In this document: one piece after another, positions 1 to 64,000 of the stretch
Numbering within the stretch: the stretch's first letter is position 1
Layout of the letters: the number at the start of each line of letters is the position of its first letter
Assembly (NCBI RefSeq): GCF_000758165.1
Contig: NZ_JNUP01000049.1
Location: forward strand, 1 to 64,000
Length of the DNA stretch: 64,000 nt
Source: Spirochaeta lutea
GTDB taxonomy: Bacteria > Spirochaetota > Spirochaetia > DSM-27196 > Salinispiraceae
Direction of reading: 5' to 3'
Position numbers and translations under genes: made by a program
Notes under the pieces: generated by a model
The model's input: the letters and a program-made list of their open reading frames with translations, nothing else
Databases searched by the model: none
What the model was told of the DNA's origin: nothing

Positions 1-1300
1 GTTGGTGTACAATTCTTTCTGTAAATTAGGTTGAAGAAAGCAGGCCGATCAGGCTCAAATGGTAAGTGACGAAACAAACCATAAGGAGAGCCCGATGGCC
101 TACCAATCAGAGTATACACTTTTAGAGCAAGTGATCCAAATGTTAGCCACCAAGGAAGACAGTAAATTTTCTAAGGTGATAGAAAAGGTAGTGAACGAAG
201 CAATGAAACTTGAGCGAGCCAAAACCCTTCAGGCCGAACCCTATGAGCGGACCGAAGATCGAATGGGCTACGCCAACGGGTTTAAGAACAAAACCTTGGC
301 TTTGGCTACCGGGAAGGTATTACTCAAGATACCTCAAGTCCGCGGACTGGAATTCTATCCCAGCTGTATCGAAAAGGGTATTCGGAGTGAACGAGCCTTA
401 AAACTTGCGATAGCCGAGATGTACGTAAAAGGGGTCAGTACTAGACGGGTTTCAGATATCGTAGAAATCCTATGCGGCACCGAGGTGAGCTCCTCACAGG
501 TAAGTCGATTGGCGAAGGAGCTGGATGAAGAGGCAACATCCTGGCGATCCTCGCCGGTAGGACAAATACAGTATCTCGTGCTCGACGCTACATATGAATC
601 AGTGCGTGTAGGCTCGAAAGTGGTCAAACAGTCCCTACTGATGGCCATAGGCGTCGATTATGAAGGCAAACGTCAGATTTTGGGCACAGAAGTAGCCAAT
701 AGCGAAGCGGAGGTAAATTGGCGATCGTTTCTAGAAGGCCTGGTTCGTAGAGGGCTCCATGGTCTGACCATGATTACCAGTGATGACCATGCGGGTCTTC
801 GAGCAGCTATCGATGCTGTGTTTCCTGGAATCTTGTGGCAACGGTGTCAATTTCACTTGCAGCAAAATGCTCGTGGTTACGTGACAAGGAAAGACGATGT
901 CCCGGCGGTAGCGGCGGAAATCCGCAAGGTTTTCAATGCCCCAGATGAACAGAACGCCGAAAGGTACTTGCAGAGCCTGGTAGAAAAGTATGAGAAGACC
1001 CAGCCCCGTCTTGCCCAGTGGGCTGATGAAAATCTCCGGGAGGGATTAAGCGTATTTCATATCCCGGAAAACCACAGGAGGAAGTTACGAACCTCAAATT
1101 TGGCTGAACGTCAAATGAAAGAAATAAAAAGGCGAACAAAGGTCGTAGGCGTATTCCCTAATGCCGATAGTTTGCTTCGCCTTGCGGCGGCCATGCTGAT
1201 CGAACAGAACGATCAATGGCAGAATGAAAAACGGTACTTACCCGAGTCTAATGATCGCCCTGCTTTTAAAGAAATTTACAGAAAAAAGGTTGCTTAATCT
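1..1300 (+). mobile_element. IS256-family insertion sequence (left end at or before window start)
   Basis: One transposase gene fills almost the whole element. A 12-bp inverted repeat flanks it: TTTCTGTAAATT at 16-27 and its exact complement at 1273-1284, with weaker pairing further out. The right copy overlaps the last transposase codons, so the right tip probably lies close to 1300. The exact tips and any target-site duplication cannot be fixed because the window begins at the left end. Base composition is more AT-rich than the neighbouring genes, as expected for a newcomer. Confidence 0.75.
95..1297 (+). CDS. IS256-family (Mutator-type) transposase
   Basis: DDE transposase that would cut and paste the surrounding element; 400 aa, the usual size for the family. 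The family core is present: a YLVLDATYESVR segment (first Asp), a MITSDDHAGLRAAI segment (second Asp), a WQRCQFHLQQNA segment typical of Mutator transposases, and a C-terminal RTSNLAERQMKEIKRRT segment carrying the catalytic Glu. I place the start at ATG 95 because AAGGAG lies at 83-88 with 6-nt spacing; an in-frame ATG at 59 has no such signal. The frame is intact, so the enzyme is likely functional. Confidence 0.93.
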   Translation: MAYQSEYTLLEQVIQMLATKEDSKFSKVIEKVVNEAMKLERAKTLQAEPYERTEDRMGYANGFKNKTLALATGKVLLKIPQVRGLEFYPSCIEKGIRSERALKLAIAEMYVKGVSTRRVSDIVEILCGTEVSSSQVSRLAKELDEEATSWRSSPVGQIQYLVLDATYESVRVGSKVVKQSLLMAIGVDYEGKRQILGTEVANSEAEVNWRSFLEGLVRRGLHGLTMITSDDHAGLRAAIDAVFPGILWQRCQFHLQQNARGYVTRKDDVPAVAAEIRKVFNAPDEQNAERYLQSLVEKYEKTQPRLAQWADENLREGLSVFHIPENHRRKLRTSNLAERQMKEIKRRTKVVGVFPNADSLLRLAAAMLIEQNDQWQNEKRYLPESNDRPAFKEIYRKKVA

Positions 1301-1991
1301 ATAAATCCCGGAGGGGCTTTTTTACTTCCCAAGCAAAAGGAAGTATAGTCACCTTGGAATCACTGTTGAAATTGGCATAAAAATGCCTCCGGCCTTGGGC
1401 AAACGTATAATCCCAAAGCAGTACAACACCGTATCCACCAGGAGGCTTTAAGCTTCCCCCCCATCTCATGGTTCCTTATTGTTAGCCTGCTTCTCATAAG
1501 GTAACACCTCTGTAAAACTACTAAGAACCACTAGAAATGGACATTTGTCAATGTGGGTTTTACTAAAATCATAAGGATATAAAGAATCGCGAAAGGCATA
1601 CTTTAAGAAACTCAAGCGAAAGTTGTTCTTACGGCCTGCAGGGATAAAAAGACCATGTATATCTCAAATTAGAACTGAACCGGTACTTTCGTTTTTCAAC
1701 ATGATGAGGTTCCAGCTGGCCCGGGACTATCAGGTCCCGATAAGAAACACCAATCATTACAGGCCCTGAAAAACCATCCCAGCGCTTACAACTTATAGCA
1801 AGATATAATCTTACTTCTATAAAAATGGGAGTCCAACACCCCCAATCACCGCAAGCTGTCCCTGTGAGGGGAGGAGTTGAAGACCTGGAATATGGAGTGG
1901 CGTAACCCCGGGGTGTACTTCGGAACCTAGGTGCCGTAGTACACTTCGGCGTGAGATGGGGATGTGCGCTGGATTGCTGGGGGCCCAAAGA

Positions 1992-2010
1992 GGTACAGGC
2001 TTTTGCGTGC
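1992..2010. repeat. Solo right arm of the 101-bp inverted-repeat family
   Basis: GGTACAGGCTTTTGCGTGC matches the right terminal repeat of the complete copies (compare 62764-62783). No matching left arm is found about 80 bp upstream. Confidence 0.6.
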
Positions 2011-2069
2011 TATGAAATTAATCCCTAATTGCACCAGGAAAATATAGTCGGTATGCTAAGGGATACCGA

Positions 2070-2089
2070 GTGCGCAAAAGAATGTGTAC
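2070..2089. repeat. Solo left arm of the 101-bp inverted-repeat family
   Basis: GTGCGCAAAAGAATGTGTAC matches the left terminal repeat in its first 11 bases and then diverges. No right arm is found about 80 bp downstream. With the arm at 1992-2010 it forms an inside-out pair separated by 59 bp. Confidence 0.55.
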
Positions 2090-2175
2090 GCGCTGCTACT
2101 AGAAACCAATTTTGACCTCCGGTCTGTCCACCGTACCAATCCAGACAGGCCGGAACCCTATCACCGGAGGATCTC

Positions 2176-4266
2176 ATGGGAATTCGCGCCCGCATCAGCC
2201 TTATCGCTGGAACCATCGCTGTACTTGTTCTCGGGGGGCTTATCAGCACCCTGACCCTTATGTCCCGCAGTCGCCTGTTAGAAACCGCCACCCACGATAT
2301 ACGCCAGACTGCCTCAGCAGCCGCAGGGGATATTGACCGGTGGGAAGAGGTCATTACCACGGCTGCCCGGACCATGACAGGGATTCCCGGGGTCAGGGCG
2401 ATGGATGCCCAAGCCCACGGGCAAGCCTTTACCGGGGGGTTCCAGGCCTTGGACACCTACGCCTACACCCTGTACTCCATTGATGATCAGGGTTCGGTGT
2501 TCATTACCCAGGACGGTGAGCGGGGAAGCGGTTCCCGGGCGGACCGGGTGTATTTTACCGAGGCCATGCAGGGCCGGGCGGTGGCCCGACAGGTTCTCAT
2601 GGGTCGCAGCCTTACACCCCCGGCACCGGCGGTTGCCTACGGCTTTCCCATCATGGCTCCGGGTGAGCAGAGTTTACGCCGGGGTGGTATTGCGGGAGTG
2701 CTTCTTGTTGCATCCCGGTTAACCGAGATGTCCCAGATTGTGGCGAATTATACCCTGGAGGGTGGGCAAACCTTTATTGTGAATGACCAGGGTTTGCTGA
2801 TCGCCCATAGCGATTCCGGCGAATTATCCTCGGATGATCTGGTGGATTATTCCCAGCAGCCCGCCGTAGCCCGGTGGTTTGGGGATGATTCGGATGCCCA
2901 GGAGGTCTTCACCTATACCCGGGAGGGGCGGCGGATGATGAGCATCGCCCGCCGGGCGGAGAACGGCTGGTGGGTGTTCCTGGAGGCCGACGAGGAGTTC
3001 ATAACGGGAGCTGCGGAGGAGATTACCCGGGTTGGCGTCTCCCTTGCCCTGGGGGGGATGGTACTATTAGTTGCGGTGTTGTACCTGGTTACCTGGTTCT
3101 CCCTGAAACCCCTGGGGGTTCTGCAGGCCCGGTTGGAGGAGTTTGCCGCCGGGGGAGGGGATTTACAGGCCCGGTTGGAGATTCAGCGCCGGGATGAGGT
3201 CGGCAGGGTGGCTGAGGCATTCAACCGCTTTGTAGCATCTCTTGGGGGATTGATCGCGGAGGCCAAGGGCTCCATCCGCGAGGCCGATTCCCAGCGTATC
3301 GAGGTGGGAGCCAGAGCGGCGGAGACCTCGGCAAGCTCCGAGGAGATTGCTGCCACGGTACGCTCGGTTCGTCAGCAGATAGAACAGTTGAGCGGTCAGG
3401 CATTAGAATCACACCAAACAGCCCAGGAGATAGCCCGGGAGGGGGAGGAGCTTTCCGGCCGGGTCAGCGATCAGGCCTCGGCAGTGGAGCAGTCCTCCGC
3501 CTCGGTGGAAGAGATGATAGCATCCATTCAGAGTGTCACTCGTACAACCCAGGAGAAGGCTCAGGCCCTGGAGACCCTCCAGGGAACCACTGCCCAGGGG
3601 CGGGGCGAGATTCAGGCTACCACCGAGAAGGTGGATGAGCTGACCGGGGCTATTGAGCAGCTCCAGGATGCGATTTTGGTGATAAACAACATCGCCTCCC
3701 AGACCAATATTCTGTCCATGAACGCGGCCATTGAGGCGGCCCACGCCGGGGAGAGCGGGAAGGGGTTCGCGGTAGTGGCTGAGGAGATCCGGGCGCTGGC
3801 GGAATCAGCCGCGGAGAATGCCAAGGAGATTGAGGCGAGCCTCCGGAAAAATTCCCAGGATATTCAGAGTTTGAAGGTGTTCACCGACAGCGTGGATGCG
3901 TTCTACGGTGATATTGAGACCCAAATTACCCAGGTTCATCAGGCCTTTGATGAGATTGCCCGGGCCATGGAGGAACTGTCTACGGGTGCCCAGGAAATCG
4001 GTAGGGCTGTGGTGAGTCTCCGGGAGACAACCTCGGCGGTGGAGGCCAGTTCGGACCGGATTACCCGGGGCGGAACCCGGATCGCAGAATCCGCCGGCCG
4101 GACCAACCAGGTTTCATCCCAGGTGCTGGACAGCATGAGCGAGATCGATCTGGGAACCTCGGAAATCTCCACAGCCATGCAGAACCTGAACGCCTCGGTG
4201 GTTACCCTGTCGGAGCATATTGCCCGGGTAGCCCAGCTCATGGAAACCTTCCGTACCTCGGTGTAA
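2176..4266 (+). CDS. Methyl-accepting chemotaxis protein with periplasmic Cache-type sensor
   Basis: Chemoreceptor (696 aa) that would sit in the inner membrane and control CheA. First membrane helix about residues 6-28, periplasmic sensor about 30-280 (size and pattern of a double Cache domain), second helix about 284-308, HAMP about 309-360, then a long coiled coil. The conserved hairpin tip around residues 500-545 includes [20 protein letters not shown], followed by [25 protein letters not shown] at 2166-2170 supports the ATG at 2176. It stands alone with no che genes nearby. The ligand cannot be told from sequence. A second receptor of similar length lies at 34436-36532 on the other strand. 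Confidence 0.95.
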
Positions 4267-4486
4267 CCCGGGGTACACGAGGAACTACGAGAACTCCGGA
4301 CGGTCGGAGGGTTCGGGGCACTTCGGGAATTCCGGGCGCCCTGTGTCGAACCGACCGCTCCGGGGAGGACCGGGGACTCGGGGTGCTCCAAGCAGGTCGC
4401 ATCCGGTACTGCACCCGCTGGGTTCTCCCCCGGTGGGCCAAGCCCGGCGCTGTCTAGTGTATACCGGAATTGCCTAACCCCCTGGC

Positions 4487-4515
4487 TTGACAACTTATTA
4501 AAGTACATTTATAAA
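4487..4515 (+). promoter_or_regulatory. Sigma70-type promoter of the ROK regulator gene
   Basis: TTGACA (4487-4492), 17-nt spacer, TATAAA (4510-4515). The expected start site 7-8 nt downstream falls on the ATG at 4523, so the mRNA may be leaderless. Two similar half-sites, CTTATTAAAGT and ATTTATAAAGT, overlap the -35/-10 region and could be an autoregulatory operator. Confidence 0.75.
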
Positions 4516-4522
4516 GTGTCTT

Positions 4523-5533
4523 ATGAAGTTCCAGGAAGTTCACGGATCAAATGCTCGGACCATGAAGGATCGCAATACCCGGGTTGTGTTAGAGGCCTTG
4601 CGGGCCCGGAAGATGGGTACCGTCCGGTTTTTAGCAGAGCAGACCGGTCTTAGCGCGGTAACCGTGGGAAGCATAATCCAGGAGCTCATCCATGAGGGGA
4701 GGGTGCTTCCCGGAGAGTTGGCTCCCTCGGAGGGAGGGAGGCCGGCCCAGCAGTTCATCTTTAATGGCCATTTTCAGCACGGCCTGGCGGTGTTCTCCCG
4801 GGAGCTCGGGGGCGTGGATACCCTGTGTTTCCGGGTGGTGGATCTTCTGGGCGGCGTGGTCGGCCGCTGGGATGTGCCCCTGGGGCAGATAACCCCGGAA
4901 AATCTGGAAGAGCAGGTGGCTATCATTCTCGATGAGGATCCGTCCATCGGGGCTCTGGGCTTCGGGGTTCCTGGCATTGAGCTGGGGGGTACCATCGTCG
5001 CCCTGGATTATCCGGCTTTTCGGGGAGTTAACCTGGTTGAGCGGCTGACCGGCAGGTTCGCCAGGCCCGTGCGGGTGGAGAACGACGTAAATGCCGCTGC
5101 TCTCGGCCGGGGAATCCAGGCTGACGCCCGGCATTCCGAGGTCTGCATCTACTTTCCCCGGAAGTATCCCCCGGGGGCGGGTATTCGTGTGGACGGACGG
5201 CTCATCAAGGGGGCACGCCATTTTGCCGGTGAGGTAGCATGGTTACCCCTGGGGATCGCGTGGGGGCCGGAATTGGCGGATTCCCGGGATGATTTTATTG
5301 CTGCTGCGGCCCGGGTGGTGGTAAGTCTGGTCGCGGTGGTGGATCCCCAGAGCGTGGTGCTCTACGGGGAATTTCTGACCCCGGATTACCGGGAGGGAAT
5401 CATTGCACGGTGCAGGAAGCTCCTACCCCGGGACATGGAGCTGCCGGAGATCCTGTGTCCCGGAGATTTCAGCGGAGATTTTGAGCAGGGGCTCATCGGA
5501 ATCACCCTAGAACTATTAGACAACCCCAAGTAG
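4523..5533 (+). CDS. ROK-family transcriptional regulator
   Basis: Sugar-responsive repressor of the NagC/XylR type (336 aa). N-terminal winged helix-turn-helix about residues 12-70; the opening HGSNARTMKDRNTRVVLEAL is typical of ROK repressors. It is followed by a sugar-kinase-like fold with a LGFGVPGI segment and RVENDVNAAALG (residues about 185-196). The Cys-rich zinc motif of many ROK proteins (CxCGxxGC) is not visible; in its place is VCIYFPRKYPPGAGI, so the sugar/zinc site is atypical. No Shine-Dalgarno precedes ATG 4523. The MFS transporter gene follows 84 bp downstream and is the obvious target. Confidence 0.88.
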   Translation: MKFQEVHGSNARTMKDRNTRVVLEALRARKMGTVRFLAEQTGLSAVTVGSIIQELIHEGRVLPGELAPSEGGRPAQQFIFNGHFQHGLAVFSRELGGVDTLCFRVVDLLGGVVGRWDVPLGQITPENLEEQVAIILDEDPSIGALGFGVPGIELGGTIVALDYPAFRGVNLVERLTGRFARPVRVENDVNAAALGRGIQADARHSEVCIYFPRKYPPGAGIRVDGRLIKGARHFAGEVAWLPLGIAWGPELADSRDDFIAAAARVVVSLVAVVDPQSVVLYGEFLTPDYREGIIARCRKLLPRDMELPEILCPGDFSGDFEQGLIGITLELLDNPK

Positions 5534-5617
5534 GTTCCCGGAAGCCCGTCTCATCGTCCGGGGAATCCCGGGGGTGGATGAGAAACCAAGGGCGCCCCGG
5601 AATATGAAGGAGAGGAT

Positions 5618-6823
5618 ATGGCAACGCTGCTTCTTGTTTTGATTTACGTTTCGTTCATTAGTCTCGGGTTACCCGATGCATTGCTGGGGGCCGCTTGGCC
5701 GGTCATGCAGCCCGAGTTCGGGGTCCCCTACGGATTGGCAGGACTGGCCCAGATTATCATTTCCGGGGGAACCATTGTGTCCAGCATGGTGTCCGGGGCG
5801 GTTTTGAAGCGCTTCGGAATCGGAAAGGTAACGGCGGTGAGTGTCGGTATGACGGCCCTGGCGCTGCTGGGATTCTCCATCGCCCCGTCCTTTTGGTGGC
5901 TCTTGGCCGCCGCCTTACCCCTGGGACTCGGTGCGGGTTCGGTGGACGCGGGGCTGAACTCCTTCGTTGCAAGCCATTACGAATCCAGGCACATGAGCTG
6001 GCTCCATAGTTTCTGGGGGGTCGGCGCCCTGGGCGGTCCTCTGGTACTCTCAGCCCTGTTGTACCAGGGCTTTCCCTGGCGAACCGGATACGCCTCGGTG
6101 GGGGTGTTCCAGGTGGTGCTGGTGGTAGTTCTCATCGCTGCCATTCCCCTGTGGTCCCGGGTGCGGGTGCGCGCCGGAGCCGAGGGCGGGGGTCATGATC
6201 ATGAGCATATTCCCCTCTTTGCGGCCCTGAAGATACGGGGGGTGGGCTTTGCGATGCTCACCTTCCTGGTGTACTGCGGCATTGAGGCGAGCATGGGGCT
6301 CTGGGGCGGGTCGTATCTCTTCAAGTCCCGGGGGCTGGATCCCGCCCAAGCAGCAACCTGGGTGTCCCTGTTCTACGCCAGCATTACTGCGGGCAGATTT
6401 CTTACGGGATTTCTGACCTACCGGCTTTCCAACCGGGCAATGATCCGCGGCGGGGCTGTTCTTGTGTTGTTTGGGGTGATTTTAATGCTTCTGCCTCTTT
6501 CCCTGCCGGGTGCGCTTACGGGCTTTCTCCTCATTGGACTCGGCTGTGCTCCCATATTCCCCTGCATGCTGCATGAAACGCCGGTTCGCTTCGGGGCTAA
6601 ACATTCCCAGGCCATCATGGGCTTTCAGATGGCCCTGGCCTATGTGGGTTCCACCGTCCTGCCCCCCCTGTTCGGCCTAGCCGCAGGAGAAAGCCGATTC
6701 TGGCTGCTACCGGTTTTTGCCCTGGGGTACATTCTCGTTCTCTTGGCGAGCACGGTGGTTCTGGATCGGCAAACCGTGCAGAATCCCCAGGTCCAGGACG
6801 CGGTGGTAACTGAATCCCCCTAG
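5618..6823 (+). CDS. MFS transporter, sugar-permease type
   Basis: Twelve-helix major facilitator protein (401 aa). Opens with a helix LLLVLIYVSFISLGLPDALLGAAWPVM, with the LGxxDxxxGxxWP pattern of fucose-permease-like carriers. The conserved loop between helices 2 and 3 reads VLKRFGIGKV. GGAGAGG lies just before ATG 5618. Together with the ROK regulator upstream it suggests uptake or efflux of a monosaccharide or derivative; the substrate is not predictable. Its stop codon overlaps the end of the convergent gene at 6820 by 4 nt. Confidence 0.85.
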   Translation: MATLLLVLIYVSFISLGLPDALLGAAWPVMQPEFGVPYGLAGLAQIIISGGTIVSSMVSGAVLKRFGIGKVTAVSVGMTALALLGFSIAPSFWWLLAAALPLGLGAGSVDAGLNSFVASHYESRHMSWLHSFWGVGALGGPLVLSALLYQGFPWRTGYASVGVFQVVLVVVLIAAIPLWSRVRVRAGAEGGGHDHEHIPLFAALKIRGVGFAMLTFLVYCGIEASMGLWGGSYLFKSRGLDPAQAATWVSLFYASITAGRFLTGFLTYRLSNRAMIRGGAVLVLFGVILMLLPLSLPGALTGFLLIGLGCAPIFPCMLHETPVRFGAKHSQAIMGFQMALAYVGSTVLPPLFGLAAGESRFWLLPVFALGYILVLLASTVVLDRQTVQNPQVQDAVVTESP

Positions 6824-7173
6824 AGACCCGAGGGATTCGGCGGGCCTTCTATCAGCTCGGTGAATTCGAAGTAGAGCAGACCTTGGTCGCTTACCTCGGT
6901 TTTTACCCGTAGGCCGTCGCTTACCGAGAGCAGAAGGGCCTCTGCATCCCCAGGGCTCATACCCAGATCAGCAGCTGCCTGGCTGACCGTGAGCCGGCCC
7001 CGGTGTTCCCGGGCCACCCGGAAGATCCTGGCTTGGAGGTCCCCTTGTGTTAGCCGGGGAGCATCCTTCCTCCGCCTACGGCGGATATACAGCGCCAATC
7101 CTATTCCGCCTGCGGCAAGGAGAGCCAGGGGAAAAAACATAGAGACAAGGGAAAATCCCATCATATGCATCAT
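6820..7173 (-). CDS. Small membrane-anchored winged-helix protein, function unknown
   Basis: 117 aa. A short hydrophobic N-terminal helix (about residues 7-28) is followed by a basic RRRRRK stop-transfer and a cytoplasmic domain (about 40-105) whose pattern LTVSQAAADLGMSPGDAEALL looks like a helix-turn-helix or winged helix. The gene begins 3 nt after the chromate transporter stop codon, so the two are co-transcribed. A membrane-tethered sensor or accessory factor for the transporter is one idea, but nothing in the sequence proves it. Confidence 0.7.
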   Translation of the reverse strand: MMHMMGFSLVSMFFPLALLAAGGIGLALYIRRRRRKDAPRLTQGDLQARIFRVAREHRGRLTVSQAAADLGMSPGDAEALLLSVSDGLRVKTEVSDQGLLYFEFTELIEGPPNPSGL

Positions 7174-7176
7174 AGG

Positions 7177-8409
7177 TTATTGTACCATAATCCCGGCGAT
7201 GATACTCCCCATGACCAGAAGAGGGGGTGGCAGCCGGGTGAAGAGCAGTAATCCCGTGCTCAGAGCGGTCACTCCCAGGGGCAGGGGGGAGATGCCCTGG
7301 GCTGCTAACAGAACCACGGTTGCTGAGGCAACCAGGCCTCCTGCTGCAGCCTTAATGCCTTCCAAGGCCCGCTGGATCACGGGTTGGCTGCGGAACCGCT
7401 GCCAGAGGGGGTAGATAAAAAACAGCAGGAGGAGCCCCGGCAGGAAAATCCCCACAGCCCCAATCAGACCGCCACCGACCTGCCCCAAGGTCCCCAGGGG
7501 TCTGGCAGCCATCCCTCCGGCGTAGGCCGCAAAGCTGAACATGGGCCCGGGAAGGCCCTGTACCAATCCAAAACCGGACAGAAACTCCTGATTCGTCATA
7601 TACCCTCTACCATCCACCAATTCGCTCTGCATCAAGGGCACCACAACCTGGCCCCCGCCGATTACCAGGTATCCGTAGCGGTAGAAGCTCTCGAAGAGCT
7701 GCACTAGAGGCTGGTGCAGGAGGGCGGCCAGGCTAATGCCTGCCAGGGCTATACCGGCGAAGGCCGCCAGGTAACCCCAGGGCGCCTTGACCGGGCTGCT
7801 AGGGCTGTTCCGGGTGAGGGGATTCTTTCGAGGGCGGAGGATTCCGATGCCCCCGGCAGCCAGGAGTACCAGGGGAAACACCCAGGGCTGACGGTAGAAG
7901 ACGGTAACCCCTGCCGAAACAGCAAAAATGACCACATCCCCCGGGGTTTTAAGCACCTTGCCGGTAATCCGCACACCCGCGAACACCACGAACCCGACGG
8001 CCATGGGAGCCAAAAACCGCGTTACGTCCTGGATAAAACCCAGGCGAGCCAGGTAGGTATAGAGAAAACTGGCCAGGGTCATAAGAATGACCGCCGGCAG
8101 GGCCCAGACCAGCATGGTTAATCCGGCTAACCGGGGACCGCCCAGCTTATGCCCGAGAGCAACAATGGTTTGGGTGCTGCTGGGGCCGGGCAGCATGGTG
8201 CAAAGGGCATTGAGCTCCAGAAGCTCGTCTTCGGTGCAGTAGCCGCGTTTTTCCACCAGCTGCCGGAGAAAGACCCCCAGGTGGCTCTCCGGGCCGCCGT
8301 AGGCGCCCAGGGAGCATAGTAATACATCCTTGAGAAATGCCCGGGTCGAAGCAGGCGGTTCCGGAGGGGATTTGGCGGGCAGTGGTTCGGGCTGGCGTGG
8401 ATTATTCAT
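7177..8409 (-). CDS. chrA: ChrA-like chromate transporter (two CHR domains)
   Basis: Inner-membrane transporter of the CHR family (410 aa, long two-domain type), known for chromate efflux. Each half carries the signature: CTMLPGPSSTQT in the first (about residue 65) and GLVQGLPGPMFSFAAYAGG in the second. I place the start at ATG 8409, giving MNNPRQPEP; an upstream in-frame start would run through the divergent ArsR gene and its promoter. Convincing Shine-Dalgarno is absent. It diverges from the arsenic genes across only about 65 bp, so both directions may be controlled together; that is inference from position. Confidence 0.9.
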   Translation of the reverse strand: MNNPRQPEPLPAKSPPEPPASTRAFLKDVLLCSLGAYGGPESHLGVFLRQLVEKRGYCTEDELLELNALCTMLPGPSSTQTIVALGHKLGGPRLAGLTMLVWALPAVILMTLASFLYTYLARLGFIQDVTRFLAPMAVGFVVFAGVRITGKVLKTPGDVVIFAVSAGVTVFYRQPWVFPLVLLAAGGIGILRPRKNPLTRNSPSSPVKAPWGYLAAFAGIALAGISLAALLHQPLVQLFESFYRYGYLVIGGGQVVVPLMQSELVDGRGYMTNQEFLSGFGLVQGLPGPMFSFAAYAGGMAARPLGTLGQVGGGLIGAVGIFLPGLLLLFFIYPLWQRFRSQPVIQRALEGIKAAAGGLVASATVVLLAAQGISPLPLGVTALSTGLLLFTRLPPPLLVMGSIIAGIMVQ

Positions 8410-8439
8410 GAGCGAAAATCTAATATATTCGCTTCTGGC

Positions 8440-8468
8440 TTGCAAGGCTTTAACGTATGCAGTATTAT
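8440..8468 (+). promoter_or_regulatory. Promoter of the arsR-arsC fusion gene
   Basis: TTGCAA (8440-8445), 17-nt spacer, TATTAT (8463-8468). Three TATGCA-like hexamers occur nearby (TATGCA 8456-8461, TATGCA 8474-8479, and TTATGCAA between them) and could be the operator. The -10 ends 6 nt before ATG 8475, so the transcript may be leaderless. An in-frame ATG at 8457 lies between -35 and -10 and is therefore unlikely to be the start. Confidence 0.65.
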
Positions 8469-8474
8469 GCAAGT

Positions 8475-9356
8475 ATGCAATCGTTAGTGACCATCCACAA
8501 GGCCCTCGCGGATGAAACCCGGTGGCGGCTGTTCCGGCTTTTGGTTCTGGCAGGACGCTTTGTCTGTGAGTGTGAGCTCGTGGATGCCCTGCGTAAACCA
8601 CAGTACACCGTGAGCCGGGCAAGTTCGGTATTGCGGGCTGCCGGCCTGGCGGAGGAGTCCCGGCGGGGAAAGCTGGTATTTCTCCGGGCTGGGGATACTC
8701 CGGCGGTACAGCAACTCGGAGCCTGGGTTATAAGCGCCAGCTCCCAGCCCGATCCCGGGAGCGCGGGGGAGAATCCGGATGGTTCCCAACCCCCGGGCCG
8801 GGCAGACTGGTTCTATGATTGGGAGCGGTTGAGATGGCGGTTTGTTCTCCGGGATCGGGAACAAATTCAGGTGACCTACCCCAACCAAGAGGGCAGGGAT
8901 GATCCCAGGAGGAAGGTGCTCCTGGTATGCGTGCATAATTCGGCCCGCAGCCAGATGGCCGAGGAGTATTTCAGGAGCCTGGGGGGTGATTTGTTTTTGC
9001 CCGTCAGCGCAGGACTGACTCCCGGGAATCTGAATCCCTATGTTGTGCAGGCCATGAAGGAAGACGGGATTGATATCTCCAAAAAACCGACCAGGGCGGT
9101 GGCGGATATCTACCGCCGGGGTTACACCTACGACTATGTGATAACGGTGTGTAGCCGGGAGGCGGAACGGGGATGCCCGGTTTTTCCCGGCCCGGTCCGC
9201 CGGTTGAATTGGCCCTTCCCGGATCCTGCTGCCTTTACCGGCACGGAGACCCAGATACTGAACCGGGTGCGGGAGCTGCGGGATGCCATAAAAGAGCGTA
9301 TCAGCAGGTTTGTAGAAGAGATTCGTCAGGGGCACGAGGATGTACCCTGTGATTAG
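8475..9356 (+). CDS. ArsR repressor fused to arsenate reductase (ArsC, LMW-phosphatase fold)
   Basis: Two proteins in one 293-aa chain. Residues about 1-80 form an ArsR/SmtB winged helix: ALADETRWRLFRLL, then VCECELVDAL with C31 and C33 as the likely As(III) ligands, then a recognition helix QYTVSRASSVLRAAGLAEE. A Pro/Gly-rich linker (about 90-118) leads to a low-molecular-weight phosphatase-type arsenate reductase with the CX5R loop CVHNSARSQMAEE (C152, R158) and a PFPDPA motif near the end. Further Cys in VITVCSREAERGCPVF may serve the redox relay. Arsenite sensing and its production are thus physically joined. Followed by a second arsC and acr3. Confidence 0.9.
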   Translation: MQSLVTIHKALADETRWRLFRLLVLAGRFVCECELVDALRKPQYTVSRASSVLRAAGLAEESRRGKLVFLRAGDTPAVQQLGAWVISASSQPDPGSAGENPDGSQPPGRADWFYDWERLRWRFVLRDREQIQVTYPNQEGRDDPRRKVLLVCVHNSARSQMAEEYFRSLGGDLFLPVSAGLTPGNLNPYVVQAMKEDGIDISKKPTRAVADIYRRGYTYDYVITVCSREAERGCPVFPGPVRRLNWPFPDPAAFTGTETQILNRVRELRDAIKERISRFVEEIRQGHEDVPCD

Positions 9357-9450
9357 TGCATGAGCGGGTCTTGTTATTCCCGTGCTGTGCCTTAATCCGA
9401 GGTAGGTTCCATCAGCTGCTCATGAAAACTATCATAAGGAAGGGAGGATC

Positions 9451-9909
9451 ATGGAAGGAAAATCGAAAACGCGAGTTCTGGTAATTTGTATTCATAATTC
9501 AAGCAGGAGCCAGATGGCTGAGGAGTATCTAAAACGCTTCGGGGGCGATCTATTCGAGGTGGAGAGCGCCGGGATAGAGCCGGGGAATCTGAATCCGGTG
9601 GTGGTGGAGCTGCTGGGGGAAGAGGGTATTGATATCCAGGGGAAGCAGACCCGGAGTGTTTTTGATCTGCATCAGGCGGGGCGGAGCTTCGATTATGTTA
9701 TTGCGGTGTGCGATCCCGAGGCGAAGGAGGCCTGTCCCATCTTTCCTGCGGAGAAGAAGCGGCTACACTGGCCCTTTCCGGACCCCTCGGCGGTTCAGGG
9801 CAGCTTGGAGGAAAAGCTGATTCAGGTGCGTCCTATCCGGGATCTCATTCGGGCGAAGGTAGAGGGATTTGTGGAGGGCTGGCGAACCGGTTCGGCAGGC
9901 TGTTGTTGA
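9451..9909 (+). CDS. arsC: Arsenate reductase, thioredoxin/LMW-phosphatase type
   Basis: Reduces As(V) to As(III). 152 aa with the CX5R catalytic loop ICIHNSSRSQMAEEYL (C13, R19), a PEAKEACPIFP loop and WPFPDPS. The chain ends in GCC. It closely resembles the reductase half of the preceding fusion (shared blocks SRSQMAEEY, SAG, PGNLNP, EDGID/EEGID), so the two probably arose by tandem duplication. AAGGAAGGGAGG precedes ATG 9451. Third gene of an arsenic operon with acr3 48 bp downstream. Confidence 0.92.
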   Translation: MEGKSKTRVLVICIHNSSRSQMAEEYLKRFGGDLFEVESAGIEPGNLNPVVVELLGEEGIDIQGKQTRSVFDLHQAGRSFDYVIAVCDPEAKEACPIFPAEKKRLHWPFPDPSAVQGSLEEKLIQVRPIRDLIRAKVEGFVEGWRTGSAGCC

Positions 9910-9913
9910 GGCG

Positions 9914-9931
9914 CCGGGCATTAGAATCACC
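9914..9931 (-). repeat. Copy of dispersed GGTGATTC motif, intergenic
   Basis: Reverse strand reads GGTGATTCTAATGCCCGG, one of the best matches to the dispersed motif described in the findings. It lies between arsC and acr3, just before the acr3 ribosome-binding site. Confidence 0.5.
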
Positions 9932-9956
9932 ATAAAAAAAGAAAGGAATAACTAGT

Positions 9957-11000
9957 ATGGGCTTTTTTGATAAATTTCTAAGTCTCTGGGTTGCCCTCTG
10001 CATCGCCCTGGGGGTGCTGATTGGTATCTTGCTTCCCGGGGTGCCGGGGTTTCTGGGTGGATTGGAATACGCGGGGGTTAATATTCCTATTGCGGTGCTC
10101 ATCTGGCTGATGATTCTGCCCATGATGATGAAGATTGATTTTTCCAGTCTCCGAAATGTGGGGCGCAAACCCAAGGGGCTGGTGGTGACCCTGGTGATGA
10201 ACTGGTTGATCAAACCTTTTACCATGTACGGCCTGAGTTATCTCTTTTTTAGGGTGATTTTCCGCGCCTTCCTGCCCCCGGAGCTTGCCAACGAGTACCT
10301 TGCCGGGGCCGTGCTGTTGGGGGCCGCACCCTGTACTGCCATGGTGTTTGTCTGGAGCGCTCTGACCAAGGGGGACAGCGCCTACACCCTGGTGCAGGTG
10401 GCAATTAACGATCTGATTCTGATTGTGGCTTATGCACCGATTGTTATGTTTCTGTTGTCCCTGGGCTCGGTGCCGGTTCCCGCGGATACGGTGCTGTTTT
10501 CGGTGGTAGTGTTTGTGGTGCTTCCTTTGGCTGCAGGCTGGCTGTTCCGCTGGGCCACGGTGCGCCGCCGGGGGCTTGAGTGGTTCACCGGGGTGCTTCT
10601 GCCCAAAGTTTCGGTGGTTACCCCTGTGGGGCTGTTGTTAACCCTGGTGATGATTTTCAGTCTCCAGGGACAGACCCTGGTGGATAATCTCCTGCATATT
10701 TTGTTGATCGCCCTGCCCCTGGTAATTCAGACCTTCCTCATTTTCGGTCTTGCCTACCTGTGGGCCAGGGTTTGGAAGATTCCCCACTGCATCAGCGCAC
10801 CCGCGGGGATGATCGGAGCAAGTAATTTCTTCGAACTGGCAGTGGCTGTGGCTGTGGCGGTGTTTGGGGTCAATTCGGGGGCCGCCCTTGCCACGGTGGT
10901 GGGCGTTTTGGTGGAGGTGCCGGTGATGCTCGCCCTGGTTCGTTTTGCAAACCGAACCCGGTCGTGGTGGCCCGAGGGGCTCCGGGAGGGGGCCCAGTGA
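9957..11000 (+). CDS. acr3: Arsenite efflux permease Acr3
   Basis: Ten-helix As(III) carrier of the ACR3 (bile/arsenite/riboflavin transporter) superfamily, 347 aa. Hallmarks: helix 1 SLWVALCIALGVLIGILLPG, the loop LMILPMMMKIDF, and the substrate Cys in LLGAAPCTAMVFVWSALTKGD. It completes the pathway started by the two reductases: arsenate is reduced and arsenite expelled. AAAGGAA precedes ATG 9957. Downstream is repeat-rich DNA. Confidence 0.95.
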   Translation: MGFFDKFLSLWVALCIALGVLIGILLPGVPGFLGGLEYAGVNIPIAVLIWLMILPMMMKIDFSSLRNVGRKPKGLVVTLVMNWLIKPFTMYGLSYLFFRVIFRAFLPPELANEYLAGAVLLGAAPCTAMVFVWSALTKGDSAYTLVQVAINDLILIVAYAPIVMFLLSLGSVPVPADTVLFSVVVFVVLPLAAGWLFRWATVRRRGLEWFTGVLLPKVSVVTPVGLLLTLVMIFSLQGQTLVDNLLHILLIALPLVIQTFLIFGLAYLWARVWKIPHCISAPAGMIGASNFFELAVAVAVAVFGVNSGAALATVVGVLVEVPVMLALVRFANRTRSWWPEGLREGAQ

Positions 11001-11110
11001 GGCTCGATTGGGCCCAGTAGGCCCGAGGGAGCTAAATAGGCCTCCAGGGGCCCAGTGAGGTCCGAGGGGGCCCCAGTGAGGCCCGAGGGGGCCCCAGTGG
11101 GCTTCTGCTC
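10987..11110. repeat. Degenerate G-rich tandem repeat
   Basis: About five imperfect units built on GGGGGCCCCAGTGAGGCCCG, beginning in the last codons of acr3. Units in the right half are nearly identical to each other and the left ones have decayed. No coding or RNA signal. Confidence 0.7.
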
Positions 11111-11276
11111 CCGGTGCGGCTTGGGGTCATAGGTGATTGTCATATCTCAAGCCCACCAGACCCCTTGTTCATCCGGGAGCACCATCCGCCGGGAACCCAA
11201 TTGACAGATGCTGTATTCCCGGGGATGTCGATCCTAACCCGCAACATCCTCAAACGGCACCGGATGGAGGGGCAAC

Positions 11277-11416
11277 GTCGGGAAACCAGCGTCGAAGAAC
11301 CAGCGTCGAAGAACCAGCGTCGGGAAACCAGCGTCGGGAAACCAGCGTCGAAGAACCAGCGTCGAAGAACCAGCGTCGAAGAACCAGCGTCGAGGAATCA
11401 GTGTCGAGGAACCGCT
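11277..11416. repeat. 14-bp minisatellite, ten units
   Basis: Ten head-to-tail copies of GTCGAAGAACCAGC or its variant GTCGGGAAACCAGC; the last two are diverged. Because 14 is not a multiple of 3, any reading frame changes from unit to unit, so it is not a protein repeat. It lies in the 494-bp gap between the convergent acr3 and oxidoreductase genes. Confidence 0.9.
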
Positions 11417-11494
11417 GATGGGCCTTGCTGCCATCGTTTGCCCACGACGTCCTGCATGGATGGCGGTTGCGCCCCGGAGTTGAATGGCCTGAAA

Positions 11495-12970
11495 TCAGAA
11501 CATGTACTTTATCTCATCGCTGAAGGTCGGGTATGCCCGGGGAAGGTTTTTTAGGGTCTGGGCAGGCATGTCGGCGGTCATGGCCAGGGCGATGAGGTTG
11601 ATGGAATCCGGACTTGCGTGGCCCAGGATGTGGGCGCCGAGGATTCTTCCGGTGGCGGTATGGACGATGGTTTTGTAGTAGCCGTGGGTCTGGCCGATGC
11701 GTTTGTTGCTTACCCACCGTGCCATGCTTCCTTGACGGACGGTAATGGCGTCCTTTTCCTGGGGGTCGGGCTTCCCGGAGCCGTCGGGAGATTGAGCGGC
11801 CCCGGGCCGGGGTGCGTGACCGGAGGCAGGGGAGCCGAAGCGTTGTTCGGCTTGGTGCTGGGTCAGCCCCACACTCGAAAGGGGCGGGTGGGTAAAGACC
11901 GTGGTGGGGATAATCTGGTAGTCCAGGGCTTCCGGGGCAGACGCGCCGGTTTCGCGGTAGATGATGTGGGCAGCGGCGGTTCTGGCCTGAAGGTCTGCCA
12001 GGGGGGCGAGCATGGGGGCCGGGGCGGCGCAGTCGCCCAGGGCGTAGACATCCGGGTTGCTCGGGGATTGGCAGAAGCCGTTGACGGGAATTCCCTGGTT
12101 TTCCGGGGTTATTCCGGCTGCTTCCAGGCCGAGATTCTGAACCCGGGGGATCCGGCCGGGGGCGTTCAGGACGGTTTGGGCGGTATGGGTCTGGTTCTGG
12201 GAGTCGGTTATCTCCAGACCACGGGCGGTTTTTTTAACGGCTGTTACTGCCCGTCCCAAGAGGATTCTGATGCCCTGATCCCGGGTAGCGGCCATGAGGG
12301 CCTGGGCCAGGTCGGTGTCGAACTGGGGAAGGGGGGTGTCCAGGGGATCAAGCATGGTTACCCGGCAGCCCTGGGCTGCCATGATCTGGGCGAATTCCAG
12401 GGCGATATACCCCGCCCCGATGGTGAGCATGGACTCGGGTGGTGTGGCAAGGTTGAGGAAGTCTTCGCTGTCTATGGTGTGTTCTATCCCCGGGATGGGC
12501 AGGATCCGGGGATCGGCCCCGGTGGCGGCGATGATGTATTTGGCGTTTAGGGATTGTTTTTTTGCGGTGCGGGATTCCTGGTTCGCCCGGGGATGCTCCG
12601 AGGGGCCGAGCTCCAGAGTGGAGGGGCCGGTAAACCGGGCTGCAGCCTGAAAACAGGTGATGCCGGCCTTTTCCATGATGTGGCGGGTTTTTCCCGGGAC
12701 ATTCCCGGTGAAGGCCTGTTTCGCGGTCATGAGAGCATCCCAGTCCGATGCAGGGGGCGTTGAAATCCCCAGGGAAACCAGATCCCGGGAAGCGGCAAGG
12801 ACATCACGCTGCTCCACCAAAAACTTCTTCGGCTGACACCCCCGCATGGCGCAGGTGCCTCCGAAGTCCCGTTCATCCACCATGGCTACTGAGAGTCCCG
12901 CTTCAACCAGGGGCATAGCAGCGCTCTGACCGGCTGTGCCCGAACCGATAATGATTACATCAAAAGTCAT
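11495..12970 (-). CDS. FAD-dependent pyridine nucleotide-disulfide oxidoreductase (mercuric reductase/lipoamide dehydrogenase-like)
   Basis: 491-aa flavoprotein. N-terminal FAD Rossmann VIIIGSGTAGQSAAM, redox pair in GGTCAMRGCQPKKFL (C-x4-C), NAD-binding LTIGAGYIALEFA, second FAD motif VYALGDCA. The C-terminal motif reads RAYPTFSDEIKYMF where lipoamide dehydrogenases and glutathione reductases have H-x-x-P-T-x-x-E: the His is replaced by Tyr, so the partner substrate may differ. A Pro/Gly/Ser-rich insert interrupts the dimerisation domain (about 11749-11843). I choose ATG 12970 (MTFDVIIIG); an upstream extension would overlap the ABC gene. Function uncertain; arsenic or mercury detoxification is possible from position only. 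Confidence 0.85.
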   Translation of the reverse strand: MTFDVIIIGSGTAGQSAAMPLVEAGLSVAMVDERDFGGTCAMRGCQPKKFLVEQRDVLAASRDLVSLGISTPPASDWDALMTAKQAFTGNVPGKTRHIMEKAGITCFQAAARFTGPSTLELGPSEHPRANQESRTAKKQSLNAKYIIAATGADPRILPIPGIEHTIDSEDFLNLATPPESMLTIGAGYIALEFAQIMAAQGCRVTMLDPLDTPLPQFDTDLAQALMAATRDQGIRILLGRAVTAVKKTARGLEITDSQNQTHTAQTVLNAPGRIPRVQNLGLEAAGITPENQGIPVNGFCQSPSNPDVYALGDCAAPAPMLAPLADLQARTAAAHIIYRETGASAPEALDYQIIPTTVFTHPPLSSVGLTQHQAEQRFGSPASGHAPRPGAAQSPDGSGKPDPQEKDAITVRQGSMARWVSNKRIGQTHGYYKTIVHTATGRILGAHILGHASPDSINLIALAMTADMPAQTLKNLPRAYPTFSDEIKYMF

Positions 12971-12977
12971 ATTTCTA

Positions 12978-13724
12978 TTATATGACGTACCCTGCCAGGG
13001 CATCAAATTCGGCCCGGATGGTTTGAAGGTCCTTGCGGAAGTCGGGGTGGGCTCCGCTCCTGGGGTGGGGGAGGTGTATCTCCAAATCCTTGGTTATGGC
13101 TGCAGGGCTGCCGGCAAGCATGATGATGCGGTGGGCCAACCGTACGGCTTCTTCGGTATCGTGGGTTACGAAGAGTATGGTGGTGGCGGTTTCTTCTTGG
13201 ATGGCAATGAGGCTCTTCTGCAGGGTGGTCCGGGTTTGCGGATCCAGGGCGCTGAAGGGCTCGTCCATGAGCAGCAGGTCGGGCCGGCGGACCAGCCCCC
13301 GGGCTAGGGAAACACGCTGCTTCTGTCCTCCTGAGAGCTGGTGGGGCCAGCGTGCGGCCTCGGTTGTTAGTCCCACCAAGCTCAGAACCTCGTCTACCCG
13401 GTTTTTTTGCTGCTGCCGGGTCAGACCCAGGCCGTAGAGACCCATCTTTATATTATGCCTGACGGTCAACCAGGGGAATAGCCGGGGTTCCTGGAACACA
13501 AATCCCTGGCGTTGACTTGGAACAGATACTCCGCCGGTTGCGGCGGGCAGAAGACCGGCTATCCAGCGGAGGAGGGTGGATTTTCCAACCCCCGAGGGGC
13601 CCAGGAGAACGGTAATCTGTCCGGGTTCCAGGTTCAGACTGAAGTCTTTGAACACAGTTTTCCGCTGCCCTCCTGTTCCCAGGGTAATGGAACTGTTTGA
13701 GAGGGTTATTCCTTGGGTAGCCAT
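12978..13724 (-). CDS. ABC transporter ATP-binding protein, SsuB/TauB/NrtD type
   Basis: 248-aa nucleotide-binding subunit of an importer. Walker A GPSGVGKST (about residue 42), Q-loop in FVFQEPRLFPW, signature LSGGQKQRVSLARGL, Walker B LLLMDEPFSALD, switch His in FVTHDTEEA. Family members drive uptake of sulfonates, taurine, nitrate or pyrimidine precursors. It is the third gene of binding protein - permease - ATPase (15590 to 12978), and overlaps the permease end by 19 nt. Confidence 0.93.
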   Translation of the reverse strand: MATQGITLSNSSITLGTGGQRKTVFKDFSLNLEPGQITVLLGPSGVGKSTLLRWIAGLLPAATGGVSVPSQRQGFVFQEPRLFPWLTVRHNIKMGLYGLGLTRQQQKNRVDEVLSLVGLTTEAARWPHQLSGGQKQRVSLARGLVRRPDLLLMDEPFSALDPQTRTTLQKSLIAIQEETATTILFVTHDTEEAVRLAHRIIMLAGSPAAITKDLEIHLPHPRSGAHPDFRKDLQTIRAEFDALAGYVI

Positions 13725-14500
13725 CGGGTCAGCCTCCGTTGAATGAGAGAAAAGGCGCTGTCAAATAGGGTGTAGAGTCCTGCAATGGTCAGCATGTATA
13801 CCAGGACAATATCCGTCGCCAGGAGCCCCGCCGCCTGGTTCATCCGTTCCCCGATCCCGGGGATTCCGAAGAGCTCCGAGGCCACCACGGCCATCCAGCC
13901 CATCCCCAGGGAGGTCCGGATTCCAGTGAGCATTCCCGGCAGGCTTTCAGGGATTGTGACGTGGAGGAGCCGGGGTAAAAATCTCCCGAACCCGAAGACA
14001 TGGGCGACCTCCCGAAAATCCGGATTGCTGTGCTGGACTGTGCCCAGGGTGCTCAGGAAGTTGATCCAGAATACACCCACAAAAATAATGAAGGCCGATG
14101 CAGCGGGGGTAATGCCGAACCAGATGATGGCAAAGGGGATCCAGGCCAAGGGGGGAATGGGTCGAAGCAGCCGGACCAGACCCTGGAGTAGGGCAGCGAG
14201 TTTCGGTAATGATCCTGCGGTAAGTCCGAGGATCACCCCTGCGCCGATGCCCCCCAGAACCCCCCGAAGGTAGTGCCCCAGGCTCTGGAGTACCTTGGCC
14301 ATCCATAATCCCCCGGGAAGTCCGATTCCGGGCAGGGCCATCTCCCGGGCCAGGGCCTGAGGCACCTGGCTCGGCAGGGGTATGAGGGTTCCGGGCAGCA
14401 ATCCTGCTCGGCCGCTCAGCTCCCAAATCAGTATGAACCCTCCCAGCCCAGCGGCGGACAGGAGCAGTTCGGTCCAGGATTTATTGTATGGCTTGTTCAT
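13706..14500 (-). CDS. ABC transporter permease, SsuC/TauC type
   Basis: 264-aa inner-membrane subunit with about six helices and the BPD_transp_1 coupling loop (EVAHVFGFGRFLPRLLHVTIPESLP). Start placed at ATG 14500 (MNKPYNKSW), which overlaps the binding-protein stop by 20 nt; a longer frame reaching 14545 would intrude further. Works with the ATPase at 12978 and the binding protein at 14481. Confidence 0.9.
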   Translation of the reverse strand: MNKPYNKSWTELLLSAAGLGGFILIWELSGRAGLLPGTLIPLPSQVPQALAREMALPGIGLPGGLWMAKVLQSLGHYLRGVLGGIGAGVILGLTAGSLPKLAALLQGLVRLLRPIPPLAWIPFAIIWFGITPAASAFIIFVGVFWINFLSTLGTVQHSNPDFREVAHVFGFGRFLPRLLHVTIPESLPGMLTGIRTSLGMGWMAVVASELFGIPGIGERMNQAAGLLATDIVLVYMLTIAGLYTLFDSAFSLIQRRLTRWLPKE

Positions 14501-15590
14501 AATGCTCGGTTTGAATGAGCTGATCCACATCCACCGGGGCTGCAAGGCTGCCTGTCTCTAATTGGAAGTTGTGCATCCGTTTAGCGCTTTCCAGGATAAC
14601 CCGGGGATCTGCGGTAAAGCTCGGGATGCTGGTTCGGACGGCCTTTTCAATGAGACCCTGGTCTATCAGGCCTCCCCCAAGGGTACGGCTCAGGATTTCC
14701 GCGGCCTTTGCCGGGTTTTCCCGGATGAACCGGGTTGCCCGCTCTACTAACCCGGCGATGGTGGCTCCCAATCCGGGATGTTCGTCCAGTACTGCCTGGC
14801 GAACCGTCACCACGGCACCGGGCTGGTTGGGAAAGAGTTCGCTTCCCGATGCGAGAACCCGAATATCCGGTCGGCGGTCCTGCACAATGGTCACGATGGG
14901 TTCCAGGGTGGATGCACCGTCCACCGCCCCGGACAGCAGGGCCTGCTGAACCCCGTTTGCACCCATGCCGAGGATTTCCACATCCTCGGTTCCGGCACCG
15001 AGGATCTCCTCCAGCCAATATAACAACACCACATGGGGCACACTGCCCTCCTGGAAGGTCGCGATTTTCGCGCGTCGACCCCTAGCCTCGCGGAATCGGG
15101 CGAAGGTGCCGCCGGGATCCTGGGCCTGCCAGAATTCCGCCAATCCGCTATCCGCCAGAAAGCTCATCTGCTCGACGATAAGGCTCGCCACCACCCGAAG
15201 ATCCTGACCCCGGCCTGCAGCCACCATAGCCGGGCCGATACCGAAGAACTGTACATCAAGTTGCCCGTTCCCCAGGGCCTGAACAATGGGAGGTCCGCTT
15301 TGAAAAACAGTGGCCTGAAAGTCTAGGCCGGCATCGTGATCCCAGCCCTGGTCTTTAATAATGTAATACTGGCTTACCGGTAGAATCGGCATCGTTGCAA
15401 CCTGGAGGGTTAACAGGGGTTGCTCTGAATCCCCGGCGGAATTGTCCGATGCGGGTGCTTCGGTACCCGACGCCCCGGGAGGGGGCTGTTGCCCTGGCGA
15501 TTCCGGGCTGCCTCCGGCCCACACGAGGGCTGATGCAATAATGAGAAGCAGGCCTGTAATTCCTGCTACCGGTTTTTTGGGGCTCCGCAT
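14481..15590 (-). CDS. ABC transporter substrate-binding protein, SsuA/NMT1-like
   Basis: 369 aa. Signal peptide with hydrophobic core GITGLLLIIASALVWA ending at AGGSPES, then a Pro/Gly/Ser-rich linker (about residues 28-60) and a periplasmic type II binding domain. The conserved opening is LTLQVATMPILPVSQYYIIKDQGW, with the GNGQLDVQFFGIGPAM segment typical of the SsuA/NrtA/ThiY group. GGAGG precedes ATG 15590. First gene of its operon, so the promoter at 15622-15650 drives all three. Substrate class is an aliphatic sulfonate, nitrate or similar small compound; not resolvable. Confidence 0.9.
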   Translation of the reverse strand: MRSPKKPVAGITGLLLIIASALVWAGGSPESPGQQPPPGASGTEAPASDNSAGDSEQPLLTLQVATMPILPVSQYYIIKDQGWDHDAGLDFQATVFQSGPPIVQALGNGQLDVQFFGIGPAMVAAGRGQDLRVVASLIVEQMSFLADSGLAEFWQAQDPGGTFARFREARGRRAKIATFQEGSVPHVVLLYWLEEILGAGTEDVEILGMGANGVQQALLSGAVDGASTLEPIVTIVQDRRPDIRVLASGSELFPNQPGAVVTVRQAVLDEHPGLGATIAGLVERATRFIRENPAKAAEILSRTLGGGLIDQGLIEKAVRTSIPSFTADPRVILESAKRMHNFQLETGSLAAPVDVDQLIQTEHYEQAIQ

Positions 15591-15621
15591 GGTCGTACCT
15601 CCTTTGGGTTTCCTATCTATA

Positions 15622-15656
15622 TATATAACTATGTAACGTTATTAAGTCAACAATAG
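15622..15656 (-). promoter_or_regulatory. Promoter and shared 20-bp box of the first SsuABC-like operon
   Basis: On the minus strand TTGACT (15650-15645), 17-nt spacer, TATATA (15627-15622). The plus-strand box CGTTANTANGTCAACAATAG (15637-15656) covers the -35 and recurs at 26296-26315 over the promoter of the other SsuABC-like operon. Confidence 0.7.
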
Positions 15657-15770
15657 TGGGTGTATGGTAGAAAAAAATGTGTCAGCACGCCGAACCAGGT
15701 TTATTTTCTATCGGCGTCAATGGGTATCGTATTAGGGGGGAGCGTAAGACCTAGATGTTGTTTGTGTGAT

Positions 15771-15784
15771 GTGGGTATACCCAC
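15771..15784. promoter_or_regulatory. Perfect 14-bp palindrome, operator-like
   Basis: GTGGGTATACCCAC is its own complement. It sits 34 bp beyond the YkgJ-like gene's stop and about 120 bp upstream of the ABC promoter. No protein can be assigned. Confidence 0.35.
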
Positions 15785-15817
15785 CCTACCGCCGGTTTTG
15801 TCAGTTCCTAGAGCGAA

Positions 15818-16885
15818 TTAGGCCGGGGTTTTGATCATCGGGTCCTGGGGATTCGGCTCGGGCTCGGGGAAGAACTGATCAAGGAGGTGGAGGGTGCTGC
15901 CGGTAATTACCTGCAGATCCGGGCGGTAGAGCAGGTTGCGGGTCAGGGCGGGGAGTTTCTCGATGGCTGTATCCAGGTAGCCGCTATGAAGGTTGGTGAG
16001 GATTTTCCGGCCCAGCTGGGAGGAAATACCGGCAGAAAGGTCCAGGGGTAAGCAGAAGGCCCAGGAATCGCCCTGGCCGATAAATGCCATCCCCGGAAAA
16101 CCTAACCGGAATCGGATCAGATCAAGGTGTCGGCGGTTCGACGGACGGCCGGGGGGCACTACAAGGATGGGTGGTAGATTCTGCCCGGTGCTGTCCAGGG
16201 GAAGGGTTGGCAGGGCTGCGGGTTGCTCCAGGGCTGGGGCCGGTAGCAAGGGAATCTGCTCCATAATTCGTATCATATCATCCCAGCCGGGAACCTTCTG
16301 AATAGATTGTTCCGGTCCGGAATAGCCGATCGCTTGGATGAGCCACTCCAGACGTTCCGGGTTGAACTGGATCATAGTGGTATTGGCACCGATGGGCCCG
16401 GGTTCAGGCGTCCGGGGCAGGGTGCCGAGGGAGGGAAATGCCCGGCGGTACCAGCAGGTATAGGGGCTGTAGGTGCTGCAAATGCGCGGCTGCTCCGGGG
16501 TATTATGAATGGAGCACATTCCGGTGGTGCTGGTTAAAAACCGACAATCCCGGCGGAGGAAGAGCCACCAGTTTCCGTCTTCCCTGAGGGCGGGTAGGAT
16601 CCCCTGGAAGGCTGACAACCCTGCCAGGCGTTCAAGGTCTTCCCGGGTATCAACACGCAATTCTGCCAGGGGCAGATGGCGGCAGCATGGGGCTCCGCCG
16701 CAGGAGGAACAGGGAGACTTGCTGAAATCGGTATTTCCCACCAGCTTCACAGGGTTTCGACTCGCCGTTTGGGCCCCTGCAGGCCCTCCGAAGGGATTTA
16801 ATTGTTCTGTCATGGAGGTGAACTGCTCTGGAAACTCCGAAAAAACGGTAATATGAATCCAGCCAACAGGCTGTGTTTGTCCCAT
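15818..16885 (-). CDS. YkgJ-type Cys-cluster (putative metal-binding) protein
   Basis: Up to 355 aa. The core matches the zinc/iron-chelating YkgJ family: CSSCGGAPCC (about residues 59-68), then DCRFLTSTTGMCSIHNTPEQPRIC (about 114-137), eight Cys in the family spacing. The rest is unlike short YkgJ proteins (about 100 aa): a further 200 residues without a recognised domain. The start is uncertain. ATG 16885 and ATG 16813 (MTEQLNPFGG) are both possible and neither has a good ribosome site; the conserved part begins after both. Confidence 0.7.
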   Translation of the reverse strand: MGQTQPVGWIHITVFSEFPEQFTSMTEQLNPFGGPAGAQTASRNPVKLVGNTDFSKSPCSSCGGAPCCRHLPLAELRVDTREDLERLAGLSAFQGILPALREDGNWWLFLRRDCRFLTSTTGMCSIHNTPEQPRICSTYSPYTCWYRRAFPSLGTLPRTPEPGPIGANTTMIQFNPERLEWLIQAIGYSGPEQSIQKVPGWDDMIRIMEQIPLLPAPALEQPAALPTLPLDSTGQNLPPILVVPPGRPSNRRHLDLIRFRLGFPGMAFIGQGDSWAFCLPLDLSAGISSQLGRKILTNLHSGYLDTAIEKLPALTRNLLYRPDLQVITGSTLHLLDQFFPEPEPNPQDPMIKTPA

Positions 16886-17017
16886 TATTGGTCATGCCAA
16901 TTGCACATGGCTTCTGTAATTGGCTCTACATCAATTCAAAAGCGTGCGCCATTATATCCCTTTTATCTGACGTTAGGCCATATCCATCGTCCGCATTTCT
17001 CTCGAGAGTTTTTTGTA

Positions 17018-17118
17018 GTGCGCAAAAGGTTGTAACCTAGGCCAGATATAGTGGGGCAGGTCGGGAACCAACCCAGGGATGGTTTCGTCAGGGTAAGGAG
17101 TTACAACCTTTTGCGCAC
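17018..17118. repeat. 101-bp inverted-repeat element, copy A
   Basis: Perfect 19-bp terminal inverted repeats: GTGCGCAAAAGGTTGTAAC at 17018-17036 and its complement at 17100-17118. Internal block AGATATAG lies near the left arm. It sits between the AraC gene end and the start of the YkgJ-like gene. Confidence 0.9.
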
Positions 17119-17151
17119 AATGTACAGGTTCTGGTATCCGGCCGGACTTTT

Positions 17152-18054
17152 CTACCCGTGAAGCATAGATGCCTCATGGCAGGTAACAGGAACCCAGATT
17201 TCTGAGTAGGAATCCAGCTCCTTAGGGCGGGATTCTTTGGTATAACATTCAAAACTAAAATCGTCGGCAATCTGAGCATTAGAAGAGGGCAGCCAGTTGG
17301 CATAAATAAACTTATGGGCATCCCGTATTCGTCGTACTGGGCCGTGATAGGTAAACACCGCGTAACGGTGAGGGGGAATGGTTTTCTCGGTATACAGGTT
17401 TGGAGGGTCGGAGACCTCATTTGTATCCACCCCGGCAAAGTAATTAAAGACCTCACCCTCATGTATTTTCGTTTTTCCTTCCATACGACAACATCCATAA
17501 AACCGTGATGGGCCGGTTTTCCTGGGAAGTTTCGAGAAAAAGAGCTTCCATATGTTCATAATATCTCTCGAAACCCGGTATCCGCTTAATTCTACATCCG
17601 CCGAGATTCCCATCAGGGTGATACCCGGATTTTCGATAAAACGAGGACCCGAGACAGGCGCAATGCTAAAATTTTCGGTAAAGACCCTCCCTTCGAAGGG
17701 AGGGTATTCCGGTAGGATGATGCTGTTCTTTCGCGCGGCCTTTGGAGATATGCCAAAACAGCGTTTAAAAGACCTGGTGAAGGCTTCATGGCTGTTGTAT
17801 CTGCACCGTAGCGCGATTTCCAGAATGTTGATGTTTGAGTTGAGAACCTCATCCTTCAATTCGGATAGCCGCCGCTTGGTGATATAGTCCTTTACAGTAT
17901 CCCCGATTACAAACTGAAACATCCGGTGGAAATGGAAGCTCGACATATGTGCTTTGTCTGCAATCTCATCCAAGGTGAGGGAGGAGAACAGCCGTTCCTC
18001 TATGTAGTGGAGGGCCTGTTGAATATTTCCCTCATAGGTTCCCGGATTAGCCAA
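17152..18054 (-). CDS. AraC-family regulator with GyrI-like effector domain
   Basis: 300 aa. N-terminal AraC DNA-binding domain (about 8-108) with two helix-turn-helix units: LTLDEIADKAHMSSFHFHRMF and ILEIALRCRYNSHEAFTRSFKRCFGISP. It is followed by a GyrI-like small-molecule domain (about 125-293) with YGCCRMEGKT and IPPHRYAVFTYHGPV. This is the Rob/SoxS-with-GyrI layout of drug or small-molecule sensors. It starts inside the last codons of the amidase gene (8-nt overlap), so the pair is co-transcribed. Confidence 0.9.
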   Translation of the reverse strand: MANPGTYEGNIQQALHYIEERLFSSLTLDEIADKAHMSSFHFHRMFQFVIGDTVKDYITKRRLSELKDEVLNSNINILEIALRCRYNSHEAFTRSFKRCFGISPKAARKNSIILPEYPPFEGRVFTENFSIAPVSGPRFIENPGITLMGISADVELSGYRVSRDIMNIWKLFFSKLPRKTGPSRFYGCCRMEGKTKIHEGEVFNYFAGVDTNEVSDPPNLYTEKTIPPHRYAVFTYHGPVRRIRDAHKFIYANWLPSSNAQIADDFSFECYTKESRPKELDSYSEIWVPVTCHEASMLHG

Positions 18055-19495
18055 AGAATTTCTCCATTATCGGCATAGTAGATCCTGTGTGGCGTTCTAG
18101 TTCATTACAGGCTTGAAGAAGTGATAAGTCATGAAATCGCCGACCCACCACCTGTACCCCAACGGGAAGCCGTTCCTCTACAAGCCCGATGGGAAGCGAA
18201 ACAACCGGACTGCCCGTTACACTAAAGGGCACGGTGAACCCTGCCATGGCTTGACCATATAGAACGGAATTACCGTTCATTGTAACTATTTTCATCGGGT
18301 CATGTAATAGGGTTGGAGATTTTCCCGGGTCAAGATGTTTCGGTGCCGCAGTTGCGGTAACCGGACAGATGAAACCATCATATTCTGCGAGAAAAGCCTC
18401 AAGTCTGGCCATAAGACTTTCCCGTTTTATCATCCAGGTATCGAAGGTCTTTCGGCTGGTAGAAACCTGGGTATTCATGAGGGAAAAACCGTTTACCCTT
18501 TTATTTTGCAACTTAACCAACATCCTCAGGAACAGGGGAAGGTTCATCAATTCAAGGCTCAGCAGTGCCCCGAACACCTTATAACATTCAAAAACATCCA
18601 TCGGGAGTTCACTCACCTGTACCATAGTAATACCGGTGTGCTCACAGCGGCGGATAAAATCCCTAATAGAACGTTTATAGCCATCATCAACCTCAATGCC
18701 CGGCCATGAGTCTGTCCAAAGGAATTTGAGCTTGCTCTGTTCGGGGGGGAGGAGATATCCCAGCTCGGGTTGAAAGGCATCGGGTCCGGAAATGATCGAT
18801 ACCCCCAGGGTGAGATCCTCGAGGGATCTGGCCACAAGCCCCGGAACCGCCATGTTTCTGGGGGGACGGAACCCTGTTTTTGGTCCTCCTGGGTGTAGAC
18901 CGTATCGAGAAACCGCATAATCAGTCGGGCGTAACCCGTAAACACCGCAAAAATGAGCTGGAATTCTAATGGAACCAGCTAAATCACTCCCAACCTCGAG
19001 GAAGCTCATGTTGGACGCTACTGCAGCAGCCCCGGCAGTACTTCCCCCGGATGTCCGCGTTACATCCCAAGGATTATTCGTTACTCCGAAGATGGGACTG
19101 TTTGCTTGGAAATCCATGGCCATAAAGGGTAGGTTTGTCTTGCCAAGAATAACCGCCCCCTCCTTCCGTAAGCGGGCCACCACCGTGGCATCAAAATCCG
19201 GAACCTGTTGCGCAAAGCTTTTCATGCTGTTGGTGGTCCGGAGGTTTTTTGTGGCAAAGTGGTCCTTGATGGTAATTGGAATGCCCTCAAGAAGCCGGGG
19301 ATTTCCCTTTTTGATACGTTCATCCGAGATCTTTGCCGCGGCCATTGCTTCCCTATAGTTGAGGGTAACAATGCTGTTAATTGCGGGGTTAACCGTTTCA
19401 ATCTGCTGAAAGCATGTTGCTGTCAGCTCCTGGCAGGTAATCCGTTGCTCTTTAAGAGCCTGAAGGGTTGTATGCATAGTGTTTTGTGTAATCAT
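18047..19495 (-). CDS. Amidase signature family hydrolase
   Basis: 482-aa amidase of the Ser-cisSer-Lys family. Catalytic Lys in PITIKDHFATK, cis-Ser in TSGGSTAGAAAVAS (family GGSSGG loop), nucleophile Ser in GSDLAGSIRIPAHFCGVYG. AAGGAG precedes ATG 19495. Substrate unknown; family members cleave fatty-acid, aryl or short amides. Base composition of this gene and the coupled AraC gene is visibly more AT-rich than neighbours, suggesting recent acquisition as a pair. Confidence 0.9.
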   Translation of the reverse strand: MITQNTMHTTLQALKEQRITCQELTATCFQQIETVNPAINSIVTLNYREAMAAAKISDERIKKGNPRLLEGIPITIKDHFATKNLRTTNSMKSFAQQVPDFDATVVARLRKEGAVILGKTNLPFMAMDFQANSPIFGVTNNPWDVTRTSGGSTAGAAAVASNMSFLEVGSDLAGSIRIPAHFCGVYGLRPTDYAVSRYGLHPGGPKTGFRPPRNMAVPGLVARSLEDLTLGVSIISGPDAFQPELGYLLPPEQSKLKFLWTDSWPGIEVDDGYKRSIRDFIRRCEHTGITMVQVSELPMDVFECYKVFGALLSLELMNLPLFLRMLVKLQNKRVNGFSLMNTQVSTSRKTFDTWMIKRESLMARLEAFLAEYDGFICPVTATAAPKHLDPGKSPTLLHDPMKIVTMNGNSVLYGQAMAGFTVPFSVTGSPVVSLPIGLVEERLPVGVQVVGRRFHDLSLLQACNELERHTGSTMPIMEKFFG

Positions 19496-19717
19496 GGTCT
19501 ACTCCTTGTAGGGAATGGTACGCGGAGTAGACCGGGGCTTCTTGATTTTTTTTGCTGGATTCTAACGCCCAGGGGATGGAAACTGCCTCCACCTAACAGT
19601 TCCTAAGCTATGAAAAACGCTCAGTGCTTTGTTCTCCAGCCAGGGCACACCTCAAGCTTCTCGGACACTTCCATCGAGTTAACTGTCAGGTACCCAACGG
19701 AGAGGGTGCTAATTACC

Positions 19718-19783
19718 ATTCTTAAGAATTTTAGAGGATCATACCTTACCCGTGAGCCCACGAAGAGCGTAAGGTATGATCCT
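19718..19783 (-). terminator. Strong hairpin after the mannobiose operon
   Basis: A perfect 15-bp inverted repeat, AGGATCATACCTTAC (19735-19749) with its complement at 19769-19783, and an inner CGTG/CACG stem in the 19-nt loop. Read leftwards it follows the GH130 stop by 15 nt. The downstream tract TCTAAAATTCTTAAG has only scattered Ts, and includes a perfect ATTCTTAAGAAT palindrome at 19718-19729. It is likely a terminator or mRNA-stabilising stem. Confidence 0.6.
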
Positions 19784-19797
19784 ACCAGAACCCAGGC

Positions 19798-20976
19798 TTA
19801 GCGATTCGCCCGGATGAGTTCTATACGCTGAAGAACCGAACCCCGGCTGGTGACCCCGTCTTCGGGAGTGTTCAGACAGTAGTCCACCAGGCGTTCCAGG
19901 GAGGTCTCGGCCACATGCATCCGGGTATCGCTGGATGCATAGTAGAGCAGAACCCGGCCGGAGGGCTCGGCGACGGCGCCGTTAATAAATACGACATTGG
20001 ATACATCACCCACCCGCTCGTCCTGCTCCGGCGCTAGGAGGTACCCACCCGGGCGAGCGATGACCCGGGTGGGGTCGTCCAGGGCGGTCATGAAGGCGTA
20101 GACCACATACCGGAGGCCTGCCGCGGTGTTTCGCACCCCGTGGACAAGGTGAACCCAGCCCTGGGGGGTCTTTAGGGGCGGGGCTCCGGCCCCGTTTTTG
20201 CTCTCCTTGATGGTGTGGTAGACCCGTGGATCCAGGAGCCGTTCTTCGGCTATGACGGCACCCTCCATGGTGTCGGTCAACCCCCAGCAGATCCCGCCCC
20301 CGGAGCCGGTCTCGATGAATCCGTCCTGGGGCCGGGTGTAGAGTAGGTACCGGCCCTGAACAAATTCGGGGTGCAATACGACGTTACGCTGCTGGGGGCT
20401 GGGGGTAATCAGATCGGGCAGACGTTCCCAGGATTCCATATCCTTGGTTCGTAGGATTGCGGCGGTAGCGGTGGCGCTGCTGGTATCCCCCGGGGCCGCC
20501 CCGGGGTCCTTCCTCTCGGCGCAGTATATGCCGTAGATCCAACCGTCCTCATGCTGGGTCAGTCGCATATCGTAGGCGTTGGTTTCCTGCTCAGCATTCC
20601 CGGGGGGGTCAAAGAGCAGGGGTTCTCCGATAAATGTAAAGGTGTCCGTACCGGTAGGGCTCTCCGCTACCGCGAAGAAGCTCTTGCGATCCCAGCCCTC
20701 TACCCGGCAGACCAGGCGGTACCTGCCCTTCCAGAGGATAGCGCCGGCGTTAAACACCGCGTTAATTCCCAGGCGCTGCATGAGATACGGATTGGTCTCA
20801 TACCGCAAATCGTAGCGCCACTCTAGGGGTACGGAATCTGCGGTTACCACGGGGTGTTGAAAGCGCTCATAAATCCCGTTCCCGGGCAGAAGTGCTTTGT
20901 TGGGACGGTTCACCCCGGCCTCAAATTCCGCCCGTAGGGCGGCAAGCCGGTTATTCCATTCTTCTCTTGTCATCAT
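19798..20976 (-). CDS. GH130 beta-mannoside phosphorylase (4-O-mannosyl-glucose phosphorylase type)
   Basis: 392 aa, five-bladed propeller. Family segments: [23 protein letters not shown] then [15 protein letters not shown], and the catalytic Asp in [17 protein letters not shown]. In known systems (Bacteroides fragilis, Ruminococcus albus) this enzyme phosphorolyses mannosyl-glucose to mannose 1-phosphate and glucose after the partner epimerase has converted mannobiose. The partner is the gene directly upstream: its TAA overlaps this ATG by 1 nt (TAATG), so translation is coupled. Confidence 0.9.
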
Positions 20977-22400
20977 TAGGACTTCTCCTCTATGGAAGCC
21001 AGGAGCGCCCGGCTTCGTTCTAGTATTTCCATGCAGGCTCGGCCGTTATGGTAGGGGGTCTTCCAGAGACCGCCCTTCTCCCGGGTAAGGTCCGGCCGGT
21101 CCTGGTCATCCAGGGCCCAATGCCATTCGCCGTTCTCGGCGCGCTGGTGCTCCAGGCAGTACCGCCAGACGCCCTCGGCTGCCCGCAGATAGTCCAGATT
21201 CCCGGTGGCCTGGTAGGCATTGAGAAACCCCACAGCCCCCTCGGCTTGGACCCACCAAATCCGGGTCGTATCCCGGGTTTCGGGCTTATCCGGATCGTGA
21301 TGTTCATTGGCGAGCCACCAACCGGCATGATCCAGTCCGCGATGGTACACCGCCGCAGCCATACGCCGGCCAACCTCGGAGGCTACCCCCCGGAGATTGG
21401 AATCACCCAGGACCTCTGCAGCCTCCATAAGCAGCCAGCTGGTCTCGATATCGTGGCCGTAGCTCACCGCCCGGTCCAGGCGCGACCAGTCCTCGGTAAA
21501 AAACAGCCCCTGGTGGTCACCCTGAACGACCCGCTGGGCAATAGTCCGGATCAGGGAGCCCAGGGCCTCGGCCACGGGTGGGGTGGGCTCAATCCGGTAG
21601 TAGTTGGTGTAGGCTTCCAGGACGTGGAGATTGGTATTCATGCTCTTCTCACAGTCCATGTCCACCGGGGACAGCCGGCGGTCCTTGGCGGGGCTCCAGT
21701 CGGCTTCGCAGGCCTCCCGGTACCCCCCGTGCACCCCGTCCCTCCCGTAGGTCTCCAGCAGCCGGAAGATTTCTCCGCAGCGCCGGCGGATGTCCTGGAT
21801 TCGCTGCTCCTCGGGGAGCCGGCTGAGTCCCCCCGGTTCCCGGGACTGGGAAGCGCCAGATGGGGGTTCTTGGTGGCCCCGGGCATTCTCTCCGGTACGA
21901 ACCTCAGCATTCCGGCCCGGTCCTTCGGCGGGGCGAGTCCGGGGGAGCTCCTGGGGTTCCCGCCCGGGACCGCCGAACTCAGGATTCCGCAGAAGCTCGC
22001 TGTAGCCGTAGAGGGCAAAGGCCTGGCCGTAGATCTGTTTTTTAGAAACCACCGGTTCCGAGCCGTCCCCCCGTACTGACCAAAAGAACCCCCCGTGCTC
22101 GGTATCCCAGAACCAGCGGTCCAGGTAGGTTTCGGCGTACTCAGCGGTTTCCAGCCACCGGGTGTCCCGAGTGCGGGCCCCTGCAGCGTAGGTCCAGAGA
22201 AACCTGGCATGGGCTACCAGCCCCTTGGCATGCCCGGGATCGCCCTTGTTCTGACCATCGATGAGCCCGAAAAACCCTCCGTTATGCCGATCCACGGCGT
22301 AGCGGTTCCAGTACGGAAGGATATTCTCATCCAGCTCCTTCCGGGCCGCGTCGGCCATCCACCTGAGCACCTGGGCATCGTAATCGTTTCCCACATCCAC
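20976..22400 (-). CDS. Cellobiose/mannobiose 2-epimerase (AGE superfamily) with a low-complexity insert
   Basis: 474 aa, longer than the usual 390-420. Epimerises the reducing-end sugar of beta-1,4 disaccharides. Family features: [27 protein letters not shown] with a catalytic His, [16 protein letters not shown]. Between about residues 142 and 205 is a Gly/Pro/Glu/Arg-rich stretch absent from the fold, which accounts for the extra length. Start is GTG: 22400, or GTG 22394, which has the better-spaced GGAGGT. Downstream of a LacI operator and coupled to the GH130 gene. Confidence 0.88.
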
Positions 22401-22461
22401 CTCCGTACCGGCACACGGGTGAGGCAGCGCTTCCTAGTGGAATCATTCTGGATCTCAATTC

Positions 22462-22516
22462 CGAAACCGGTTTCGTATTATGGTACAAGAATACGCTGCT
22501 TTCCCGGCTCTGTCAA
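22462..22516 (-). promoter_or_regulatory. Promoter and LacI-type operator of the mannobiose operon
   Basis: Minus strand: TTGACA (22516-22511, overlapping the lacI stop codon), 17-nt spacer, TATTCT (22493-22488). Just past the expected start site lies CGAAACCGGTTTCG (22462-22475), a perfect 14-bp palindrome with the CG centre typical of LacI-family operators. Binding there would block transcription of the epimerase and phosphorylase. Confidence 0.85.
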
Positions 22517-23586
22517 CGGATATTTAGACTTCCCGGGACCAGCCGGTGGGGCTGTTCGGGGGGCCGACCTTCCAGGAGGGATAGAAGCATATCCACTGCC
22601 TGGGATCCCAGGGCCTCCACGGGCTGACGGATGGCCGCCATGGGGGGGTAGAAAAAGTCCAGGTACTCGTAGTCGTCGTTCACTACCAGGGTCTCCAAGG
22701 CTGGAATTCCGGAGGCTTCGGGGCGGCTTTCGGAACCGTGGGGATGGTCGGTGCGGGTCAGGGTTCCAGGGTGATTCAAATGCCCGTGCTCCCTGAGCCA
22801 GGCCAGAGACTTGAACATGAGATTCCCTCCGGCAGAGATGTACAGCCCGTCGGGAATCTGCCCGGGGGCATGGGAATCACCCCCAAAGAGAGAGGCCATG
22901 GCCTTCCGGATGCTGGAAGTCTGGTAATCCCTGGACTCCGCCTGGAGACATTTCGGGCCGAGGATGTCCATGAATCCATCCAGACGCTCCTGGTTGTACC
23001 CCAACCCCCGGGGGCCGGTAATGATGCCCGGGATCCGGCACCCCGAGGCAGCCAGATGACGGGCAGCCATTCTGCCGCTTTCTCGGTTGTCGGTATCAAC
23101 CCGGTAATGTTCAAAGGATTGGGTGCGCCCCAGGGTAACGAAGGGAATTTCCGATTCCAGGAGCAGCCGGGCTCCCCGGGGATCCAGGAGCTCGGCAATG
23201 ACGATGATGCCGTCAACCTGCCGGGACCGCAGGGCCTGCTCGTAGATCGGGCCGGTATCGCTGCCCCGGCGGGGGCTCAGGAGGATAATGGAATACCCTG
23301 CCTCCGCCGAGCGGTGCACCGTGGCGGCGATGAGCTCCGCCCAGTAGCTCTCATCCAGGGGGTGGTCGGGATCCAGGGGCAGGAGCAGACCGATGCAGTT
23401 GGAGCGCCGGGATGCCAGGGACTGCGCCGCCGAACTCGGATGGTAATCCACGCGCCGAACAATTGCCATAACCCGTTCCCTGGTCTCTTCTCCCACATCG
23501 GACCGGCCGTTGAGTACCTTGGAAACCGTTCCCTTGGTAACCCCGGCCAGTCGGGCAATCTCGCTGATGGTAATTCGCTGAGCCAT
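22513..23586 (-). CDS. LacI-family transcriptional regulator
   Basis: 357 aa. N-terminal LacI helix-turn-helix ITISEIARLAGVTKGTVSKVLNG (about 5-27) plus hinge helix SSAAQSLASRR, then a periplasmic-binding-protein-like sensor. Start at ATG 23586 fits the family exactly; an in-frame extension to 23703 would add a non-homologous Pro-rich tail. No Shine-Dalgarno; TATCAT (23597-23592) is 5 nt before the ATG. Likely represses the mannobiose operon through the operator at 22462. Low-complexity inserts near GGDSHAPGQIP and HPHGSESRPEASG contain or adjoin the dispersed GGTGATTC motif. Confidence 0.9.
   Translation of the reverse strand: MAQRITISEIARLAGVTKGTVSKVLNGRSDVGEETRERVMAIVRRVDYHPSSAAQSLASRRSNCIGLLLPLDPDHPLDESYWAELIAATVHRSAEAGYSIILLSPRRGSDTGPIYEQALRSRQVDGIIVIAELLDPRGARLLLESEIPFVTLGRTQSFEHYRVDTDNRESGRMAARHLAASGCRIPGIITGPRGLGYNQERLDGFMDILGPKCLQAESRDYQTSSIRKAMASLFGGDSHAPGQIPDGLYISAGGNLMFKSLAWLREHGHLNHPGTLTRTDHPHGSESRPEASGIPALETLVVNDDYEYLDFFYPPMAAIRQPVEALGSQAVDMLLSLLEGRPPEQPHRLVPGSLNIR
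22769..22786 (+). repeat. Copy of dispersed GGTGATTC motif, inside lacI
   Basis: GGGTGATTCAAATGCCCG, a near-perfect match to the motif, lying antisense within a low-complexity stretch of the LacI gene. Confidence 0.5.
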
Positions 23587-23760
23587 GGCCCATGATACCA
23601 CGGGTTTTCCCCGGGTTCTACGCCCCGGGGCGGAGGAATCGTCCCGGAATAGGGGCGCCGGGGCGGGCTCGTTCAGGAACAGCGGGGAGAAGCTGCGTTC
23701 CATGGATCCCGGGATGGGCAGGCCGGTACCCAGACGAAGACCGATTACTAGGCCCGGGCC

Positions 23761-24522
23761 CTATATTGAGGGTGCCCAGTGTTCGGTCCTGAGACCCAGG
23801 GCGGATAGCAGCTGGTGGCGAAGCTCGGCGTAGGCACCGCTTCCGGGCTCCCGGGGGCGGTCCAGGAGAACCGGGGTATCCAGGGTGATACGGCCCGGCC
23901 TGGGTGCCAATACCAGGATTCTATCCGCTAGGATCAGGGCCTCGTCCACATCGTGGGTTACCAGGAGGATGGTTTTGCCTTCTTCCTCCCAGAGTGTAAG
24001 GAGATCCTGCTGCATCCGCATCCGGGTTATGGCATCCAGGGCACCGAAGGGTTCGTCCATCAACAAGATATCCGGATCCATTACCAGGGCGCGGGCCAGG
24101 GCGGCCCGCTGACGCATGCCCCCGGAAAGCTGTCCGGGAAAGTAGGATTCAAAGCCTGTTAGTCCGACCCGGGTTAGGGCCTGGGCCGCCCGGGTGCTGC
24201 GTTCCTTCCGGGGTAGGCCGCGGTATTCCAGGCCGAGTTCCACATTTTTTCGAATCCGGCGCCAAGGGAGAAGCCCATCCTGTTGAAAGACCATCATTGT
24301 TCTGCCGGATAAACGACACCGTCCCCCGCTGGCTGGGGTCAAGCCTGCAACCATGGATAGCAAGGTGCTTTTTCCGCATCCTGAGGGGCCCAGGAGGGCG
24401 ACCAGCTGTCCGGGTTGTACTGAAAATGAGAGTGGTTCCAGGACATTCAAATCACCATAAACCTTAGAGATACCCTCCACCCGGATGCTGCCCCGGGGGA
24501 CTTCGATTTCTTGGCTATTCAT
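23761..24522 (-). CDS. ABC transporter ATP-binding protein, SsuB/TauB type
   Basis: 253 aa. Walker A GPSGCGKST, Q-loop MMVFQQDGLLPW, signature LSGGMRQRAALARALV, Walker B ILLMDEPFGALD, switch His LVTHDVDEAL. Last gene of the binding protein - permease - ATPase operon 26259 to 23761; its start overlaps the permease end by 8 nt. Related to but clearly distinct from the ATPase at 12978. Confidence 0.93.
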   Translation of the reverse strand: MNSQEIEVPRGSIRVEGISKVYGDLNVLEPLSFSVQPGQLVALLGPSGCGKSTLLSMVAGLTPASGGRCRLSGRTMMVFQQDGLLPWRRIRKNVELGLEYRGLPRKERSTRAAQALTRVGLTGFESYFPGQLSGGMRQRAALARALVMDPDILLMDEPFGALDAITRMRMQQDLLTLWEEEGKTILLVTHDVDEALILADRILVLAPRPGRITLDTPVLLDRPREPGSGAYAELRHQLLSALGLRTEHWAPSI

Positions 24523-25294
24523 GTTGAGCGTACCTCCAAAGCAATAGTCTGCGTTTCAGTAGTTCCAAGACCACCTGGTCCATGAGGGCGGCAAACACCC
24601 CGATCACCACAATGTGGGCCAAAACACCGGACATATCGGCAATCTCCCCTGCAAAGGTGATGGACCACCCCAGGCCGATACCCACCCCGGCGACCATCTC
24701 CGCCGCAACCAGGGCGCGCCAGGCATTGCCGAAGCTGATCTGCGCACCGGTGATGATGGACGGAAAGACCTCGGGCAGGTAGATGCTTGTCAGGACCCGG
24801 AGTTTTCCCGCCCCCAGTGCCCGGGCCACCCGGATATGCAGGGGCTCAACCTGCTCCGCGGCGCTCATCACGCTTTGGACCATGGGATAAAAACTGGCCA
24901 GGGTAACTACGACAATGATGGGGCCGTCACCGAATCCCATGGTTATAACCAAGAGGGGTACCCAGGTTATGGGAGGCACAGATTGCAGAACCGACACCAG
25001 AGCCCGAAGGTACGTCCGCAGCCAGGGGAGAATTCCCGAGGCCAGACCCAAAAGGGTTCCCGACAGGGCTGCAGTCAGGTATGCGCTACCCAGCCGGGCC
25101 AGGCTGATTCCCAGGGCCTCGGCAAATTCCCGGCTCGAAAGGATCGTCCCCAGGCGTGCAAATACCTGGGGTATCCCCGGCAGCAAGAAGCTGGGAAAGA
25201 GTCCCGCAGCCCCCTGCCAAACTCCTGCGATGGTCGCGGCCACAGCGAGGTAGGCCAGGATCCGTTTGGTGATTATTCCCTTGCCTGCTGCCAT
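24515..25294 (-). CDS. ABC transporter permease, SsuC/TauC type
   Basis: 259 aa, about six membrane helices, with the coupling loop HIRVARALGAGKLRVLTSIYLPEVFPSI and the preceding VLQSVPPITWVPLLVITMGFGDGP segment of this family. Overlaps the binding-protein gene by 22 nt and the ATPase gene by 8 nt, so the three are one unit. Confidence 0.92.
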   Translation of the reverse strand: MAAGKGIITKRILAYLAVAATIAGVWQGAAGLFPSFLLPGIPQVFARLGTILSSREFAEALGISLARLGSAYLTAALSGTLLGLASGILPWLRTYLRALVSVLQSVPPITWVPLLVITMGFGDGPIIVVVTLASFYPMVQSVMSAAEQVEPLHIRVARALGAGKLRVLTSIYLPEVFPSIITGAQISFGNAWRALVAAEMVAGVGIGLGWSITFAGEIADMSGVLAHIVVIGVFAALMDQVVLELLKRRLLLWRYAQHE

Positions 25295-26259
25295 GATAGA
25301 TCCAGGATTTCATCCAGATTTACCGCGCCGGATAACAGGTTCTCCCGGCGCATAATGCCCTCGACCTGGTATATCCGGTCGATATCCTGGGCAGTCAGCT
25401 GCCAGTTGAAGGTGTTGGCACGGACGGCTTCCTCGATGACCTGGACTGCCGGAATGGGTCCCTGGGGGGTATCCAGGGTATCGCCTTGGATGAAGTAGTG
25501 GGAGATCAACCGGGCGGCCTGTTGGGGGTTGTCGGTCAGAATTTCGATAGCGTCCTTCTGCGCTTCTAGTACCGCCTCAAGACGGCTTCGGTCCTGCCGC
25601 CAGGTTTCGCCGCTGGTTATGACTACCATACAGGGAAAGGGCCAGTGATCACCGATCTCATAGATTTCTTCCACCGGAGCGGTGTACTGGGCTATTCGGG
25701 CGTAAGGTTCAAACAAGAAGGCGGCATCAACCCCGCCGGCTACCAGGGATTGCACTGCTACAGCAGGGGAGACATAGCGCATGGTCAAATCCCGTTTAGT
25801 CAGATCGGCATCGGGTAGTACAACATTGGAGAGAACCACATCAGCCGTTGATCCCTGCTTCTGGGATGCTAAACTCCGGCCCCGCAGGCCGGAAACCCCG
25901 GTTATTCCCCGGTCCTTTCGCACCAGGATGGAGTGGTAGCCCCGCTGAGCACCCCCAATGATCTTCAGGTCCGCTCCCCGGGAGGCCCAACTCAGGGCAT
26001 TGGTAAAGCCTAGTACACCAACATCCAGGCTCCCGGTAACGATGCCCTTTATCAGATCGGTTCCGCTGGAAAACCGCACCAATTCTACATCCAGACCGTA
26101 CTGGGCATAGAGGCCTGCCTCGTAGGCTACATGAACCGGTGCATCATCCATGACATTCACATACCCGATGACGGTACGCTCGGGGGTTTCTGCCGTTACA
26201 GGACCGACAATACCCAGGATGACTACCAGTACGAACAAAAATCTGAGACCTTTTATCAT
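25273..26259 (-). CDS. ABC transporter substrate-binding protein, SsuA/NMT1-like
   Basis: 328 aa. Signal peptide MIKGLRFLFVLVVILGIVGPVTA then a type II binding fold: VIGYVNVMDDAPVHVAYEAGLY, GTDLIKGIVTGSLDVGVLGFTNAL, and AAFLFEPYARIA. Such proteins bind sulfonates, taurine, nitrate or thiamine-precursor-like molecules. AAGGAGG lies 5 nt before ATG 26259. First gene of the operon, under the promoter at 26282-26309. Confidence 0.9.
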   Translation of the reverse strand: MIKGLRFLFVLVVILGIVGPVTAETPERTVIGYVNVMDDAPVHVAYEAGLYAQYGLDVELVRFSSGTDLIKGIVTGSLDVGVLGFTNALSWASRGADLKIIGGAQRGYHSILVRKDRGITGVSGLRGRSLASQKQGSTADVVLSNVVLPDADLTKRDLTMRYVSPAVAVQSLVAGGVDAAFLFEPYARIAQYTAPVEEIYEIGDHWPFPCMVVITSGETWRQDRSRLEAVLEAQKDAIEILTDNPQQAARLISHYFIQGDTLDTPQGPIPAVQVIEEAVRANTFNWQLTAQDIDRIYQVEGIMRRENLLSGAVNLDEILDLSWQQARE

Positions 26260-26281
26260 ATGATCCTCCTTATGGTTTCTT

Positions 26282-26315
26282 TGTATATTAAGTCGCGTTA
26301 GTATGTCAACAATAG
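26282..26315 (-). promoter_or_regulatory. Promoter and shared 20-bp box of the second SsuABC-like operon
   Basis: Minus strand: TTGACA (26309-26304), 16-nt spacer, TATACA (26287-26282). The plus-strand box CGTTANTANGTCAACAATAG at 26296-26315 is the same as at 15637-15656, again over the -35. Confidence 0.7.
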
Positions 26316-26470
26316 AAAGGCAGTTTTATTCAAGAAGGTTCATTCAAAACCCCGTTTTGGATGATCCATGCTCCTGAATAATAAATGTACGTCTTTTCCT
26401 GGGCACTAGAGATACCCGCCTCCTCGTGGTGATGCCGTTTCCACGGGGGTGGGGTATGCCGGGGGCAAAT

Positions 26471-26486
26471 TAGCCAATTTTGGCTA
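26471..26486. promoter_or_regulatory. Short inverted repeat, operator-like
   Basis: TAGCCA and TGGCTA separated by ATTT, in the 299-bp gap between the divergent ABC operon and the gene at 26559. Possibly an operator; too short to call. Confidence 0.3.
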
Positions 26487-26558
26487 TGGAATTCCTGTTG
26501 CTCCATCCCTCAGGATGGTAATAGGGTACCGTGGCGACGTTACTCTAGGGAGGAGCAT

Positions 26559-27194
26559 ATGACTCAGACCACAATCCTGCGAACCCGGGATCCAAAGCAT
26601 GTACGGGAATTCCTAAGCCTGGAACTAGTACCCGGTGAATCCCCTGACCGCCAGGAGCTTCGGCTTACGGATATGGAGGTTCGGGATGTGTTCCGTACCT
26701 GCCCCCTTCTCCAGGACGGTAAGCTCGCGACCCACCCTACACCGGAGAACCCTGTTCTCTATTTTAGAGACGGCTCAAAGATAGTCGGATCCAGGATCCT
26801 TGAACCCAGATCCGAAGAGCAACGGATTACCCGGGTCTACACCTATCCCGGGAGGGTGGCTACCGCGGTGTTGACCTTTGATCATCGCGGCCAGATGAAG
26901 GAAAACCGCCAGTACATCTCAACCCAAACCGGGAATTCGGTTAAGATTTTTCTGGATGAATCCTTGGTGGGATTTCTGCGTCATGAGGACCGGGCTGTTA
27001 CCCTAAGCTATAAGGATGCCCAGGATCAGTGGGATGTTGAGGCTGTTGAGATTGAACATGGATGGCGATTACAGACCAGCATCAGCGGCACCCAAACCCA
27101 ATTGGTCTTCGCCCGACCCGGTACGGCTAAACCCCTCGCCTTGGGGCTTCTCTTTCTGTTTACCCTGGGGTTCATACCCTACTACCCGAATTGA
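26559..27194 (+). CDS. Uncharacterised protein with a C-terminal membrane anchor
   Basis: 211 aa, not recognised. No signal peptide. The body (1-185) is hydrophilic and rich in beta-strand patterns (alternating KIVGSRILEPR, RVYTYPGRVATAVLTF, KIFLDESLVGFL). One hydrophobic helix, PLALGLLFLFTLGFIPYY, ends the chain, so the protein is probably tail-anchored with its body in the cytoplasm. GGGAGG precedes ATG 26559, supporting real translation. It lies between two ABC operons with no close partner. Confidence 0.7.
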   Translation: MTQTTILRTRDPKHVREFLSLELVPGESPDRQELRLTDMEVRDVFRTCPLLQDGKLATHPTPENPVLYFRDGSKIVGSRILEPRSEEQRITRVYTYPGRVATAVLTFDHRGQMKENRQYISTQTGNSVKIFLDESLVGFLRHEDRAVTLSYKDAQDQWDVEAVEIEHGWRLQTSISGTQTQLVFARPGTAKPLALGLLFLFTLGFIPYYPN

Positions 27195-27352
27195 ACCTGG
27201 ACCTGTAGCCCCCACCCTCGAACCGGTACAAAAGTACCGCAAATTCCGAGAAAAAATGTGATAATTGTTACTCCCCGGATCAGAAAAGCAGCCATAGCAT
27301 GGTACGTATCCGGGAAGAGAGGCCCGGAGAAAAATCCGAAGGAGGAACGGGT

Positions 27353-28600
27353 ATGAAGAAGATCCTTACCCTGATGCTGGCCGTATTGGTGGCCGGCGCT
27401 GTGTTTGCAGGTGGAGGCCAGGAATCCGGGGACGATGGAACCCAGGAGCTGGTCATAAATTCGTATATGTCCGACCAGGCCCCCAAAGAGGCCTTTGAGG
27501 CTCTGGTGGCCGATTTTGAGGAGAAGAATCCGGGAATTTCGGTTACCGTGAACACCACGGCTCACGAACAGTTTAAGACTCTGCTGCCGAACTGGCTTAC
27601 CAGCCGCCAAGCTCCGGATGTGGTAACCTGGTTTGCCGGCTACCGGATGCAGGCCTTTGCAGAACGGGGCTTGCTGGAACCCATTGGTTCCGCCTTTCCC
27701 AACAATGCCTTTGCAGCCCAGTTCCCCGATGCGTTTCAGAAGGCATCGAGCTACGACGGAGATATCTACTTTCTGCCCCAGAGCTGGTATTGGTGGGCGG
27801 TTTACTACAATACTGAGGTCTTCGACCGCTTGAATTTGAATCCCCCCAAAACCTGGGAAGAATTTCTCCAGGTCAGCGAAACCCTGAAGCAGAACAACAT
27901 TGCACCCATCGCCATCGGCGCAAAGGACACCTGGACCGCCGGAGGCTGGTTTGACTATCTCAATTCCGCCATCAACGGGATGGATTTCCATGTAGACCTG
28001 ACCGCCGGTAAGGTATCCTACACGGACCCCCGGGTCGTAGAAACCTTCCAGACCTTCGCGGATCTCAACCAGCGGGGGTACATTATGGACAACGCTACCA
28101 GCTACAGCTGGCAGGAAGCCGCTACCCTGCTGTTTAACGGTGAGGCAGGGATGTACCTCATGGGACAGTTCATTAAGGACGTCGCCCCCGAGGATGTAAA
28201 GTCCAAGATCGACTTCTTTACCTTCCCGAGCTTCGGCAGGTCCGGTTACGCCGTTGATACCCCCATTGACGGGTACATGGTTCCCAAGAATGCCACCAAC
28301 AAAGAGGCCGCTATGAAGTTCATGGCCTATCTGGCAACCCCCGAAGCCCAGGCCCTCTTTACCGTGCCCCTGGGACGCTTGGCCGCGAATAAAAATGTAC
28401 CGGTGCCCAACGAAGACGCCCAGAAGGGACTGGACATGGTTCTTGGCGCCGAGGGAGCCATGCAGTTCTACGACAGGGACGCTCCGGAGGAGATGGCCGC
28501 CAAGGGAATGAACGCTATTCTGGATGCTATGCAGAATCCTGGAGACATCTCCGAGATTCTGGCTAACCTTGACCGGGAGCGGGAGCGGATCTACCGGTAG
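27353..28600 (+). CDS. Sugar ABC transporter substrate-binding protein
   Basis: 415 aa type I (MalE/UgpB-like) binding protein. Signal peptide KKILTLMLAVLVAGAVFA followed by GGGQES; no lipobox Cys. Family features: WWAVYYNTEVFDRLNLNPPKTWEEF and the late GRSGYAVDTPIDGYMVPKNA segment. Many Trp/Tyr residues suit carbohydrate stacking. GAAGGAGG precedes ATG 27353; an in-frame ATG at 27299 would spoil the signal peptide. The matching permeases start 610 bp downstream. Substrate probably an oligosaccharide; not determined. Confidence 0.92.
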   Translation: MKKILTLMLAVLVAGAVFAGGGQESGDDGTQELVINSYMSDQAPKEAFEALVADFEEKNPGISVTVNTTAHEQFKTLLPNWLTSRQAPDVVTWFAGYRMQAFAERGLLEPIGSAFPNNAFAAQFPDAFQKASSYDGDIYFLPQSWYWWAVYYNTEVFDRLNLNPPKTWEEFLQVSETLKQNNIAPIAIGAKDTWTAGGWFDYLNSAINGMDFHVDLTAGKVSYTDPRVVETFQTFADLNQRGYIMDNATSYSWQEAATLLFNGEAGMYLMGQFIKDVAPEDVKSKIDFFTFPSFGRSGYAVDTPIDGYMVPKNATNKEAAMKFMAYLATPEAQALFTVPLGRLAANKNVPVPNEDAQKGLDMVLGAEGAMQFYDRDAPEEMAAKGMNAILDAMQNPGDISEILANLDRERERIYR

Positions 28601-29210
28601 GGGGGCTGTCCAGGGCCGCGGGACCGGGGTCGGGTAACGACCTGGAACCGGCGGCCTGGGGCATAAACCCCTGGGAAGGGGGTCCGGTTCGTCGGATTAT
28701 GATCTGCAAACCGGGACCCTCGATCGTTTTTACTGCCTGGAATCTATGTTCCGGGCAGTGCCCTTGGAGGGGCGGCTGGAGCTTGCCTGGGGCCGGAATT
28801 TCCCGGTGGCCGAGGTTTCCGATGGCGGCTTCCGATGGCGGCTTCCGATGGCCCGGCAAATCAGATGGCTGGCTTTTCGGGTAGCCGGATACCCGCCGAC
28901 GGGGAGTTCCCGGGCGGGAAGTGCTGGAGGCCGTAATATCCCGGAATCCGGTTGTCCGGGGAGGTCACCCGGGTCATGTATGGCAGACCACCGTCGTGCA
29001 TGGCCGATCAGGGTGAGCAAGGCATCCATGGTCATTCGGGGCTTTCCGAGCCGGCTGCCGCTCCAAGGGCGGAATGCAACGATAGTGTGCAAAGGGCTGA
29101 AACTCTACGCCTGATATAACGGGGTTGCCAGCAATCCCGTCCCGGGGGGTAGGGATGCCGATGGGCATTGTTACAGTTTTTGCCCACTAGAAATGTAAAA
29201 GGGGCGAACC
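28601..29210 (+). other. 610-bp non-coding gap inside the sugar ABC gene cluster
   Basis: Between the binding-protein and permease genes. Short open frames here do not look like proteins. GC-rich and repetitive: TTCCGATGGCGGC is repeated at 28817-28829 and 28830-28842 with a partial third copy to 28852. A long spacer here could separate expression of binding protein and permeases, or be inserted DNA. No clear terminator T-tract is seen. Confidence 0.5.
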
Positions 29211-30104
29211 ATGAAAATAGGAAAATTTACCGTACATAAACAACATCTGGCACCCTGGCTTTTTCTGGCGCTGCCCCTGGCAATGTACGCCGTGTGGGTC
29301 ATTGTCCCGATTCTACAGAGCATGGTGTTCAGTCTTACCGACCGGGATAGTATCCTGTACGGCCGGCAGTACATCGGCTTGGGCAACTTTATCCGTCTGA
29401 TCTCCGATCCGACCTTCCATTTGGCACTCAAGAATAACCTGTTCTGGATGATTGCCTTCGTTCTTCTGCCCATACCCATAGGTCTGGCCATTGCCATGTT
29501 CTTTAATCAAGACTTTCCGGGGGCCAAGCTCTTCAAGACGGCGTTTTTCATTCCCATGACCCTGTCATATGCTGTAATAGGCACCATCTGGGCATGGATC
29601 TACCACCCCGATTTCGGTGCCCTCAATTCCCTTTTTCGGTCCCTCGGGCTGGACAACCTGGCCATGCAGTGGCTGGGAGATAGGCGCTACATGACCGGGG
29701 CATTGATTGTGGTAGGGATCTGGCGCCAGGTTCCCTACGTTATGATCTTGTATGTGGCGGGGCTTAAGAACGTGCCGGTGGAGTTGGTGGAGGCCAGTAT
29801 GATTGACGGAGCGGGCTGGTGGCAGCGTTTTGTCAGGGTGATTTTACCCATGCTGCGTCCGGCAACCGTAGTAGCCGTCACCATATCCATTATCGACAGC
29901 CTGAGAGCCTTCGACATCGTGTACGTCATGACCAATACCAAGGCCCGGGCGGCGGAGGTCTTGGCAAGTTACATGTATTCCAGCAGCTTCCAATACCAGG
30001 ACTACGGGTACGGCTCTGCCATCGCGGTGGTACAGTTTGCGATTACCCTGGGATTCATCCTGGTTTACGTCCACAACACCATGAAGAAGGAGACTGAACT
30101 ATGA
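29211..30104 (+). CDS. Sugar ABC transporter permease, MalF/UgpA type
   Basis: 297 aa, six membrane helices, with the coupling loop ELVEASMIDGAGWWQRFVRVILPML (EAA motif). Opening LFLALPLAMYAVWVIVPILQSMVFSLTD is typical of this family. Its stop overlaps the next gene's start by 4 nt (ATGA), so the two permeases are translated together. No ATPase gene is nearby; as in many carbohydrate CUT1 systems a shared MsmK/UgpC-type ATPase may be used. Confidence 0.93.
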   Translation: MKIGKFTVHKQHLAPWLFLALPLAMYAVWVIVPILQSMVFSLTDRDSILYGRQYIGLGNFIRLISDPTFHLALKNNLFWMIAFVLLPIPIGLAIAMFFNQDFPGAKLFKTAFFIPMTLSYAVIGTIWAWIYHPDFGALNSLFRSLGLDNLAMQWLGDRRYMTGALIVVGIWRQVPYVMILYVAGLKNVPVELVEASMIDGAGWWQRFVRVILPMLRPATVVAVTISIIDSLRAFDIVYVMTNTKARAAEVLASYMYSSSFQYQDYGYGSAIAVVQFAITLGFILVYVHNTMKKETEL

Positions 30105-30982
30105 GTACCCAAGCCCGGATCCAACAGCCCCGGTTCATGAAAAACCGACGCACCCAAAAACGGGTATTCCGCGTCGTCTTCTACCTGGGAGGAACCCTGC
30201 TGGTGGCCTTCTGGCTGATTCCGGTGGTCATTGCCTTCTTTACAGCTGCCAAGAGTATGGACGAGATTATGTCCAGTCCCCTCATGTGGACCCCCCCGGA
30301 ATCCTGGACCTGGGAAAACTTCACCCAGGCGTGGCGGGATGCGGGAATGTCCCAGTACATGCTGAACTCGTTTATTGTGACCATTCCCTCGGTAGTGGGA
30401 ACCCTGCTCATCTCAAGTTTGGGGGCCTATGCCCTGGCCTTTTACCGGTTCCGGCTGAATAAGGCCGTGCTCATACTCTTTGTTTCCGGCATGCTGATAC
30501 CCTTCCAGATGCTAATGATCCCCGTTTTCCGGTTCTCCGACACCCTTGGGCTCATAAATACCTACGGCGGGGTATCCCTCTTCCATGTGGCGTTCCAGCT
30601 GGGATTCTGTGTGTATTTCCTCCGGAATTTCATGAGGACCCTGCCGTACAGTCTCATCGAAGCCACCCGGATGGACGGGGCCGGGGAGTTTACTATCTAC
30701 CTGCGGATTATTATGCCCCTGGCTCTTCCCTCTTTGGCGGCTCTGGCCGTCCTGGAGTTTACCTGGATCTGGAACGACCTGTTGTGGTCCATCGTCCTCC
30801 TGCACTCCGATAAGGTAAAGACCATTACCCAGGGGCTGGCCAATATGCAAGGTGAGTTCATCACAAGCTACAATATGATCGCTGCGGGCTCCATCTTGGC
30901 CGCCCTGCCTCCCCTGGTAGTATTTTTGATCTTCCAGCGATTCTTTATCTCCGGGCTCACCGTGGGAGCTGAAAAGGGATAG
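30101..30982 (+). CDS. Sugar ABC transporter permease, MalG/UgpE type
   Basis: 293 aa with six helices and the EAA loop LIEATRMDGAGEFTIYLRIIMPLALPSL. A basic N-terminal tail (residues 8-26) precedes helix 1. Pairs with the permease upstream to form the CUT1 channel. Confidence 0.93.
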   Translation: MSTQARIQQPRFMKNRRTQKRVFRVVFYLGGTLLVAFWLIPVVIAFFTAAKSMDEIMSSPLMWTPPESWTWENFTQAWRDAGMSQYMLNSFIVTIPSVVGTLLISSLGAYALAFYRFRLNKAVLILFVSGMLIPFQMLMIPVFRFSDTLGLINTYGGVSLFHVAFQLGFCVYFLRNFMRTLPYSLIEATRMDGAGEFTIYLRIIMPLALPSLAALAVLEFTWIWNDLLWSIVLLHSDKVKTITQGLANMQGEFITSYNMIAAGSILAALPPLVVFLIFQRFFISGLTVGAEKG

Positions 30983-31013
30983 TTCTTCCTTCCCCCGCCG
31001 GAGCGTGGGGTGG

Positions 31014-31033
31014 GGCGGGCTGCCTCTCCCGCC
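31014..31033 (+). terminator. Possible terminator hairpin after the permease genes
   Basis: GGCGGG (31014-31019) pairs with CCCGCC (31028-31033) across an 8-nt loop, followed by TTGCCTTCTC. The T-tract is weak. Confidence 0.35.
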
Positions 31034-31079
31034 TTGCCTTCTCCGGGAATTTGGTTAACACTAAAAGAGTGGGGGATGT

Positions 31080-32873
31080 ATGAAGGGTAGGAAGTGGATT
31101 CTGGTTTGTATGGTGATTCTACTGGCGGGTTGGACCGGATGTTCCCGAAATAACCAACCCGGCCCCCGGTCTACCCAGGATCTCCCTAGGGAGGCCCCGA
31201 ATGCATACCCGAATTCGAACACCCTCGAACTAACTCCCGTCCAGGAATCTCTCGTCGCCAGGATACAGCAGGAGGGGGGATTGCAGGCTGCGGTACTACG
31301 TAGGGAGGAAGTGACCTCAACCATCATCAATGCCCGGACAAACCCCACCATGCCGGCAATCCGGCGTTTTAACCTGCTACTTCTGGACGAAATCTCCCGG
31401 CTTCTTTCGCTGCCGGTAACGATCAATGAGATCGGTATAACCGAGGTATTCGGTAAAGACGGGGTCATCCCGAAGGATGTCCGTTCGAATCCCCTCATTA
31501 GCTACACCCCGGATGTATTTCTGAATAACCATATCCTGGTGGGGAGTGTGACCCCCCTCCCATGGAGGACCAGGCTGATGGGATTCGTTCCGGTGGTGCC
31601 CTCCCATGTGGTTGTCCTTGCCAGGGAAGAGTTTACGGGGACCAGGGTCTCCGAGTTGGGTTCCCTGGGGATGGTTATTCCCCCCGGTTCAAGTTATATG
31701 GAATACTACAACCGCCTCTCAGAGATTCACGGATTTGAGCCGAACCTACGGATTGCCGGTGAGGATTTTGTACAGCAGGTTCTCGACGGCCGGGCTGATG
31801 CGACCCTTACCGATGCCATTGAAGCGGTCGGACAGCTGCGGCTGCATAGCGGATTAACTATGTTGGAGGGGGTCACCAATATTCAATACGAAAGCTGGGC
31901 TGTTCCGAAGGATGCCCTGGAGCTGAATAACCTTATCCGCCAGGCCCTGGACCATCTCAAACGGGCCGGTCTGTTTGATCAGTTGTTTTTACGTAGTTTC
32001 GGTTTTGATCTAAAGACCTACCACATGATGATCGGGTTCCGTCCGGAGGATGATGTGAGTCAATTATCCCTCACCCTGGAGGAGCTGGACTATATCCAGG
32101 GTCTGCAATCCCGGGGAGGAATCCGGTATGCCACCATGGTGAATCCCGAGGGCTACCTGCCCCGGGAGGACGGCAGCATAACCGGCTTTGATTACAACCT
32201 GGCAATCTCCATGGCCCGGGTGCTCGGCTTGGATTGGCAGTTCATTGTCCTTCCGGACATTCAGGCCTTCTTCACCCACGATGGAGAGTTTGATCCCCGG
32301 GTTATGCAGGGGGCGGGGGTCTCCTATACCCCGGACATCTTCCGTCGAGCCGATGTGCTGGTGGCACCCTTTGCGGTGAATGAGTGGCGTCAGCGCCTGG
32401 CCCGGTTTATCACCCTGTACCCGGCGGGTATTGCCATAGTGGGTTCCCATGCCCAGGATATTCGGGAATTTACCGATCTGGAGGGCTTACGGGTAGCCCT
32501 CCCTCCCGGCGGGTTTCAGGAGCCCTTGCTGGAGCAGCTGGGGGCGGAGCACGGATTTTCGGTAGAGTATGTGTACTATCCCGCTGAACAGGATGTCTTT
32601 GCCCTGCTCAGGGCGGGCAGGGCTGATGTCACCATCGACGGTACGGTGTTTCTTGCCCGGGGGATGCAGGAGATTCAGGGATTGTCGATAGCGCCCCTCT
32701 CCCTTTCGCTGGTCCCGGTGGGTTGGGCTGTAGCGCCGGAGAATACAATTTTGGCAGGGATCATTGAAAAATTCCTTCAATTGTCCCTGAGCACCGGGAG
32801 TTTTAACCGGTTTTGGACCGAGGCCCAGGGGGTTGATTTTGACTATTACCTGCGGCTTGTTTCGGGTACCTAG
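31080..32873 (+). CDS. Lipoprotein with two tandem SBP_bac_3-like solute-binding domains
   Basis: 597 aa. Short signal peptide WILVCMVILLAGWTGC ends in Cys21, likely lipidated although the lipobox is unusual (W-T-G-C). Two repeats of an extracellular amino-acid-binding-type fold follow: about 75-320 (RFNLLLLDEISRLLSLPVTI ... GRADATLTDAIEAVG) and about 335-590 (GFDYNLAISMARVLGLDWQF ... AGRADVTIDGTVF). A YTPDVF/YTPDIF segment recurs in each. The histidine kinase gene follows after 8 nt, so this is probably its external ligand sensor. GGGGGA precedes ATG 31080. Confidence 0.85.
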   Translation: MKGRKWILVCMVILLAGWTGCSRNNQPGPRSTQDLPREAPNAYPNSNTLELTPVQESLVARIQQEGGLQAAVLRREEVTSTIINARTNPTMPAIRRFNLLLLDEISRLLSLPVTINEIGITEVFGKDGVIPKDVRSNPLISYTPDVFLNNHILVGSVTPLPWRTRLMGFVPVVPSHVVVLAREEFTGTRVSELGSLGMVIPPGSSYMEYYNRLSEIHGFEPNLRIAGEDFVQQVLDGRADATLTDAIEAVGQLRLHSGLTMLEGVTNIQYESWAVPKDALELNNLIRQALDHLKRAGLFDQLFLRSFGFDLKTYHMMIGFRPEDDVSQLSLTLEELDYIQGLQSRGGIRYATMVNPEGYLPREDGSITGFDYNLAISMARVLGLDWQFIVLPDIQAFFTHDGEFDPRVMQGAGVSYTPDIFRRADVLVAPFAVNEWRQRLARFITLYPAGIAIVGSHAQDIREFTDLEGLRVALPPGGFQEPLLEQLGAEHGFSVEYVYYPAEQDVFALLRAGRADVTIDGTVFLARGMQEIQGLSIAPLSLSLVPVGWAVAPENTILAGIIEKFLQLSLSTGSFNRFWTEAQGVDFDYYLRLVSGT

Positions 32874-32881
32874 GGGGTGGT

Positions 32882-34429
32882 ATGAAGATTCGTAATCAGC
32901 TGCTTCTTACCTTCATTCCCCTCGTGGTGCTGCCGGTGGTTACCATCATAGGGTTGTTTTCCTGGATTTTTACCGGGAATCTCCTCGATCAGGAGGGAGA
33001 CGTGCTCCGGGCCCGGAACCGGTTATTGGTCCGGGAGATCGAGTCCCAATACGCAAGTCTCCAGGCCTTGGGGATTCATGAGGTTCCCTTCTACCGTGAC
33101 CGGATGATTGAGGCCTTGGACTCCCAGCTGGGAGAATCCTCGGTTCCCGGAGCGGGCTACCTGATTGTCGGGCAAGATGGGCAGATACTGGGGCCTAAGG
33201 TCTTTCAGGATAGGAGGCTGTCCCCGGAGCACCTGACCCGGCTATTCGGAACTCGGCGGTTTACCCAGTGGGACGGTCTGCCTTGGGATCCGGACCTTGG
33301 GGCCATGTTGGCCTACTGGGATCAGGTGGAGCATCCGCCCTGGCGGGTTGTATCCCTCCAGAGCCGGGTTAGGGTTCTACAGCCCATCCGGGACGGAATG
33401 GTGTACACCGGGCTCATTGGTCTTGGTGCGGTGGGGCTAGCGATTATCGGGGTATTGGTAGCTGCCCGCCGGGTTTCCCTCCCCTTGATGGAGCTGACCG
33501 CTGCCGTAGGCCGATTTGACGGTACTCAATTAGAAACCGACAGCACAATAGGGTATCCCGGTGAGGTCGGGGTATTGGCCCGGGAGTTTAACCGCATGGC
33601 CCAACGACTGACCACCTTCACCCAGGATCTGGAAGGCTTGGTTCAGAGCAAAACCGAGGACCTGGAGGTGACCCAGGGGCAACTGGTGCAGGCTGAGAAG
33701 ATGGCAAGCCTGGGACGCCTAGTGGCTGGATTTTCCCATGAGGTTAATACCCCCCTGGGAATTGCCGTCACTGCCAATACCCATGCCGATGAACTGTTAC
33801 GGGAGATTCGTGCCCTGGTATTGTCTCCGGAGGTGAGTAAAACCAGATTGCTTGCCCTGCTCGACCGGGCAGGAGAGTCCTGCGGGCTGACTACCCAGAA
33901 CCTAGAACGCAGTAATGCCCTCATTCAAACCTTTAAGCAGGTAGCCGTGGATTACCACGTTGAGAAACCCAGGGTCATAGAGGTGGAGGAGTTTCTCCAA
34001 GAGATTACCCCTTCTCTCCGGGCTTTAATCCCCTCGGACCTTGTTACGATTCAGATTTCCTGTCCTGGCGAGCTGAATCTGCGGACCTACCCGGGGGTGC
34101 TGTGGCAGGTGCTCAGTAACCTAACCCAGAATGCGGCTATCCATGCCTTTGATGGTCAAGAGGAGGGTTCCATCGGTATTGCAGTGTCCGGGGCCGGACC
34201 GGCCGGGGTTGAAATCCGGTTTCTCGATAACGGTATCGGGATTCCCCCGGAACTCCGGGATCAGGTCTTCGAGCCCTTCTTTACCACTAAACGCTCCCAG
34301 GGGAGCACCGGGTTGGGCCTTCACATCGTCTACAATCTCATCACCCAAAAACTCGGGGGCAGTATCCGCATTGAATCTCCTGAGAACCAGGGTACCTGTT
34401 TTGTGATTGGTATTCCGTCCCTAGCATAG
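32882..34429 (+). CDS. Sensor histidine kinase
   Basis: 515 aa. Membrane helix about 9-31, periplasmic part about 32-175, second helix about 178-198, HAMP to about 250, coiled coil (QSKTEDLEVTQGQLVQAEKM), then HisKA with phospho-acceptor H286 in GFSHEVNTPLG. The ATPase domain has an N box NLTQNAAIHAF, G1 FLDNGIGIPP, an F box EPFFTTKRSQG and G2 STGLGLHIV. The HEVNTPLG phosphorylation box and ATPase pattern match the HPK4 group (NtrB/DctB-like). No response regulator is encoded nearby. The two-domain binding lipoprotein directly upstream probably provides the input. Confidence 0.92.
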   Translation: MKIRNQLLLTFIPLVVLPVVTIIGLFSWIFTGNLLDQEGDVLRARNRLLVREIESQYASLQALGIHEVPFYRDRMIEALDSQLGESSVPGAGYLIVGQDGQILGPKVFQDRRLSPEHLTRLFGTRRFTQWDGLPWDPDLGAMLAYWDQVEHPPWRVVSLQSRVRVLQPIRDGMVYTGLIGLGAVGLAIIGVLVAARRVSLPLMELTAAVGRFDGTQLETDSTIGYPGEVGVLAREFNRMAQRLTTFTQDLEGLVQSKTEDLEVTQGQLVQAEKMASLGRLVAGFSHEVNTPLGIAVTANTHADELLREIRALVLSPEVSKTRLLALLDRAGESCGLTTQNLERSNALIQTFKQVAVDYHVEKPRVIEVEEFLQEITPSLRALIPSDLVTIQISCPGELNLRTYPGVLWQVLSNLTQNAAIHAFDGQEEGSIGIAVSGAGPAGVEIRFLDNGIGIPPELRDQVFEPFFTTKRSQGSTGLGLHIVYNLITQKLGGSIRIESPENQGTCFVIGIPSLA

Positions 34430-34435
34430 CCATCC

Positions 34436-36532
34436 CTAGACAGTGAACCGGTCTACTTCGTGGGTAATTTTACCGATCTGCCCCGAGAGAGAACCGATAT
34501 TCTCGTTCAAATTGGTCACCGCCGTGGCTATTTCACTGGCACCCTGGGCGATCTCGCCGATGGCAGAGGTAACGGTAGAGGCGATATCCTTGTTCTCGGT
34601 GTTCATGGTATTCAGGTCCGTTACCGCTGAACTGATGCGGGTGCTACTGTCATTTACCTCGTTGATGGCGTCCCGGATGGATACAATGGCCTTGGTAATC
34701 TCTCCCATACCTGCGGAGAGTTCGGTAACGGTAGAGTTGATTTCCTGGAAGGAGATTACCACCTGGCCGGTGGAATCATCTACCTGATCGAACACCTGGC
34801 GTGTCCCTTCAAAGGCGGAGGAGATTTCATGAATCTGGGAGACGCTTTGCTTCAGGGAGTTCTGGATGGTTTTGGCATTGCTCGCGGAGTTTTCCGCGAG
34901 CTTTCGGATCTCATCGGCCACCACAGCGAAGCCTCGTCCCTGGTCTCCCGCGTGGGCGGCCTCTATGGCGGCGTTCATAGCCAGGAGGTTGGTTTGGGCA
35001 GCGATGGTGTTTATAACCGAGGCGGCAGAGATCATGGTATCGGTTTGTTTTGACAAGGTTTCTACTAATTGGCTGACCTGGTCTATATCCGTCCGTGTAC
35101 GGTTTACCACTTCGGTCAGATCCTTGCTCTGGGTAACCCGGGTTTCTACCATGGCATTGATGCTGTTAGCCTGGGCATTGATCTGTTCAACCGAGGCGGT
35201 GGTTTCTTCGATAGCAGAAACCTGGGTATCCACCTGGGTGTGCAGCCCCGAAAGGGAATCGCTGATCTCATGGATGACCGAGGCTGTCTTTTCAATATTA
35301 TCCGAGAGGTTGTGAATGGTATCCTTGACCGAGGCGATATTCGCGCTGATCTGGGTGATGGAGGCTGAGCTTTCCTCCGATCCGGATACTATTTCATCTT
35401 TATTGGCTGCCATGGTCCGGCTTCCCTTCTGGACGGTGGAGATTATTTCCCGGAGTTTTTCCATGAGCAGGTTGAAGGCTTCTGCTAACAGCCCGGTTTC
35501 ATCCCGGGAGTGAACGGCCAGGGTTTGGGTCAGGTCGGCCTCACCCTGGGAGATTTCTGCCAGCTGGTGCTGGACAAGACGGATGGGTTTTACGATTCTG
35601 CGGACTACCAGTAGGACCGTAAGGATGGTTATTGCCAGACCAACCAGGGTTGCGGCCAGGGTAATCATGAGGCTTCGGTTCAGGAAGGTGGTGAGGGTCT
35701 GGTTCGGTATCATGGTTACCAGGGAGTATTCCGAATCGAGGATCTGGTTCGCACTTACCAGCAGGGTGTTCAAGCCGATGCGCGCCTCGGCATAGTTCGT
35801 TTCCAGGAGGTCCTGGATAACCTGGGTGTTCACCAGAGAGGATAGGTTCTGCCCCGGGTAGTCCGGATTATTGGAGATGAGGATGGAGCCCTCCCGGTCT
35901 ATGAGGGTGATGATGGTATCCGAATCGTTCCCGGCGTATTCTTGGAATTCCCGGGCTAGACCGGTTACCTCAATACCAACCCCGGCAACACCGATGGCCC
36001 GGCCGTTTCGGCGCATGGGGACGTTGACAAAGAGGGATGTTTCTTGGAGTTGGGAATTATAGTCGAGGTTTAGGATGTATTGCTGGGTGCTCTCCAGGGC
36101 TTGGTAGAACCAGGAGTCGTCGGGATCGTCGGGGCTGACTACCTCAATGAGTCTCTCGCCGTCCGCCCAGTAGTTTCCGGTTTGGACCCCTACCAGGAAG
36201 GTGGTGAAGTAGTCAAACCTGCTGGTCAGCATATCCAGATGTTCCAATACCAGTGCCCGGGTTTGGGGCTGGGATTCCGGTTCTCCAGCGGCAATCCAGT
36301 CTTGGATAAAGGGGTTTTCAGCAATGTTCCGGCTGCTTTCAATGGCCCGGGCTACCCGGACCTCTACCGGTGCTGCCAGGGTGCCGCTGATACTACGTAG
36401 GTAGGCGGGTTTTATGTCCTGGTTATAGACCCGTGAAGTAAAAACGTAACTTCCGAACCCCGCAGCCAAAATACCTACCAGCACAATTGCAGCTGTGGGG
36501 ATAATAATCTTCGTGAGTATGCTGTTTCTCAT
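34436..36532 (-). CDS. Methyl-accepting chemotaxis protein with Cache-type sensor
   Basis: 698 aa. First helix about 7-28, periplasmic sensor about 30-285 with [20 protein letters not shown] and [15 protein letters not shown] segments typical of double Cache domains, second helix about 290-312 ([20 protein letters not shown]), HAMP to about 365, then the signalling coiled coil with the conserved tip [20 protein letters not shown] and [27 protein letters not shown] lies before ATG 36532 and TATAGT further up. It ends 6 bp from the convergent kinase gene. Ligand unknown. Confidence 0.95.
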
Positions 36533-36611
36533 ATCTGCCCCCTGATTCTAACTATAGTGGATGGCCGGGGTATTGCAAGGTGGGGGGCAAGGAGGTTTCT
36601 TTCGGGTTAAG

Positions 36612-36712
36612 GTGCGCAAAAGGCTGTACCGTTCCGTATCGCCAATACCACTCCTGGGCCGGAGCCCGGTACAGACCGCTATATCCGGGGTCGATTACAG
36701 CCCTTTGCGCGT
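36612..36712. repeat. 101-bp inverted-repeat element, copy B (reverse orientation)
   Basis: Left arm GTGCGCAAAAGGCTGTACC (36612-36630), right arm GATTACAGCCCTTTGCGCGT. Internal block CCGCTATATCCGG is on the right side, so this copy is inverted relative to copy A. Same length as copies A and D. Confidence 0.85.
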
Positions 36713-36727
36713 TACCGATTTATCCGG

Positions 36728-38821
36728 TTACCGGCGATTGTGAGACAGCATCTCCATGAGGCTGCCGCCGTTCTCAACCTGGGTGAAGCCCAATTGGCCC
36801 AGGAGCATTTGGGCGTAGGAACTCCGGGCGCCGCTGGCGCAGTAGACGATGATTTGCCGGTTTTGGGGCTGGAGTTCGGTGTAGCGGCTGGGAAGTTCGT
36901 TCAGGGGGATGTTTAAGGCGCCGGGGTAGGCGCGCATGGCGAATTCCTCCGGGGTGCGGACGTCGACCACCAGGGGGGCCGGGGTATCCGATGCGGTTTT
37001 GCTGGAGGACGGGGCGTTGGAATCACCCTGGGATGGGGTTCCAGCCTGGGAGAGCAGATCATCCATGGATGGGGCCGATGCCATACAGGGGCTTGAGACC
37101 AGGCCTTGGGAGAAGTTGATGGTCAGGGCGCTGTAGGGCCGAACCTTCGCGTGACGCTCGATACTGGTGAATCCTCCGAGGATGTTCAAGACCCGGGTGT
37201 AGCCCCGTTGTTGGAGGATTCGGAGGGCCAGATGGGCTCTGTAGCCCGAGGCACAGTGGACCAGGATGCGCTTGTTCCTGGGCAGGCGGTGCAGGTTTTC
37301 TCTCAGCTCGTCCAGATCGATATTGAGGACGCCGTCGATATTACCGTCTTCGTATTCCTCCCGGGTTCGAACATCCAGGATCAGGTCGTTGTTCGGGTCA
37401 TAGGTTTCTTCCAGTTCCTCGGCGGTAATGGCCGGGGAGCTCTCCGAGAGGCGGTTCTGAGCTACCATGGCAGCGATGTTCACCGGATCGTTGGCGGAGG
37501 AGAAGGGGGGGGCATAGGCCAGGTCCAGTTCAGCCAGATCGTGAATGGTGAGCCGCCCGGTGATGGCCGAGGCGATGACGTCGATCCGTTTATCCACGTC
37601 TGCCCCGGCAGCCTGGGCTCCGAGAATGAGGCCGTCGGGGATTCGGTAGGTCAGTTTGAGGGCGAGGTCCCGGCTTCCGGGATAGTAGCCGGCGTGGTTT
37701 CCCTTGTGAATGGTGACCGCCTGGGCTGGGATGCCCGCTGCCGTTGCCTGGGCCATGCTGATTCCCGTGGATGCGGCGTTTTGGCCGAAGAGTTTTACCA
37801 CGCTGGTGCCGATGGCGCCTGAGTAGCCCTTCAGGGGGCCGCCGGAGAGTTGTGCCAGGGCATTGGCGGCTGAGATCCGGCCCTGGCGGTTGGCCGGGCC
37901 GGCCAGGGGTAGCCGCTGGTTCAGGCCTGTCACCCGGTGGGTGAGCTCAATCATGTCGCCGGCGGCGAATATTGCAGGGTCGCTGGTTTGCAGATACTCG
38001 TTCACGAGGATTCCTCCCCTCTCGCCCATGGCCAGGCCGGTTTTCTTTGCCAGTTGGAGGGTGGGGGCTACCCCCACGGAGAGCAGGACGATATCCGCAG
38101 GTACCTCGGTCTTATCGTCCAGGATGACGGAGTCTTCGCAGATGGCCTCTGCCCGGCGGCCGGTGTAGAGGGAAACGCCCTGGTCGCGGAGTTCATCTTC
38201 CAGGACCGCTGCTATTTCATCGTCCAGGTGGGCCATGATGTGGGGGGCCATTTCAATGACCGATACTTCCATGCCGCGATGACTCAGGGCTTCGGCCATT
38301 TCAAGGCCGATGAACCCGCCCCCGAGAACCGCCGCGGTTTTATTGGATTCGTCGGCGATGGCCTGTTCCAGGGCGTCCATTTCGGGAATGGTCCAGAGGG
38401 TGTGGACATGGGGCTGGTCGGAGCCGGGCAGGGAGGGGCGGATGGGCCGGCCGCCCTGGGCGAGAATAAGGCTGTCGTAGTGAAAGGTTAGTTCTTCCGA
38501 GATACCCTGGTGGCCCTCGGTCCGCCGGGCGGTGAGGACCTTATTGGTGGCATCGATGGCTACGGCCTCGGTATTGATGTGAACTGTGAGGTTGTACCGT
38601 TGACTGAATTCTTCGGGTGTCTGGAGAATGAGTTCCCGGCGGTCTTTGATCTCCCGGCCAAGGTAGTAGGGGAGTCCGCAGTTTGCGAAGGAAATATATG
38701 GTCCTGCTTCTAGGAGGGTTATTTGGGCGTTTTCGTCTTGGCGGCGGGCCCGGGCTGCAGCGGTGGCTCCCGCGGCGACTCCACCGACGATGAGTATTCG
38801 TTTTGGTTTGTTCTGGTTCAT
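36728..38821 (-). CDS. CoA-disulfide reductase-like flavoprotein with two C-terminal rhodanese domains
   Basis: 697 aa. FAD Rossmann ILIVGGVAAGATAAARAR, single active Cys in SFANCGLPYYLG (C48), NAD motif AAVLGGGFIGLEMAEAL, FAD motif IFAAGDMIELTHRVTG, and a dimerisation domain ending about 545. A first rhodanese domain (about 555-640) has active Cys in ILVHCASGYRAHLAL. A low-complexity linker with SQGDSNAPSSSK follows, then a second rhodanese (about 650-695) with IIVYCASGARSSYAQ. Related proteins reduce CoA disulfide/persulfide or polysulfide. Start ATG 38821 has AAGGAG upstream; longer frames would cross the promoter. Confidence 0.92.
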   Translation of the reverse strand: MNQNKPKRILIVGGVAAGATAAARARRQDENAQITLLEAGPYISFANCGLPYYLGREIKDRRELILQTPEEFSQRYNLTVHINTEAVAIDATNKVLTARRTEGHQGISEELTFHYDSLILAQGGRPIRPSLPGSDQPHVHTLWTIPEMDALEQAIADESNKTAAVLGGGFIGLEMAEALSHRGMEVSVIEMAPHIMAHLDDEIAAVLEDELRDQGVSLYTGRRAEAICEDSVILDDKTEVPADIVLLSVGVAPTLQLAKKTGLAMGERGGILVNEYLQTSDPAIFAAGDMIELTHRVTGLNQRLPLAGPANRQGRISAANALAQLSGGPLKGYSGAIGTSVVKLFGQNAASTGISMAQATAAGIPAQAVTIHKGNHAGYYPGSRDLALKLTYRIPDGLILGAQAAGADVDKRIDVIASAITGRLTIHDLAELDLAYAPPFSSANDPVNIAAMVAQNRLSESSPAITAEELEETYDPNNDLILDVRTREEYEDGNIDGVLNIDLDELRENLHRLPRNKRILVHCASGYRAHLALRILQQRGYTRVLNILGGFTSIERHAKVRPYSALTINFSQGLVSSPCMASAPSMDDLLSQAGTPSQGDSNAPSSSKTASDTPAPLVVDVRTPEEFAMRAYPGALNIPLNELPSRYTELQPQNRQIIVYCASGARSSYAQMLLGQLGFTQVENGGSLMEMLSHNRR

Positions 38822-38885
38822 GGTTTGCTCCTTACCTGTAGCCGGGTGACTATCCGGCGGCGTTTGTTTTCTTAATCGTGATTTC

Positions 38886-38914
38886 ATTATATATAAAAAA
38901 GCATATATAATCAA
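38886..38914 (-). promoter_or_regulatory. Promoter of the double-rhodanese reductase gene
   Basis: Minus strand: TTGATT (38914-38909), 17-nt spacer, perfect TATAAT (38891-38886), in an AT-rich patch. Confidence 0.8.
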
Positions 38915-38923
38915 GGGACGATG

Positions 38924-38971
38924 AAAAAAAATGCCGCCGGGGGCTTGGCCTTGATGGACCCCCGGGGGCAT
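38924..38971 (-). terminator. Leftward terminator-like hairpin between divergent genes
   Basis: ATGCCGCCGGGGG (38931-38943) pairs with CCCCCGGGGGCAT (38959-38971), 12 of 13 positions. On the minus strand it is followed by an unbroken run of Ts (38930-38924). It ends 10 nt before the -35 of the reductase promoter and begins 12 nt before the kinase ATG. Confidence 0.7.
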
Positions 38972-38982
38972 ACTGGGATTCC

Positions 38983-39636
38983 ATGGATACCAAGAAGCAT
39001 ATAATTGTGGCCGGTAATATCGGAGCGGGGAAATCAACCTTGGTGGAGGAACTGTCCAGGGCCTTGGGATACGTGCCGTATTTCGAGCCGGTACAGGAGA
39101 ATCCCTATTTGGAGGATTTTTACCGGGATATGCCGCGCTGGGCGTTTCACTCCCAGATATACTTTTTAACCCATCGGGTTCAGTCTCACCATGTTCTGGC
39201 ACAGCAGCCCCGGCCGGTGGTCCAGGACCGGTCGGTGTACGAGGACGCCCTGGTTTTCGCCAGGAATCTTTTTCTTGGGGGGATGATGACTGATCGGGAT
39301 TGGAAGACCTACGAGGGGCTGTATCAGACGGTCACCCAACTGTTGCCGCCGCCGGATCTGGTGGTGTACATCCGGGCCTCGGTGGCCACCTTGGAGAGGC
39401 GCATTGCTAAGCGGGGGCGGTCCTTTGAAGAGGGGCTCGATCCTCAGTATCTGGCGGGGCTGAATGATTTGTATGAGCAGTGGATCGGGGGATTCTCCTT
39501 GGCTCCGATGATGGTTATTGAGGGGGATGAGGTGGATTTTGTAGAGGATTCCCGGGCCATGACGCCGATCCTCGGGGAGGTGCGCCAGCGCCTGGCCGGG
39601 TCCCAGGGATTATTGTTTGGCGAAGAGGGTCGATAG
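38983..39636 (+). CDS. Deoxynucleoside kinase (dGK/dCK/dAK family)
   Basis: 217 aa cytosolic kinase of the nucleoside salvage pathway. P-loop GNIGAGKST (residues 11-19), substrate Glu in YFEPVQENPYLEDFY, DRS motif in VVQDRSVYEDALVFA, lid RIAKRGRSFEEGL. No Shine-Dalgarno precedes ATG 38983; the upstream sequence is a strong hairpin, so translation may be weak or controlled. The specific nucleoside cannot be stated. Confidence 0.9.
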   Translation: MDTKKHIIVAGNIGAGKSTLVEELSRALGYVPYFEPVQENPYLEDFYRDMPRWAFHSQIYFLTHRVQSHHVLAQQPRPVVQDRSVYEDALVFARNLFLGGMMTDRDWKTYEGLYQTVTQLLPPPDLVVYIRASVATLERRIAKRGRSFEEGLDPQYLAGLNDLYEQWIGGFSLAPMMVIEGDEVDFVEDSRAMTPILGEVRQRLAGSQGLLFGEEGR

Positions 39637-39739
39637 GGCCCATGGAGCGGTGTGCGGGTTTTCCCATGTTCCCCGAGGCCGGTCTCGTGGACCTGACGTG
39701 GGAATCACCCGTAAGAATGAAATGGCGGAGGAACCAAGA

Positions 39740-40561
39740 ATGAAGACCCTTGAGCCCATCGGGCTATTAGCATTGGATCTGGATGATACCCTGCTGAATC
39801 ACGATTTGCAGATTTCCCGGGAGAACCATGATGCCCTGGTGGAGGCCGAGGCCCGGGGCGTTCGGGTGGTGTTGGCCTCCGGGAGAGGCCCCTATGCCAT
39901 GCGCTCCTTCGTAACGTACCTTGAGATGGATCAGCGGGAGGGCTACGCGGTGACCTTCAACGGCGCCTTGGTGCGTAGGACGGATACCGGAGAGGTGATT
40001 TTTTCCGAGTCCTTGGCGGCTGATTTGGCGGAGGATGCCATGGCCTGGGCGGTGGAGCGGAATCTTCCTGTTCAGACTTACCGGGATGATACCATTTATG
40101 TGACCTTTGAGACGGAGTATACCAGCCTGGACGCACGGCTGACCCACATGAAGCTCGGGGTGGCCAGTCCCCGGCAGATTCTGGATTGGCGGCCGGTTAA
40201 GTATGTGATTCCCGGGGATCCCGAGGAGTTAGCCGAGCGTGAGGTGGAACTCCGGGCGTACCTGGGAAACCGGGCCAACGTATTCCGTTCCAAGCCCTTC
40301 TTCCTGGAGGTCATGGCACCCGGGGCGGATAAGGCCCACGGGCTGCGGGCCCTGGCGGAGCATCTGGGGGTGGATCGCCAGGAGGTGATGGCCATCGGTG
40401 ATGCGGGGAATGATGCAGGCATGCTCGGCTGGGCGGGTTTGCCTGTGGCTATGGCAAATGCCATTCCTGAGGTAAAACAGTTGGCACGGTGGGTCACCAC
40501 CCGGGATAATGATAACGCCGGTGTGGCCGAGGCCGTGCGGCGCTTTATTTTGGGGGAGTAG
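39740..40561 (+). CDS. HAD-superfamily Cof-type sugar phosphatase
   Basis: 273 aa. Motif I ALDLDDTLLN (nucleophile Asp), motif II VLASGRG, motif III Lys around SKPFFLEVMAPGADK, motif IV GDAGNDAGML. Size and C2B-type cap match Cof/YidA phosphatases of sugar phosphates. ATG 39740 has GGAGGA upstream; an in-frame start at 39617 would overlap the kinase gene and encode a non-homologous tail. Confidence 0.88.
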   Translation: MKTLEPIGLLALDLDDTLLNHDLQISRENHDALVEAEARGVRVVLASGRGPYAMRSFVTYLEMDQREGYAVTFNGALVRRTDTGEVIFSESLAADLAEDAMAWAVERNLPVQTYRDDTIYVTFETEYTSLDARLTHMKLGVASPRQILDWRPVKYVIPGDPEELAEREVELRAYLGNRANVFRSKPFFLEVMAPGADKAHGLRALAEHLGVDRQEVMAIGDAGNDAGMLGWAGLPVAMANAIPEVKQLARWVTTRDNDNAGVAEAVRRFILGE

Positions 40562-40562
40562 C

Positions 40563-40591
40563 ATGCGGGACTTACCAGGGTAATCCCGCAT
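40563..40591 (+). terminator. Hairpin right after the HAD gene
   Basis: ATGCGGGA-C-TTACC pairs with GGTAA-TCCCGCAT around a 2-nt loop, 13 bp with one bulged C. It starts 2 nt after the stop codon. There is no T-tract, so termination would depend on something else; mRNA protection is an alternative. Confidence 0.5.
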
Positions 40592-40601
40592 ACTCTACCG
40601 A

Positions 40602-40701
40602 GGGCGCAAAAGCATGGTAAAAATGCCGGATATAGGGTTCCATCCAAGGCCCACCCCAGGGATAGGGCCGTCAGTACCGAAGGTTTCAGCCTTTTGCGTA
40701 G
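40602..40701. repeat. 101-bp inverted-repeat element, copy C (100 bp)
   Basis: Left arm begins GGGCGCAAAAG (one change from the family), right arm CAGCCTTTTGCGTAG. Internal GCCGGATATAGGG lies near the left arm, the same orientation as copy A. Lies between convergent genes. Confidence 0.8.
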
Positions 40702-40724
40702 TATCCACGGTTCCGATTGGAAGA

Positions 40725-42428
40725 CTATTTTTCCCGGCAATACGGCCAGGCGAGTATTCCGCCCTCTAACACCTTGATGTTCGTATACCCCTCCCCTTGG
40801 AGAATCCGTGCGGCTTCATATCCCCGGAGGGAAATCTTGCAGAAGGTAATGATTTCGCTGTTCTTGTCTTGGGGGAGTTCAGATAACCGGTTTCGTAAGG
40901 CTCCGAGGGGGATGAGGCGCTCTCCGATTCCCAGGCGCATTTGCTCAAACTCGTCAGGGCCCCGTACATCCAGAATGAACAACTCTTCCTGGGCCTGTAC
41001 CCGATTGTACAGCTCCTCAGCACAAATTCCGGTGAACAGGTTGTTCATCTTATTCTGCAGAACATGACTTACCCCGATACCATTATCGATGGCAAGGGAG
41101 AAGGGGGGTGCGTACGGCAGGTCCAGGTTGGTCATATCGTCAACGGTTAATCCTCCCTGGATAGCCACCGCCGCCTGGGCAACCTGTTTTGATACATCCC
41201 CGGTCCCCACACATTGGAATCCAAGAATACGCCGGGAATCGCGGTCTGCGACCATGTAGGAGATGAGGGGAAGTCCTTTCATGAACCCGGGCTTGTCGGG
41301 TCCGGAAGCTACCACACAGATGGGATTGAAGCCTGCCGCTTTGGCATTGTCAAAGGTCAGGCCTGTCGAGCCGGCTATGAAGTCGAAGACCTTGCAAATT
41401 CCGGTTTGTACGGTGCCGGGGAAGGACGGAAGCGGCTGGTTGGCCTTGGCGGTTTCTGTCGCTGCATGTTCCCCGGCTACCCGGCCCTGAAGGTTTGCCA
41501 GGTCTCCGTAGGGAGCTAGAACGGGTTTTCCCGTAAGGCGATTGTGAACCTCAATACAATCCCCTACGGCAAATACGTTCTTTATGCTGGTTTTCATGTA
41601 CTGATCAACTACAATCCCGCCGAGATCCCCGATTCGGATGCCCGCCCTTCGGGCTAGATCTACATTGGGTTGTACGCCCACGGCGATGACCGCTAGCTCG
41701 GCTGATAGTTCAGTTCCATTGGAAAGTTTTACTGCCCGGAGTTTATTAGAATCACCTAAAAATTCCTGCACCCCATTGTCCAGGATGACATCAGCCCCCT
41801 TACTCCGGAGGTGCTGCTCTACCAGGGATGCGAGTTGGGGGTTCAAGAAGGAGAGGATGTGGGGGAGCATCTCCACTATGACCACCTCGATTCCGGCTAA
41901 ATGCAGGGCTTCAGCCGTTTCTACCCCGATAAGCCCCCCGCCCACTACCACGGCTTTCCGGATGGATCGCTGGTCTCTGATGGCTCGCAGGTAATCCGCA
42001 TCCTTTAAGGACTGCAGGGTTGTGATTCCTTCCAGGGTAATACCCGGTATGGGGGGCATTTTCGGACGAGCGCCGGTGGCGATAATCAATCGGTCGTAGG
42101 GGAATTGCCTGACTGATCCATCCTCCAGAGATGTTGCAGTAACAACCTGATTTTTCGTATCGATCTCCGTCGCCTCTGTTTGGGTCAGGGCGGTGATCCC
42201 CTTGGCCTTCATAAAGAATGCGGGGTCGCGAACCACCCCGGTGGGGGTGCTGATGAGTTGGTTTCGGTCGTCAAAAAAACCGCCTACGTAGTATGGGTAC
42301 CCGCAGGAAGCCATGGAGAGGTGAGGTTCTTTTTGAATTATGGTTATTTCCGCCTTGGGGTTAATTCTTCGTGCCCGGGCTGCTGCCTTGGGACCTGCCG
42401 CCGATCCGCCGATTACAATAATGTTCAT
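40725..42428 (-). CDS. CoA-disulfide reductase-like flavoprotein with one rhodanese domain
   Basis: 567 aa. FAD motif IIVIGGSAAGPKAAARAR, active Cys in SMASCGYPYYVGG (C42), NAD motif AVVVGGGLIGVETAEAL, FAD motif VFAVGDCIEVHNRLTG, then one rhodanese (about 465-562) whose active loop reads TFCKISLRGYEAARIL. It resembles NADH oxidase/CoA-persulfide reductases (Npsr/CoADR-Rhd). ATG 42428 overlaps the regulator stop (ATGA), so the MarR-type gene and this enzyme form one operon. A small insert with LGDSNKLRAV contains the dispersed GGTGATTC motif. Confidence 0.92.
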   Translation of the reverse strand: MNIIVIGGSAAGPKAAARARRINPKAEITIIQKEPHLSMASCGYPYYVGGFFDDRNQLISTPTGVVRDPAFFMKAKGITALTQTEATEIDTKNQVVTATSLEDGSVRQFPYDRLIIATGARPKMPPIPGITLEGITTLQSLKDADYLRAIRDQRSIRKAVVVGGGLIGVETAEALHLAGIEVVIVEMLPHILSFLNPQLASLVEQHLRSKGADVILDNGVQEFLGDSNKLRAVKLSNGTELSAELAVIAVGVQPNVDLARRAGIRIGDLGGIVVDQYMKTSIKNVFAVGDCIEVHNRLTGKPVLAPYGDLANLQGRVAGEHAATETAKANQPLPSFPGTVQTGICKVFDFIAGSTGLTFDNAKAAGFNPICVVASGPDKPGFMKGLPLISYMVADRDSRRILGFQCVGTGDVSKQVAQAAVAIQGGLTVDDMTNLDLPYAPPFSLAIDNGIGVSHVLQNKMNNLFTGICAEELYNRVQAQEELFILDVRGPDEFEQMRLGIGERLIPLGALRNRLSELPQDKNSEIITFCKISLRGYEAARILQGEGYTNIKVLEGGILAWPYCREK

Positions 42429-42877
42429 TTATCCTCCAGAATCCGTATTATATCAAACAGTTCTTCCCGTAGCCGGAAAAAACGTTCCTCACTCAGGGAC
42501 TCTTTGTTCAGCCGATTCAGAGGCATGTTTACCGCCTGCTGTTTTTTCCCTAGGCCCGATTCGGTAATGGAAATGAGGACGGTCCGTTCATCGGATTGGT
42601 TTCGTTGGCGTTTAAGCAGTCCGTTCCGTTCCATTCTCTTCAGGAGGGGTGACAAGGTTCCGATATCCAGCATGAGCCGCTTGCCGATGTGGCCGATGGT
42701 CACCGGCGATTCTTCCCAGAGCACTAAAAGCACGAGGTATTGCGGATAGGTTACATGGAGGGAATCCAGGTATGGTTTTAACGCCTTGAGAACTGCCCGG
42801 GAGGCGGCGTAGAGGGCGAAACAGCATTGGTTATCCAGGTTTATGGTATTTATATCGTTGTCGATTGTATTGTGCAC
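42425..42877 (-). CDS. MarR-family regulator, OhrR-like (thiol-based redox sensor)
   Basis: 150 aa from a GTG at 42877. The opening LDNQCCFALYAASRAVLKAL matches OhrR, whose Cys in that helix senses organic peroxides; here two Cys are adjacent (C18, C19). The winged helix follows (VTIGHIGKRLMLDIGTLSPLLKRMERNGLL). An upstream ATG at 42919 exists, but the promoter lies inside that stretch, so GTG 42877 is the better start and may be leaderless. Controls the sulfur-redox flavoprotein with which it overlaps, so it may sense reactive sulfur or peroxide; that is inference. Confidence 0.85.
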   Translation of the reverse strand: MHNTIDNDINTINLDNQCCFALYAASRAVLKALKPYLDSLHVTYPQYLVLLVLWEESPVTIGHIGKRLMLDIGTLSPLLKRMERNGLLKRQRNQSDERTVLISITESGLGKKQQAVNMPLNRLNKESLSEERFFRLREELFDIIRILEDK

Positions 42878-42913
42878 AATATAAATTGTACCATGACTTG
42901 TTCTACGAAACAA
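42868..42913 (-). promoter_or_regulatory. Promoter and palindromic operator of the OhrR-like gene
   Basis: Minus strand: TTGTTT (42913-42908), 17-nt spacer, TACAAT (42890-42885), expected start 8 nt on at GTG 42877. The perfect palindrome TATTGTGCACAATA (42868-42881) spans the start site, ideal for autorepression. Confidence 0.75.
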
Positions 42914-42965
42914 TACCATTATTGCAGGCCTCGGGATGGGGGGCGTGCCCGGAGGAGTTTTCTAC

Positions 42966-43856
42966 ATGACCCTATTTCACCAGTGTATTCCCTGTATTAT
43001 GAAGCAGATCCAGTCGCTCATTGAAATTTTAGGTTTACCCCCAGGGGAGGCCATGGCAGTTATGGAATCCGGTATGAGAATGATGCTGGATCGTGGGGAT
43101 TCTATCACAACCCAGCATATTCTGCGGCAACTGTATGACCATATTCATGGCACCTATTTCCCCAACCTGGATGTGTTTGATCCGTTTCGGGAGCTGAAAC
43201 GGGATGCAAATCTTCGGGTGTCGGTGATTCTTCCCTCCTTCGAGAAGGTCGTGGCAGGCGCCGATGATCCCTTTCGTATGGCTGTTCGGGGTGCTGCGGG
43301 GGGGAATATTATTGACTACGGAGCAATACCCCAGGGCAAGGTCTCCATCGAGACGGAGGTGGCTAGGATTCCACAGCTCCGGTTCGCAGTGGACCGGGTG
43401 GAGGAGCTCCGGAGCCGGGTCGGTGGCAGTAGAACCATTCTTTTGATTGGGGACAACGCCGGTGAGATTCTCTTTGATGCCCTGTTGGTGCAGGAAATAC
43501 AGCGCTTGAATCCGGCAGCAGAGCTCTATATCACCCTGCGTCATGCTCCCATCATCAATGATGCGACCCTGGCTGATGCTTCCTTCCTTGATTTGCATCC
43601 CGGGGTCAGGGTGATTTCCAGCGGGAGTATCTATCCGGGGACTATCTTGGCTGAAACGACCCCCGAGTTTAGGCAGTTGTTTGGTAATGCAGATATGATA
43701 ATCGCCAAGGGCCAGGGAAACTATGAAACCCTACTCCATGAGCAGCACCCGGGTCTCTTCTTCCTGCTCAGGGCTAAATGCAGCCCCGTAGCTCAATCCC
43801 TGGGAGTGTCCCCCGGGGATCTTGTCGTCACCCGGAGCCCCGAACTCCCAGGCTGA
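42966..43856 (+). CDS. DUF89 / ARMT1-like metal-dependent protein
   Basis: 296 aa. Conserved DUF89 elements: FHQCIPCIMKQ (N-terminal Cys pair), the metal-site DNAGEILFDALL, IINDATLADA, ADMIIAKGQGNYETL and LLRAKCSPVAQSLGV. Family members are metal-dependent phosphatases of damaged phospho-metabolites. GGAGGAG precedes ATG 42966, which is preferred over an in-frame ATG at 42936. Divergent from the OhrR-like operon. Confidence 0.88.
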   Translation: MTLFHQCIPCIMKQIQSLIEILGLPPGEAMAVMESGMRMMLDRGDSITTQHILRQLYDHIHGTYFPNLDVFDPFRELKRDANLRVSVILPSFEKVVAGADDPFRMAVRGAAGGNIIDYGAIPQGKVSIETEVARIPQLRFAVDRVEELRSRVGGSRTILLIGDNAGEILFDALLVQEIQRLNPAAELYITLRHAPIINDATLADASFLDLHPGVRVISSGSIYPGTILAETTPEFRQLFGNADMIIAKGQGNYETLLHEQHPGLFFLLRAKCSPVAQSLGVSPGDLVVTRSPELPG

Positions 43857-44024
43857 GCAGGGCGGGCCAGGGGTTCGTACTGCGCAATTTCCGTCGGGTA
43901 CGATGGGTCGGATGGGCATAGGATGGGGCAGGGGATGAGGAAGTGCTCCGGGTTCGGGATGCGGATGTCAGAGCCGGGAGCAGTGGAATCACCCTAACAC
44001 CAGAATACCCAGAGGAGACCCTGT

Positions 44025-44489
44025 ATGTCAGAACAAACCAAGGTAGTGAACCCCATCGGGCGGGTGGAGAAGAGCCCCGAAGGAAAGATTGTAGCGCTGG
44101 AAGAGCCGTACCGGCGGGGCCTGGCCGGGCTTGAGGGCTTCAGCCACTGTATTGTCGTATGGTGGGGGCATGCCCATGAGGAACACCGGGACACCGTGCC
44201 CATGGAGCTGGAGCTGCCCTATGCCCCGGGAATTCGGGCTGGGATATTCGCCACCCGCAGCCAGATTCGGCCGAATCCCGTCAATTGTACGGTGGTTCGG
44301 ATTGTAGGGGTGGATATTGAAAAGGGGATTCTACGGCCCGATGAACTGGACGCGTTTGCGGACACCCCGGTGTTGGATATAAAGCCCTACTACGGCTGCC
44401 TGGATAGGGTGCGGGATTACCGCCAGCCCGACTGGGTTCCCGGAGAGTGGGGAACATGGTACGTGCCAATTCCCGAACAAACCTGGTAG
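44025..44489 (+). CDS. trmO: tRNA (t6A37) N6-methyltransferase, TrmO/TsaA family
   Basis: 154 aa, the small single-domain TrmO form. Family features: PIGRVEKSP at the N-terminus, LEGFSHCIVVWWGHAH, GIFATRSQIRPNPV (SAM/tRNA site), LDIKPYYG. It would methylate the t6A37 base next to the anticodon of certain tRNAs using SAM. AGAGGAG precedes ATG 44025. Followed by a GyrI-like protein after 9 nt. Confidence 0.92.
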   Translation: MSEQTKVVNPIGRVEKSPEGKIVALEEPYRRGLAGLEGFSHCIVVWWGHAHEEHRDTVPMELELPYAPGIRAGIFATRSQIRPNPVNCTVVRIVGVDIEKGILRPDELDAFADTPVLDIKPYYGCLDRVRDYRQPDWVPGEWGTWYVPIPEQTW

Positions 44490-44498
44490 AATGATCCC

Positions 44499-45095
44499 AT
44501 GAAACCTGAAATTCTCCACCTGCCTCCGGTTTTTCTGGCCGGGGCGGGTTTTTTCGGCAATCCCTTTACCTCCCATGCAGCCTGGACCGAAGAAAACGAG
44601 ATCGGCCTATTGTGGAACCGGTACTTTTCCTTGATGACCGAGGCTGGATTTTCCTATCCCGGGGGGCAGGCTGCTTCTTCGGAAGCGAAGGCGGAGGGGG
44701 ATGGGGAGGCGGATGGGGCCAACCTGAGGGCCGGGGAATGTGCCGGTGCCTCCGGGGCTGCCATGCCCGGTGAGTTCTATGAGCTACACATCCTCCATCC
44801 CCAGAGTCTGAAAACAGGTGACTACGAGGTCTTCGTTGGCCACCAGGTTCCCCTGGAAGATCCGGTTCGTTGGGATATCCGGTTTTCTACTAAGGTACTG
44901 CCGGGCGGGGATTATGCGGTTTTCTGGCTGGCTGGGGAAGCCATGACGGACGATTGGACCCGGGACCTGGAGCTGCCCGAGGGGTACCGGGTGGATACGG
45001 GGTTCTCGGTGAATAAATATGACTATCGCTTTAAGGGCATGGACCGATTGAGCGAGTCGGAGATTCAGGTGTATGCACCCCTGCGACGAGACTGA
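44499..45095 (+). CDS. GyrI-like small-molecule-binding protein
   Basis: 198 aa. Resembles the effector domain of AraC-type drug sensors (LPPVFLAGAGFFGNPF at the start; LPGGDYAVFWLAG; EIQVYAPLRRD at the end). An Ala/Glu/Gly-rich low-complexity insert (about residues 56-90) interrupts the fold. The AraC DNA-binding gene starts inside this gene's last codons (23-nt overlap, different frame), so the two halves, fused in the regulator at 17152-18054, are here separate polypeptides in reversed order. Confidence 0.75.
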   Translation: MKPEILHLPPVFLAGAGFFGNPFTSHAAWTEENEIGLLWNRYFSLMTEAGFSYPGGQAASSEAKAEGDGEADGANLRAGECAGASGAAMPGEFYELHILHPQSLKTGDYEVFVGHQVPLEDPVRWDIRFSTKVLPGGDYAVFWLAGEAMTDDWTRDLELPEGYRVDTGFSVNKYDYRFKGMDRLSESEIQVYAPLRRD

Positions 45096-45801
45096 CCGGC
45101 GATTACAGCGGGTATTTGATCTGGTAGAGGAGTATATCTCCGGTTCCTGCACCGTGGAAACCATGGCCCGGGAGGCTTGTTATTCCCTGTTTCATTTTAT
45201 CCGTATCTTTACCCGGGCAAGCCTCTACTCACCCTATGAGTACCTCATCCGCAGGAGGGTGGCTTCAGCGATGGGGCGGGTGTTCCGGGAAGAGATGCGT
45301 ATTACCGATGCTGCCTTCGAATACGGCTTCGACAGCGTTGAGGGCTTCAGCCGGGCGGTGAAACGATGTTGCGGAAGATCGCCGAGCCAGCTGACCCCGG
45401 AAATTTTGTTCTATCTCCCCAGCCCCTGGTCGGTTCCTCGGCTGGAAACCTATCGCCGGGTCTGCCAGGGGTCGGAGATCTGCGCTTGGGATGAGCCGGG
45501 TGTGGGGCGTTGGTGGGGGGACGGTGCTGGTGAAAAGGGTGGCGGAGAAGACTGTGCTCCGGGGCCGGCCTCCAAGCAGATACGGGCCATCGCCTTTGAA
45601 TACCTTGGGCAGCAGGGGTTCGGCTGCCTACTCTCTCTAAGAGAGGCGGAAGAGGTGGTTTCCCACGCTATAGGATCAATACTTCCAAACAGGACCGGTA
45701 GGGCTATCTCCCCCGGGGCTCCTCATCCGGATTCTCAAAACCTGTTCAAGGTGCTCTTGACCCATGAGGCCTGTGCCCGCAGAACGGAGGAGATGATCTA
45801 G
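45073..45801 (+). CDS. AraC-family DNA-binding protein
   Basis: 242 aa. AraC helix-turn-helix pair in residues about 10-108: CTVETMAREACYSLFHFIRIFTRA and ITDAAFEYGFDSVEGFSRAVKRCCGRSPSQL. The remaining 130 residues are poorly conserved and Gly-rich, with a low-complexity patch near 145-165. It overlaps the GyrI-like gene by 23 nt, consistent with coupled translation and a two-subunit sensor. Confidence 0.82.
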   Translation: MHPCDETDRRLQRVFDLVEEYISGSCTVETMAREACYSLFHFIRIFTRASLYSPYEYLIRRRVASAMGRVFREEMRITDAAFEYGFDSVEGFSRAVKRCCGRSPSQLTPEILFYLPSPWSVPRLETYRRVCQGSEICAWDEPGVGRWWGDGAGEKGGGEDCAPGPASKQIRAIAFEYLGQQGFGCLLSLREAEEVVSHAIGSILPNRTGRAISPGAPHPDSQNLFKVLLTHEACARRTEEMI

Positions 45802-45870
45802 TCCGCTGTATGGGATCAGCTTTAGTGCAAGGTCAGACATCTCGTCGGTGTTCATCAAACCCCGTAGGTA

Positions 45871-45971
45871 GTGCGCAAAAGGTTGTAAACGACACTAAAG
45901 ATAGCGGCGCAACCAATCATTTCACCCATGGGTGGTGTCGCCGGGGTGCAATGGTACAACCTTTTGCGCAC
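45871..45971. repeat. 101-bp inverted-repeat element, copy D
   Basis: Left arm GTGCGCAAAAGGTTGTAAAC, right arm GGTACAACCTTTTGCGCAC; both are flanked by TA. Internal AAGATAGCGGCGC on the left, and a right half nearly identical to the solo copy at 57714-57753 read in reverse. Lies between convergent genes. Confidence 0.9.
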
Positions 45972-46073
45972 TATAAACCTCATTCAGGCCCGGCGCATTT
46001 CCTGGTGACGGCGAATACCCGCCGCCCGTTCTGGGCATTCCTCTAGAATTTCACCTAGATCCATGGAAAGGGA

Positions 46074-49043
46074 TTACCCTGTCAGGTAGTCCATGTAGGC
46101 CTGCATATCCTCCGGCACCGGTTTTTCGGCCTTTTCGAAGCGCTTGAACCGGCTCTCCAGCTTGAGAATCTCCTTCCGGGTGCGGTTGTTGTACTTCATA
46201 TCCAGATCGCTGAAGAGGGGACGCTTTGCCATCTCCTGGCGGCGTTCCTTGGGAAAGGGGCAGAACCGGTAGAAGATATCCCGGGCTACAGGGTTCAGCC
46301 TGACCTTGTCCTCGTACTCGTGCATCACCCAGGTGTAGTAGTCCAGGGCGAAGCGTTCACGTTCCGTGCGGGTTTTCCCAATGAAGTCCTTGATCTTTTC
46401 CTTATGGGCCGAGGAGAGGTGGGGGTTCTTTTTATAGAAGGCCAGGTAATCGTAGTACGCACCCGAGAGCCCCCCTTCTACGGCATCCATCCAGTTGGGC
46501 CCCGCTACAACCCGGGATAGTTCCCATCGAAGATGGGCTAACACGTGGGTTATGGCCTGATCTGCCTGGCCGGCGAAGAAGGCCGGCACCATAATTCTGC
46601 CCGGGGTATCCTTTTTGGTACCGTCGATCTCCTGCCACATCATCATCCGCGAGCCTGCTCCGGGGTACAGGACAATGTTGGGTGCCACGGATTTTTTTAC
46701 CAAATCGCTGCCGAAATGGTGGCGGCAAACTGTTTCCCGGTGAAACAGGGTGAAGTCCCGTTGATGAACGGCCTCAATCCGGCTGGATAGGGAGTGGGGA
46801 TCCTGGAACAGCCCGGATATCCGACCGCCTTGGAGAGACTGGCTGCAGAGAACCGGCAGGGCGTGGTTGCGGCCTCCTGCCAGAAGCCGGGAAAGCTGGG
46901 GGGCTATGAGACTGAGTTCCCAGCGAACCCGGTCCTCGGGGGTGTCCTGGTATTCTTTCTGTTTGCCGCGTTTACCCTGGGGCTGCTTCCTCTGTTTCCG
47001 GAGGGTTTCTGCGAAGCCCTCTCCCATTTCGGTAATGGAGGGTTGCACGGTCCCGGTGTAAATTTTTTCCAGAAAATAGGGAAGGGTCATAACGGGAACG
47101 GGTTGTTCCAGGGAGAGAACCTGGGAATACAGGGCATCCAGCTCGATCAGCTCCTCCCGGGTAACCAGGGTTTCATCCACCAATCCGAGGTGAAGCATGA
47201 TGCCGGGAATGAATCCCTTGAGGTCCGAATCGATGACCTTCAGGAAACAGCGCTCATAGAGCTTCCAGTACCGGGAGGATATCTGGCTGCGGAGCTGCTG
47301 AGCTTCCTTAGTGCTACTGAAAACATCCTCCATTCCGGCAAGACGCTGAATGAGTTCGGTAAACTCCCGGTTGAAATCGCTGCCCATCTCGGCAAACCCC
47401 AGCAGCTGGGCCAAGAGCCCGTTGTACTTATCCAGCCGCCCGAGCCTGTCGGATGTGCCGCCCCCGGATTCCCCGGCCACAGCACCAACTCGAGCCCCCG
47501 GAGCACCAACCCCGGCCACAGCACCAACTCGAGCCCCCGGAGCACCAACCCCGGCGGCACCGGCACCGGTACGCAACTCGGCGCCGGCTGCTCCGGCGGA
47601 TAGTAGGCCTGAGGCAGTAGCGGCTGATGCCGTGCGGCTGGTGAGGTGCTTGAATCCTGGATAATCCCTGGAAATATCCCGGCCCAGGAGCTTCAACCCG
47701 TCTACCCGGCAGCGCCAGGAAAAGCGTTGGAGATAGGTTAAAAACCGGCCGTAGGATGGTTCGCCGGACAGGGAATATCCCGCCCCGCCGACGGATTGGG
47801 GAGCATTCGACCCGTCAGGCGAAACTGAGCTGCCTGATTCGGATCCAGCCATCGACCCGGCGACGGACGCCCCCGGGGCGGTTCCTGAGGCAGTTCCTGA
47901 GGCAGTTCCTGAGGCAGTTCCTGAGGCAGTTCCTGAGGCGGTTCCTGAGGCGGTTCCTGAGGCGGTTCCTGAGGCGGTTCCTGAGGCGGACTGGTCACCG
48001 GCAGGGGGTCCCTCGGCAGCTATGCCCGGCGGGGTACCGGGTCCCGAGGCCATAAAGCCGTAATGGTCCAGCTCCAGGACCCAGCCCCGGGGGCCGTAGA
48101 GCCTGGAGGTAAGATCCAAGATCGCTTGCACCAGATCCCTGTTGGCGGTCAAGAGGGTGGCCAAATACTGGGACAGCAGCTGGAACACATAAAAGTTGCT
48201 GGGCTCATCCTGGGAAAAAATCCCCGCCAGGGTCTTATCGTCCTTGGCAATGAGGCGCTTGAGGAACAGGTATTGGGGATAATCAATCATGTTTTCCACG
48301 GGATGGTCATCAAGATCGCCGTAGAGCTCCAATGCCTCCTGGACCCGGTCTAAAAACAGGTTAGGATCCCAGGGTTCCAGATTCACCGATTCAAGGGCTC
48401 TGGCCCTCCCCTGGAGATAGGCCGCATACTCCCCCAGCGGGGAGGTCTCCCGGGTCGGCTTCTCGGGTGGTTCGGGACTCTGGCCGCCATGAACCGTCCC
48501 GGGGGATTGGGATTCCTCTTCAGGTTGGGGTGGTTCTTGGGGTGATTCGAATGCCCGGACATCCCCCAGGGCCTGGGGGGGCAGGGCCAGGGCAATGGAA
48601 TCCGCGATGGATGCCAGCTTATGCCAGAGGTAGCGGTAGTTTTTTGCCAGGAAGAGGGCAGAATCTATTCGCTGGCGCAGCGCCCGGAGTACCTGGAGGT
48701 TGAGGGCCATGTTCTTCTGGAAGGTCTCCAACAGCTCCTGGGATTCCACGGGTGTACTAGAAATAATACATTCACTCACGGTCCGGATGGACCATTGCTC
48801 GGGTTCATCCCGGGTGAAGCTGGACACTCCGCACACCGATTCACCCTTCAGCAGGCCCACCCGGTGGCTTTGCTCCATGATCTGCTCCGGCCGGATGGGC
48901 AGCTCCTCGCCGGAAAAGGCCAGGAGCTCCGCAAGCCCGGAGTGCAGCAGGATCAGGGCGCGGTTGGGCCGTCCCTGGATGGTCAGGATGGTTCCCGGAG
49001 GAATACTCTGGTGGTTAAGGGCTTGGGCTGGATCAAAGAGCAT
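46074..49043 (-). CDS. Large cyclic-nucleotide-binding-domain protein with tandem repeats
   Basis: 989 aa. Residues about 1-125 form a CRP-like cNMP-binding barrel (QSIPPGTILTIQGRPNRALI, GLLKGESVCGVSSF), but no DNA-binding domain follows. The rest is soluble and unrecognised: a Pro/Glu-rich patch (about 172-210), a helical region, nine ASGT repeats (about 352-388), two 13-residue VGAPGARVGAVAG-type repeats (about 500-525), and a long charged C-terminal half probably conserved for structure. No Shine-Dalgarno; TAAAAT lies 6 nt before ATG 49043. Possibly a spirochaetal signalling or scaffold protein; function unknown. Confidence 0.75.
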   Translation of the reverse strand: MLFDPAQALNHQSIPPGTILTIQGRPNRALILLHSGLAELLAFSGEELPIRPEQIMEQSHRVGLLKGESVCGVSSFTRDEPEQWSIRTVSECIISSTPVESQELLETFQKNMALNLQVLRALRQRIDSALFLAKNYRYLWHKLASIADSIALALPPQALGDVRAFESPQEPPQPEEESQSPGTVHGGQSPEPPEKPTRETSPLGEYAAYLQGRARALESVNLEPWDPNLFLDRVQEALELYGDLDDHPVENMIDYPQYLFLKRLIAKDDKTLAGIFSQDEPSNFYVFQLLSQYLATLLTANRDLVQAILDLTSRLYGPRGWVLELDHYGFMASGPGTPPGIAAEGPPAGDQSASGTASGTASGTASGTASGTASGTASGTASGTASGTAPGASVAGSMAGSESGSSVSPDGSNAPQSVGGAGYSLSGEPSYGRFLTYLQRFSWRCRVDGLKLLGRDISRDYPGFKHLTSRTASAATASGLLSAGAAGAELRTGAGAAGVGAPGARVGAVAGVGAPGARVGAVAGESGGGTSDRLGRLDKYNGLLAQLLGFAEMGSDFNREFTELIQRLAGMEDVFSSTKEAQQLRSQISSRYWKLYERCFLKVIDSDLKGFIPGIMLHLGLVDETLVTREELIELDALYSQVLSLEQPVPVMTLPYFLEKIYTGTVQPSITEMGEGFAETLRKQRKQPQGKRGKQKEYQDTPEDRVRWELSLIAPQLSRLLAGGRNHALPVLCSQSLQGGRISGLFQDPHSLSSRIEAVHQRDFTLFHRETVCRHHFGSDLVKKSVAPNIVLYPGAGSRMMMWQEIDGTKKDTPGRIMVPAFFAGQADQAITHVLAHLRWELSRVVAGPNWMDAVEGGLSGAYYDYLAFYKKNPHLSSAHKEKIKDFIGKTRTERERFALDYYTWVMHEYEDKVRLNPVARDIFYRFCPFPKERRQEMAKRPLFSDLDMKYNNRTRKEILKLESRFKRFEKAEKPVPEDMQAYMDYLTG
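47472..47549. repeat. 39-bp tandem duplication within the cNMP-binding gene
   Basis: Two identical 39-bp units (47472-47510 and 47511-47549), 13 codons each, Ala/Gly/Val/Pro-rich. Confidence 0.9.
47881..47988. repeat. 12-bp tandem repeat, nine units, within the cNMP-binding gene
   Basis: GTTCCTGAGGCA or GTTCCTGAGGCG repeated nine times. Read on the minus strand it encodes Ala-Ser-Gly-Thr repeats. Copy-number changes would stay in frame. The first four or five units share the A ending and the others the G ending, as expected from stepwise expansion. Confidence 0.95.
48540..48558 (+). repeat. Copy of dispersed GGTGATTC motif, inside the cNMP-binding gene
   Basis: GGGTGATTCGAATGCCCGG, with AATGCCCG retained, in the Pro/Glu-rich patch of the gene. 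Confidence 0.5.
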
Positions 49044-49055
49044 ACATCTATTTTA
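49044..49055 (-). promoter_or_regulatory. -10 box directly before the cNMP-binding gene
   Basis: TAAAAT (49055-49050) is 6 nt from ATG 49043; a possible -35, TTGCAC, lies 15 nt upstream. No Shine-Dalgarno, so the mRNA may be leaderless. Confidence 0.45.
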
Positions 49056-49084
49056 AACCGAAAAGCCGGGGTGCAACAGTCGGT

Positions 49085-50521
49085 TTATGGATAATCATTC
49101 TGACCAAAAATGGCTACACGGTTGCGACCGCTGTTCTTGGCTTGGTAGAGGGCCTGGTCCGCCCGGCTGATGAGGGTATCCAGGGAGAGAACCGGGTCTT
49201 GGGAAAGCTCGGCCACGCCGATGCTTATGGGCACCGGTGCACCCAATTCGGGCTGGTTCAGGCCGGCTGAGAGACTGCGGAGCCGCTCAGCCAGGGCACC
49301 GGCCTCGCTTCCGGGGGTTTCGGGCAGCACCGCCACGAACTCCTCGCCCCCCAATCGGCAGAGCAGATCGGTGGTCCGCATCTCCTGTTGCCAAAGATTT
49401 GCTAACCGGATCAGAACCTTGTCGCCCACCCCATGGCCGTGGGTATCGTTAACCTGTTTAAAAAAGTCCAGGTCGATCATCAGGACCGATAGGGGGTGCT
49501 CCGACCGCCGGGCAGTTTCGTAAAGCAACCGTCCCTCGATGTGCAGACGGTGGCGGCTGCCGAGGCCGGTGAGGGGATCGGACATGGCCAGCTGATAGGT
49601 CTTGTCGTGAAGCCGGGCGTTTTCCAGGGCGATGGCTATGTGGTCCGCTACAATCCCGGCCAGGTGCATGTGGCGCTGCTGGTAGGTGTCCGGGGTGGTG
49701 CTGTCCAGGGTAAGTAATCCGATCACCTCGCCGCCCCGGATGAGGGGAATCCCCATCCAGGAGAGGATTGGCCGTTCCTCTTTCATGTAGGTAAAACTCG
49801 GAAAATCCCGGGAAAGGTTGTTGGTTGCCATGGGGTGTTTTTCTTGGATGGCCCTGGTGCTGAGGCTGTTTTTCTTCGGAAAGGGAATGGTGAGCTGGTT
49901 GACCGCCCGGGGATTCTTGAATCCGAAGGAACCCACTACCCGGGTGTGGTCCTTTTCCAGTATTTGAAGGCTTGCGGTGTCGTAGGGGATCAGTCGCCGG
50001 GTATGCTCGAGGATGTGGGTAATGGTTTCTTGAAGGTCCAGGGATGATCCGATAACCCGGACGATTTCCTGGAGGGTTTCCAGTTCCTGTAGATCACGCT
50101 CCAGCTGAAGTTCCATCTCCTTCAGGCGGCTGACATCCGCATCGCTGCCGATATAGTAGGCCGCCCTGCCGTCGGGTAGACGGCCGACGGTCCTGCCCCG
50201 GTTGTAGATCCAGTGATACTCATCCCGGGCGTCCCGCATCCGGAACATTTCATCAAAGATCCGGGACTCCCCGCTTAGGGCCCGCCGGGTGGCTTCCTCT
50301 ACCCGGGGCCGGTCTTCGGGATGAACCAGATCCAGCCAGCCCTCGTGGCTTTTAATATCCCGGTCGGGCAGCCCCATGGACGTCCAGACATCGCTGGCGA
50401 AGGTACGCCCCGTGGCATACTCGGTTATAAAGACCCCGACCTCCGAGAGGGCTTGCTGGAGCTCCGGCTCGGTAAAGAACAGGTGGTAAGGAGAATTGTC
50501 TTTTTGTTCGCGAGGTGCCAT
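49085..50521 (-). CDS. Diguanylate cyclase with PAS and GAF domains
   Basis: 478 aa soluble protein making c-di-GMP. PAS about 20-130 (YHWIYNRGRTVGRLPDGRA), a short coiled coil, GAF about 150-305 (MGIPLIRGGEVIGLLTLDS), GGDEF about 315-470. The active loop reads RLGGEEFVAVLP (GGEEF, catalytically competent), with DPLTGLGSRHRL and DLDFFKQVNDTHGH also present. An RxxD inhibitory site is not obvious. TATACT (50533-50528) lies 6 nt before ATG 50521 and no Shine-Dalgarno is seen. Same direction as the cNMP-binding gene, 41 bp apart, suggesting a nucleotide-signalling pair. Confidence 0.95.
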   Translation of the reverse strand: MAPREQKDNSPYHLFFTEPELQQALSEVGVFITEYATGRTFASDVWTSMGLPDRDIKSHEGWLDLVHPEDRPRVEEATRRALSGESRIFDEMFRMRDARDEYHWIYNRGRTVGRLPDGRAAYYIGSDADVSRLKEMELQLERDLQELETLQEIVRVIGSSLDLQETITHILEHTRRLIPYDTASLQILEKDHTRVVGSFGFKNPRAVNQLTIPFPKKNSLSTRAIQEKHPMATNNLSRDFPSFTYMKEERPILSWMGIPLIRGGEVIGLLTLDSTTPDTYQQRHMHLAGIVADHIAIALENARLHDKTYQLAMSDPLTGLGSRHRLHIEGRLLYETARRSEHPLSVLMIDLDFFKQVNDTHGHGVGDKVLIRLANLWQQEMRTTDLLCRLGGEEFVAVLPETPGSEAGALAERLRSLSAGLNQPELGAPVPISIGVAELSQDPVLSLDTLISRADQALYQAKNSGRNRVAIFGQNDYP

Positions 50522-50533
50522 ACGCTAAGTATA
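50522..50533 (-). promoter_or_regulatory. -10 box directly before the diguanylate cyclase gene
   Basis: TATACT at 50533-50528, ending 6 nt before ATG 50521; the -35 is poor. Candidate leaderless start. Confidence 0.45.
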
Positions 50534-50743
50534 GTGTTGTCTCCGGGTAAAATCACCTTTCAGAATATCGGGGCTTTCCTGGGAACCAACATGGAGTCCG
50601 GCGCACTGTTCTTTCTAGATTCAGAAAAAAATCCACCGTTCTTACACGAAGGTTCTCCGTCAACCGTCGGATACTAGAGGGCCCGGGCGGAATGTCGGTT
50701 CCGGCCGGGGCTGAGACAATCAAAGATAGTTGGGAGCAGTACA

Positions 50744-51685
50744 ATGAAAGCAGTCTTGTTTAAAAAAGGGCGGAATCCGAATGAACTCCTGGTAGTTGGA
50801 GAGGCAGAAAAACCCGTACCTACCAGGGATGACGAAGTGGTAATACAGGTTCACGCGTCATCGGTTAATGCCGCTGATTACCGCATGATGAAGATGGGGA
50901 TAGCACCCAAATCCAAGATATTCGGAGCGGATATCGCCGGGGTCGTGGAATCTGTGGGGAGCCGGGTGGTGCGCTTTAAACCCGGGGATGAGATTATCGG
51001 GGATCTTTCGAACGCAGGGTTCGGGGGATTTGCCGAGTATGCGGTAGCACCCGAAGGGGTTCTGGCGCCAAAACCATCACGCCTATCCTTCGCTGAGGCG
51101 GCAGCCCTGCCCCTGGCAGGGGGCACAGCCCTGCAGGCTCTGAGAATGGGAATGGTCTCACCGGGGAAAAGGGTGCTGATTGTGGGAAGCAGCGGCGGGG
51201 TGGGTAGCTATGCCCTTCAGCTTTCTAAGCATTTCGGCGCCGTAGTGACCGGGGTTTGCAGCCCGGGGAATATGGAGCAGGTACGGGGATTGGGCGCTGA
51301 TCGGGTCATTGATTATTCCCGGGATGGGTTTGATGATGAATACGGTGTGTACGATGTAATTATTGCAATTAACGGGAGTTACTCCCTTGTAACCTATAAA
51401 CGGTGTCTTGCCCCAGGGGGCGTTTGTGTGTGTGCCGGGGGATCCCTGGGACAGATTTTCAGATCCCTCCTGTTCGGAAGATTCCTTTCCTTGGGTTCAA
51501 AAAAATTCCGAGTGTTAAGTGCCAAGGGGACGGCGGAGGATTTGTTGACCCTCGCACGGATAGCTGATGAAGGGGGGATACGCCCTGTCATCGAGGCTGA
51601 ATACCCCTTAGCCGAAACACCCCAGGCAGTCGGACACGTTATCTCCGGGCATGCCCGGGGAAAGGTGGTCATCCGGGTACCATAG
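50744..51685 (+). CDS. MDR-family NAD(P)H:quinone oxidoreductase-like protein
   Basis: 313 aa zinc-independent medium-chain dehydrogenase. VQVHASSVNAADYRMMK type N-terminal domain, FGADIAGVVESVGS, Rossmann motif VLIVGSSGGVGSYALQLSK, and C-terminal GHARGKVVIRVP. No catalytic zinc Cys ligands, so a quinone- or enone-reductase is more likely than an alcohol dehydrogenase. GGGAG precedes ATG 50744. Monocistronic. Confidence 0.9.
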   Translation: MKAVLFKKGRNPNELLVVGEAEKPVPTRDDEVVIQVHASSVNAADYRMMKMGIAPKSKIFGADIAGVVESVGSRVVRFKPGDEIIGDLSNAGFGGFAEYAVAPEGVLAPKPSRLSFAEAAALPLAGGTALQALRMGMVSPGKRVLIVGSSGGVGSYALQLSKHFGAVVTGVCSPGNMEQVRGLGADRVIDYSRDGFDDEYGVYDVIIAINGSYSLVTYKRCLAPGGVCVCAGGSLGQIFRSLLFGRFLSLGSKKFRVLSAKGTAEDLLTLARIADEGGIRPVIEAEYPLAETPQAVGHVISGHARGKVVIRVP

Positions 51686-52164
51686 CCCTGGTCCGGGTAC
51701 CAAATGCACCAGGGATGGCAGCGGAAAGCCCGCAGCCCGGGCCCGGCGTTCCGGCGAGGGGGACCGAGCCGGAGGGCGCCGGGTGGGCGGAACGGTTCCG
51801 GGAGGTGGGGATCTGCCGGCGGCGGGGAAGGTGCGGGGCGGTGTCTCCGGCCCGGGGGAGGACTTGCAGCGTACAGCCCGGCCGGGCGGGACCGGAGCGG
51901 GATGGGGGATAGGCGGGGTGCGGGGGCGGTTGTTCCGGGCTCGGGGCGGTGTGGGGTGCGGGGGGTTGATGTCGGCTCCGGGTCGCCCGGGGTGCCCGAA
52001 AAAACCGGAAAAACCGGAAAATCCCGAGAAGTACCGGTAGAAATTCGGGAGGGGGCCGGGAGGTAGGGGCTCCGGGGTGCCCAACAAAAGCAGAATGCGT
52101 CGGGGTGAACGCGAAGAGGCTGCCGGCTTGTCAGGGCGGTGGTTTTTAGGCATGATAGGGAGTT
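51686..52164 (+). other. G-rich non-coding stretch before mnmA
   Basis: 479 bp with strong G-over-C bias on the plus strand and many G runs. Frames open on both strands only because of the base bias. A short AAAACCGG-type repeat occurs at about 52000-52020. No gene or clear promoter is seen apart from the mnmA ribosome site GGGAG near 52160. Confidence 0.5.
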
Positions 52165-53601
52165 ATGAAAGCAGCAGTCCTCCTCTCGGGAGGGGTCGAC
52201 AGCTCAGTGGCACTGTGGGAAGTAAAAAAGCGCGGCTACACGGATATTACTGCCTTTTACCTGAAGATTTGGCTCGAGGATGATGTGTCCTACCTGGGGG
52301 AGTGTCCCTGGGAGGAGGATTTGTCCTATGCCCGGGCGGTCTGTGAGCAGGCGGGGGTGCCTCTTGAGGTGGTGAGCCTTCAAACCGAGTATTTTAATAA
52401 AGTTGTTGAGTATGCCCTGGCGGAGCTCCGTTTGGGCCGTACGCCGAGTCCGGATATTTTTTGTAATCAGCGGATCAAGTTCGGGGCCTTTTTTGATAGG
52501 GTCCAGGGTGATTTTGATGTGGCGGTCTCGGGGCATTATGGTGTGGTGGAGCATGATGAGGCGGGGTACGCCCATCTGCATCGGGCTCCCGACCCGGTGA
52601 AGGATCAGACCTACTTCCTCAGCCATCTGAGCCAGGATCAGCTCCGGCGGCTCTGGTTTCCCATCGGTTCCATGCAGAAGAGCCAGGTGCGCGCTCTGGC
52701 CCAGGAGCTGGATTTGCCCAACAAGGATCGCAAGGATAGCCAGGGGATCTGCTTTCTGGGCAAGATCAAATACCCCGACTTCGTCCGCCACTACCTGGGA
52801 GAGCAGCCCGGGGAGATCCGGGAGCTGGAGACCGGCAAGGTCCTGGGGCCCCACAGGGGCTTCTGGTTCCACACCATCGGCCAGCGCAGCGGCCTGGGCC
52901 TGGGTAACGGTCCCTGGTACGTGGTGCAGAAGGATCCGGCGGCCAACATCGTCTACGTGAGCCACCAGGAGCACGTGGCCGATCAGACCCGCTCCAGCTT
53001 CGAGGTGGCGGAGCTCACCTGGCTCTACGGTACCAACCCTGACACCGGGCTGCCCTCCATGCCGGGAATTTCCTCTATAGATGATTTGAATGCCAATCTC
53101 ACCGCCAAGCTCCGCCATGGCCCCGAGCTGGTGGGCTGCCGCCTTGACTGGGTGGCTGATAGTCCGGGTCCTGCGGGGGCAACCCAGCCGGTTGAGGACT
53201 CGGTTCAGGCAACGCGCCCGGCCGATGGGCTGAGCCCGGAGGCGCCGCGAGGGGCCGGGGCCTCGGTTCAGGTAACGAGCCCGGCCGATGGGCCGGGGGT
53301 AGGGGTGAGCACCTCTCAGGCCGCGAATTCGCCCCAAGCAACGCACCAGGCTAAAGAGCTGAGTCCCACCCAGGCCGCGAATCCGCCCCAGGCAGCGCAA
53401 GAGGCTAAAGAGCTGAGTCCCACCCAGGCCGCGCGGCCCCCCCAATCCGAATCCCCACCTTTCATCCGGCCGAACCCCGGTTTCCGCCTCCGGGTAACCC
53501 TGGACGTACCCGACCGGGGCGTTGCTCCCGGGCAGTTCGCCGTGTTCTACCACGGTACCGAGTGTCTGGGCAGCGGCAAGATCCAGGAATTCTGGACGTG
53601 A
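52165..53601 (+). CDS. mnmA: tRNA-specific 2-thiouridylase MnmA with a large C-terminal insert
   Basis: 478 aa against about 350-380 for the family. Adenylates and thiolates U34 of Lys, Glu and Gln tRNAs. PP-loop LLSGGVDSSVAL (residues about 6-17), catalytic Cys pair C100 (DIFCNQRIKFG) and C196 (SQGICFLGK), QTYFLSHLSQDQL. The C-terminal barrel is split by about 100 low-complexity residues (about 331-432), after which the family end FRLRVTLDVPDRGVAPGQFA resumes and reaches ECLGSGKIQEF. The insert has internal 54-bp repeats. GGGAG precedes ATG 52165. First of four coupled tRNA-modification genes. Confidence 0.95.
   Translation: MKAAVLLSGGVDSSVALWEVKKRGYTDITAFYLKIWLEDDVSYLGECPWEEDLSYARAVCEQAGVPLEVVSLQTEYFNKVVEYALAELRLGRTPSPDIFCNQRIKFGAFFDRVQGDFDVAVSGHYGVVEHDEAGYAHLHRAPDPVKDQTYFLSHLSQDQLRRLWFPIGSMQKSQVRALAQELDLPNKDRKDSQGICFLGKIKYPDFVRHYLGEQPGEIRELETGKVLGPHRGFWFHTIGQRSGLGLGNGPWYVVQKDPAANIVYVSHQEHVADQTRSSFEVAELTWLYGTNPDTGLPSMPGISSIDDLNANLTAKLRHGPELVGCRLDWVADSPGPAGATQPVEDSVQATRPADGLSPEAPRGAGASVQVTSPADGPGVGVSTSQAANSPQATHQAKELSPTQAANPPQAAQEAKELSPTQAARPPQSESPPFIRPNPGFRLRVTLDVPDRGVAPGQFAVFYHGTECLGSGKIQEFWT
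53349..53433 (+). repeat. 54-bp direct repeat in the mnmA insert
   Basis: A 31-bp identical segment at 53349-53379 and 53403-53433, period 54 bp (18 codons), encoding AKELSPTQAA-type units. Looser repeats built on GCCCGGCCGATGGGC occur at about 53216 and 53277. Confidence 0.85.
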
Positions 53602-54806
53602 TGATGACATGTTCCGGTAGACCCGATCCTGATACCCCCCGCCTGCCCATGGCATCCGGGATCCAGGCCTATTCACATTCTTCCGCAGCCGATGGTGACA
53701 GCCGGGCCGTGAAGGCGGACCCTGCGATAATCCAGGGTAGGCCTCTGCGCCCCATTCTTCCCGCCCCGGTTTCTGTGGCCCCCATGATCGACAAGACCCA
53801 CCGGCATTTCCGGCGGTTCCTTCGCCTGCTCACCCGGCGGACCCTCCTATACACCGAGATGATCACTGCGGCGGCGATTATCCACGGAGACCGGCACCGG
53901 CTCCTGGATTTTGACCCGGTGGAGCGGCCCCTGGCCCTGCAGCTGGGGGGCGGGAATCCCGAGGAGATGGCCGAGGCGGTGCGGATTGCCCAGGATTGGG
54001 ATTATGACGAAATCAACCTGAATGTGGGGTGTCCCTCCGACCGGGTCCAGAACGGCGATTTCGGTGCCTGTCTTATGGCCGAGGGTGATTTAGTAGCCCG
54101 GCTGGTTTCCGCTATGGTTTCAAATACCAATAAACCGGTAACGGTTAAGCACCGCATTGGAATCCGCTCCTACACCCGCCACATCGAGATGGAGCGCTAT
54201 GACCAGATGGTGGATTTCATCCGGACAGTCAGCCGTGCCGGGGCCGAACGCTACACGGTGCATGCCCGGATCGCCATTCTCGAGGGGTTGAGCCCCAAGG
54301 AGAACCGTGATATTCCGCCCCTTCGATACCCCGATGTCTACCGGCTGAAACAGGAGCATCCCGAGTTGTTCGTAGAAATCAACGGCGGTATTAAGTCCCA
54401 CCATGCTATAGCGGAGCATCTCAGGCATGTGGATGCGGTTATGGTAGGCCGGGCCAGTTACGACGATCCCTACCTCTTTTCGGAGATGGATAGGCGGTAC
54501 TTCGGGGTGCAGGACCGGACATGGCCCGACGGCGGGGCTGTGATTCCCAGCCGCCGGGAGGTTATCCAGGGATTCTTCCAGTATCTCCGGGTTCAGGCCG
54601 AGGAAGGGCTCAATCCGCGCAATCTTGTGTGGCCGATATTGGAGCTGTTCAGCGGCAAGCCCGGAACCCGGCGCTGGAAGCAGCGGCTCTCCCGGCCGAT
54701 TCCCCGGGGATGGTCCCTGGACGATTATCTATCAGATGCCTTTGATGCAGCCCCCGAGGACTGGCTGGATGTCCGAGGCTTAGAAGACCGGGGAGACCTG
54801 GCGTGA
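53601..54806 (+). CDS. dusA: tRNA-dihydrouridine synthase A
   Basis: 401 aa FMN enzyme reducing uridines in the tRNA D-loop (U20/U20a in E. coli). TIM barrel with the catalytic Cys in INLNVGCPSDRVQNGDFGACLM, substrate-binding VKHRIGIRSY, and VEINGGIKSH. VSVAPMIDKTHRHFR near the start is typical of DusA. ATG 53601 overlaps the mnmA stop by 1 nt (TGATG). This gives an N-terminal tail of about 55 residues not seen in E. coli DusA; ATG 53649 would shorten it. Confidence 0.93.
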   Translation: MMTCSGRPDPDTPRLPMASGIQAYSHSSAADGDSRAVKADPAIIQGRPLRPILPAPVSVAPMIDKTHRHFRRFLRLLTRRTLLYTEMITAAAIIHGDRHRLLDFDPVERPLALQLGGGNPEEMAEAVRIAQDWDYDEINLNVGCPSDRVQNGDFGACLMAEGDLVARLVSAMVSNTNKPVTVKHRIGIRSYTRHIEMERYDQMVDFIRTVSRAGAERYTVHARIAILEGLSPKENRDIPPLRYPDVYRLKQEHPELFVEINGGIKSHHAIAEHLRHVDAVMVGRASYDDPYLFSEMDRRYFGVQDRTWPDGGAVIPSRREVIQGFFQYLRVQAEEGLNPRNLVWPILELFSGKPGTRRWKQRLSRPIPRGWSLDDYLSDAFDAAPEDWLDVRGLEDRGDLA

Positions 54807-55648
54807 GTCCCGACCGTGATGGCTGGTTAGAGGCCCTGAACCGCCGCCCCCTGGGTCGTACCCTGGACGCTGCCTGCGGTGACGGAGAGTTCGGCGAGGA
54901 GCTTCTGGTTGACGGAACCGGCATGTCTTTTCTTGCAGGCTTCGATCCCGAGAGCGACTCCGTCGATCAGGCTCGCCGACACTTCCGCGCCTACGCCCCC
55001 CCGGGACTGACATTCGAGTTTGTTCACTCCGGTATTGAGAATCTCGCGGATCGGGCTCCCCATTTTGCTCAGCCCGATAGTTGGGACACGGTGTGCCTGG
55101 GAATCGCCCTGCACCATCTTCCCGATCCCCATGCATCTCTCAACCTCTTATGGTCCTGGGTTCGGCCCGGGGGGCGGCTGATTATCAGCGAGATGGTCCG
55201 AGATGGCCTGGACCCGGCACAGGAGGTTCTCCGGGATCTGCACCATCTCAAGGCCAGGGTGGACTCTCTGCTGGGTATAAGTCACCGGGAAACCTACTCC
55301 CGGGATGAACTGGCAGACCTGGTCCAGGCGGCCACCCCCGGGGCTGTTCCCTGGGGTGCTAACCCCACCACGCCTAACCATGGAGATGGCGGTAATTCCT
55401 GGACTGAGGCCTGCCCGAGCAGCTGTCGGGATGGTTTTCTCATCCAGACCGAGGATCAGGTAATCTGGGATCCCCGGGACCATGCCCGGCGGATCGATTT
55501 TATTGGGGATTACATCCTCCATGTGAAACATCATAGGGAGTATGCAGCCCTCCGGCGTCAGGTCAGCCGGCTGGAGCAGGAGATCGCCCGGGTAGGCGCC
55601 CGCCGGCCGCCTCGACTGAATATGATCCTGGAAAAGGAGCCTTCGTAA
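54803..55648 (+). CDS. SAM-dependent methyltransferase, target unknown
   Basis: 281 aa class I methyltransferase. SAM motif I TLDAACGDGEFGEELL (about 19-34), motif II acidic end in GFDPESDSVDQA, motif IV CLGIALHHLPDP. A low-complexity loop sits at about 178-210, and a C-terminal coiled-coil-like Arg/Glu-rich helix ends the chain. Starts at GTG overlapping the dusA stop (GTGA). Its place between two dihydrouridine synthases suggests a tRNA or rRNA base target, but only context says so. Confidence 0.82.
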   Translation: MSPDRDGWLEALNRRPLGRTLDAACGDGEFGEELLVDGTGMSFLAGFDPESDSVDQARRHFRAYAPPGLTFEFVHSGIENLADRAPHFAQPDSWDTVCLGIALHHLPDPHASLNLLWSWVRPGGRLIISEMVRDGLDPAQEVLRDLHHLKARVDSLLGISHRETYSRDELADLVQAATPGAVPWGANPTTPNHGDGGNSWTEACPSSCRDGFLIQTEDQVIWDPRDHARRIDFIGDYILHVKHHREYAALRRQVSRLEQEIARVGARRPPRLNMILEKEPS

Positions 55649-56692
55649 ATGCCCCGCTACACCGATGCTGAGTCTGCCATGGCACCCAAGACCCCTTCCA
55701 TAGACGTTCCCCTGGGGTTTTGGCGGGATCTTCCCCGGCCATTTACCCTACTAGCTCCCATGGAGGATGTGACGGATATTGTTTTTAGGGATATCGTCTG
55801 TGAGGCGGGGAGGCCCCATGTATTTTTTACCGAGTTCATTGGGGCCGGGCATCTGGTGGCCGGTGAGCGGGAGGCTCTGCGCCGGACTGAGTATCATCCC
55901 CGGCAGCATCCTATTGTGGCGCAGATCTGGGGCAACAACCCCGAGGATTACTACAAGGCTGCGGTGGAGCTTGGTCAGCGGGGATTCGACGGCCTGGATA
56001 TCAATATGGGTTGTCCCCAGCCGAAGATCACCAAAAAGGGAGCCTGCAGCGCCTTGATAACCAACCCCGCCCTGGCTGCCGAGCTGATTGCCGCCGCCCA
56101 GGAGGGTGCCCGCGCCTATACCGCCGGGACGGACCGGGAATTGCCGGTGAGTGTTAAAACCCGGATTGGGTTTTCCCGGCCTGCAACGGCTGAGTGGTGC
56201 GGATTCTTGCTGGACCAGGGTCTGGCAGCCCTGTCCGTCCATGGCCGGATTGCAGCCCAGATGTCAGAGGGTGAGGCGGATTGGCGGGAGATCCGCCGGG
56301 TCAGCGATCTGCGCACCGGCCGGAACCTGCCTACCCTGATCATCGGTAACGGGGACCTGCATAATCACCACCAGCTGAAAACCTACTCCCAGCGTTTCGG
56401 AGCCGAGGGGCTCATGGTAGGCCGGGGGATCTTCGAAAACCTCTATATCTTCCGGGATCTGGCGAAACCCGAGTTCACCACCTTCGGTGAGAGTTCCCGG
56501 GAGGAGCATCTGGGGTGGGCTCGGAACCACTTGAAGGCCTACCGGGATGCCTACGAGGGCCGGCGTAACTTCGAGATTATGAAAAAATTCTTCAAGGTCT
56601 ACCTCCAGGACTTCCCCGGCGCGGAGGAGCTGCGTGGCCGGATCATGGAGACCCACAGCTATTCCGAGGCGTCAGCCCTGCTGGATGATTAA
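55649..56692 (+). CDS. tRNA-dihydrouridine synthase, DusB/DusC-like
   Basis: 347 aa FMN enzyme. LLAPMEDVTDIVFRDIV near the start, catalytic Cys in DINMGCPQPKITKKGACSAL, VKTRIGFS, LSVHGRIAAQM, LIIGNGDLHN and GLMVGRGIFENLYIF. Distinct from the DusA upstream. Its ATG directly follows the methyltransferase stop codon, completing the four-gene operon. Confidence 0.93.
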   Translation: MPRYTDAESAMAPKTPSIDVPLGFWRDLPRPFTLLAPMEDVTDIVFRDIVCEAGRPHVFFTEFIGAGHLVAGEREALRRTEYHPRQHPIVAQIWGNNPEDYYKAAVELGQRGFDGLDINMGCPQPKITKKGACSALITNPALAAELIAAAQEGARAYTAGTDRELPVSVKTRIGFSRPATAEWCGFLLDQGLAALSVHGRIAAQMSEGEADWREIRRVSDLRTGRNLPTLIIGNGDLHNHHQLKTYSQRFGAEGLMVGRGIFENLYIFRDLAKPEFTTFGESSREEHLGWARNHLKAYRDAYEGRRNFEIMKKFFKVYLQDFPGAEELRGRIMETHSYSEASALLDD

Positions 56693-56709
56693 CCGGTGGA
56701 CGACCGAGG

Positions 56710-57636
56710 TTACCCCTGGGGCGGTTCTGGAACCGCCTCGGGTTGGGCAGCCGGAACCTCGGAGTGGATGGGGTTCTCTACATCCATGCTTCGCAGAATA
56801 CGGCTTCGTACTACGATGAGAAAGGTGTACAGACCTGTGGAGACCACTATTTGAATCAGCTGCAATAGATTGCTTCCCACTGCATCTAAGGCTCCTATGC
56901 CGTCGGTAAGGGAGAGATTCAAGAGGCTGCTGCCTCCGAGGATCAGCAAGGCTAATGCGTAGTAGATTCCGTAGATCCGCATAGGTTTTCGATGGTGGTT
57001 ATAGAATTCCCTTGAAAGGTGAATAGCCGGACTTCCCGAGATGCCCGTGACAGCGGTTATCTGAGGTGACATGAATAACCGGAGACCGATAAAGAATGCT
57101 ATTACAAAAAAGCCAAACACCGATATGCTCGTTAGGCTAGGGGCAAGGACTTCTGGGATAGGCAAGAACACCATGGTAAGAATAGTAAGAAAGATCAATA
57201 TCACCATCGGGATCAGGAGATACTTTAACAGGTATAGAAATCCGAACACGGTGGTTTTTACAACTCCGCCGAAGCTCCTGCGTATCTGTTCCCACATCCC
57301 GGCGTGATTAGGCTGCTGCAGGTCTTGGTATGCAGCCTTGGTAAGCCAGATTTCCAGGAGAATTCGTACAACGAAGTCTAGGACAAACAATAGAATCACC
57401 ATAACAGCACCCAGTACAGCCATTCCGGCGCTATCACCCAGGGTTTGCCTGAGCCAATTATAGGGGCGAGCAATGAAACCCACCCGGGAGCCCAGGACTC
57501 CTACCAGCATCAGGAGCCCGGCAATGACCCCGTAGGGTTTCCAGGCTTTTTTAATGTAGGCAACGCTATCCGAGAAGACACTCTTTGCTGTTAAATTAGA
57601 GTAAACTATCTTCGTGTAGATGGTATGGTAATTCAT
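56710..57636 (-). CDS. Multi-pass membrane protein of unknown function
   Basis: 308 aa with about six hydrophobic helices, a short N-terminal cytoplasmic part (SDSVAYIKKAWKPYG) and a Pro/Glu-rich C-terminal tail. The overall pattern recalls DUF975/glycerophosphoryl-diester-phosphodiesterase membrane-domain-like proteins, but I cannot assign a family. Start taken at ATG 57636 (MNYHTIYTK); an in-frame extension to 57720 would run into a repeat arm. Confidence 0.7.
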   Translation of the reverse strand: MNYHTIYTKIVYSNLTAKSVFSDSVAYIKKAWKPYGVIAGLLMLVGVLGSRVGFIARPYNWLRQTLGDSAGMAVLGAVMVILLFVLDFVVRILLEIWLTKAAYQDLQQPNHAGMWEQIRRSFGGVVKTTVFGFLYLLKYLLIPMVILIFLTILTMVFLPIPEVLAPSLTSISVFGFFVIAFFIGLRLFMSPQITAVTGISGSPAIHLSREFYNHHRKPMRIYGIYYALALLILGGSSLLNLSLTDGIGALDAVGSNLLQLIQIVVSTGLYTFLIVVRSRILRSMDVENPIHSEVPAAQPEAVPEPPQG

Positions 57637-57713
57637 TGAATCAGTATAGTCGGAGTTTGTGCTCACAACAAGAAAAAGTTGTGGGTACCGGGGTGAGCAA
57701 CAGGCAAATATCA

Positions 57714-57753
57714 TGCGCAAAAGGTTGCACCATAACGCCCCGGCGACGTGAAC
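57714..57753. repeat. Half copy E of the 101-bp inverted-repeat family
   Basis: Begins TGCGCAAAAGGTTGCACC. Read in reverse, the next 22 bases match the right half of copy D (GTCGCCGGGG then ATGGT and CAACC), so this is one arm plus part of the interior, truncated at about 57753. Confidence 0.75.
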
Positions 57754-57856
57754 TTATAGGTTGCTCTGCTATTTGTGCTGCCGTTTCCTGCCTTCTGCGC
57801 TTTATTATACCCTTGCCATACCTTCCCTGCCCCCGGGAAGGTCGTATTCCGGTGTA

Positions 57857-57922
57857 CTCCTCGGGGCAGGGGCTACCCCGCACCTATAAATGATGTGTGC
57901 TCCCCGGGCCAGGGGCTACCCC
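57857..57922. repeat. 23-bp direct repeat at the nfnB 3' end
   Basis: CTCCTCGGGGCAGGGGCTAC at 57857 and CTCCCCGGGCCAGGGGCTAC at 57900, both continuing CCC, 43 bp apart. The second overlaps the stop codon at 57916, so the end of the gene appears duplicated. Confidence 0.7.
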
Positions 57923-59427
57923 CAGCGGCCCGAGGTCAGATCCTTGGTGATAGCGGCGGCGGCTCGCCGGCCCTCACCCATGGCCAGGATTACCGTGGCG
58001 GCACCCAAAACGATATCGCCCCCGGCATAGACCCGGTCCATCTTGGATCGGTTCTCGTCGTCCACGAGGATGTTGCCCCACTTGTTGGTTTCTAGTTCCT
58101 TGGTGGTCTGGCGGATCAGGGGGTTACTCACGTTTCCCAGGGCCGGAATAACCGTGTCCATGGGAATCTGATACTCGCTGCCGGGGATGGCGACCGGGCG
58201 CCGCCGACCCGAGTCATCGGGTTCACCCAGCTCGTAGCGCTGCACCTCCAGGGCGCAGACCTTCCCCTGCTCGTCACCGATAATGCGGGTGGGGTTATGG
58301 AGAAAGTGAAAGATAATCCCTTCCTCTATGGCATGGTCAACCTCTTCGGCCCGGGCGGGCATTTCCTCCCGGGTGCGGCGGTACACCACATTCACTTCCT
58401 TGGCACCTAGGCGCAGAGCCATCCGGGCCGCATCCATGGCTACATTTCCCCCGCCGATGACCGCCACCTTCTCGCTGGGGTAAATGGGGGTGTCCACCCG
58501 CTGCTTATCATAGGCCTTCATTAGGTTGCTCCGGGTCAAATACTCGTTGGCACTGAAGACCCCCACCAGATTCTCCCCCTCAATGCTCATAAACTTGGGC
58601 AGGCCCGCTCCCGAACCGATGAAAATCGCATCAAAGCCGTCTTTATTCAAAAGATCATCAATGGTCCGGGTTCGTCCGATGAGGAAATTCAGGTGGATTT
58701 TAACGCCCATGGCCTCCAGGGTGGCGATTTCCTGTTCGACGATGGCCTTGGGCAATCGGAACTCGGGGATCCCGTAGATCATAACACCTCCGGGCTTATG
58801 GAAGGCCTCGAAAATTTCAACCTGGTGGCCGGCCTTGCGAAGATCCGCTGCAGCGGTTAATCCCGCAGGCCCGGATCCTACAACGCCCACCTTGAACCCC
58901 GTTTCCGGACCCACCTGGGGAGGGGTGATCTTCCCGGCTTCCCGTTCCCAATCAGCGACATAGCGCTCAATCCGTCCGATGGCCACTGACAGCATGGGGT
59001 CTTTCAGACTTTTTCCTACGGTACAGTGTTCCATGCACTGCTTTTCTTGGGGGCAGACCCGGCCGCAGATCGCGGGAAGCAGGCTGCTCTCCTTTATAAT
59101 ATCGATGGAAGCCTGGTACTCCCCTTCGGCTGCCTTTTGTATGAAGCTGGGGATGTCAATGGATACCGGGCAGCCGGCTACGCAGGGGGCATTTTTACAC
59201 TGGAGACAGCGCAGGGCTTCCAGGCGTACCTGTTCCTCGGTGTATCCCAGGGCAACCTCACATTGATTGCCGCCCCGGACCACCGGATCTTGGGCGGGCA
59301 TATCCTGCTGGGGAATGCCAAGACGCTCCTTAACCTTTAGATCCCCGGCTTCCTGGCGGGATTGGTATTCACCCCAGAGCTTCAGCGCCTCGGAGGCCAG
59401 GGTTTCTGCTGTTTTATGGTCTGCCAT
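57916..59427 (-). CDS. nfnB: NADPH-dependent ferredoxin/glutamate synthase-type flavoprotein, NfnB (large subunit)
   Basis: 503 aa, GltD-like. N-terminal Cys clusters for two [4Fe-4S] centres (CLQCKNAPCVAGCPVSIDIP and CGRVCPQEKQCMEHC), FAD motif VGVVGSGPAGLTAAADLRKAGH, NAD(P) motif VAVIGGGNVAMDAARMALR, and a second FAD segment VYAGGDIVLGAATV. With NfnA it forms the electron-bifurcating NADH-dependent ferredoxin:NADP oxidoreductase, alias sulfide dehydrogenase SudA. Its ATG overlaps the nfnA stop by 1 nt. Confident on family, less on the bifurcating role. Confidence 0.92.
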   Translation of the reverse strand: MADHKTAETLASEALKLWGEYQSRQEAGDLKVKERLGIPQQDMPAQDPVVRGGNQCEVALGYTEEQVRLEALRCLQCKNAPCVAGCPVSIDIPSFIQKAAEGEYQASIDIIKESSLLPAICGRVCPQEKQCMEHCTVGKSLKDPMLSVAIGRIERYVADWEREAGKITPPQVGPETGFKVGVVGSGPAGLTAAADLRKAGHQVEIFEAFHKPGGVMIYGIPEFRLPKAIVEQEIATLEAMGVKIHLNFLIGRTRTIDDLLNKDGFDAIFIGSGAGLPKFMSIEGENLVGVFSANEYLTRSNLMKAYDKQRVDTPIYPSEKVAVIGGGNVAMDAARMALRLGAKEVNVVYRRTREEMPARAEEVDHAIEEGIIFHFLHNPTRIIGDEQGKVCALEVQRYELGEPDDSGRRRPVAIPGSEYQIPMDTVIPALGNVSNPLIRQTTKELETNKWGNILVDDENRSKMDRVYAGGDIVLGAATVILAMGEGRRAAAAITKDLTSGRWG

Positions 59428-60284
59428 TATTTTGTTCCTCCCTGGGGGGTTCTTACATCCAATCCGATATTACAGGCATGGTCGGCGTGCTGCTCCTGTT
59501 CCTTGTAGGCTTTTTGGCGGAGCATCATGTTGTCGAAATCCACCAGGTGGGCGTCGAATTCCGGGCCGTCAACGCAGACGAACTTTGTCTCGTCGCCCAC
59601 GGTCACCCGGCAACCCCCGCACATGCCCGTGCCGTCCACCATGATGGTATTCAGGCTCACCATGGTATGGACGCCGAAGGGCCGGGTAGTTTCGGCGCAG
59701 AACTTCATCATGATGGGCGGACCGATGGCGGTAACCTCGTCCACAATCCCCTGTTCGCAGAGTTCCTTCAGGGGCTGGGTCACCAGGGCCTTGCGTCCGT
59801 AGCTGCCGTCGTCGGTGCAGATGATGACCTCATCGCTGTGGGCCCGCATCTCTTCCTCCAGGATGAGCAGGTCCTTGTTCCGGGCGCCCATGATGGTAAT
59901 GACCTTGTTGCCTGCCTGCTTGTAGGCCTGGACGATGGGGTGAAGGGGCGCAACCCCGATTCCGCCCCCGACGCAGACCACGGTACCGACTCGGCGGATA
60001 TCCGTGGGGGTCCCCAAGGGCCCGAGGACGTTGGCAATGGAATCACCTTGGTTAAGATCCCCAAGCATCCGGGTGGTTTTTCCCACGGCTTGAAAGATAA
60101 TCGTAATGGTGCCAGCTTGCTCGTCTGCATCGGCAATGGTCAGGGGGATGCGTTCACCGAAGTCGGTGTCAAGTTGGATGATCAGGAACTGACCGGCCTT
60201 CCTAGCCTCGGCAATATAGGGGGCCTGGAAGACCATCTTGTAGACGTCTTCGGAGAGCCGGGTTTTTTCGATAATGGTATTCAA
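59427..60284 (-). CDS. nfnA: NfnA (small subunit), ferredoxin-NADP reductase-type
   Basis: 285 aa. FAD and NAD(H) domains of the PyrK/SudB kind: RIPLTIADADEQAGTITI, VCVGGGIGVAPLHPI, IMGARNKDLLI, and a C-terminal [2Fe-2S] cluster region MCGGCRVTVGDETKFVCVDGPEFD. Start is TTG at 60284, with AGGAGG before it. A closely spaced, coupled partner of NfnB. Confidence 0.92.
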   Translation of the reverse strand: MNTIIEKTRLSEDVYKMVFQAPYIAEARKAGQFLIIQLDTDFGERIPLTIADADEQAGTITIIFQAVGKTTRMLGDLNQGDSIANVLGPLGTPTDIRRVGTVVCVGGGIGVAPLHPIVQAYKQAGNKVITIMGARNKDLLILEEEMRAHSDEVIICTDDGSYGRKALVTQPLKELCEQGIVDEVTAIGPPIMMKFCAETTRPFGVHTMVSLNTIMVDGTGMCGGCRVTVGDETKFVCVDGPEFDAHLVDFDNMMLRQKAYKEQEQHADHACNIGLDVRTPQGGTK

Positions 60285-60430
60285 TGAAAAGCCTCCTGGG
60301 CGTGGATTTTGGTATAATTATGCTGGTACGACCTACTGTACCGCTACTTCTTGGGATGCGTCAAAGGGAAATGTCGGCTGGGGGGGAATCTGGTAGGGGA
60401 TTCTCATGCCTCAACCCCTGAGGGGGCGAG

Positions 60431-60459
60431 AAGAAACACCCCCCGGGCGGGCCGGGGGG
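60431..60459 (-). terminator. Terminator after the aldo/keto reductase gene
   Basis: CCCCCCG (60439-60445) pairs with CGGGGGG (60453-60459), 7-nt loop. On the minus strand it is followed by TGTTTCTTCT. It starts 20 nt past the stop codon. Confidence 0.7.
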
Positions 60460-60479
60460 CTGTGTGGGAGACGGTTTGA

Positions 60480-61436
60480 TTACACTAGGGGGAAGAGCTT
60501 GTTGATCTTGGTGATGTCTCGGGGTTTTAGGGTTACCCCCGAGGCCTTTATATTTCCTTCCAGCTGGTCGATCCGGCTGGCTCCGGTGATGACCGAGCTG
60601 ATGCCCGGGTTCTGGAGAATCCAGGCCAGGGAAAGCTGGGCGATGGTCAGACCGTAGGACTCGGCGATGGGGCCCAGGGAATCTACCTTGTTCAGAAGTT
60701 TGGTGTCCGAGGCGCGTTCTTTGATGAACATATTCAGGGACTCGTTGGCTGCCCGGCTGTCCTTGGGAATGGTTCCCCCGGAGTACTTGCCCGTTAGAAT
60801 CCCCTGGGAAAGGGGACTGAAATTGGCGGTACCCATACCCAGGCTCATACAGGTCGGCAGGATCTGCTTCTCTATACCCCGGTCGAGCAGATTGTACACC
60901 GGCTGGTTCACCACGGGCAGATGCCAGCCTCGGGCCTTACAGATGCTGTAGGCCTGGGCAATCTGCTCTCCCGTCCACTCACTGGTTCCCCAGTAGATGA
61001 TTTTTCCCTGGCGGATGAGGTCTTCAATGGCTTCCAGGGTTTCTTCCAGGGGTGTTTCGCTGTCGTAGCGGTGGCAGTAGAAGATGTCCACGTAGTTCAG
61101 GTGCAGGCGCTCCAGGCTTCCTTCCAGGGAGTCGATGATGTGTTTGCGGCTCAGTCCCCGGTCGGTCACATGGTCGTCCGACATGGGCCAGAAGGCCTTG
61201 GTGGCAACGACGTAGTGGCGGCGGTTGTATTTCGGGAGGATTTCGCCCAGAAGGCTCTCCGCCTGGCCTCTGTTGTATACATCTGCGGTGTCGATGTAGT
61301 TGATCCCGAGTTCAAAGGTCCTGTGGATAATGTCCTTGGCGCTATCCAACTCAACCTGGTTAGCGAAGGTTAGCCAGGAGCCATAGGCGATTTCACTCAC
61401 CTTCAATCCTGATTGTCCGAGTCTTCGGTATTCCAT
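60480..61436 (-). CDS. Aldo/keto reductase (Kv-beta/YghZ-like)
   Basis: 318 aa NADPH-dependent carbonyl reductase. Catalytic tetrad visible: Asp and Tyr in YIDTADVYNRGQAE, Lys in VVATKAFWP, His in DIFYCHRYDSETP. Cofactor site SPLSQGILTGKYSGG and the C-terminal VITGASRIDQLEGNIKA are of the Kv-beta group (AKR6/AKR14). AAGGAG precedes ATG 61436. Single gene with its own terminator. Confidence 0.93.
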   Translation of the reverse strand: MEYRRLGQSGLKVSEIAYGSWLTFANQVELDSAKDIIHRTFELGINYIDTADVYNRGQAESLLGEILPKYNRRHYVVATKAFWPMSDDHVTDRGLSRKHIIDSLEGSLERLHLNYVDIFYCHRYDSETPLEETLEAIEDLIRQGKIIYWGTSEWTGEQIAQAYSICKARGWHLPVVNQPVYNLLDRGIEKQILPTCMSLGMGTANFSPLSQGILTGKYSGGTIPKDSRAANESLNMFIKERASDTKLLNKVDSLGPIAESYGLTIAQLSLAWILQNPGISSVITGASRIDQLEGNIKASGVTLKPRDITKINKLFPLV

Positions 61437-61725
61437 AACAATGCTCCTTTATTAGTGATTCTGGCTCGGGTAGCCTGTGGCAGCCTCGCCCGGCCTGTTT
61501 CCATAATACCGCCCGGGAGTGAAAAAGGGCAACTTTGAGTCCGACTCTAAGGTTCGGTTTTTTGTCGGGAACTCCTGGGGTGCCCTCCCGGTGCGGGAAG
61601 GGTTGTGATTTTCTAAGGGGTCGCCGTGTATCCTCGGATTGTGTGGGGTGTTTGGGTTTTTGTGGGAGACATTGCTTCAGGTATAAATCCTGGGGATCTT
61701 GGTTTCCGCGTGTATAGGGGATGGT

Positions 61726-62682
61726 ATGAAAAGACTGGTACTACTTTACATGGGTCTACTTCTGGCGTTGGTGTCCTGTGTCAGCTCTCCTGAAGCTAGG
61801 CTGTTTCAGAGGTACTATGATGAAATTGACCATAGTACTAGGGGGAGCAGCACCTACTATCGGTGGATGGTGCCCGGTTCCAGACGGTTGATTGTATATC
61901 TTGAGGGAAGCGGGCTCTACTCCGTGCTGGGAACGGAAGAGACGGGGCGGTTGGACTCATATACCGTTAGTTACGTTATTCTTGATGCCTGGAAGGATTC
62001 CGCGGATATCCTTATTCCCGAAAAACCCGGCATGCACAAGGGCGGTCAGTTTTATGGTGATGCCTCCGTCCTTGCTTCTTACACGGTTGAGGACCATGCA
62101 TCCTCCCACGCGAGAGGGATCGATGATCATCTTTCACGGTATCAGTATGATGAGGTGTTCCTTGTGGGCTTTTCCGAGGGCGGCGCCCTTCTTCCTGCGG
62201 TCTACGAAGCTATGGAGCGGAAAGTCGAGATTACCGGGCTTGTTGCCGTTGGTGCCGGGGTCATGAATCAGTATGATGAGTTTATGCTCCTGGCTGAATC
62301 ACCCTTGTCCATGAACGATCAGTACAGAAACGGACTGAGTCATGTCGCCGAAGCCCGGGAAAAAATCATGCAGGATCCCCAATCCATTGATAGGTGGTAT
62401 CTCGGCTGGCCGTACCGCCGCTGGTCTTCCTACTTTTCTTATACCCCGGCAAACCTCTATAGGGATGTACCGGTTCCTGTTCTCTTTTTGCATGGCGAGA
62501 AAGACACCAGTTCTCCCGTCGAATCGTCTCTGGCGGCAAGGACACTCGGTTTAAGCGATTGCACCGTGATTACCTACCCTGAGATGGGCCATGGACCGGA
62601 CACCGACGAGCAACGAACCCGGTTATTTACCGATATTACCGAGTGGTTTGCCGGGGTCGGGACCGGCGTGACCGACCGATAG
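61726..62682 (+). CDS. Lipoprotein alpha/beta hydrolase
   Basis: 318 aa. Signal peptide RLVLLYMGLLLALVSC with lipobox Cys17, then an esterase-like fold: nucleophile elbow VGFSEGGALLP (Ser), acid FLHGEKDTSSPVE (Asp), and His in YPEMGHGPDTDE. Probably an envelope-anchored esterase, lipase or peptidase; the substrate is unknown. ATG 61726 gives a proper signal peptide, an in-frame upstream start at 61699 would not. Its TAG stop is formed at the edge of repeat copy F. Confidence 0.8.
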   Translation: MKRLVLLYMGLLLALVSCVSSPEARLFQRYYDEIDHSTRGSSTYYRWMVPGSRRLIVYLEGSGLYSVLGTEETGRLDSYTVSYVILDAWKDSADILIPEKPGMHKGGQFYGDASVLASYTVEDHASSHARGIDDHLSRYQYDEVFLVGFSEGGALLPAVYEAMERKVEITGLVAVGAGVMNQYDEFMLLAESPLSMNDQYRNGLSHVAEAREKIMQDPQSIDRWYLGWPYRRWSSYFSYTPANLYRDVPVPVLFLHGEKDTSSPVESSLAARTLGLSDCTVITYPEMGHGPDTDEQRTRLFTDITEWFAGVGTGVTDR

Positions 62683-62783
62683 TGCGCAAAGGGTTGTAAC
62701 ATTCCCCATTCGGGGCGCTATCTCTGGGGCCAGAACCCGGTCAACCCCGCTATATCCGGTGTAGTTTACAGGCTTTTGCGTAC
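62682..62783. repeat. 101-bp inverted-repeat element, copy F (102 bp, reverse orientation)
   Basis: Left arm GTGCGCAAAGGGTTGTAAC (62682-62700), right arm GTTTACAGGCTTTTGCGTAC (62764-62783). Internal CCGCTATATCCGG lies on the right side as in copy B. The last base of the upstream gene's TAG is the first base of the element. Between convergent genes. Confidence 0.9.
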
Positions 62784-62824
62784 TAAGTGACCGATCCTTA
62801 AGAGTAACGTTACCGAGGTGGTTT

Positions 62825-62842
62825 GGTGCAGCCTTTCGCACA
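62825..62842. repeat. Degenerate solo arm G of the inverted-repeat family
   Basis: GGTGCAGCCTTTCGCACAC-like sequence resembles a right arm with two changes. No left arm is found; it lies 40 bp past copy F. Confidence 0.45.
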
Positions 62843-62929
62843 CACCATCGTTTTACCGGCCCCTCCGGGGTATCCCCCGGAAGTAACCGGCCGGTTACGG
62901 CTCATACGGATCTTCCATTCCTGGAGAGC

Positions 62930-64000
62930 CTATCCCTTCTCCTTCCGGTTCTTCATGAACTGGGCAAAGGGGTTATAGGTGGATTCCTCGTCGGCGGTTT
63001 CAACGTACTGGGCATACTTATCGTCATCTATATCCAAGGAAGCGGGTTTCAGGGCTATGCGCTGTTGTTTCGGGTCCACGGAAATAATTTCGACCTTCAG
63101 GGTTTCTCCCCTCTTGAAGAGGAACCGCGGCTTGGTAGGGCCTTCATTTTTGGTCAGTTCCGACACGTGGATCAATCCGTCCAAGCCGGGTTCAAGGGTG
63201 ACAAAAGCACCATAATCGGTGAGGCGGGCCACCCGGCCGTTGTGTCGTGATCCCGGGGGATACTTTTCAACAGCCTTCTCCCACGGATCGGGAAGCAGGG
63301 CCTTCATGCTCAGCCCGATTCGCTCCCGCTCCCAGTCGATGCTGATAACGAGGGCCTCAATCTCCTGGCCCGGGGAAAGAACCTCGGCCACATCATTGAG
63401 CCGGCCTTGCTGAATTTCGGAGATGGGTAGCAGAGTTTGTACTCCTTGGACATCCACAAAGGCGCCAAAATCCCGGATGGAGCTTACTTCTCCCCTGACC
63501 TTCATGCCTATTTTTAGGGAGGATTTTAACGCAGCAATCCGTTCAGCATACTCTTCTTCCTGGATCGCGCGGTGGGAAACAAGAATACTACGGCCGTTCT
63601 CTCTGAACTCAAGAATCTTGAAGGGTAATGTCTTCCCCAGCCACTCATCCGATGATTCGGACCGTTTTCGGCCCATCTGGGAGAAGGGGCAGAAGGCCCG
63701 GGCTTCGCCAATTCGTATATCAAATCCACCTTTTATTTCTTTCTCGACGCGGCCCTCCACGGGTATGGCGTTTTCATAGGCATTCTGGAGCATCGCCGAT
63801 CCGGCCTCATCACCGGATATTCGGGTGGTGAACCGGAGTTCACCGTCCCGGGATGCCAGAAAAAAGACCCGGACGGTATCTCCCGGCTTCACCCGGAGTG
63901 ATCCATCCTCTTCGCTCACCTCAGAGGCATCCAGGACTCCCTCGCTCTTTCCCCCCAGCTGGAGAAACACGGTTCCACCTGAGATCGAAATAACAGTAGT
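62930..64000 (-). CDS. S1-domain RNA-binding protein (N-terminus outside the window)
   Basis: Open to the edge, so partial. The visible part has four S1 folds: the tail of one beginning ISISGGTVFLQLGGKSEGVLD, a second about residues 80-140, a third with GMKVRGEVSSIRDFGAFVDV, and a fourth with GSRHNGRVARLTDYGAFVTL and GLIHVSEL. The C-terminal tail YNPFAQFMKNRKEKG is basic. This could be the ribosomal protein S1 homologue or another multi-S1 protein; spirochaete S1 proteins often have altered domain number. The GTG at 63970 lies inside the first fold and is not a start. Confidence 0.85.
   Translation of the reverse strand, partial: TTVISISGGTVFLQLGGKSEGVLDASEVSEEDGSLRVKPGDTVRVFFLASRDGELRFTTRISGDEAGSAMLQNAYENAIPVEGRVEKEIKGGFDIRIGEARAFCPFSQMGRKRSESSDEWLGKTLPFKILEFRENGRSILVSHRAIQEEEYAERIAALKSSLKIGMKVRGEVSSIRDFGAFVDVQGVQTLLPISEIQQGRLNDVAEVLSPGQEIEALVISIDWERERIGLSMKALLPDPWEKAVEKYPPGSRHNGRVARLTDYGAFVTLEPGLDGLIHVSELTKNEGPTKPRFLFKRGETLKVEIISVDPKQQRIALKPASLDIDDDKYAQYVETADEESTYNPFAQFMKNRKEKG

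What the first reader, a model, noticed from the sequence alone, without database searches (positions are those of the whole stretch)
46074..49043. Giant cNMP-binding protein with in-frame length-variable repeats next to a diguanylate cyclase
A CRP-like nucleotide sensor lacks a DNA-binding domain and is joined to about 860 residues of unrecognised sequence. Nine 12-bp and two 39-bp repeats would change protein length without breaking the frame. The next gene upstream makes c-di-GMP. This may be an undescribed second-messenger effector.
Basis: partly seen in the sequence, partly recalled or inferred. Interest (0 to 1): 0.55.

Follow-up and report, generated by a model that had tools for sequence, protein, structure and literature searches.

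The report
Spirochaete CRP-like protein linked to flagella
This gene belongs to a widespread but apparently uncharacterised protein family that joins a CRP-type sensor fold to a well-conserved domain of unknown function, and its distribution in spirochaetes and gut bacteria follows that of flagella, so it may be a missing part of motility control.

Summary
The 989-aa frame, its degenerate CRP-like domain, the in-frame repeats and the adjacent diguanylate cyclase are all real. What is conserved is the protein. Subfamily A (CRP-like domain plus a ~440-aa C-terminal domain) gives strong matches in 139 of 392 Spirochaetota genomes and 84 of 250 genomes from the family of a Lachnospiraceae strain; a shorter subfamily B without the CRP-like domain occurs in most Spirochaetia, this genome included. 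No Pfam or NCBIfam family convincingly covers the C-terminal domain. Its confident model (pLDDT 90) resembles zincin metallopeptidases only weakly, and HExxH is missing at that helix. The cAMP-contact Glu and Arg of CRP are not conserved. In the Lachnospiraceae draw 82 of 84 carriers have fliF against 47 of 166 non-carriers; a control gene shows no such link. In a few lineages the gene sits among flagellar genes, in most it does not. Best reading: a non-DNA-binding, probably non-catalytic regulator or scaffold tied to flagellar motility. Identity is firm; function is inferred.

The parts
46074..49043 (-). 989-aa protein, subfamily A: CRP-like domain + helical middle + conserved C-terminal domain
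48714..49013 (-). degenerate CRP-like (cNMP-binding) beta-roll, residues about 11-110; canonical cAMP-contact Glu and Arg not conserved
48585..48710 (-). long helix, residues 112-153, in the place of the CRP dimerisation helix (role inferred)
48045..48437 (-). helical middle region, residues about 203-333, largely conserved in two close orthologs
47763..48041 (-). linker 1, residues 335-427, predicted disordered, almost wholly absent from two orthologs
47877..47989 (-). 12-bp tandem repeat, 9.4 copies (Ser-Gly-Thr-Ala), inside linker 1
47454..47606 (-). linker 2, residues 480-530, predicted disordered, shorter in two orthologs
47471..47555 (-). 39-bp tandem repeat, 2.2 copies (13 aa), inside linker 2
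46077..47453 (-). C-terminal conserved domain, residues 531-989; model pLDDT 90.2, pTM 0.88; weakly zincin-like, no HExxH
46521..46529 (-). Arg-Trp-Glu signature (residues 839-841), nearly invariant in subfamily A (Arg-Trp-Gln in B)
49085..50521 (-). upstream diguanylate cyclase (PAS-GAF-GGDEF, GGEEF motif); neighbour in this genome, not conserved

Best explanation
The protein is subfamily A of an uncharacterised family: an N-terminal CRP-type beta-roll with its long helix, a helical middle and a compact ~440-aa C-terminal domain. Shown: membership and distribution, no recognised DNA-binding domain, no HExxH, loss of the usual cAMP contacts, repeat units confined to this copy among the orthologs compared. 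Inferred: it is a cytoplasmic, probably dimeric regulator or scaffold. The CRP-like domain receives an input (an unusual ligand or a partner protein). The C-terminal domain, a zincin-like fold that has lost its catalytic motif or else a new fold, binds a target as a non-catalytic module. The target is most likely part of flagellar assembly or motor control. The repeats merely lengthen two disordered linkers.
For: Profile A1: strong matches (E 1e-50 or better) in 139 of 392 Spirochaetota genomes; profile A3: 84 of 250 genomes of the family of G440, which holds Eubacterium plexicaudatum locus L097. Flagellar link in that family: 82 carriers with fliF, 2 without, 47 with fliF but not the gene, 119 neither (odds ratio 104); control gene cbiD against fliF in the same 250: odds ratio 0.54. 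Spirochaetota, A or B at E 0.001: both 314, gene only 9, fliF only 29, neither 40. In G065, G077 and G089 the gene lies in a flagellar cluster after fliM, fliN and a tandem cNMP protein, with fliD next in the two whose contig runs on; in G069 it lies 7 bp before fliQ-fliR. C-terminal model pLDDT 90; no HExxH at the expected helix.
Against: The co-occurrence is not corrected for phylogeny: in a rough gene tree the 35 retained tips that I labelled Lachnospiraceae form one clade (support 0.83), and the empty corner in Spirochaetota is largely one clade (f16). Several flagellated groups lack A and B (Borrelia-sized f26/g36 genomes, f19/g27, f42/g123); nine genomes have the gene and no detected fliF, two of them 99% and 93% complete (G122, G365). 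fliF was counted at E 0.001; only 42 of the 250 Lachnospiraceae genomes pass its curated cut-off. Of 35 Spirochaetota loci not chosen for a contig shared with fliF, 2 have a gene of my 17-sequence flagellar set within 3 kb and 3 within 8 kb; of 80 loci scanned as Lachnospiraceae, 0 within 8 kb (only 28 and 45 have 3 kb on both sides, and the set misses other flagellar genes). Nothing of that set lies near the window copy or its close orthologs. The zincin likeness is weak (Foldseek best E 0.18; VIA Z 6.2 at most).
Confidence: 0.45

Rival explanations
1. Housekeeping role (envelope, division or translation-linked) in lineages that happen to be flagellated; the fliF association is shared ancestry.
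For: Gene context is mostly non-flagellar. In 10 of the 20 loci a ~115-aa protein that reads like an HNH protein (one tested by Pfam) lies just upstream, often after genes that look like def and fmt. The sampled Lachnospiraceae sequences form one clade.
Against: The control gene gives no positive association with fliF; the gene lies among flagellar genes in three families by label, f39, f50 and f43.
Confidence: 0.25
2. Cyclic-nucleotide effector: the CRP-like domain binds cAMP, cGMP or c-di-GMP (as described for Xanthomonas Clp) and the adjacent cyclase supplies c-di-GMP.
For: CRP fold; cyclase 41 bp upstream on the same strand. Clp as a c-di-GMP-binding cNMP domain appears in a reference title seen in PMC4013479 and as PDB 3iwz. 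Light acting through an adenylyl cyclase alters Leptospira kobayashii swimming on a subsecond scale, and added 8-bromo-cAMP has a like effect within a minute (PMC9043183, passages).
Against: Canonical Glu and Arg positions not conserved in 24 and 45 aligned members, though within two columns Glu occurs in 20 and Arg in 10 of the 45; cyclase not next to the gene in 8 of 8 close orthologs.
Confidence: 0.15
3. The C-terminal domain is an enzyme of an unrecognised type using its near-invariant Arg, Trp, Glu, Asp and Lys residues.
For: Strong conservation of polar residues across 53 members and of the R-W-E/Q signature.
Against: No convincing family in Pfam or NCBIfam, no solved-sequence relative better than E 0.14, HExxH not present.
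Confidence: 0.12

Closest known systems
CRP/FNR superfamily (cNMP-binding domain, PF00027)
   Same: N-terminal beta-roll and long helix
   Different: no HTH DNA-binding domain; Glu/Arg contact positions not conserved; ~860 further residues
Gluzincin/zincin metallopeptidase fold (M4, M1, M34 and similar; family names recalled)
   Same: 44 of the 50 VIA rows for the C-terminal model are metallopeptidase entries, 25 of them one protein, lethal factor; about 13 different proteins
   Different: Z 6.2 at most, Foldseek E 0.18 at best; HExxH absent at the helix; R-W-E/Q instead
Clp of Xanthomonas (c-di-GMP-responsive CRP homologue)
   Same: CRP-type domain; would fit a cyclase neighbour (works-like idea)
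   Different: Clp keeps a DNA-binding domain (recalled); none found here
YcgR/PilZ flagellar brake
   Same: soluble nucleotide-sensing regulator acting at the motor (works-like idea only, recalled)
   Different: no PilZ domain matched
Spirochaetia ~550-aa hypothetical protein (subfamily B)
   Same: homologous C-terminal region and R-W-E/Q signature
   Different: no CRP-like domain; extra coiled-coil-like insert; a tRNA-Ala gene in the fetched stretch in 24 of 29 loci

Membership tests
CRP/FNR transcription regulators | cNMP-type beta-roll | tested here: met
   (below the Pfam cut-off in this copy)
CRP/FNR transcription regulators | C-terminal HTH DNA-binding domain | tested here: not met
   no HTH in Pfam/NCBIfam scans of this protein and two orthologs
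cAMP/cGMP-binding cNMP domains | phosphate-binding-cassette Glu and Arg | tested here: not met
   CRP E72 position Glu in 1 of 24, R82 position Arg in 0 of 24; second alignment 0 and 1 of 45, with Glu in 20 and Arg in 10 of 45 within two columns
cAMP/cGMP-binding cNMP domains | ligand binding in vitro | not testable with these tools
   needs purified protein
c-di-GMP receptor of Clp type | c-di-GMP binding by the CRP-like domain | not tested
   the residues that bind c-di-GMP in Clp were not compared here
PilZ/YcgR motor regulators | PilZ domain | tested here: not met
gluzincin metallopeptidases | HExxH active-site motif | tested here: not met
   0 at the helix in 151 A and 29 B records (127 and 29 distinct C-terminal ends); 2 A records have HExxH elsewhere
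gluzincin metallopeptidases | zincin fold | tested here: inconclusive
   VIA Z 6.2 at most, 44 of 50 rows metallopeptidase entries; Foldseek not significant
the unnamed family found here, subfamily A | full-length homology with CRP-like domain and C-terminal domain | tested here: met
flagellar-system proteins | encoded with, or only together with, flagellar genes | tested here: inconclusive
   strong uncorrected co-occurrence, rare linkage

The most novel reading that the evidence does not exclude
An unrecognised flagellar regulator: a CRP-type input domain fused to a catalytically dead peptidase-like fold that works at the motor or export gate, shared by spirochaetes and motile gut Lachnospiraceae through an ancient gene transfer, and part of the unknown link between cyclic nucleotides and rapid swimming control in spirochaetes, next to a tandem cNMP protein in some flagellar operons.
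Probability: 0.15. Interest if true: 0.85.

Novelty: new variant of a known kind. Interest (0 to 1): 0.55.

Why it matters
If it acts in motility it would be a new class of flagellar regulator. [quoted passage not shown]

Tried and rejected
Repeats as a phase-variable device: rejected as the main point. The units are absent from two orthologs, lie in segments under pLDDT 50, and a 54-bp repeat lies in another gene of the same window (52165-53601, which reads like a tRNA-modifying sulfurtransferase). Strain-level length variation could not be tested.

Cyclase-effector pair: rejected as a conserved unit. No GGDEF gene beside the gene in G002, G050, G398 or L074-L078. L078 has one 3.5 kb away; of 44 further loci scanned for the motif (L040, L041, L151-L192; L179 among them lacks the family gene), 1 (L182) has one.

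FliH-like NCBIfam match (E 0.004, residues 355-390): only the low-complexity repeat; dropped. Pfam hits of single C-terminal members (best E 0.0025 in 1 of 53; one B member E 0.0007) are scattered over unrelated families; taken as chance. Best sequence-level PDB hits for the C-terminal profile (E 0.14 and worse) likewise. In the plasmid collection 2 records match, neither over 80% of the query, both Leptospira interrogans.

Seven Lachnospiraceae genomes with weak cNMP-only matches (E 4e-6 to 7e-4) were dropped before the count; kept, the carriers would be 91. The first genome-contig scan found nothing. The CRP-like domain was looked at in 24 members, not in every strong match. Whether zincin folds other than those listed match is not settled; the absence of a stronger match is no proof of a new fold.

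Literature: searches listed no paper on this protein by title or start of abstract; four of them showed only part of the papers found. I read passages only of PMC9043183, PMC3726837 and PMC4013479; of the rest I saw the listing. Only open-licence PMC papers are held, so this is no proof that nothing is in print.

Corrections made while checking: one search counted neighbours by ORF rank with one stretch (L179) that had been fetched at a wrong place and lacks the gene; one search repeats the count by distance on the 35 that have it.
Full report
What is there. The frame 46074-49043 on the minus strand is open for 989 codons. Residues 11-110 form a degenerate CRP-like domain. Pfam scores this copy below its cut-off (17.3 against 27.5 bits), but the orthologs in G002 and G050 pass it. 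The predicted fold matches CRP, PKA regulatory subunits and channel cNMP domains (Foldseek E from 2e-4; VIA Z about 12), and a 24-sequence profile finds PKA RII-alpha and CRP/CAP chains at E 2e-10 to 1e-8. No HTH was found. The 12-bp array (9.4 copies, 98%) and the 39-bp array (2.2 copies, 100%) have periods that keep the frame. The upstream gene is a PAS-GAF-GGDEF cyclase with an intact GGEEF, 41 bp away on the same strand.

What is conserved and what is not. Aligned to the full-length orthologs of G002 and G050 (49% and 47% identical), the repeat units have no counterpart, and the model gives both linkers pLDDT under 50. Another gene of the window carries a 54-bp repeat, again a multiple of 3, so linker expansion is not peculiar to this gene. 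In eight close orthologs (G002, G050, G398, L074-L078) no diguanylate cyclase stands next to the gene. The repeats and the cyclase neighbour are therefore local features.

The family. The three-ortholog profile matches 323 of 392 Spirochaetota genomes. Of these, 139 are strong (E 1e-50 or better), 4 of them within the window's own class. The other 155 matched class members match weakly, and a profile of the ~550-aa homologue without the CRP-like domain, subfamily B, explains them. The window genome, G002, G398 and G409 hold both. A genome-contig scan found 77 loci: five Spirochaetaceae/Spirochaetales MAGs (L074-L078), the rest mostly Lachnospiraceae by title, such as Roseburia, Pseudobutyrivibrio, Butyrivibrio and Agathobacter. 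In a rough tree of the C-terminal domain, rooted on B, the 35 retained tips that I labelled Lachnospiraceae form one clade (support 0.83) beside a group of L166 (Brachyspira-like, inferred), L183 and L112, nested among spirochaete sequences. That suggests an ancient transfer, spirochaete to Lachnospiraceae (inference).

Fold and chemistry. The C-terminal domain alone (residues 531-989, 53 sequences) is predicted with pLDDT 90.2 and pTM 0.88. Foldseek finds nothing significant (best E 0.18). VIA lists 50 entries of which 44 are metallopeptidases (families recalled; 25 of the 44 are one protein, lethal factor), best Z 6.2, a level at which the tool warns of chance likeness. At the helix where zincins carry HExxH the family has R-W-E (subfamily A: Arg 148, Trp 141, Glu 149 of 151 records) or R-W-Q (29 of 29 B records). 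HExxH is not present there in any of the 180 records, which hold 127 distinct A and 29 distinct B C-terminal ends; two A records have HExxH elsewhere. Isolated residues at spacing like that of a metal site persist in part of the family. So either a peptidase-like fold without catalysis or a new fold. In the CRP-like domain the CRP Glu72 position is Glu in 1 of 24 members and the Arg82 position Arg in 0 of 24; in a second alignment 0 and 1 of 45, though Glu occurs in 20 and Arg in 10 of those 45 within two columns. Canonical cAMP binding is unlikely, not excluded.

Link to flagella. Spirochaetota, 392 genomes: gene and fliF 314, gene only 9, fliF only 29, neither 40. Adding three genomes seen only with the B profile gives 317, 9, 26, 40. 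The empty corner is largely one clade, f16 (probably Sphaerochaetaceae, which lack flagella; name inferred). The family of G440 (L097, Eubacterium plexicaudatum; taken to be Lachnospiraceae), 250 genomes: 82, 2, 47, 119 after dropping 7 weak cNMP-only matches; fliF counted at E 0.001, where 129 match and 42 pass the curated cut-off. Control in the same 250: cbiD against fliF 66, 80, 63, 41 (odds ratio 0.54, p 0.02). cbiD against the gene itself gives 0.41 (p 0.002), so ancestry does shape such tables, but in the other direction here. One control does not replace a tree-based test.

Gene order. In G065, G077 and G089 (picked because gene and fliF share a contig) the gene follows fliM, fliN and a ~410-aa tandem cNMP protein, and precedes fliD in G065 and G077; in G089 the contig ends after the gene. 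FliM, FliN, FliD and the cNMP protein were named by Pfam in G065; the other names (flgD, flgE, motA, motB, fliL) are my reading of the sequences. In G069 the gene lies 7 bp before fliQ-fliR (Pfam-named). Among 35 other Spirochaetota loci, that one included, 2 have a gene of my 17-sequence flagellar set within 3 kb and 3 within 8 kb; some of these loci supplied the set. Among 80 loci scanned as Lachnospiraceae (one, L112, is a Clostridiaceae record), 0 within 8 kb. Only 28 and 45 of them have 3 kb on both sides. Linkage is therefore suggestive, not general.

Against the flagellar reading: Borrelia-sized genomes (f26/g36) and other flagellated groups lack A and B, nine genomes keep the gene without a detected fliF, and the window copy has no neighbour from the flagellar set in the 6 kb scanned.

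Known context. [quoted passage not shown] The tandem cNMP protein beside this gene in some flagellar clusters looks like the more likely nucleotide sensor; the present protein, with its altered pocket, may be its partner (inference). A Leptospira interrogans homologue of 708 aa on a 350-kb replicon is annotated only as hypothetical protein.

Verdict. It is an undescribed conserved family (as far as the searches named above show) with a CRP-type domain, possibly tied to motility; direct second-messenger sensing and a conserved role of the repeats are not supported.

Noticed in passing
window 53317-53433: 54-bp tandem repeat (2.2 copies, 92%) inside an insertion of the gene 52165-53601, which reads like a tRNA-modifying sulfurtransferase.
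   Followed up: no
window 11284-11413 and 10986-11099: Further tandem arrays: 14 bp x 9.3 (not a multiple of 3) and 21 bp x 5.7.
   Followed up: no
L013-L039, L042, L043: Subfamily B gene with a tRNA-Ala gene in the fetched stretch in 24 of 29 loci, mostly just upstream; a small convergent membrane-like protein often follows.
   Followed up: partly
L171:11718-12944, L172:10668-11909, L173:12300-13535: Tandem cNMP-domain protein of about 410 aa in the flagellar cluster, its second domain with a canonical-looking FGE...R cassette: a candidate cyclic-nucleotide sensor of spirochaete motility.
   Followed up: partly
L152-L154, L156-L160, L162, L164: A ~115-aa protein that reads like an HNH protein (Pfam-tested in L157 only) just upstream of the family gene in 10 of the 20 loci, often after genes that look like def and fmt.
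   Followed up: partly
G135, G159, G217, G244, G284, G287, G291, G295, G316 (f26/g36): Borrelia-sized genomes with fliF in which subfamily B is undetected or only a weak remnant.
   Followed up: no
L193:5281-7404 and L194:4001-5239: Leptospira interrogans homologue (hypothetical protein) on a 350-kb replicon; in a second strain the matching stretch has no listed gene.
   Followed up: no
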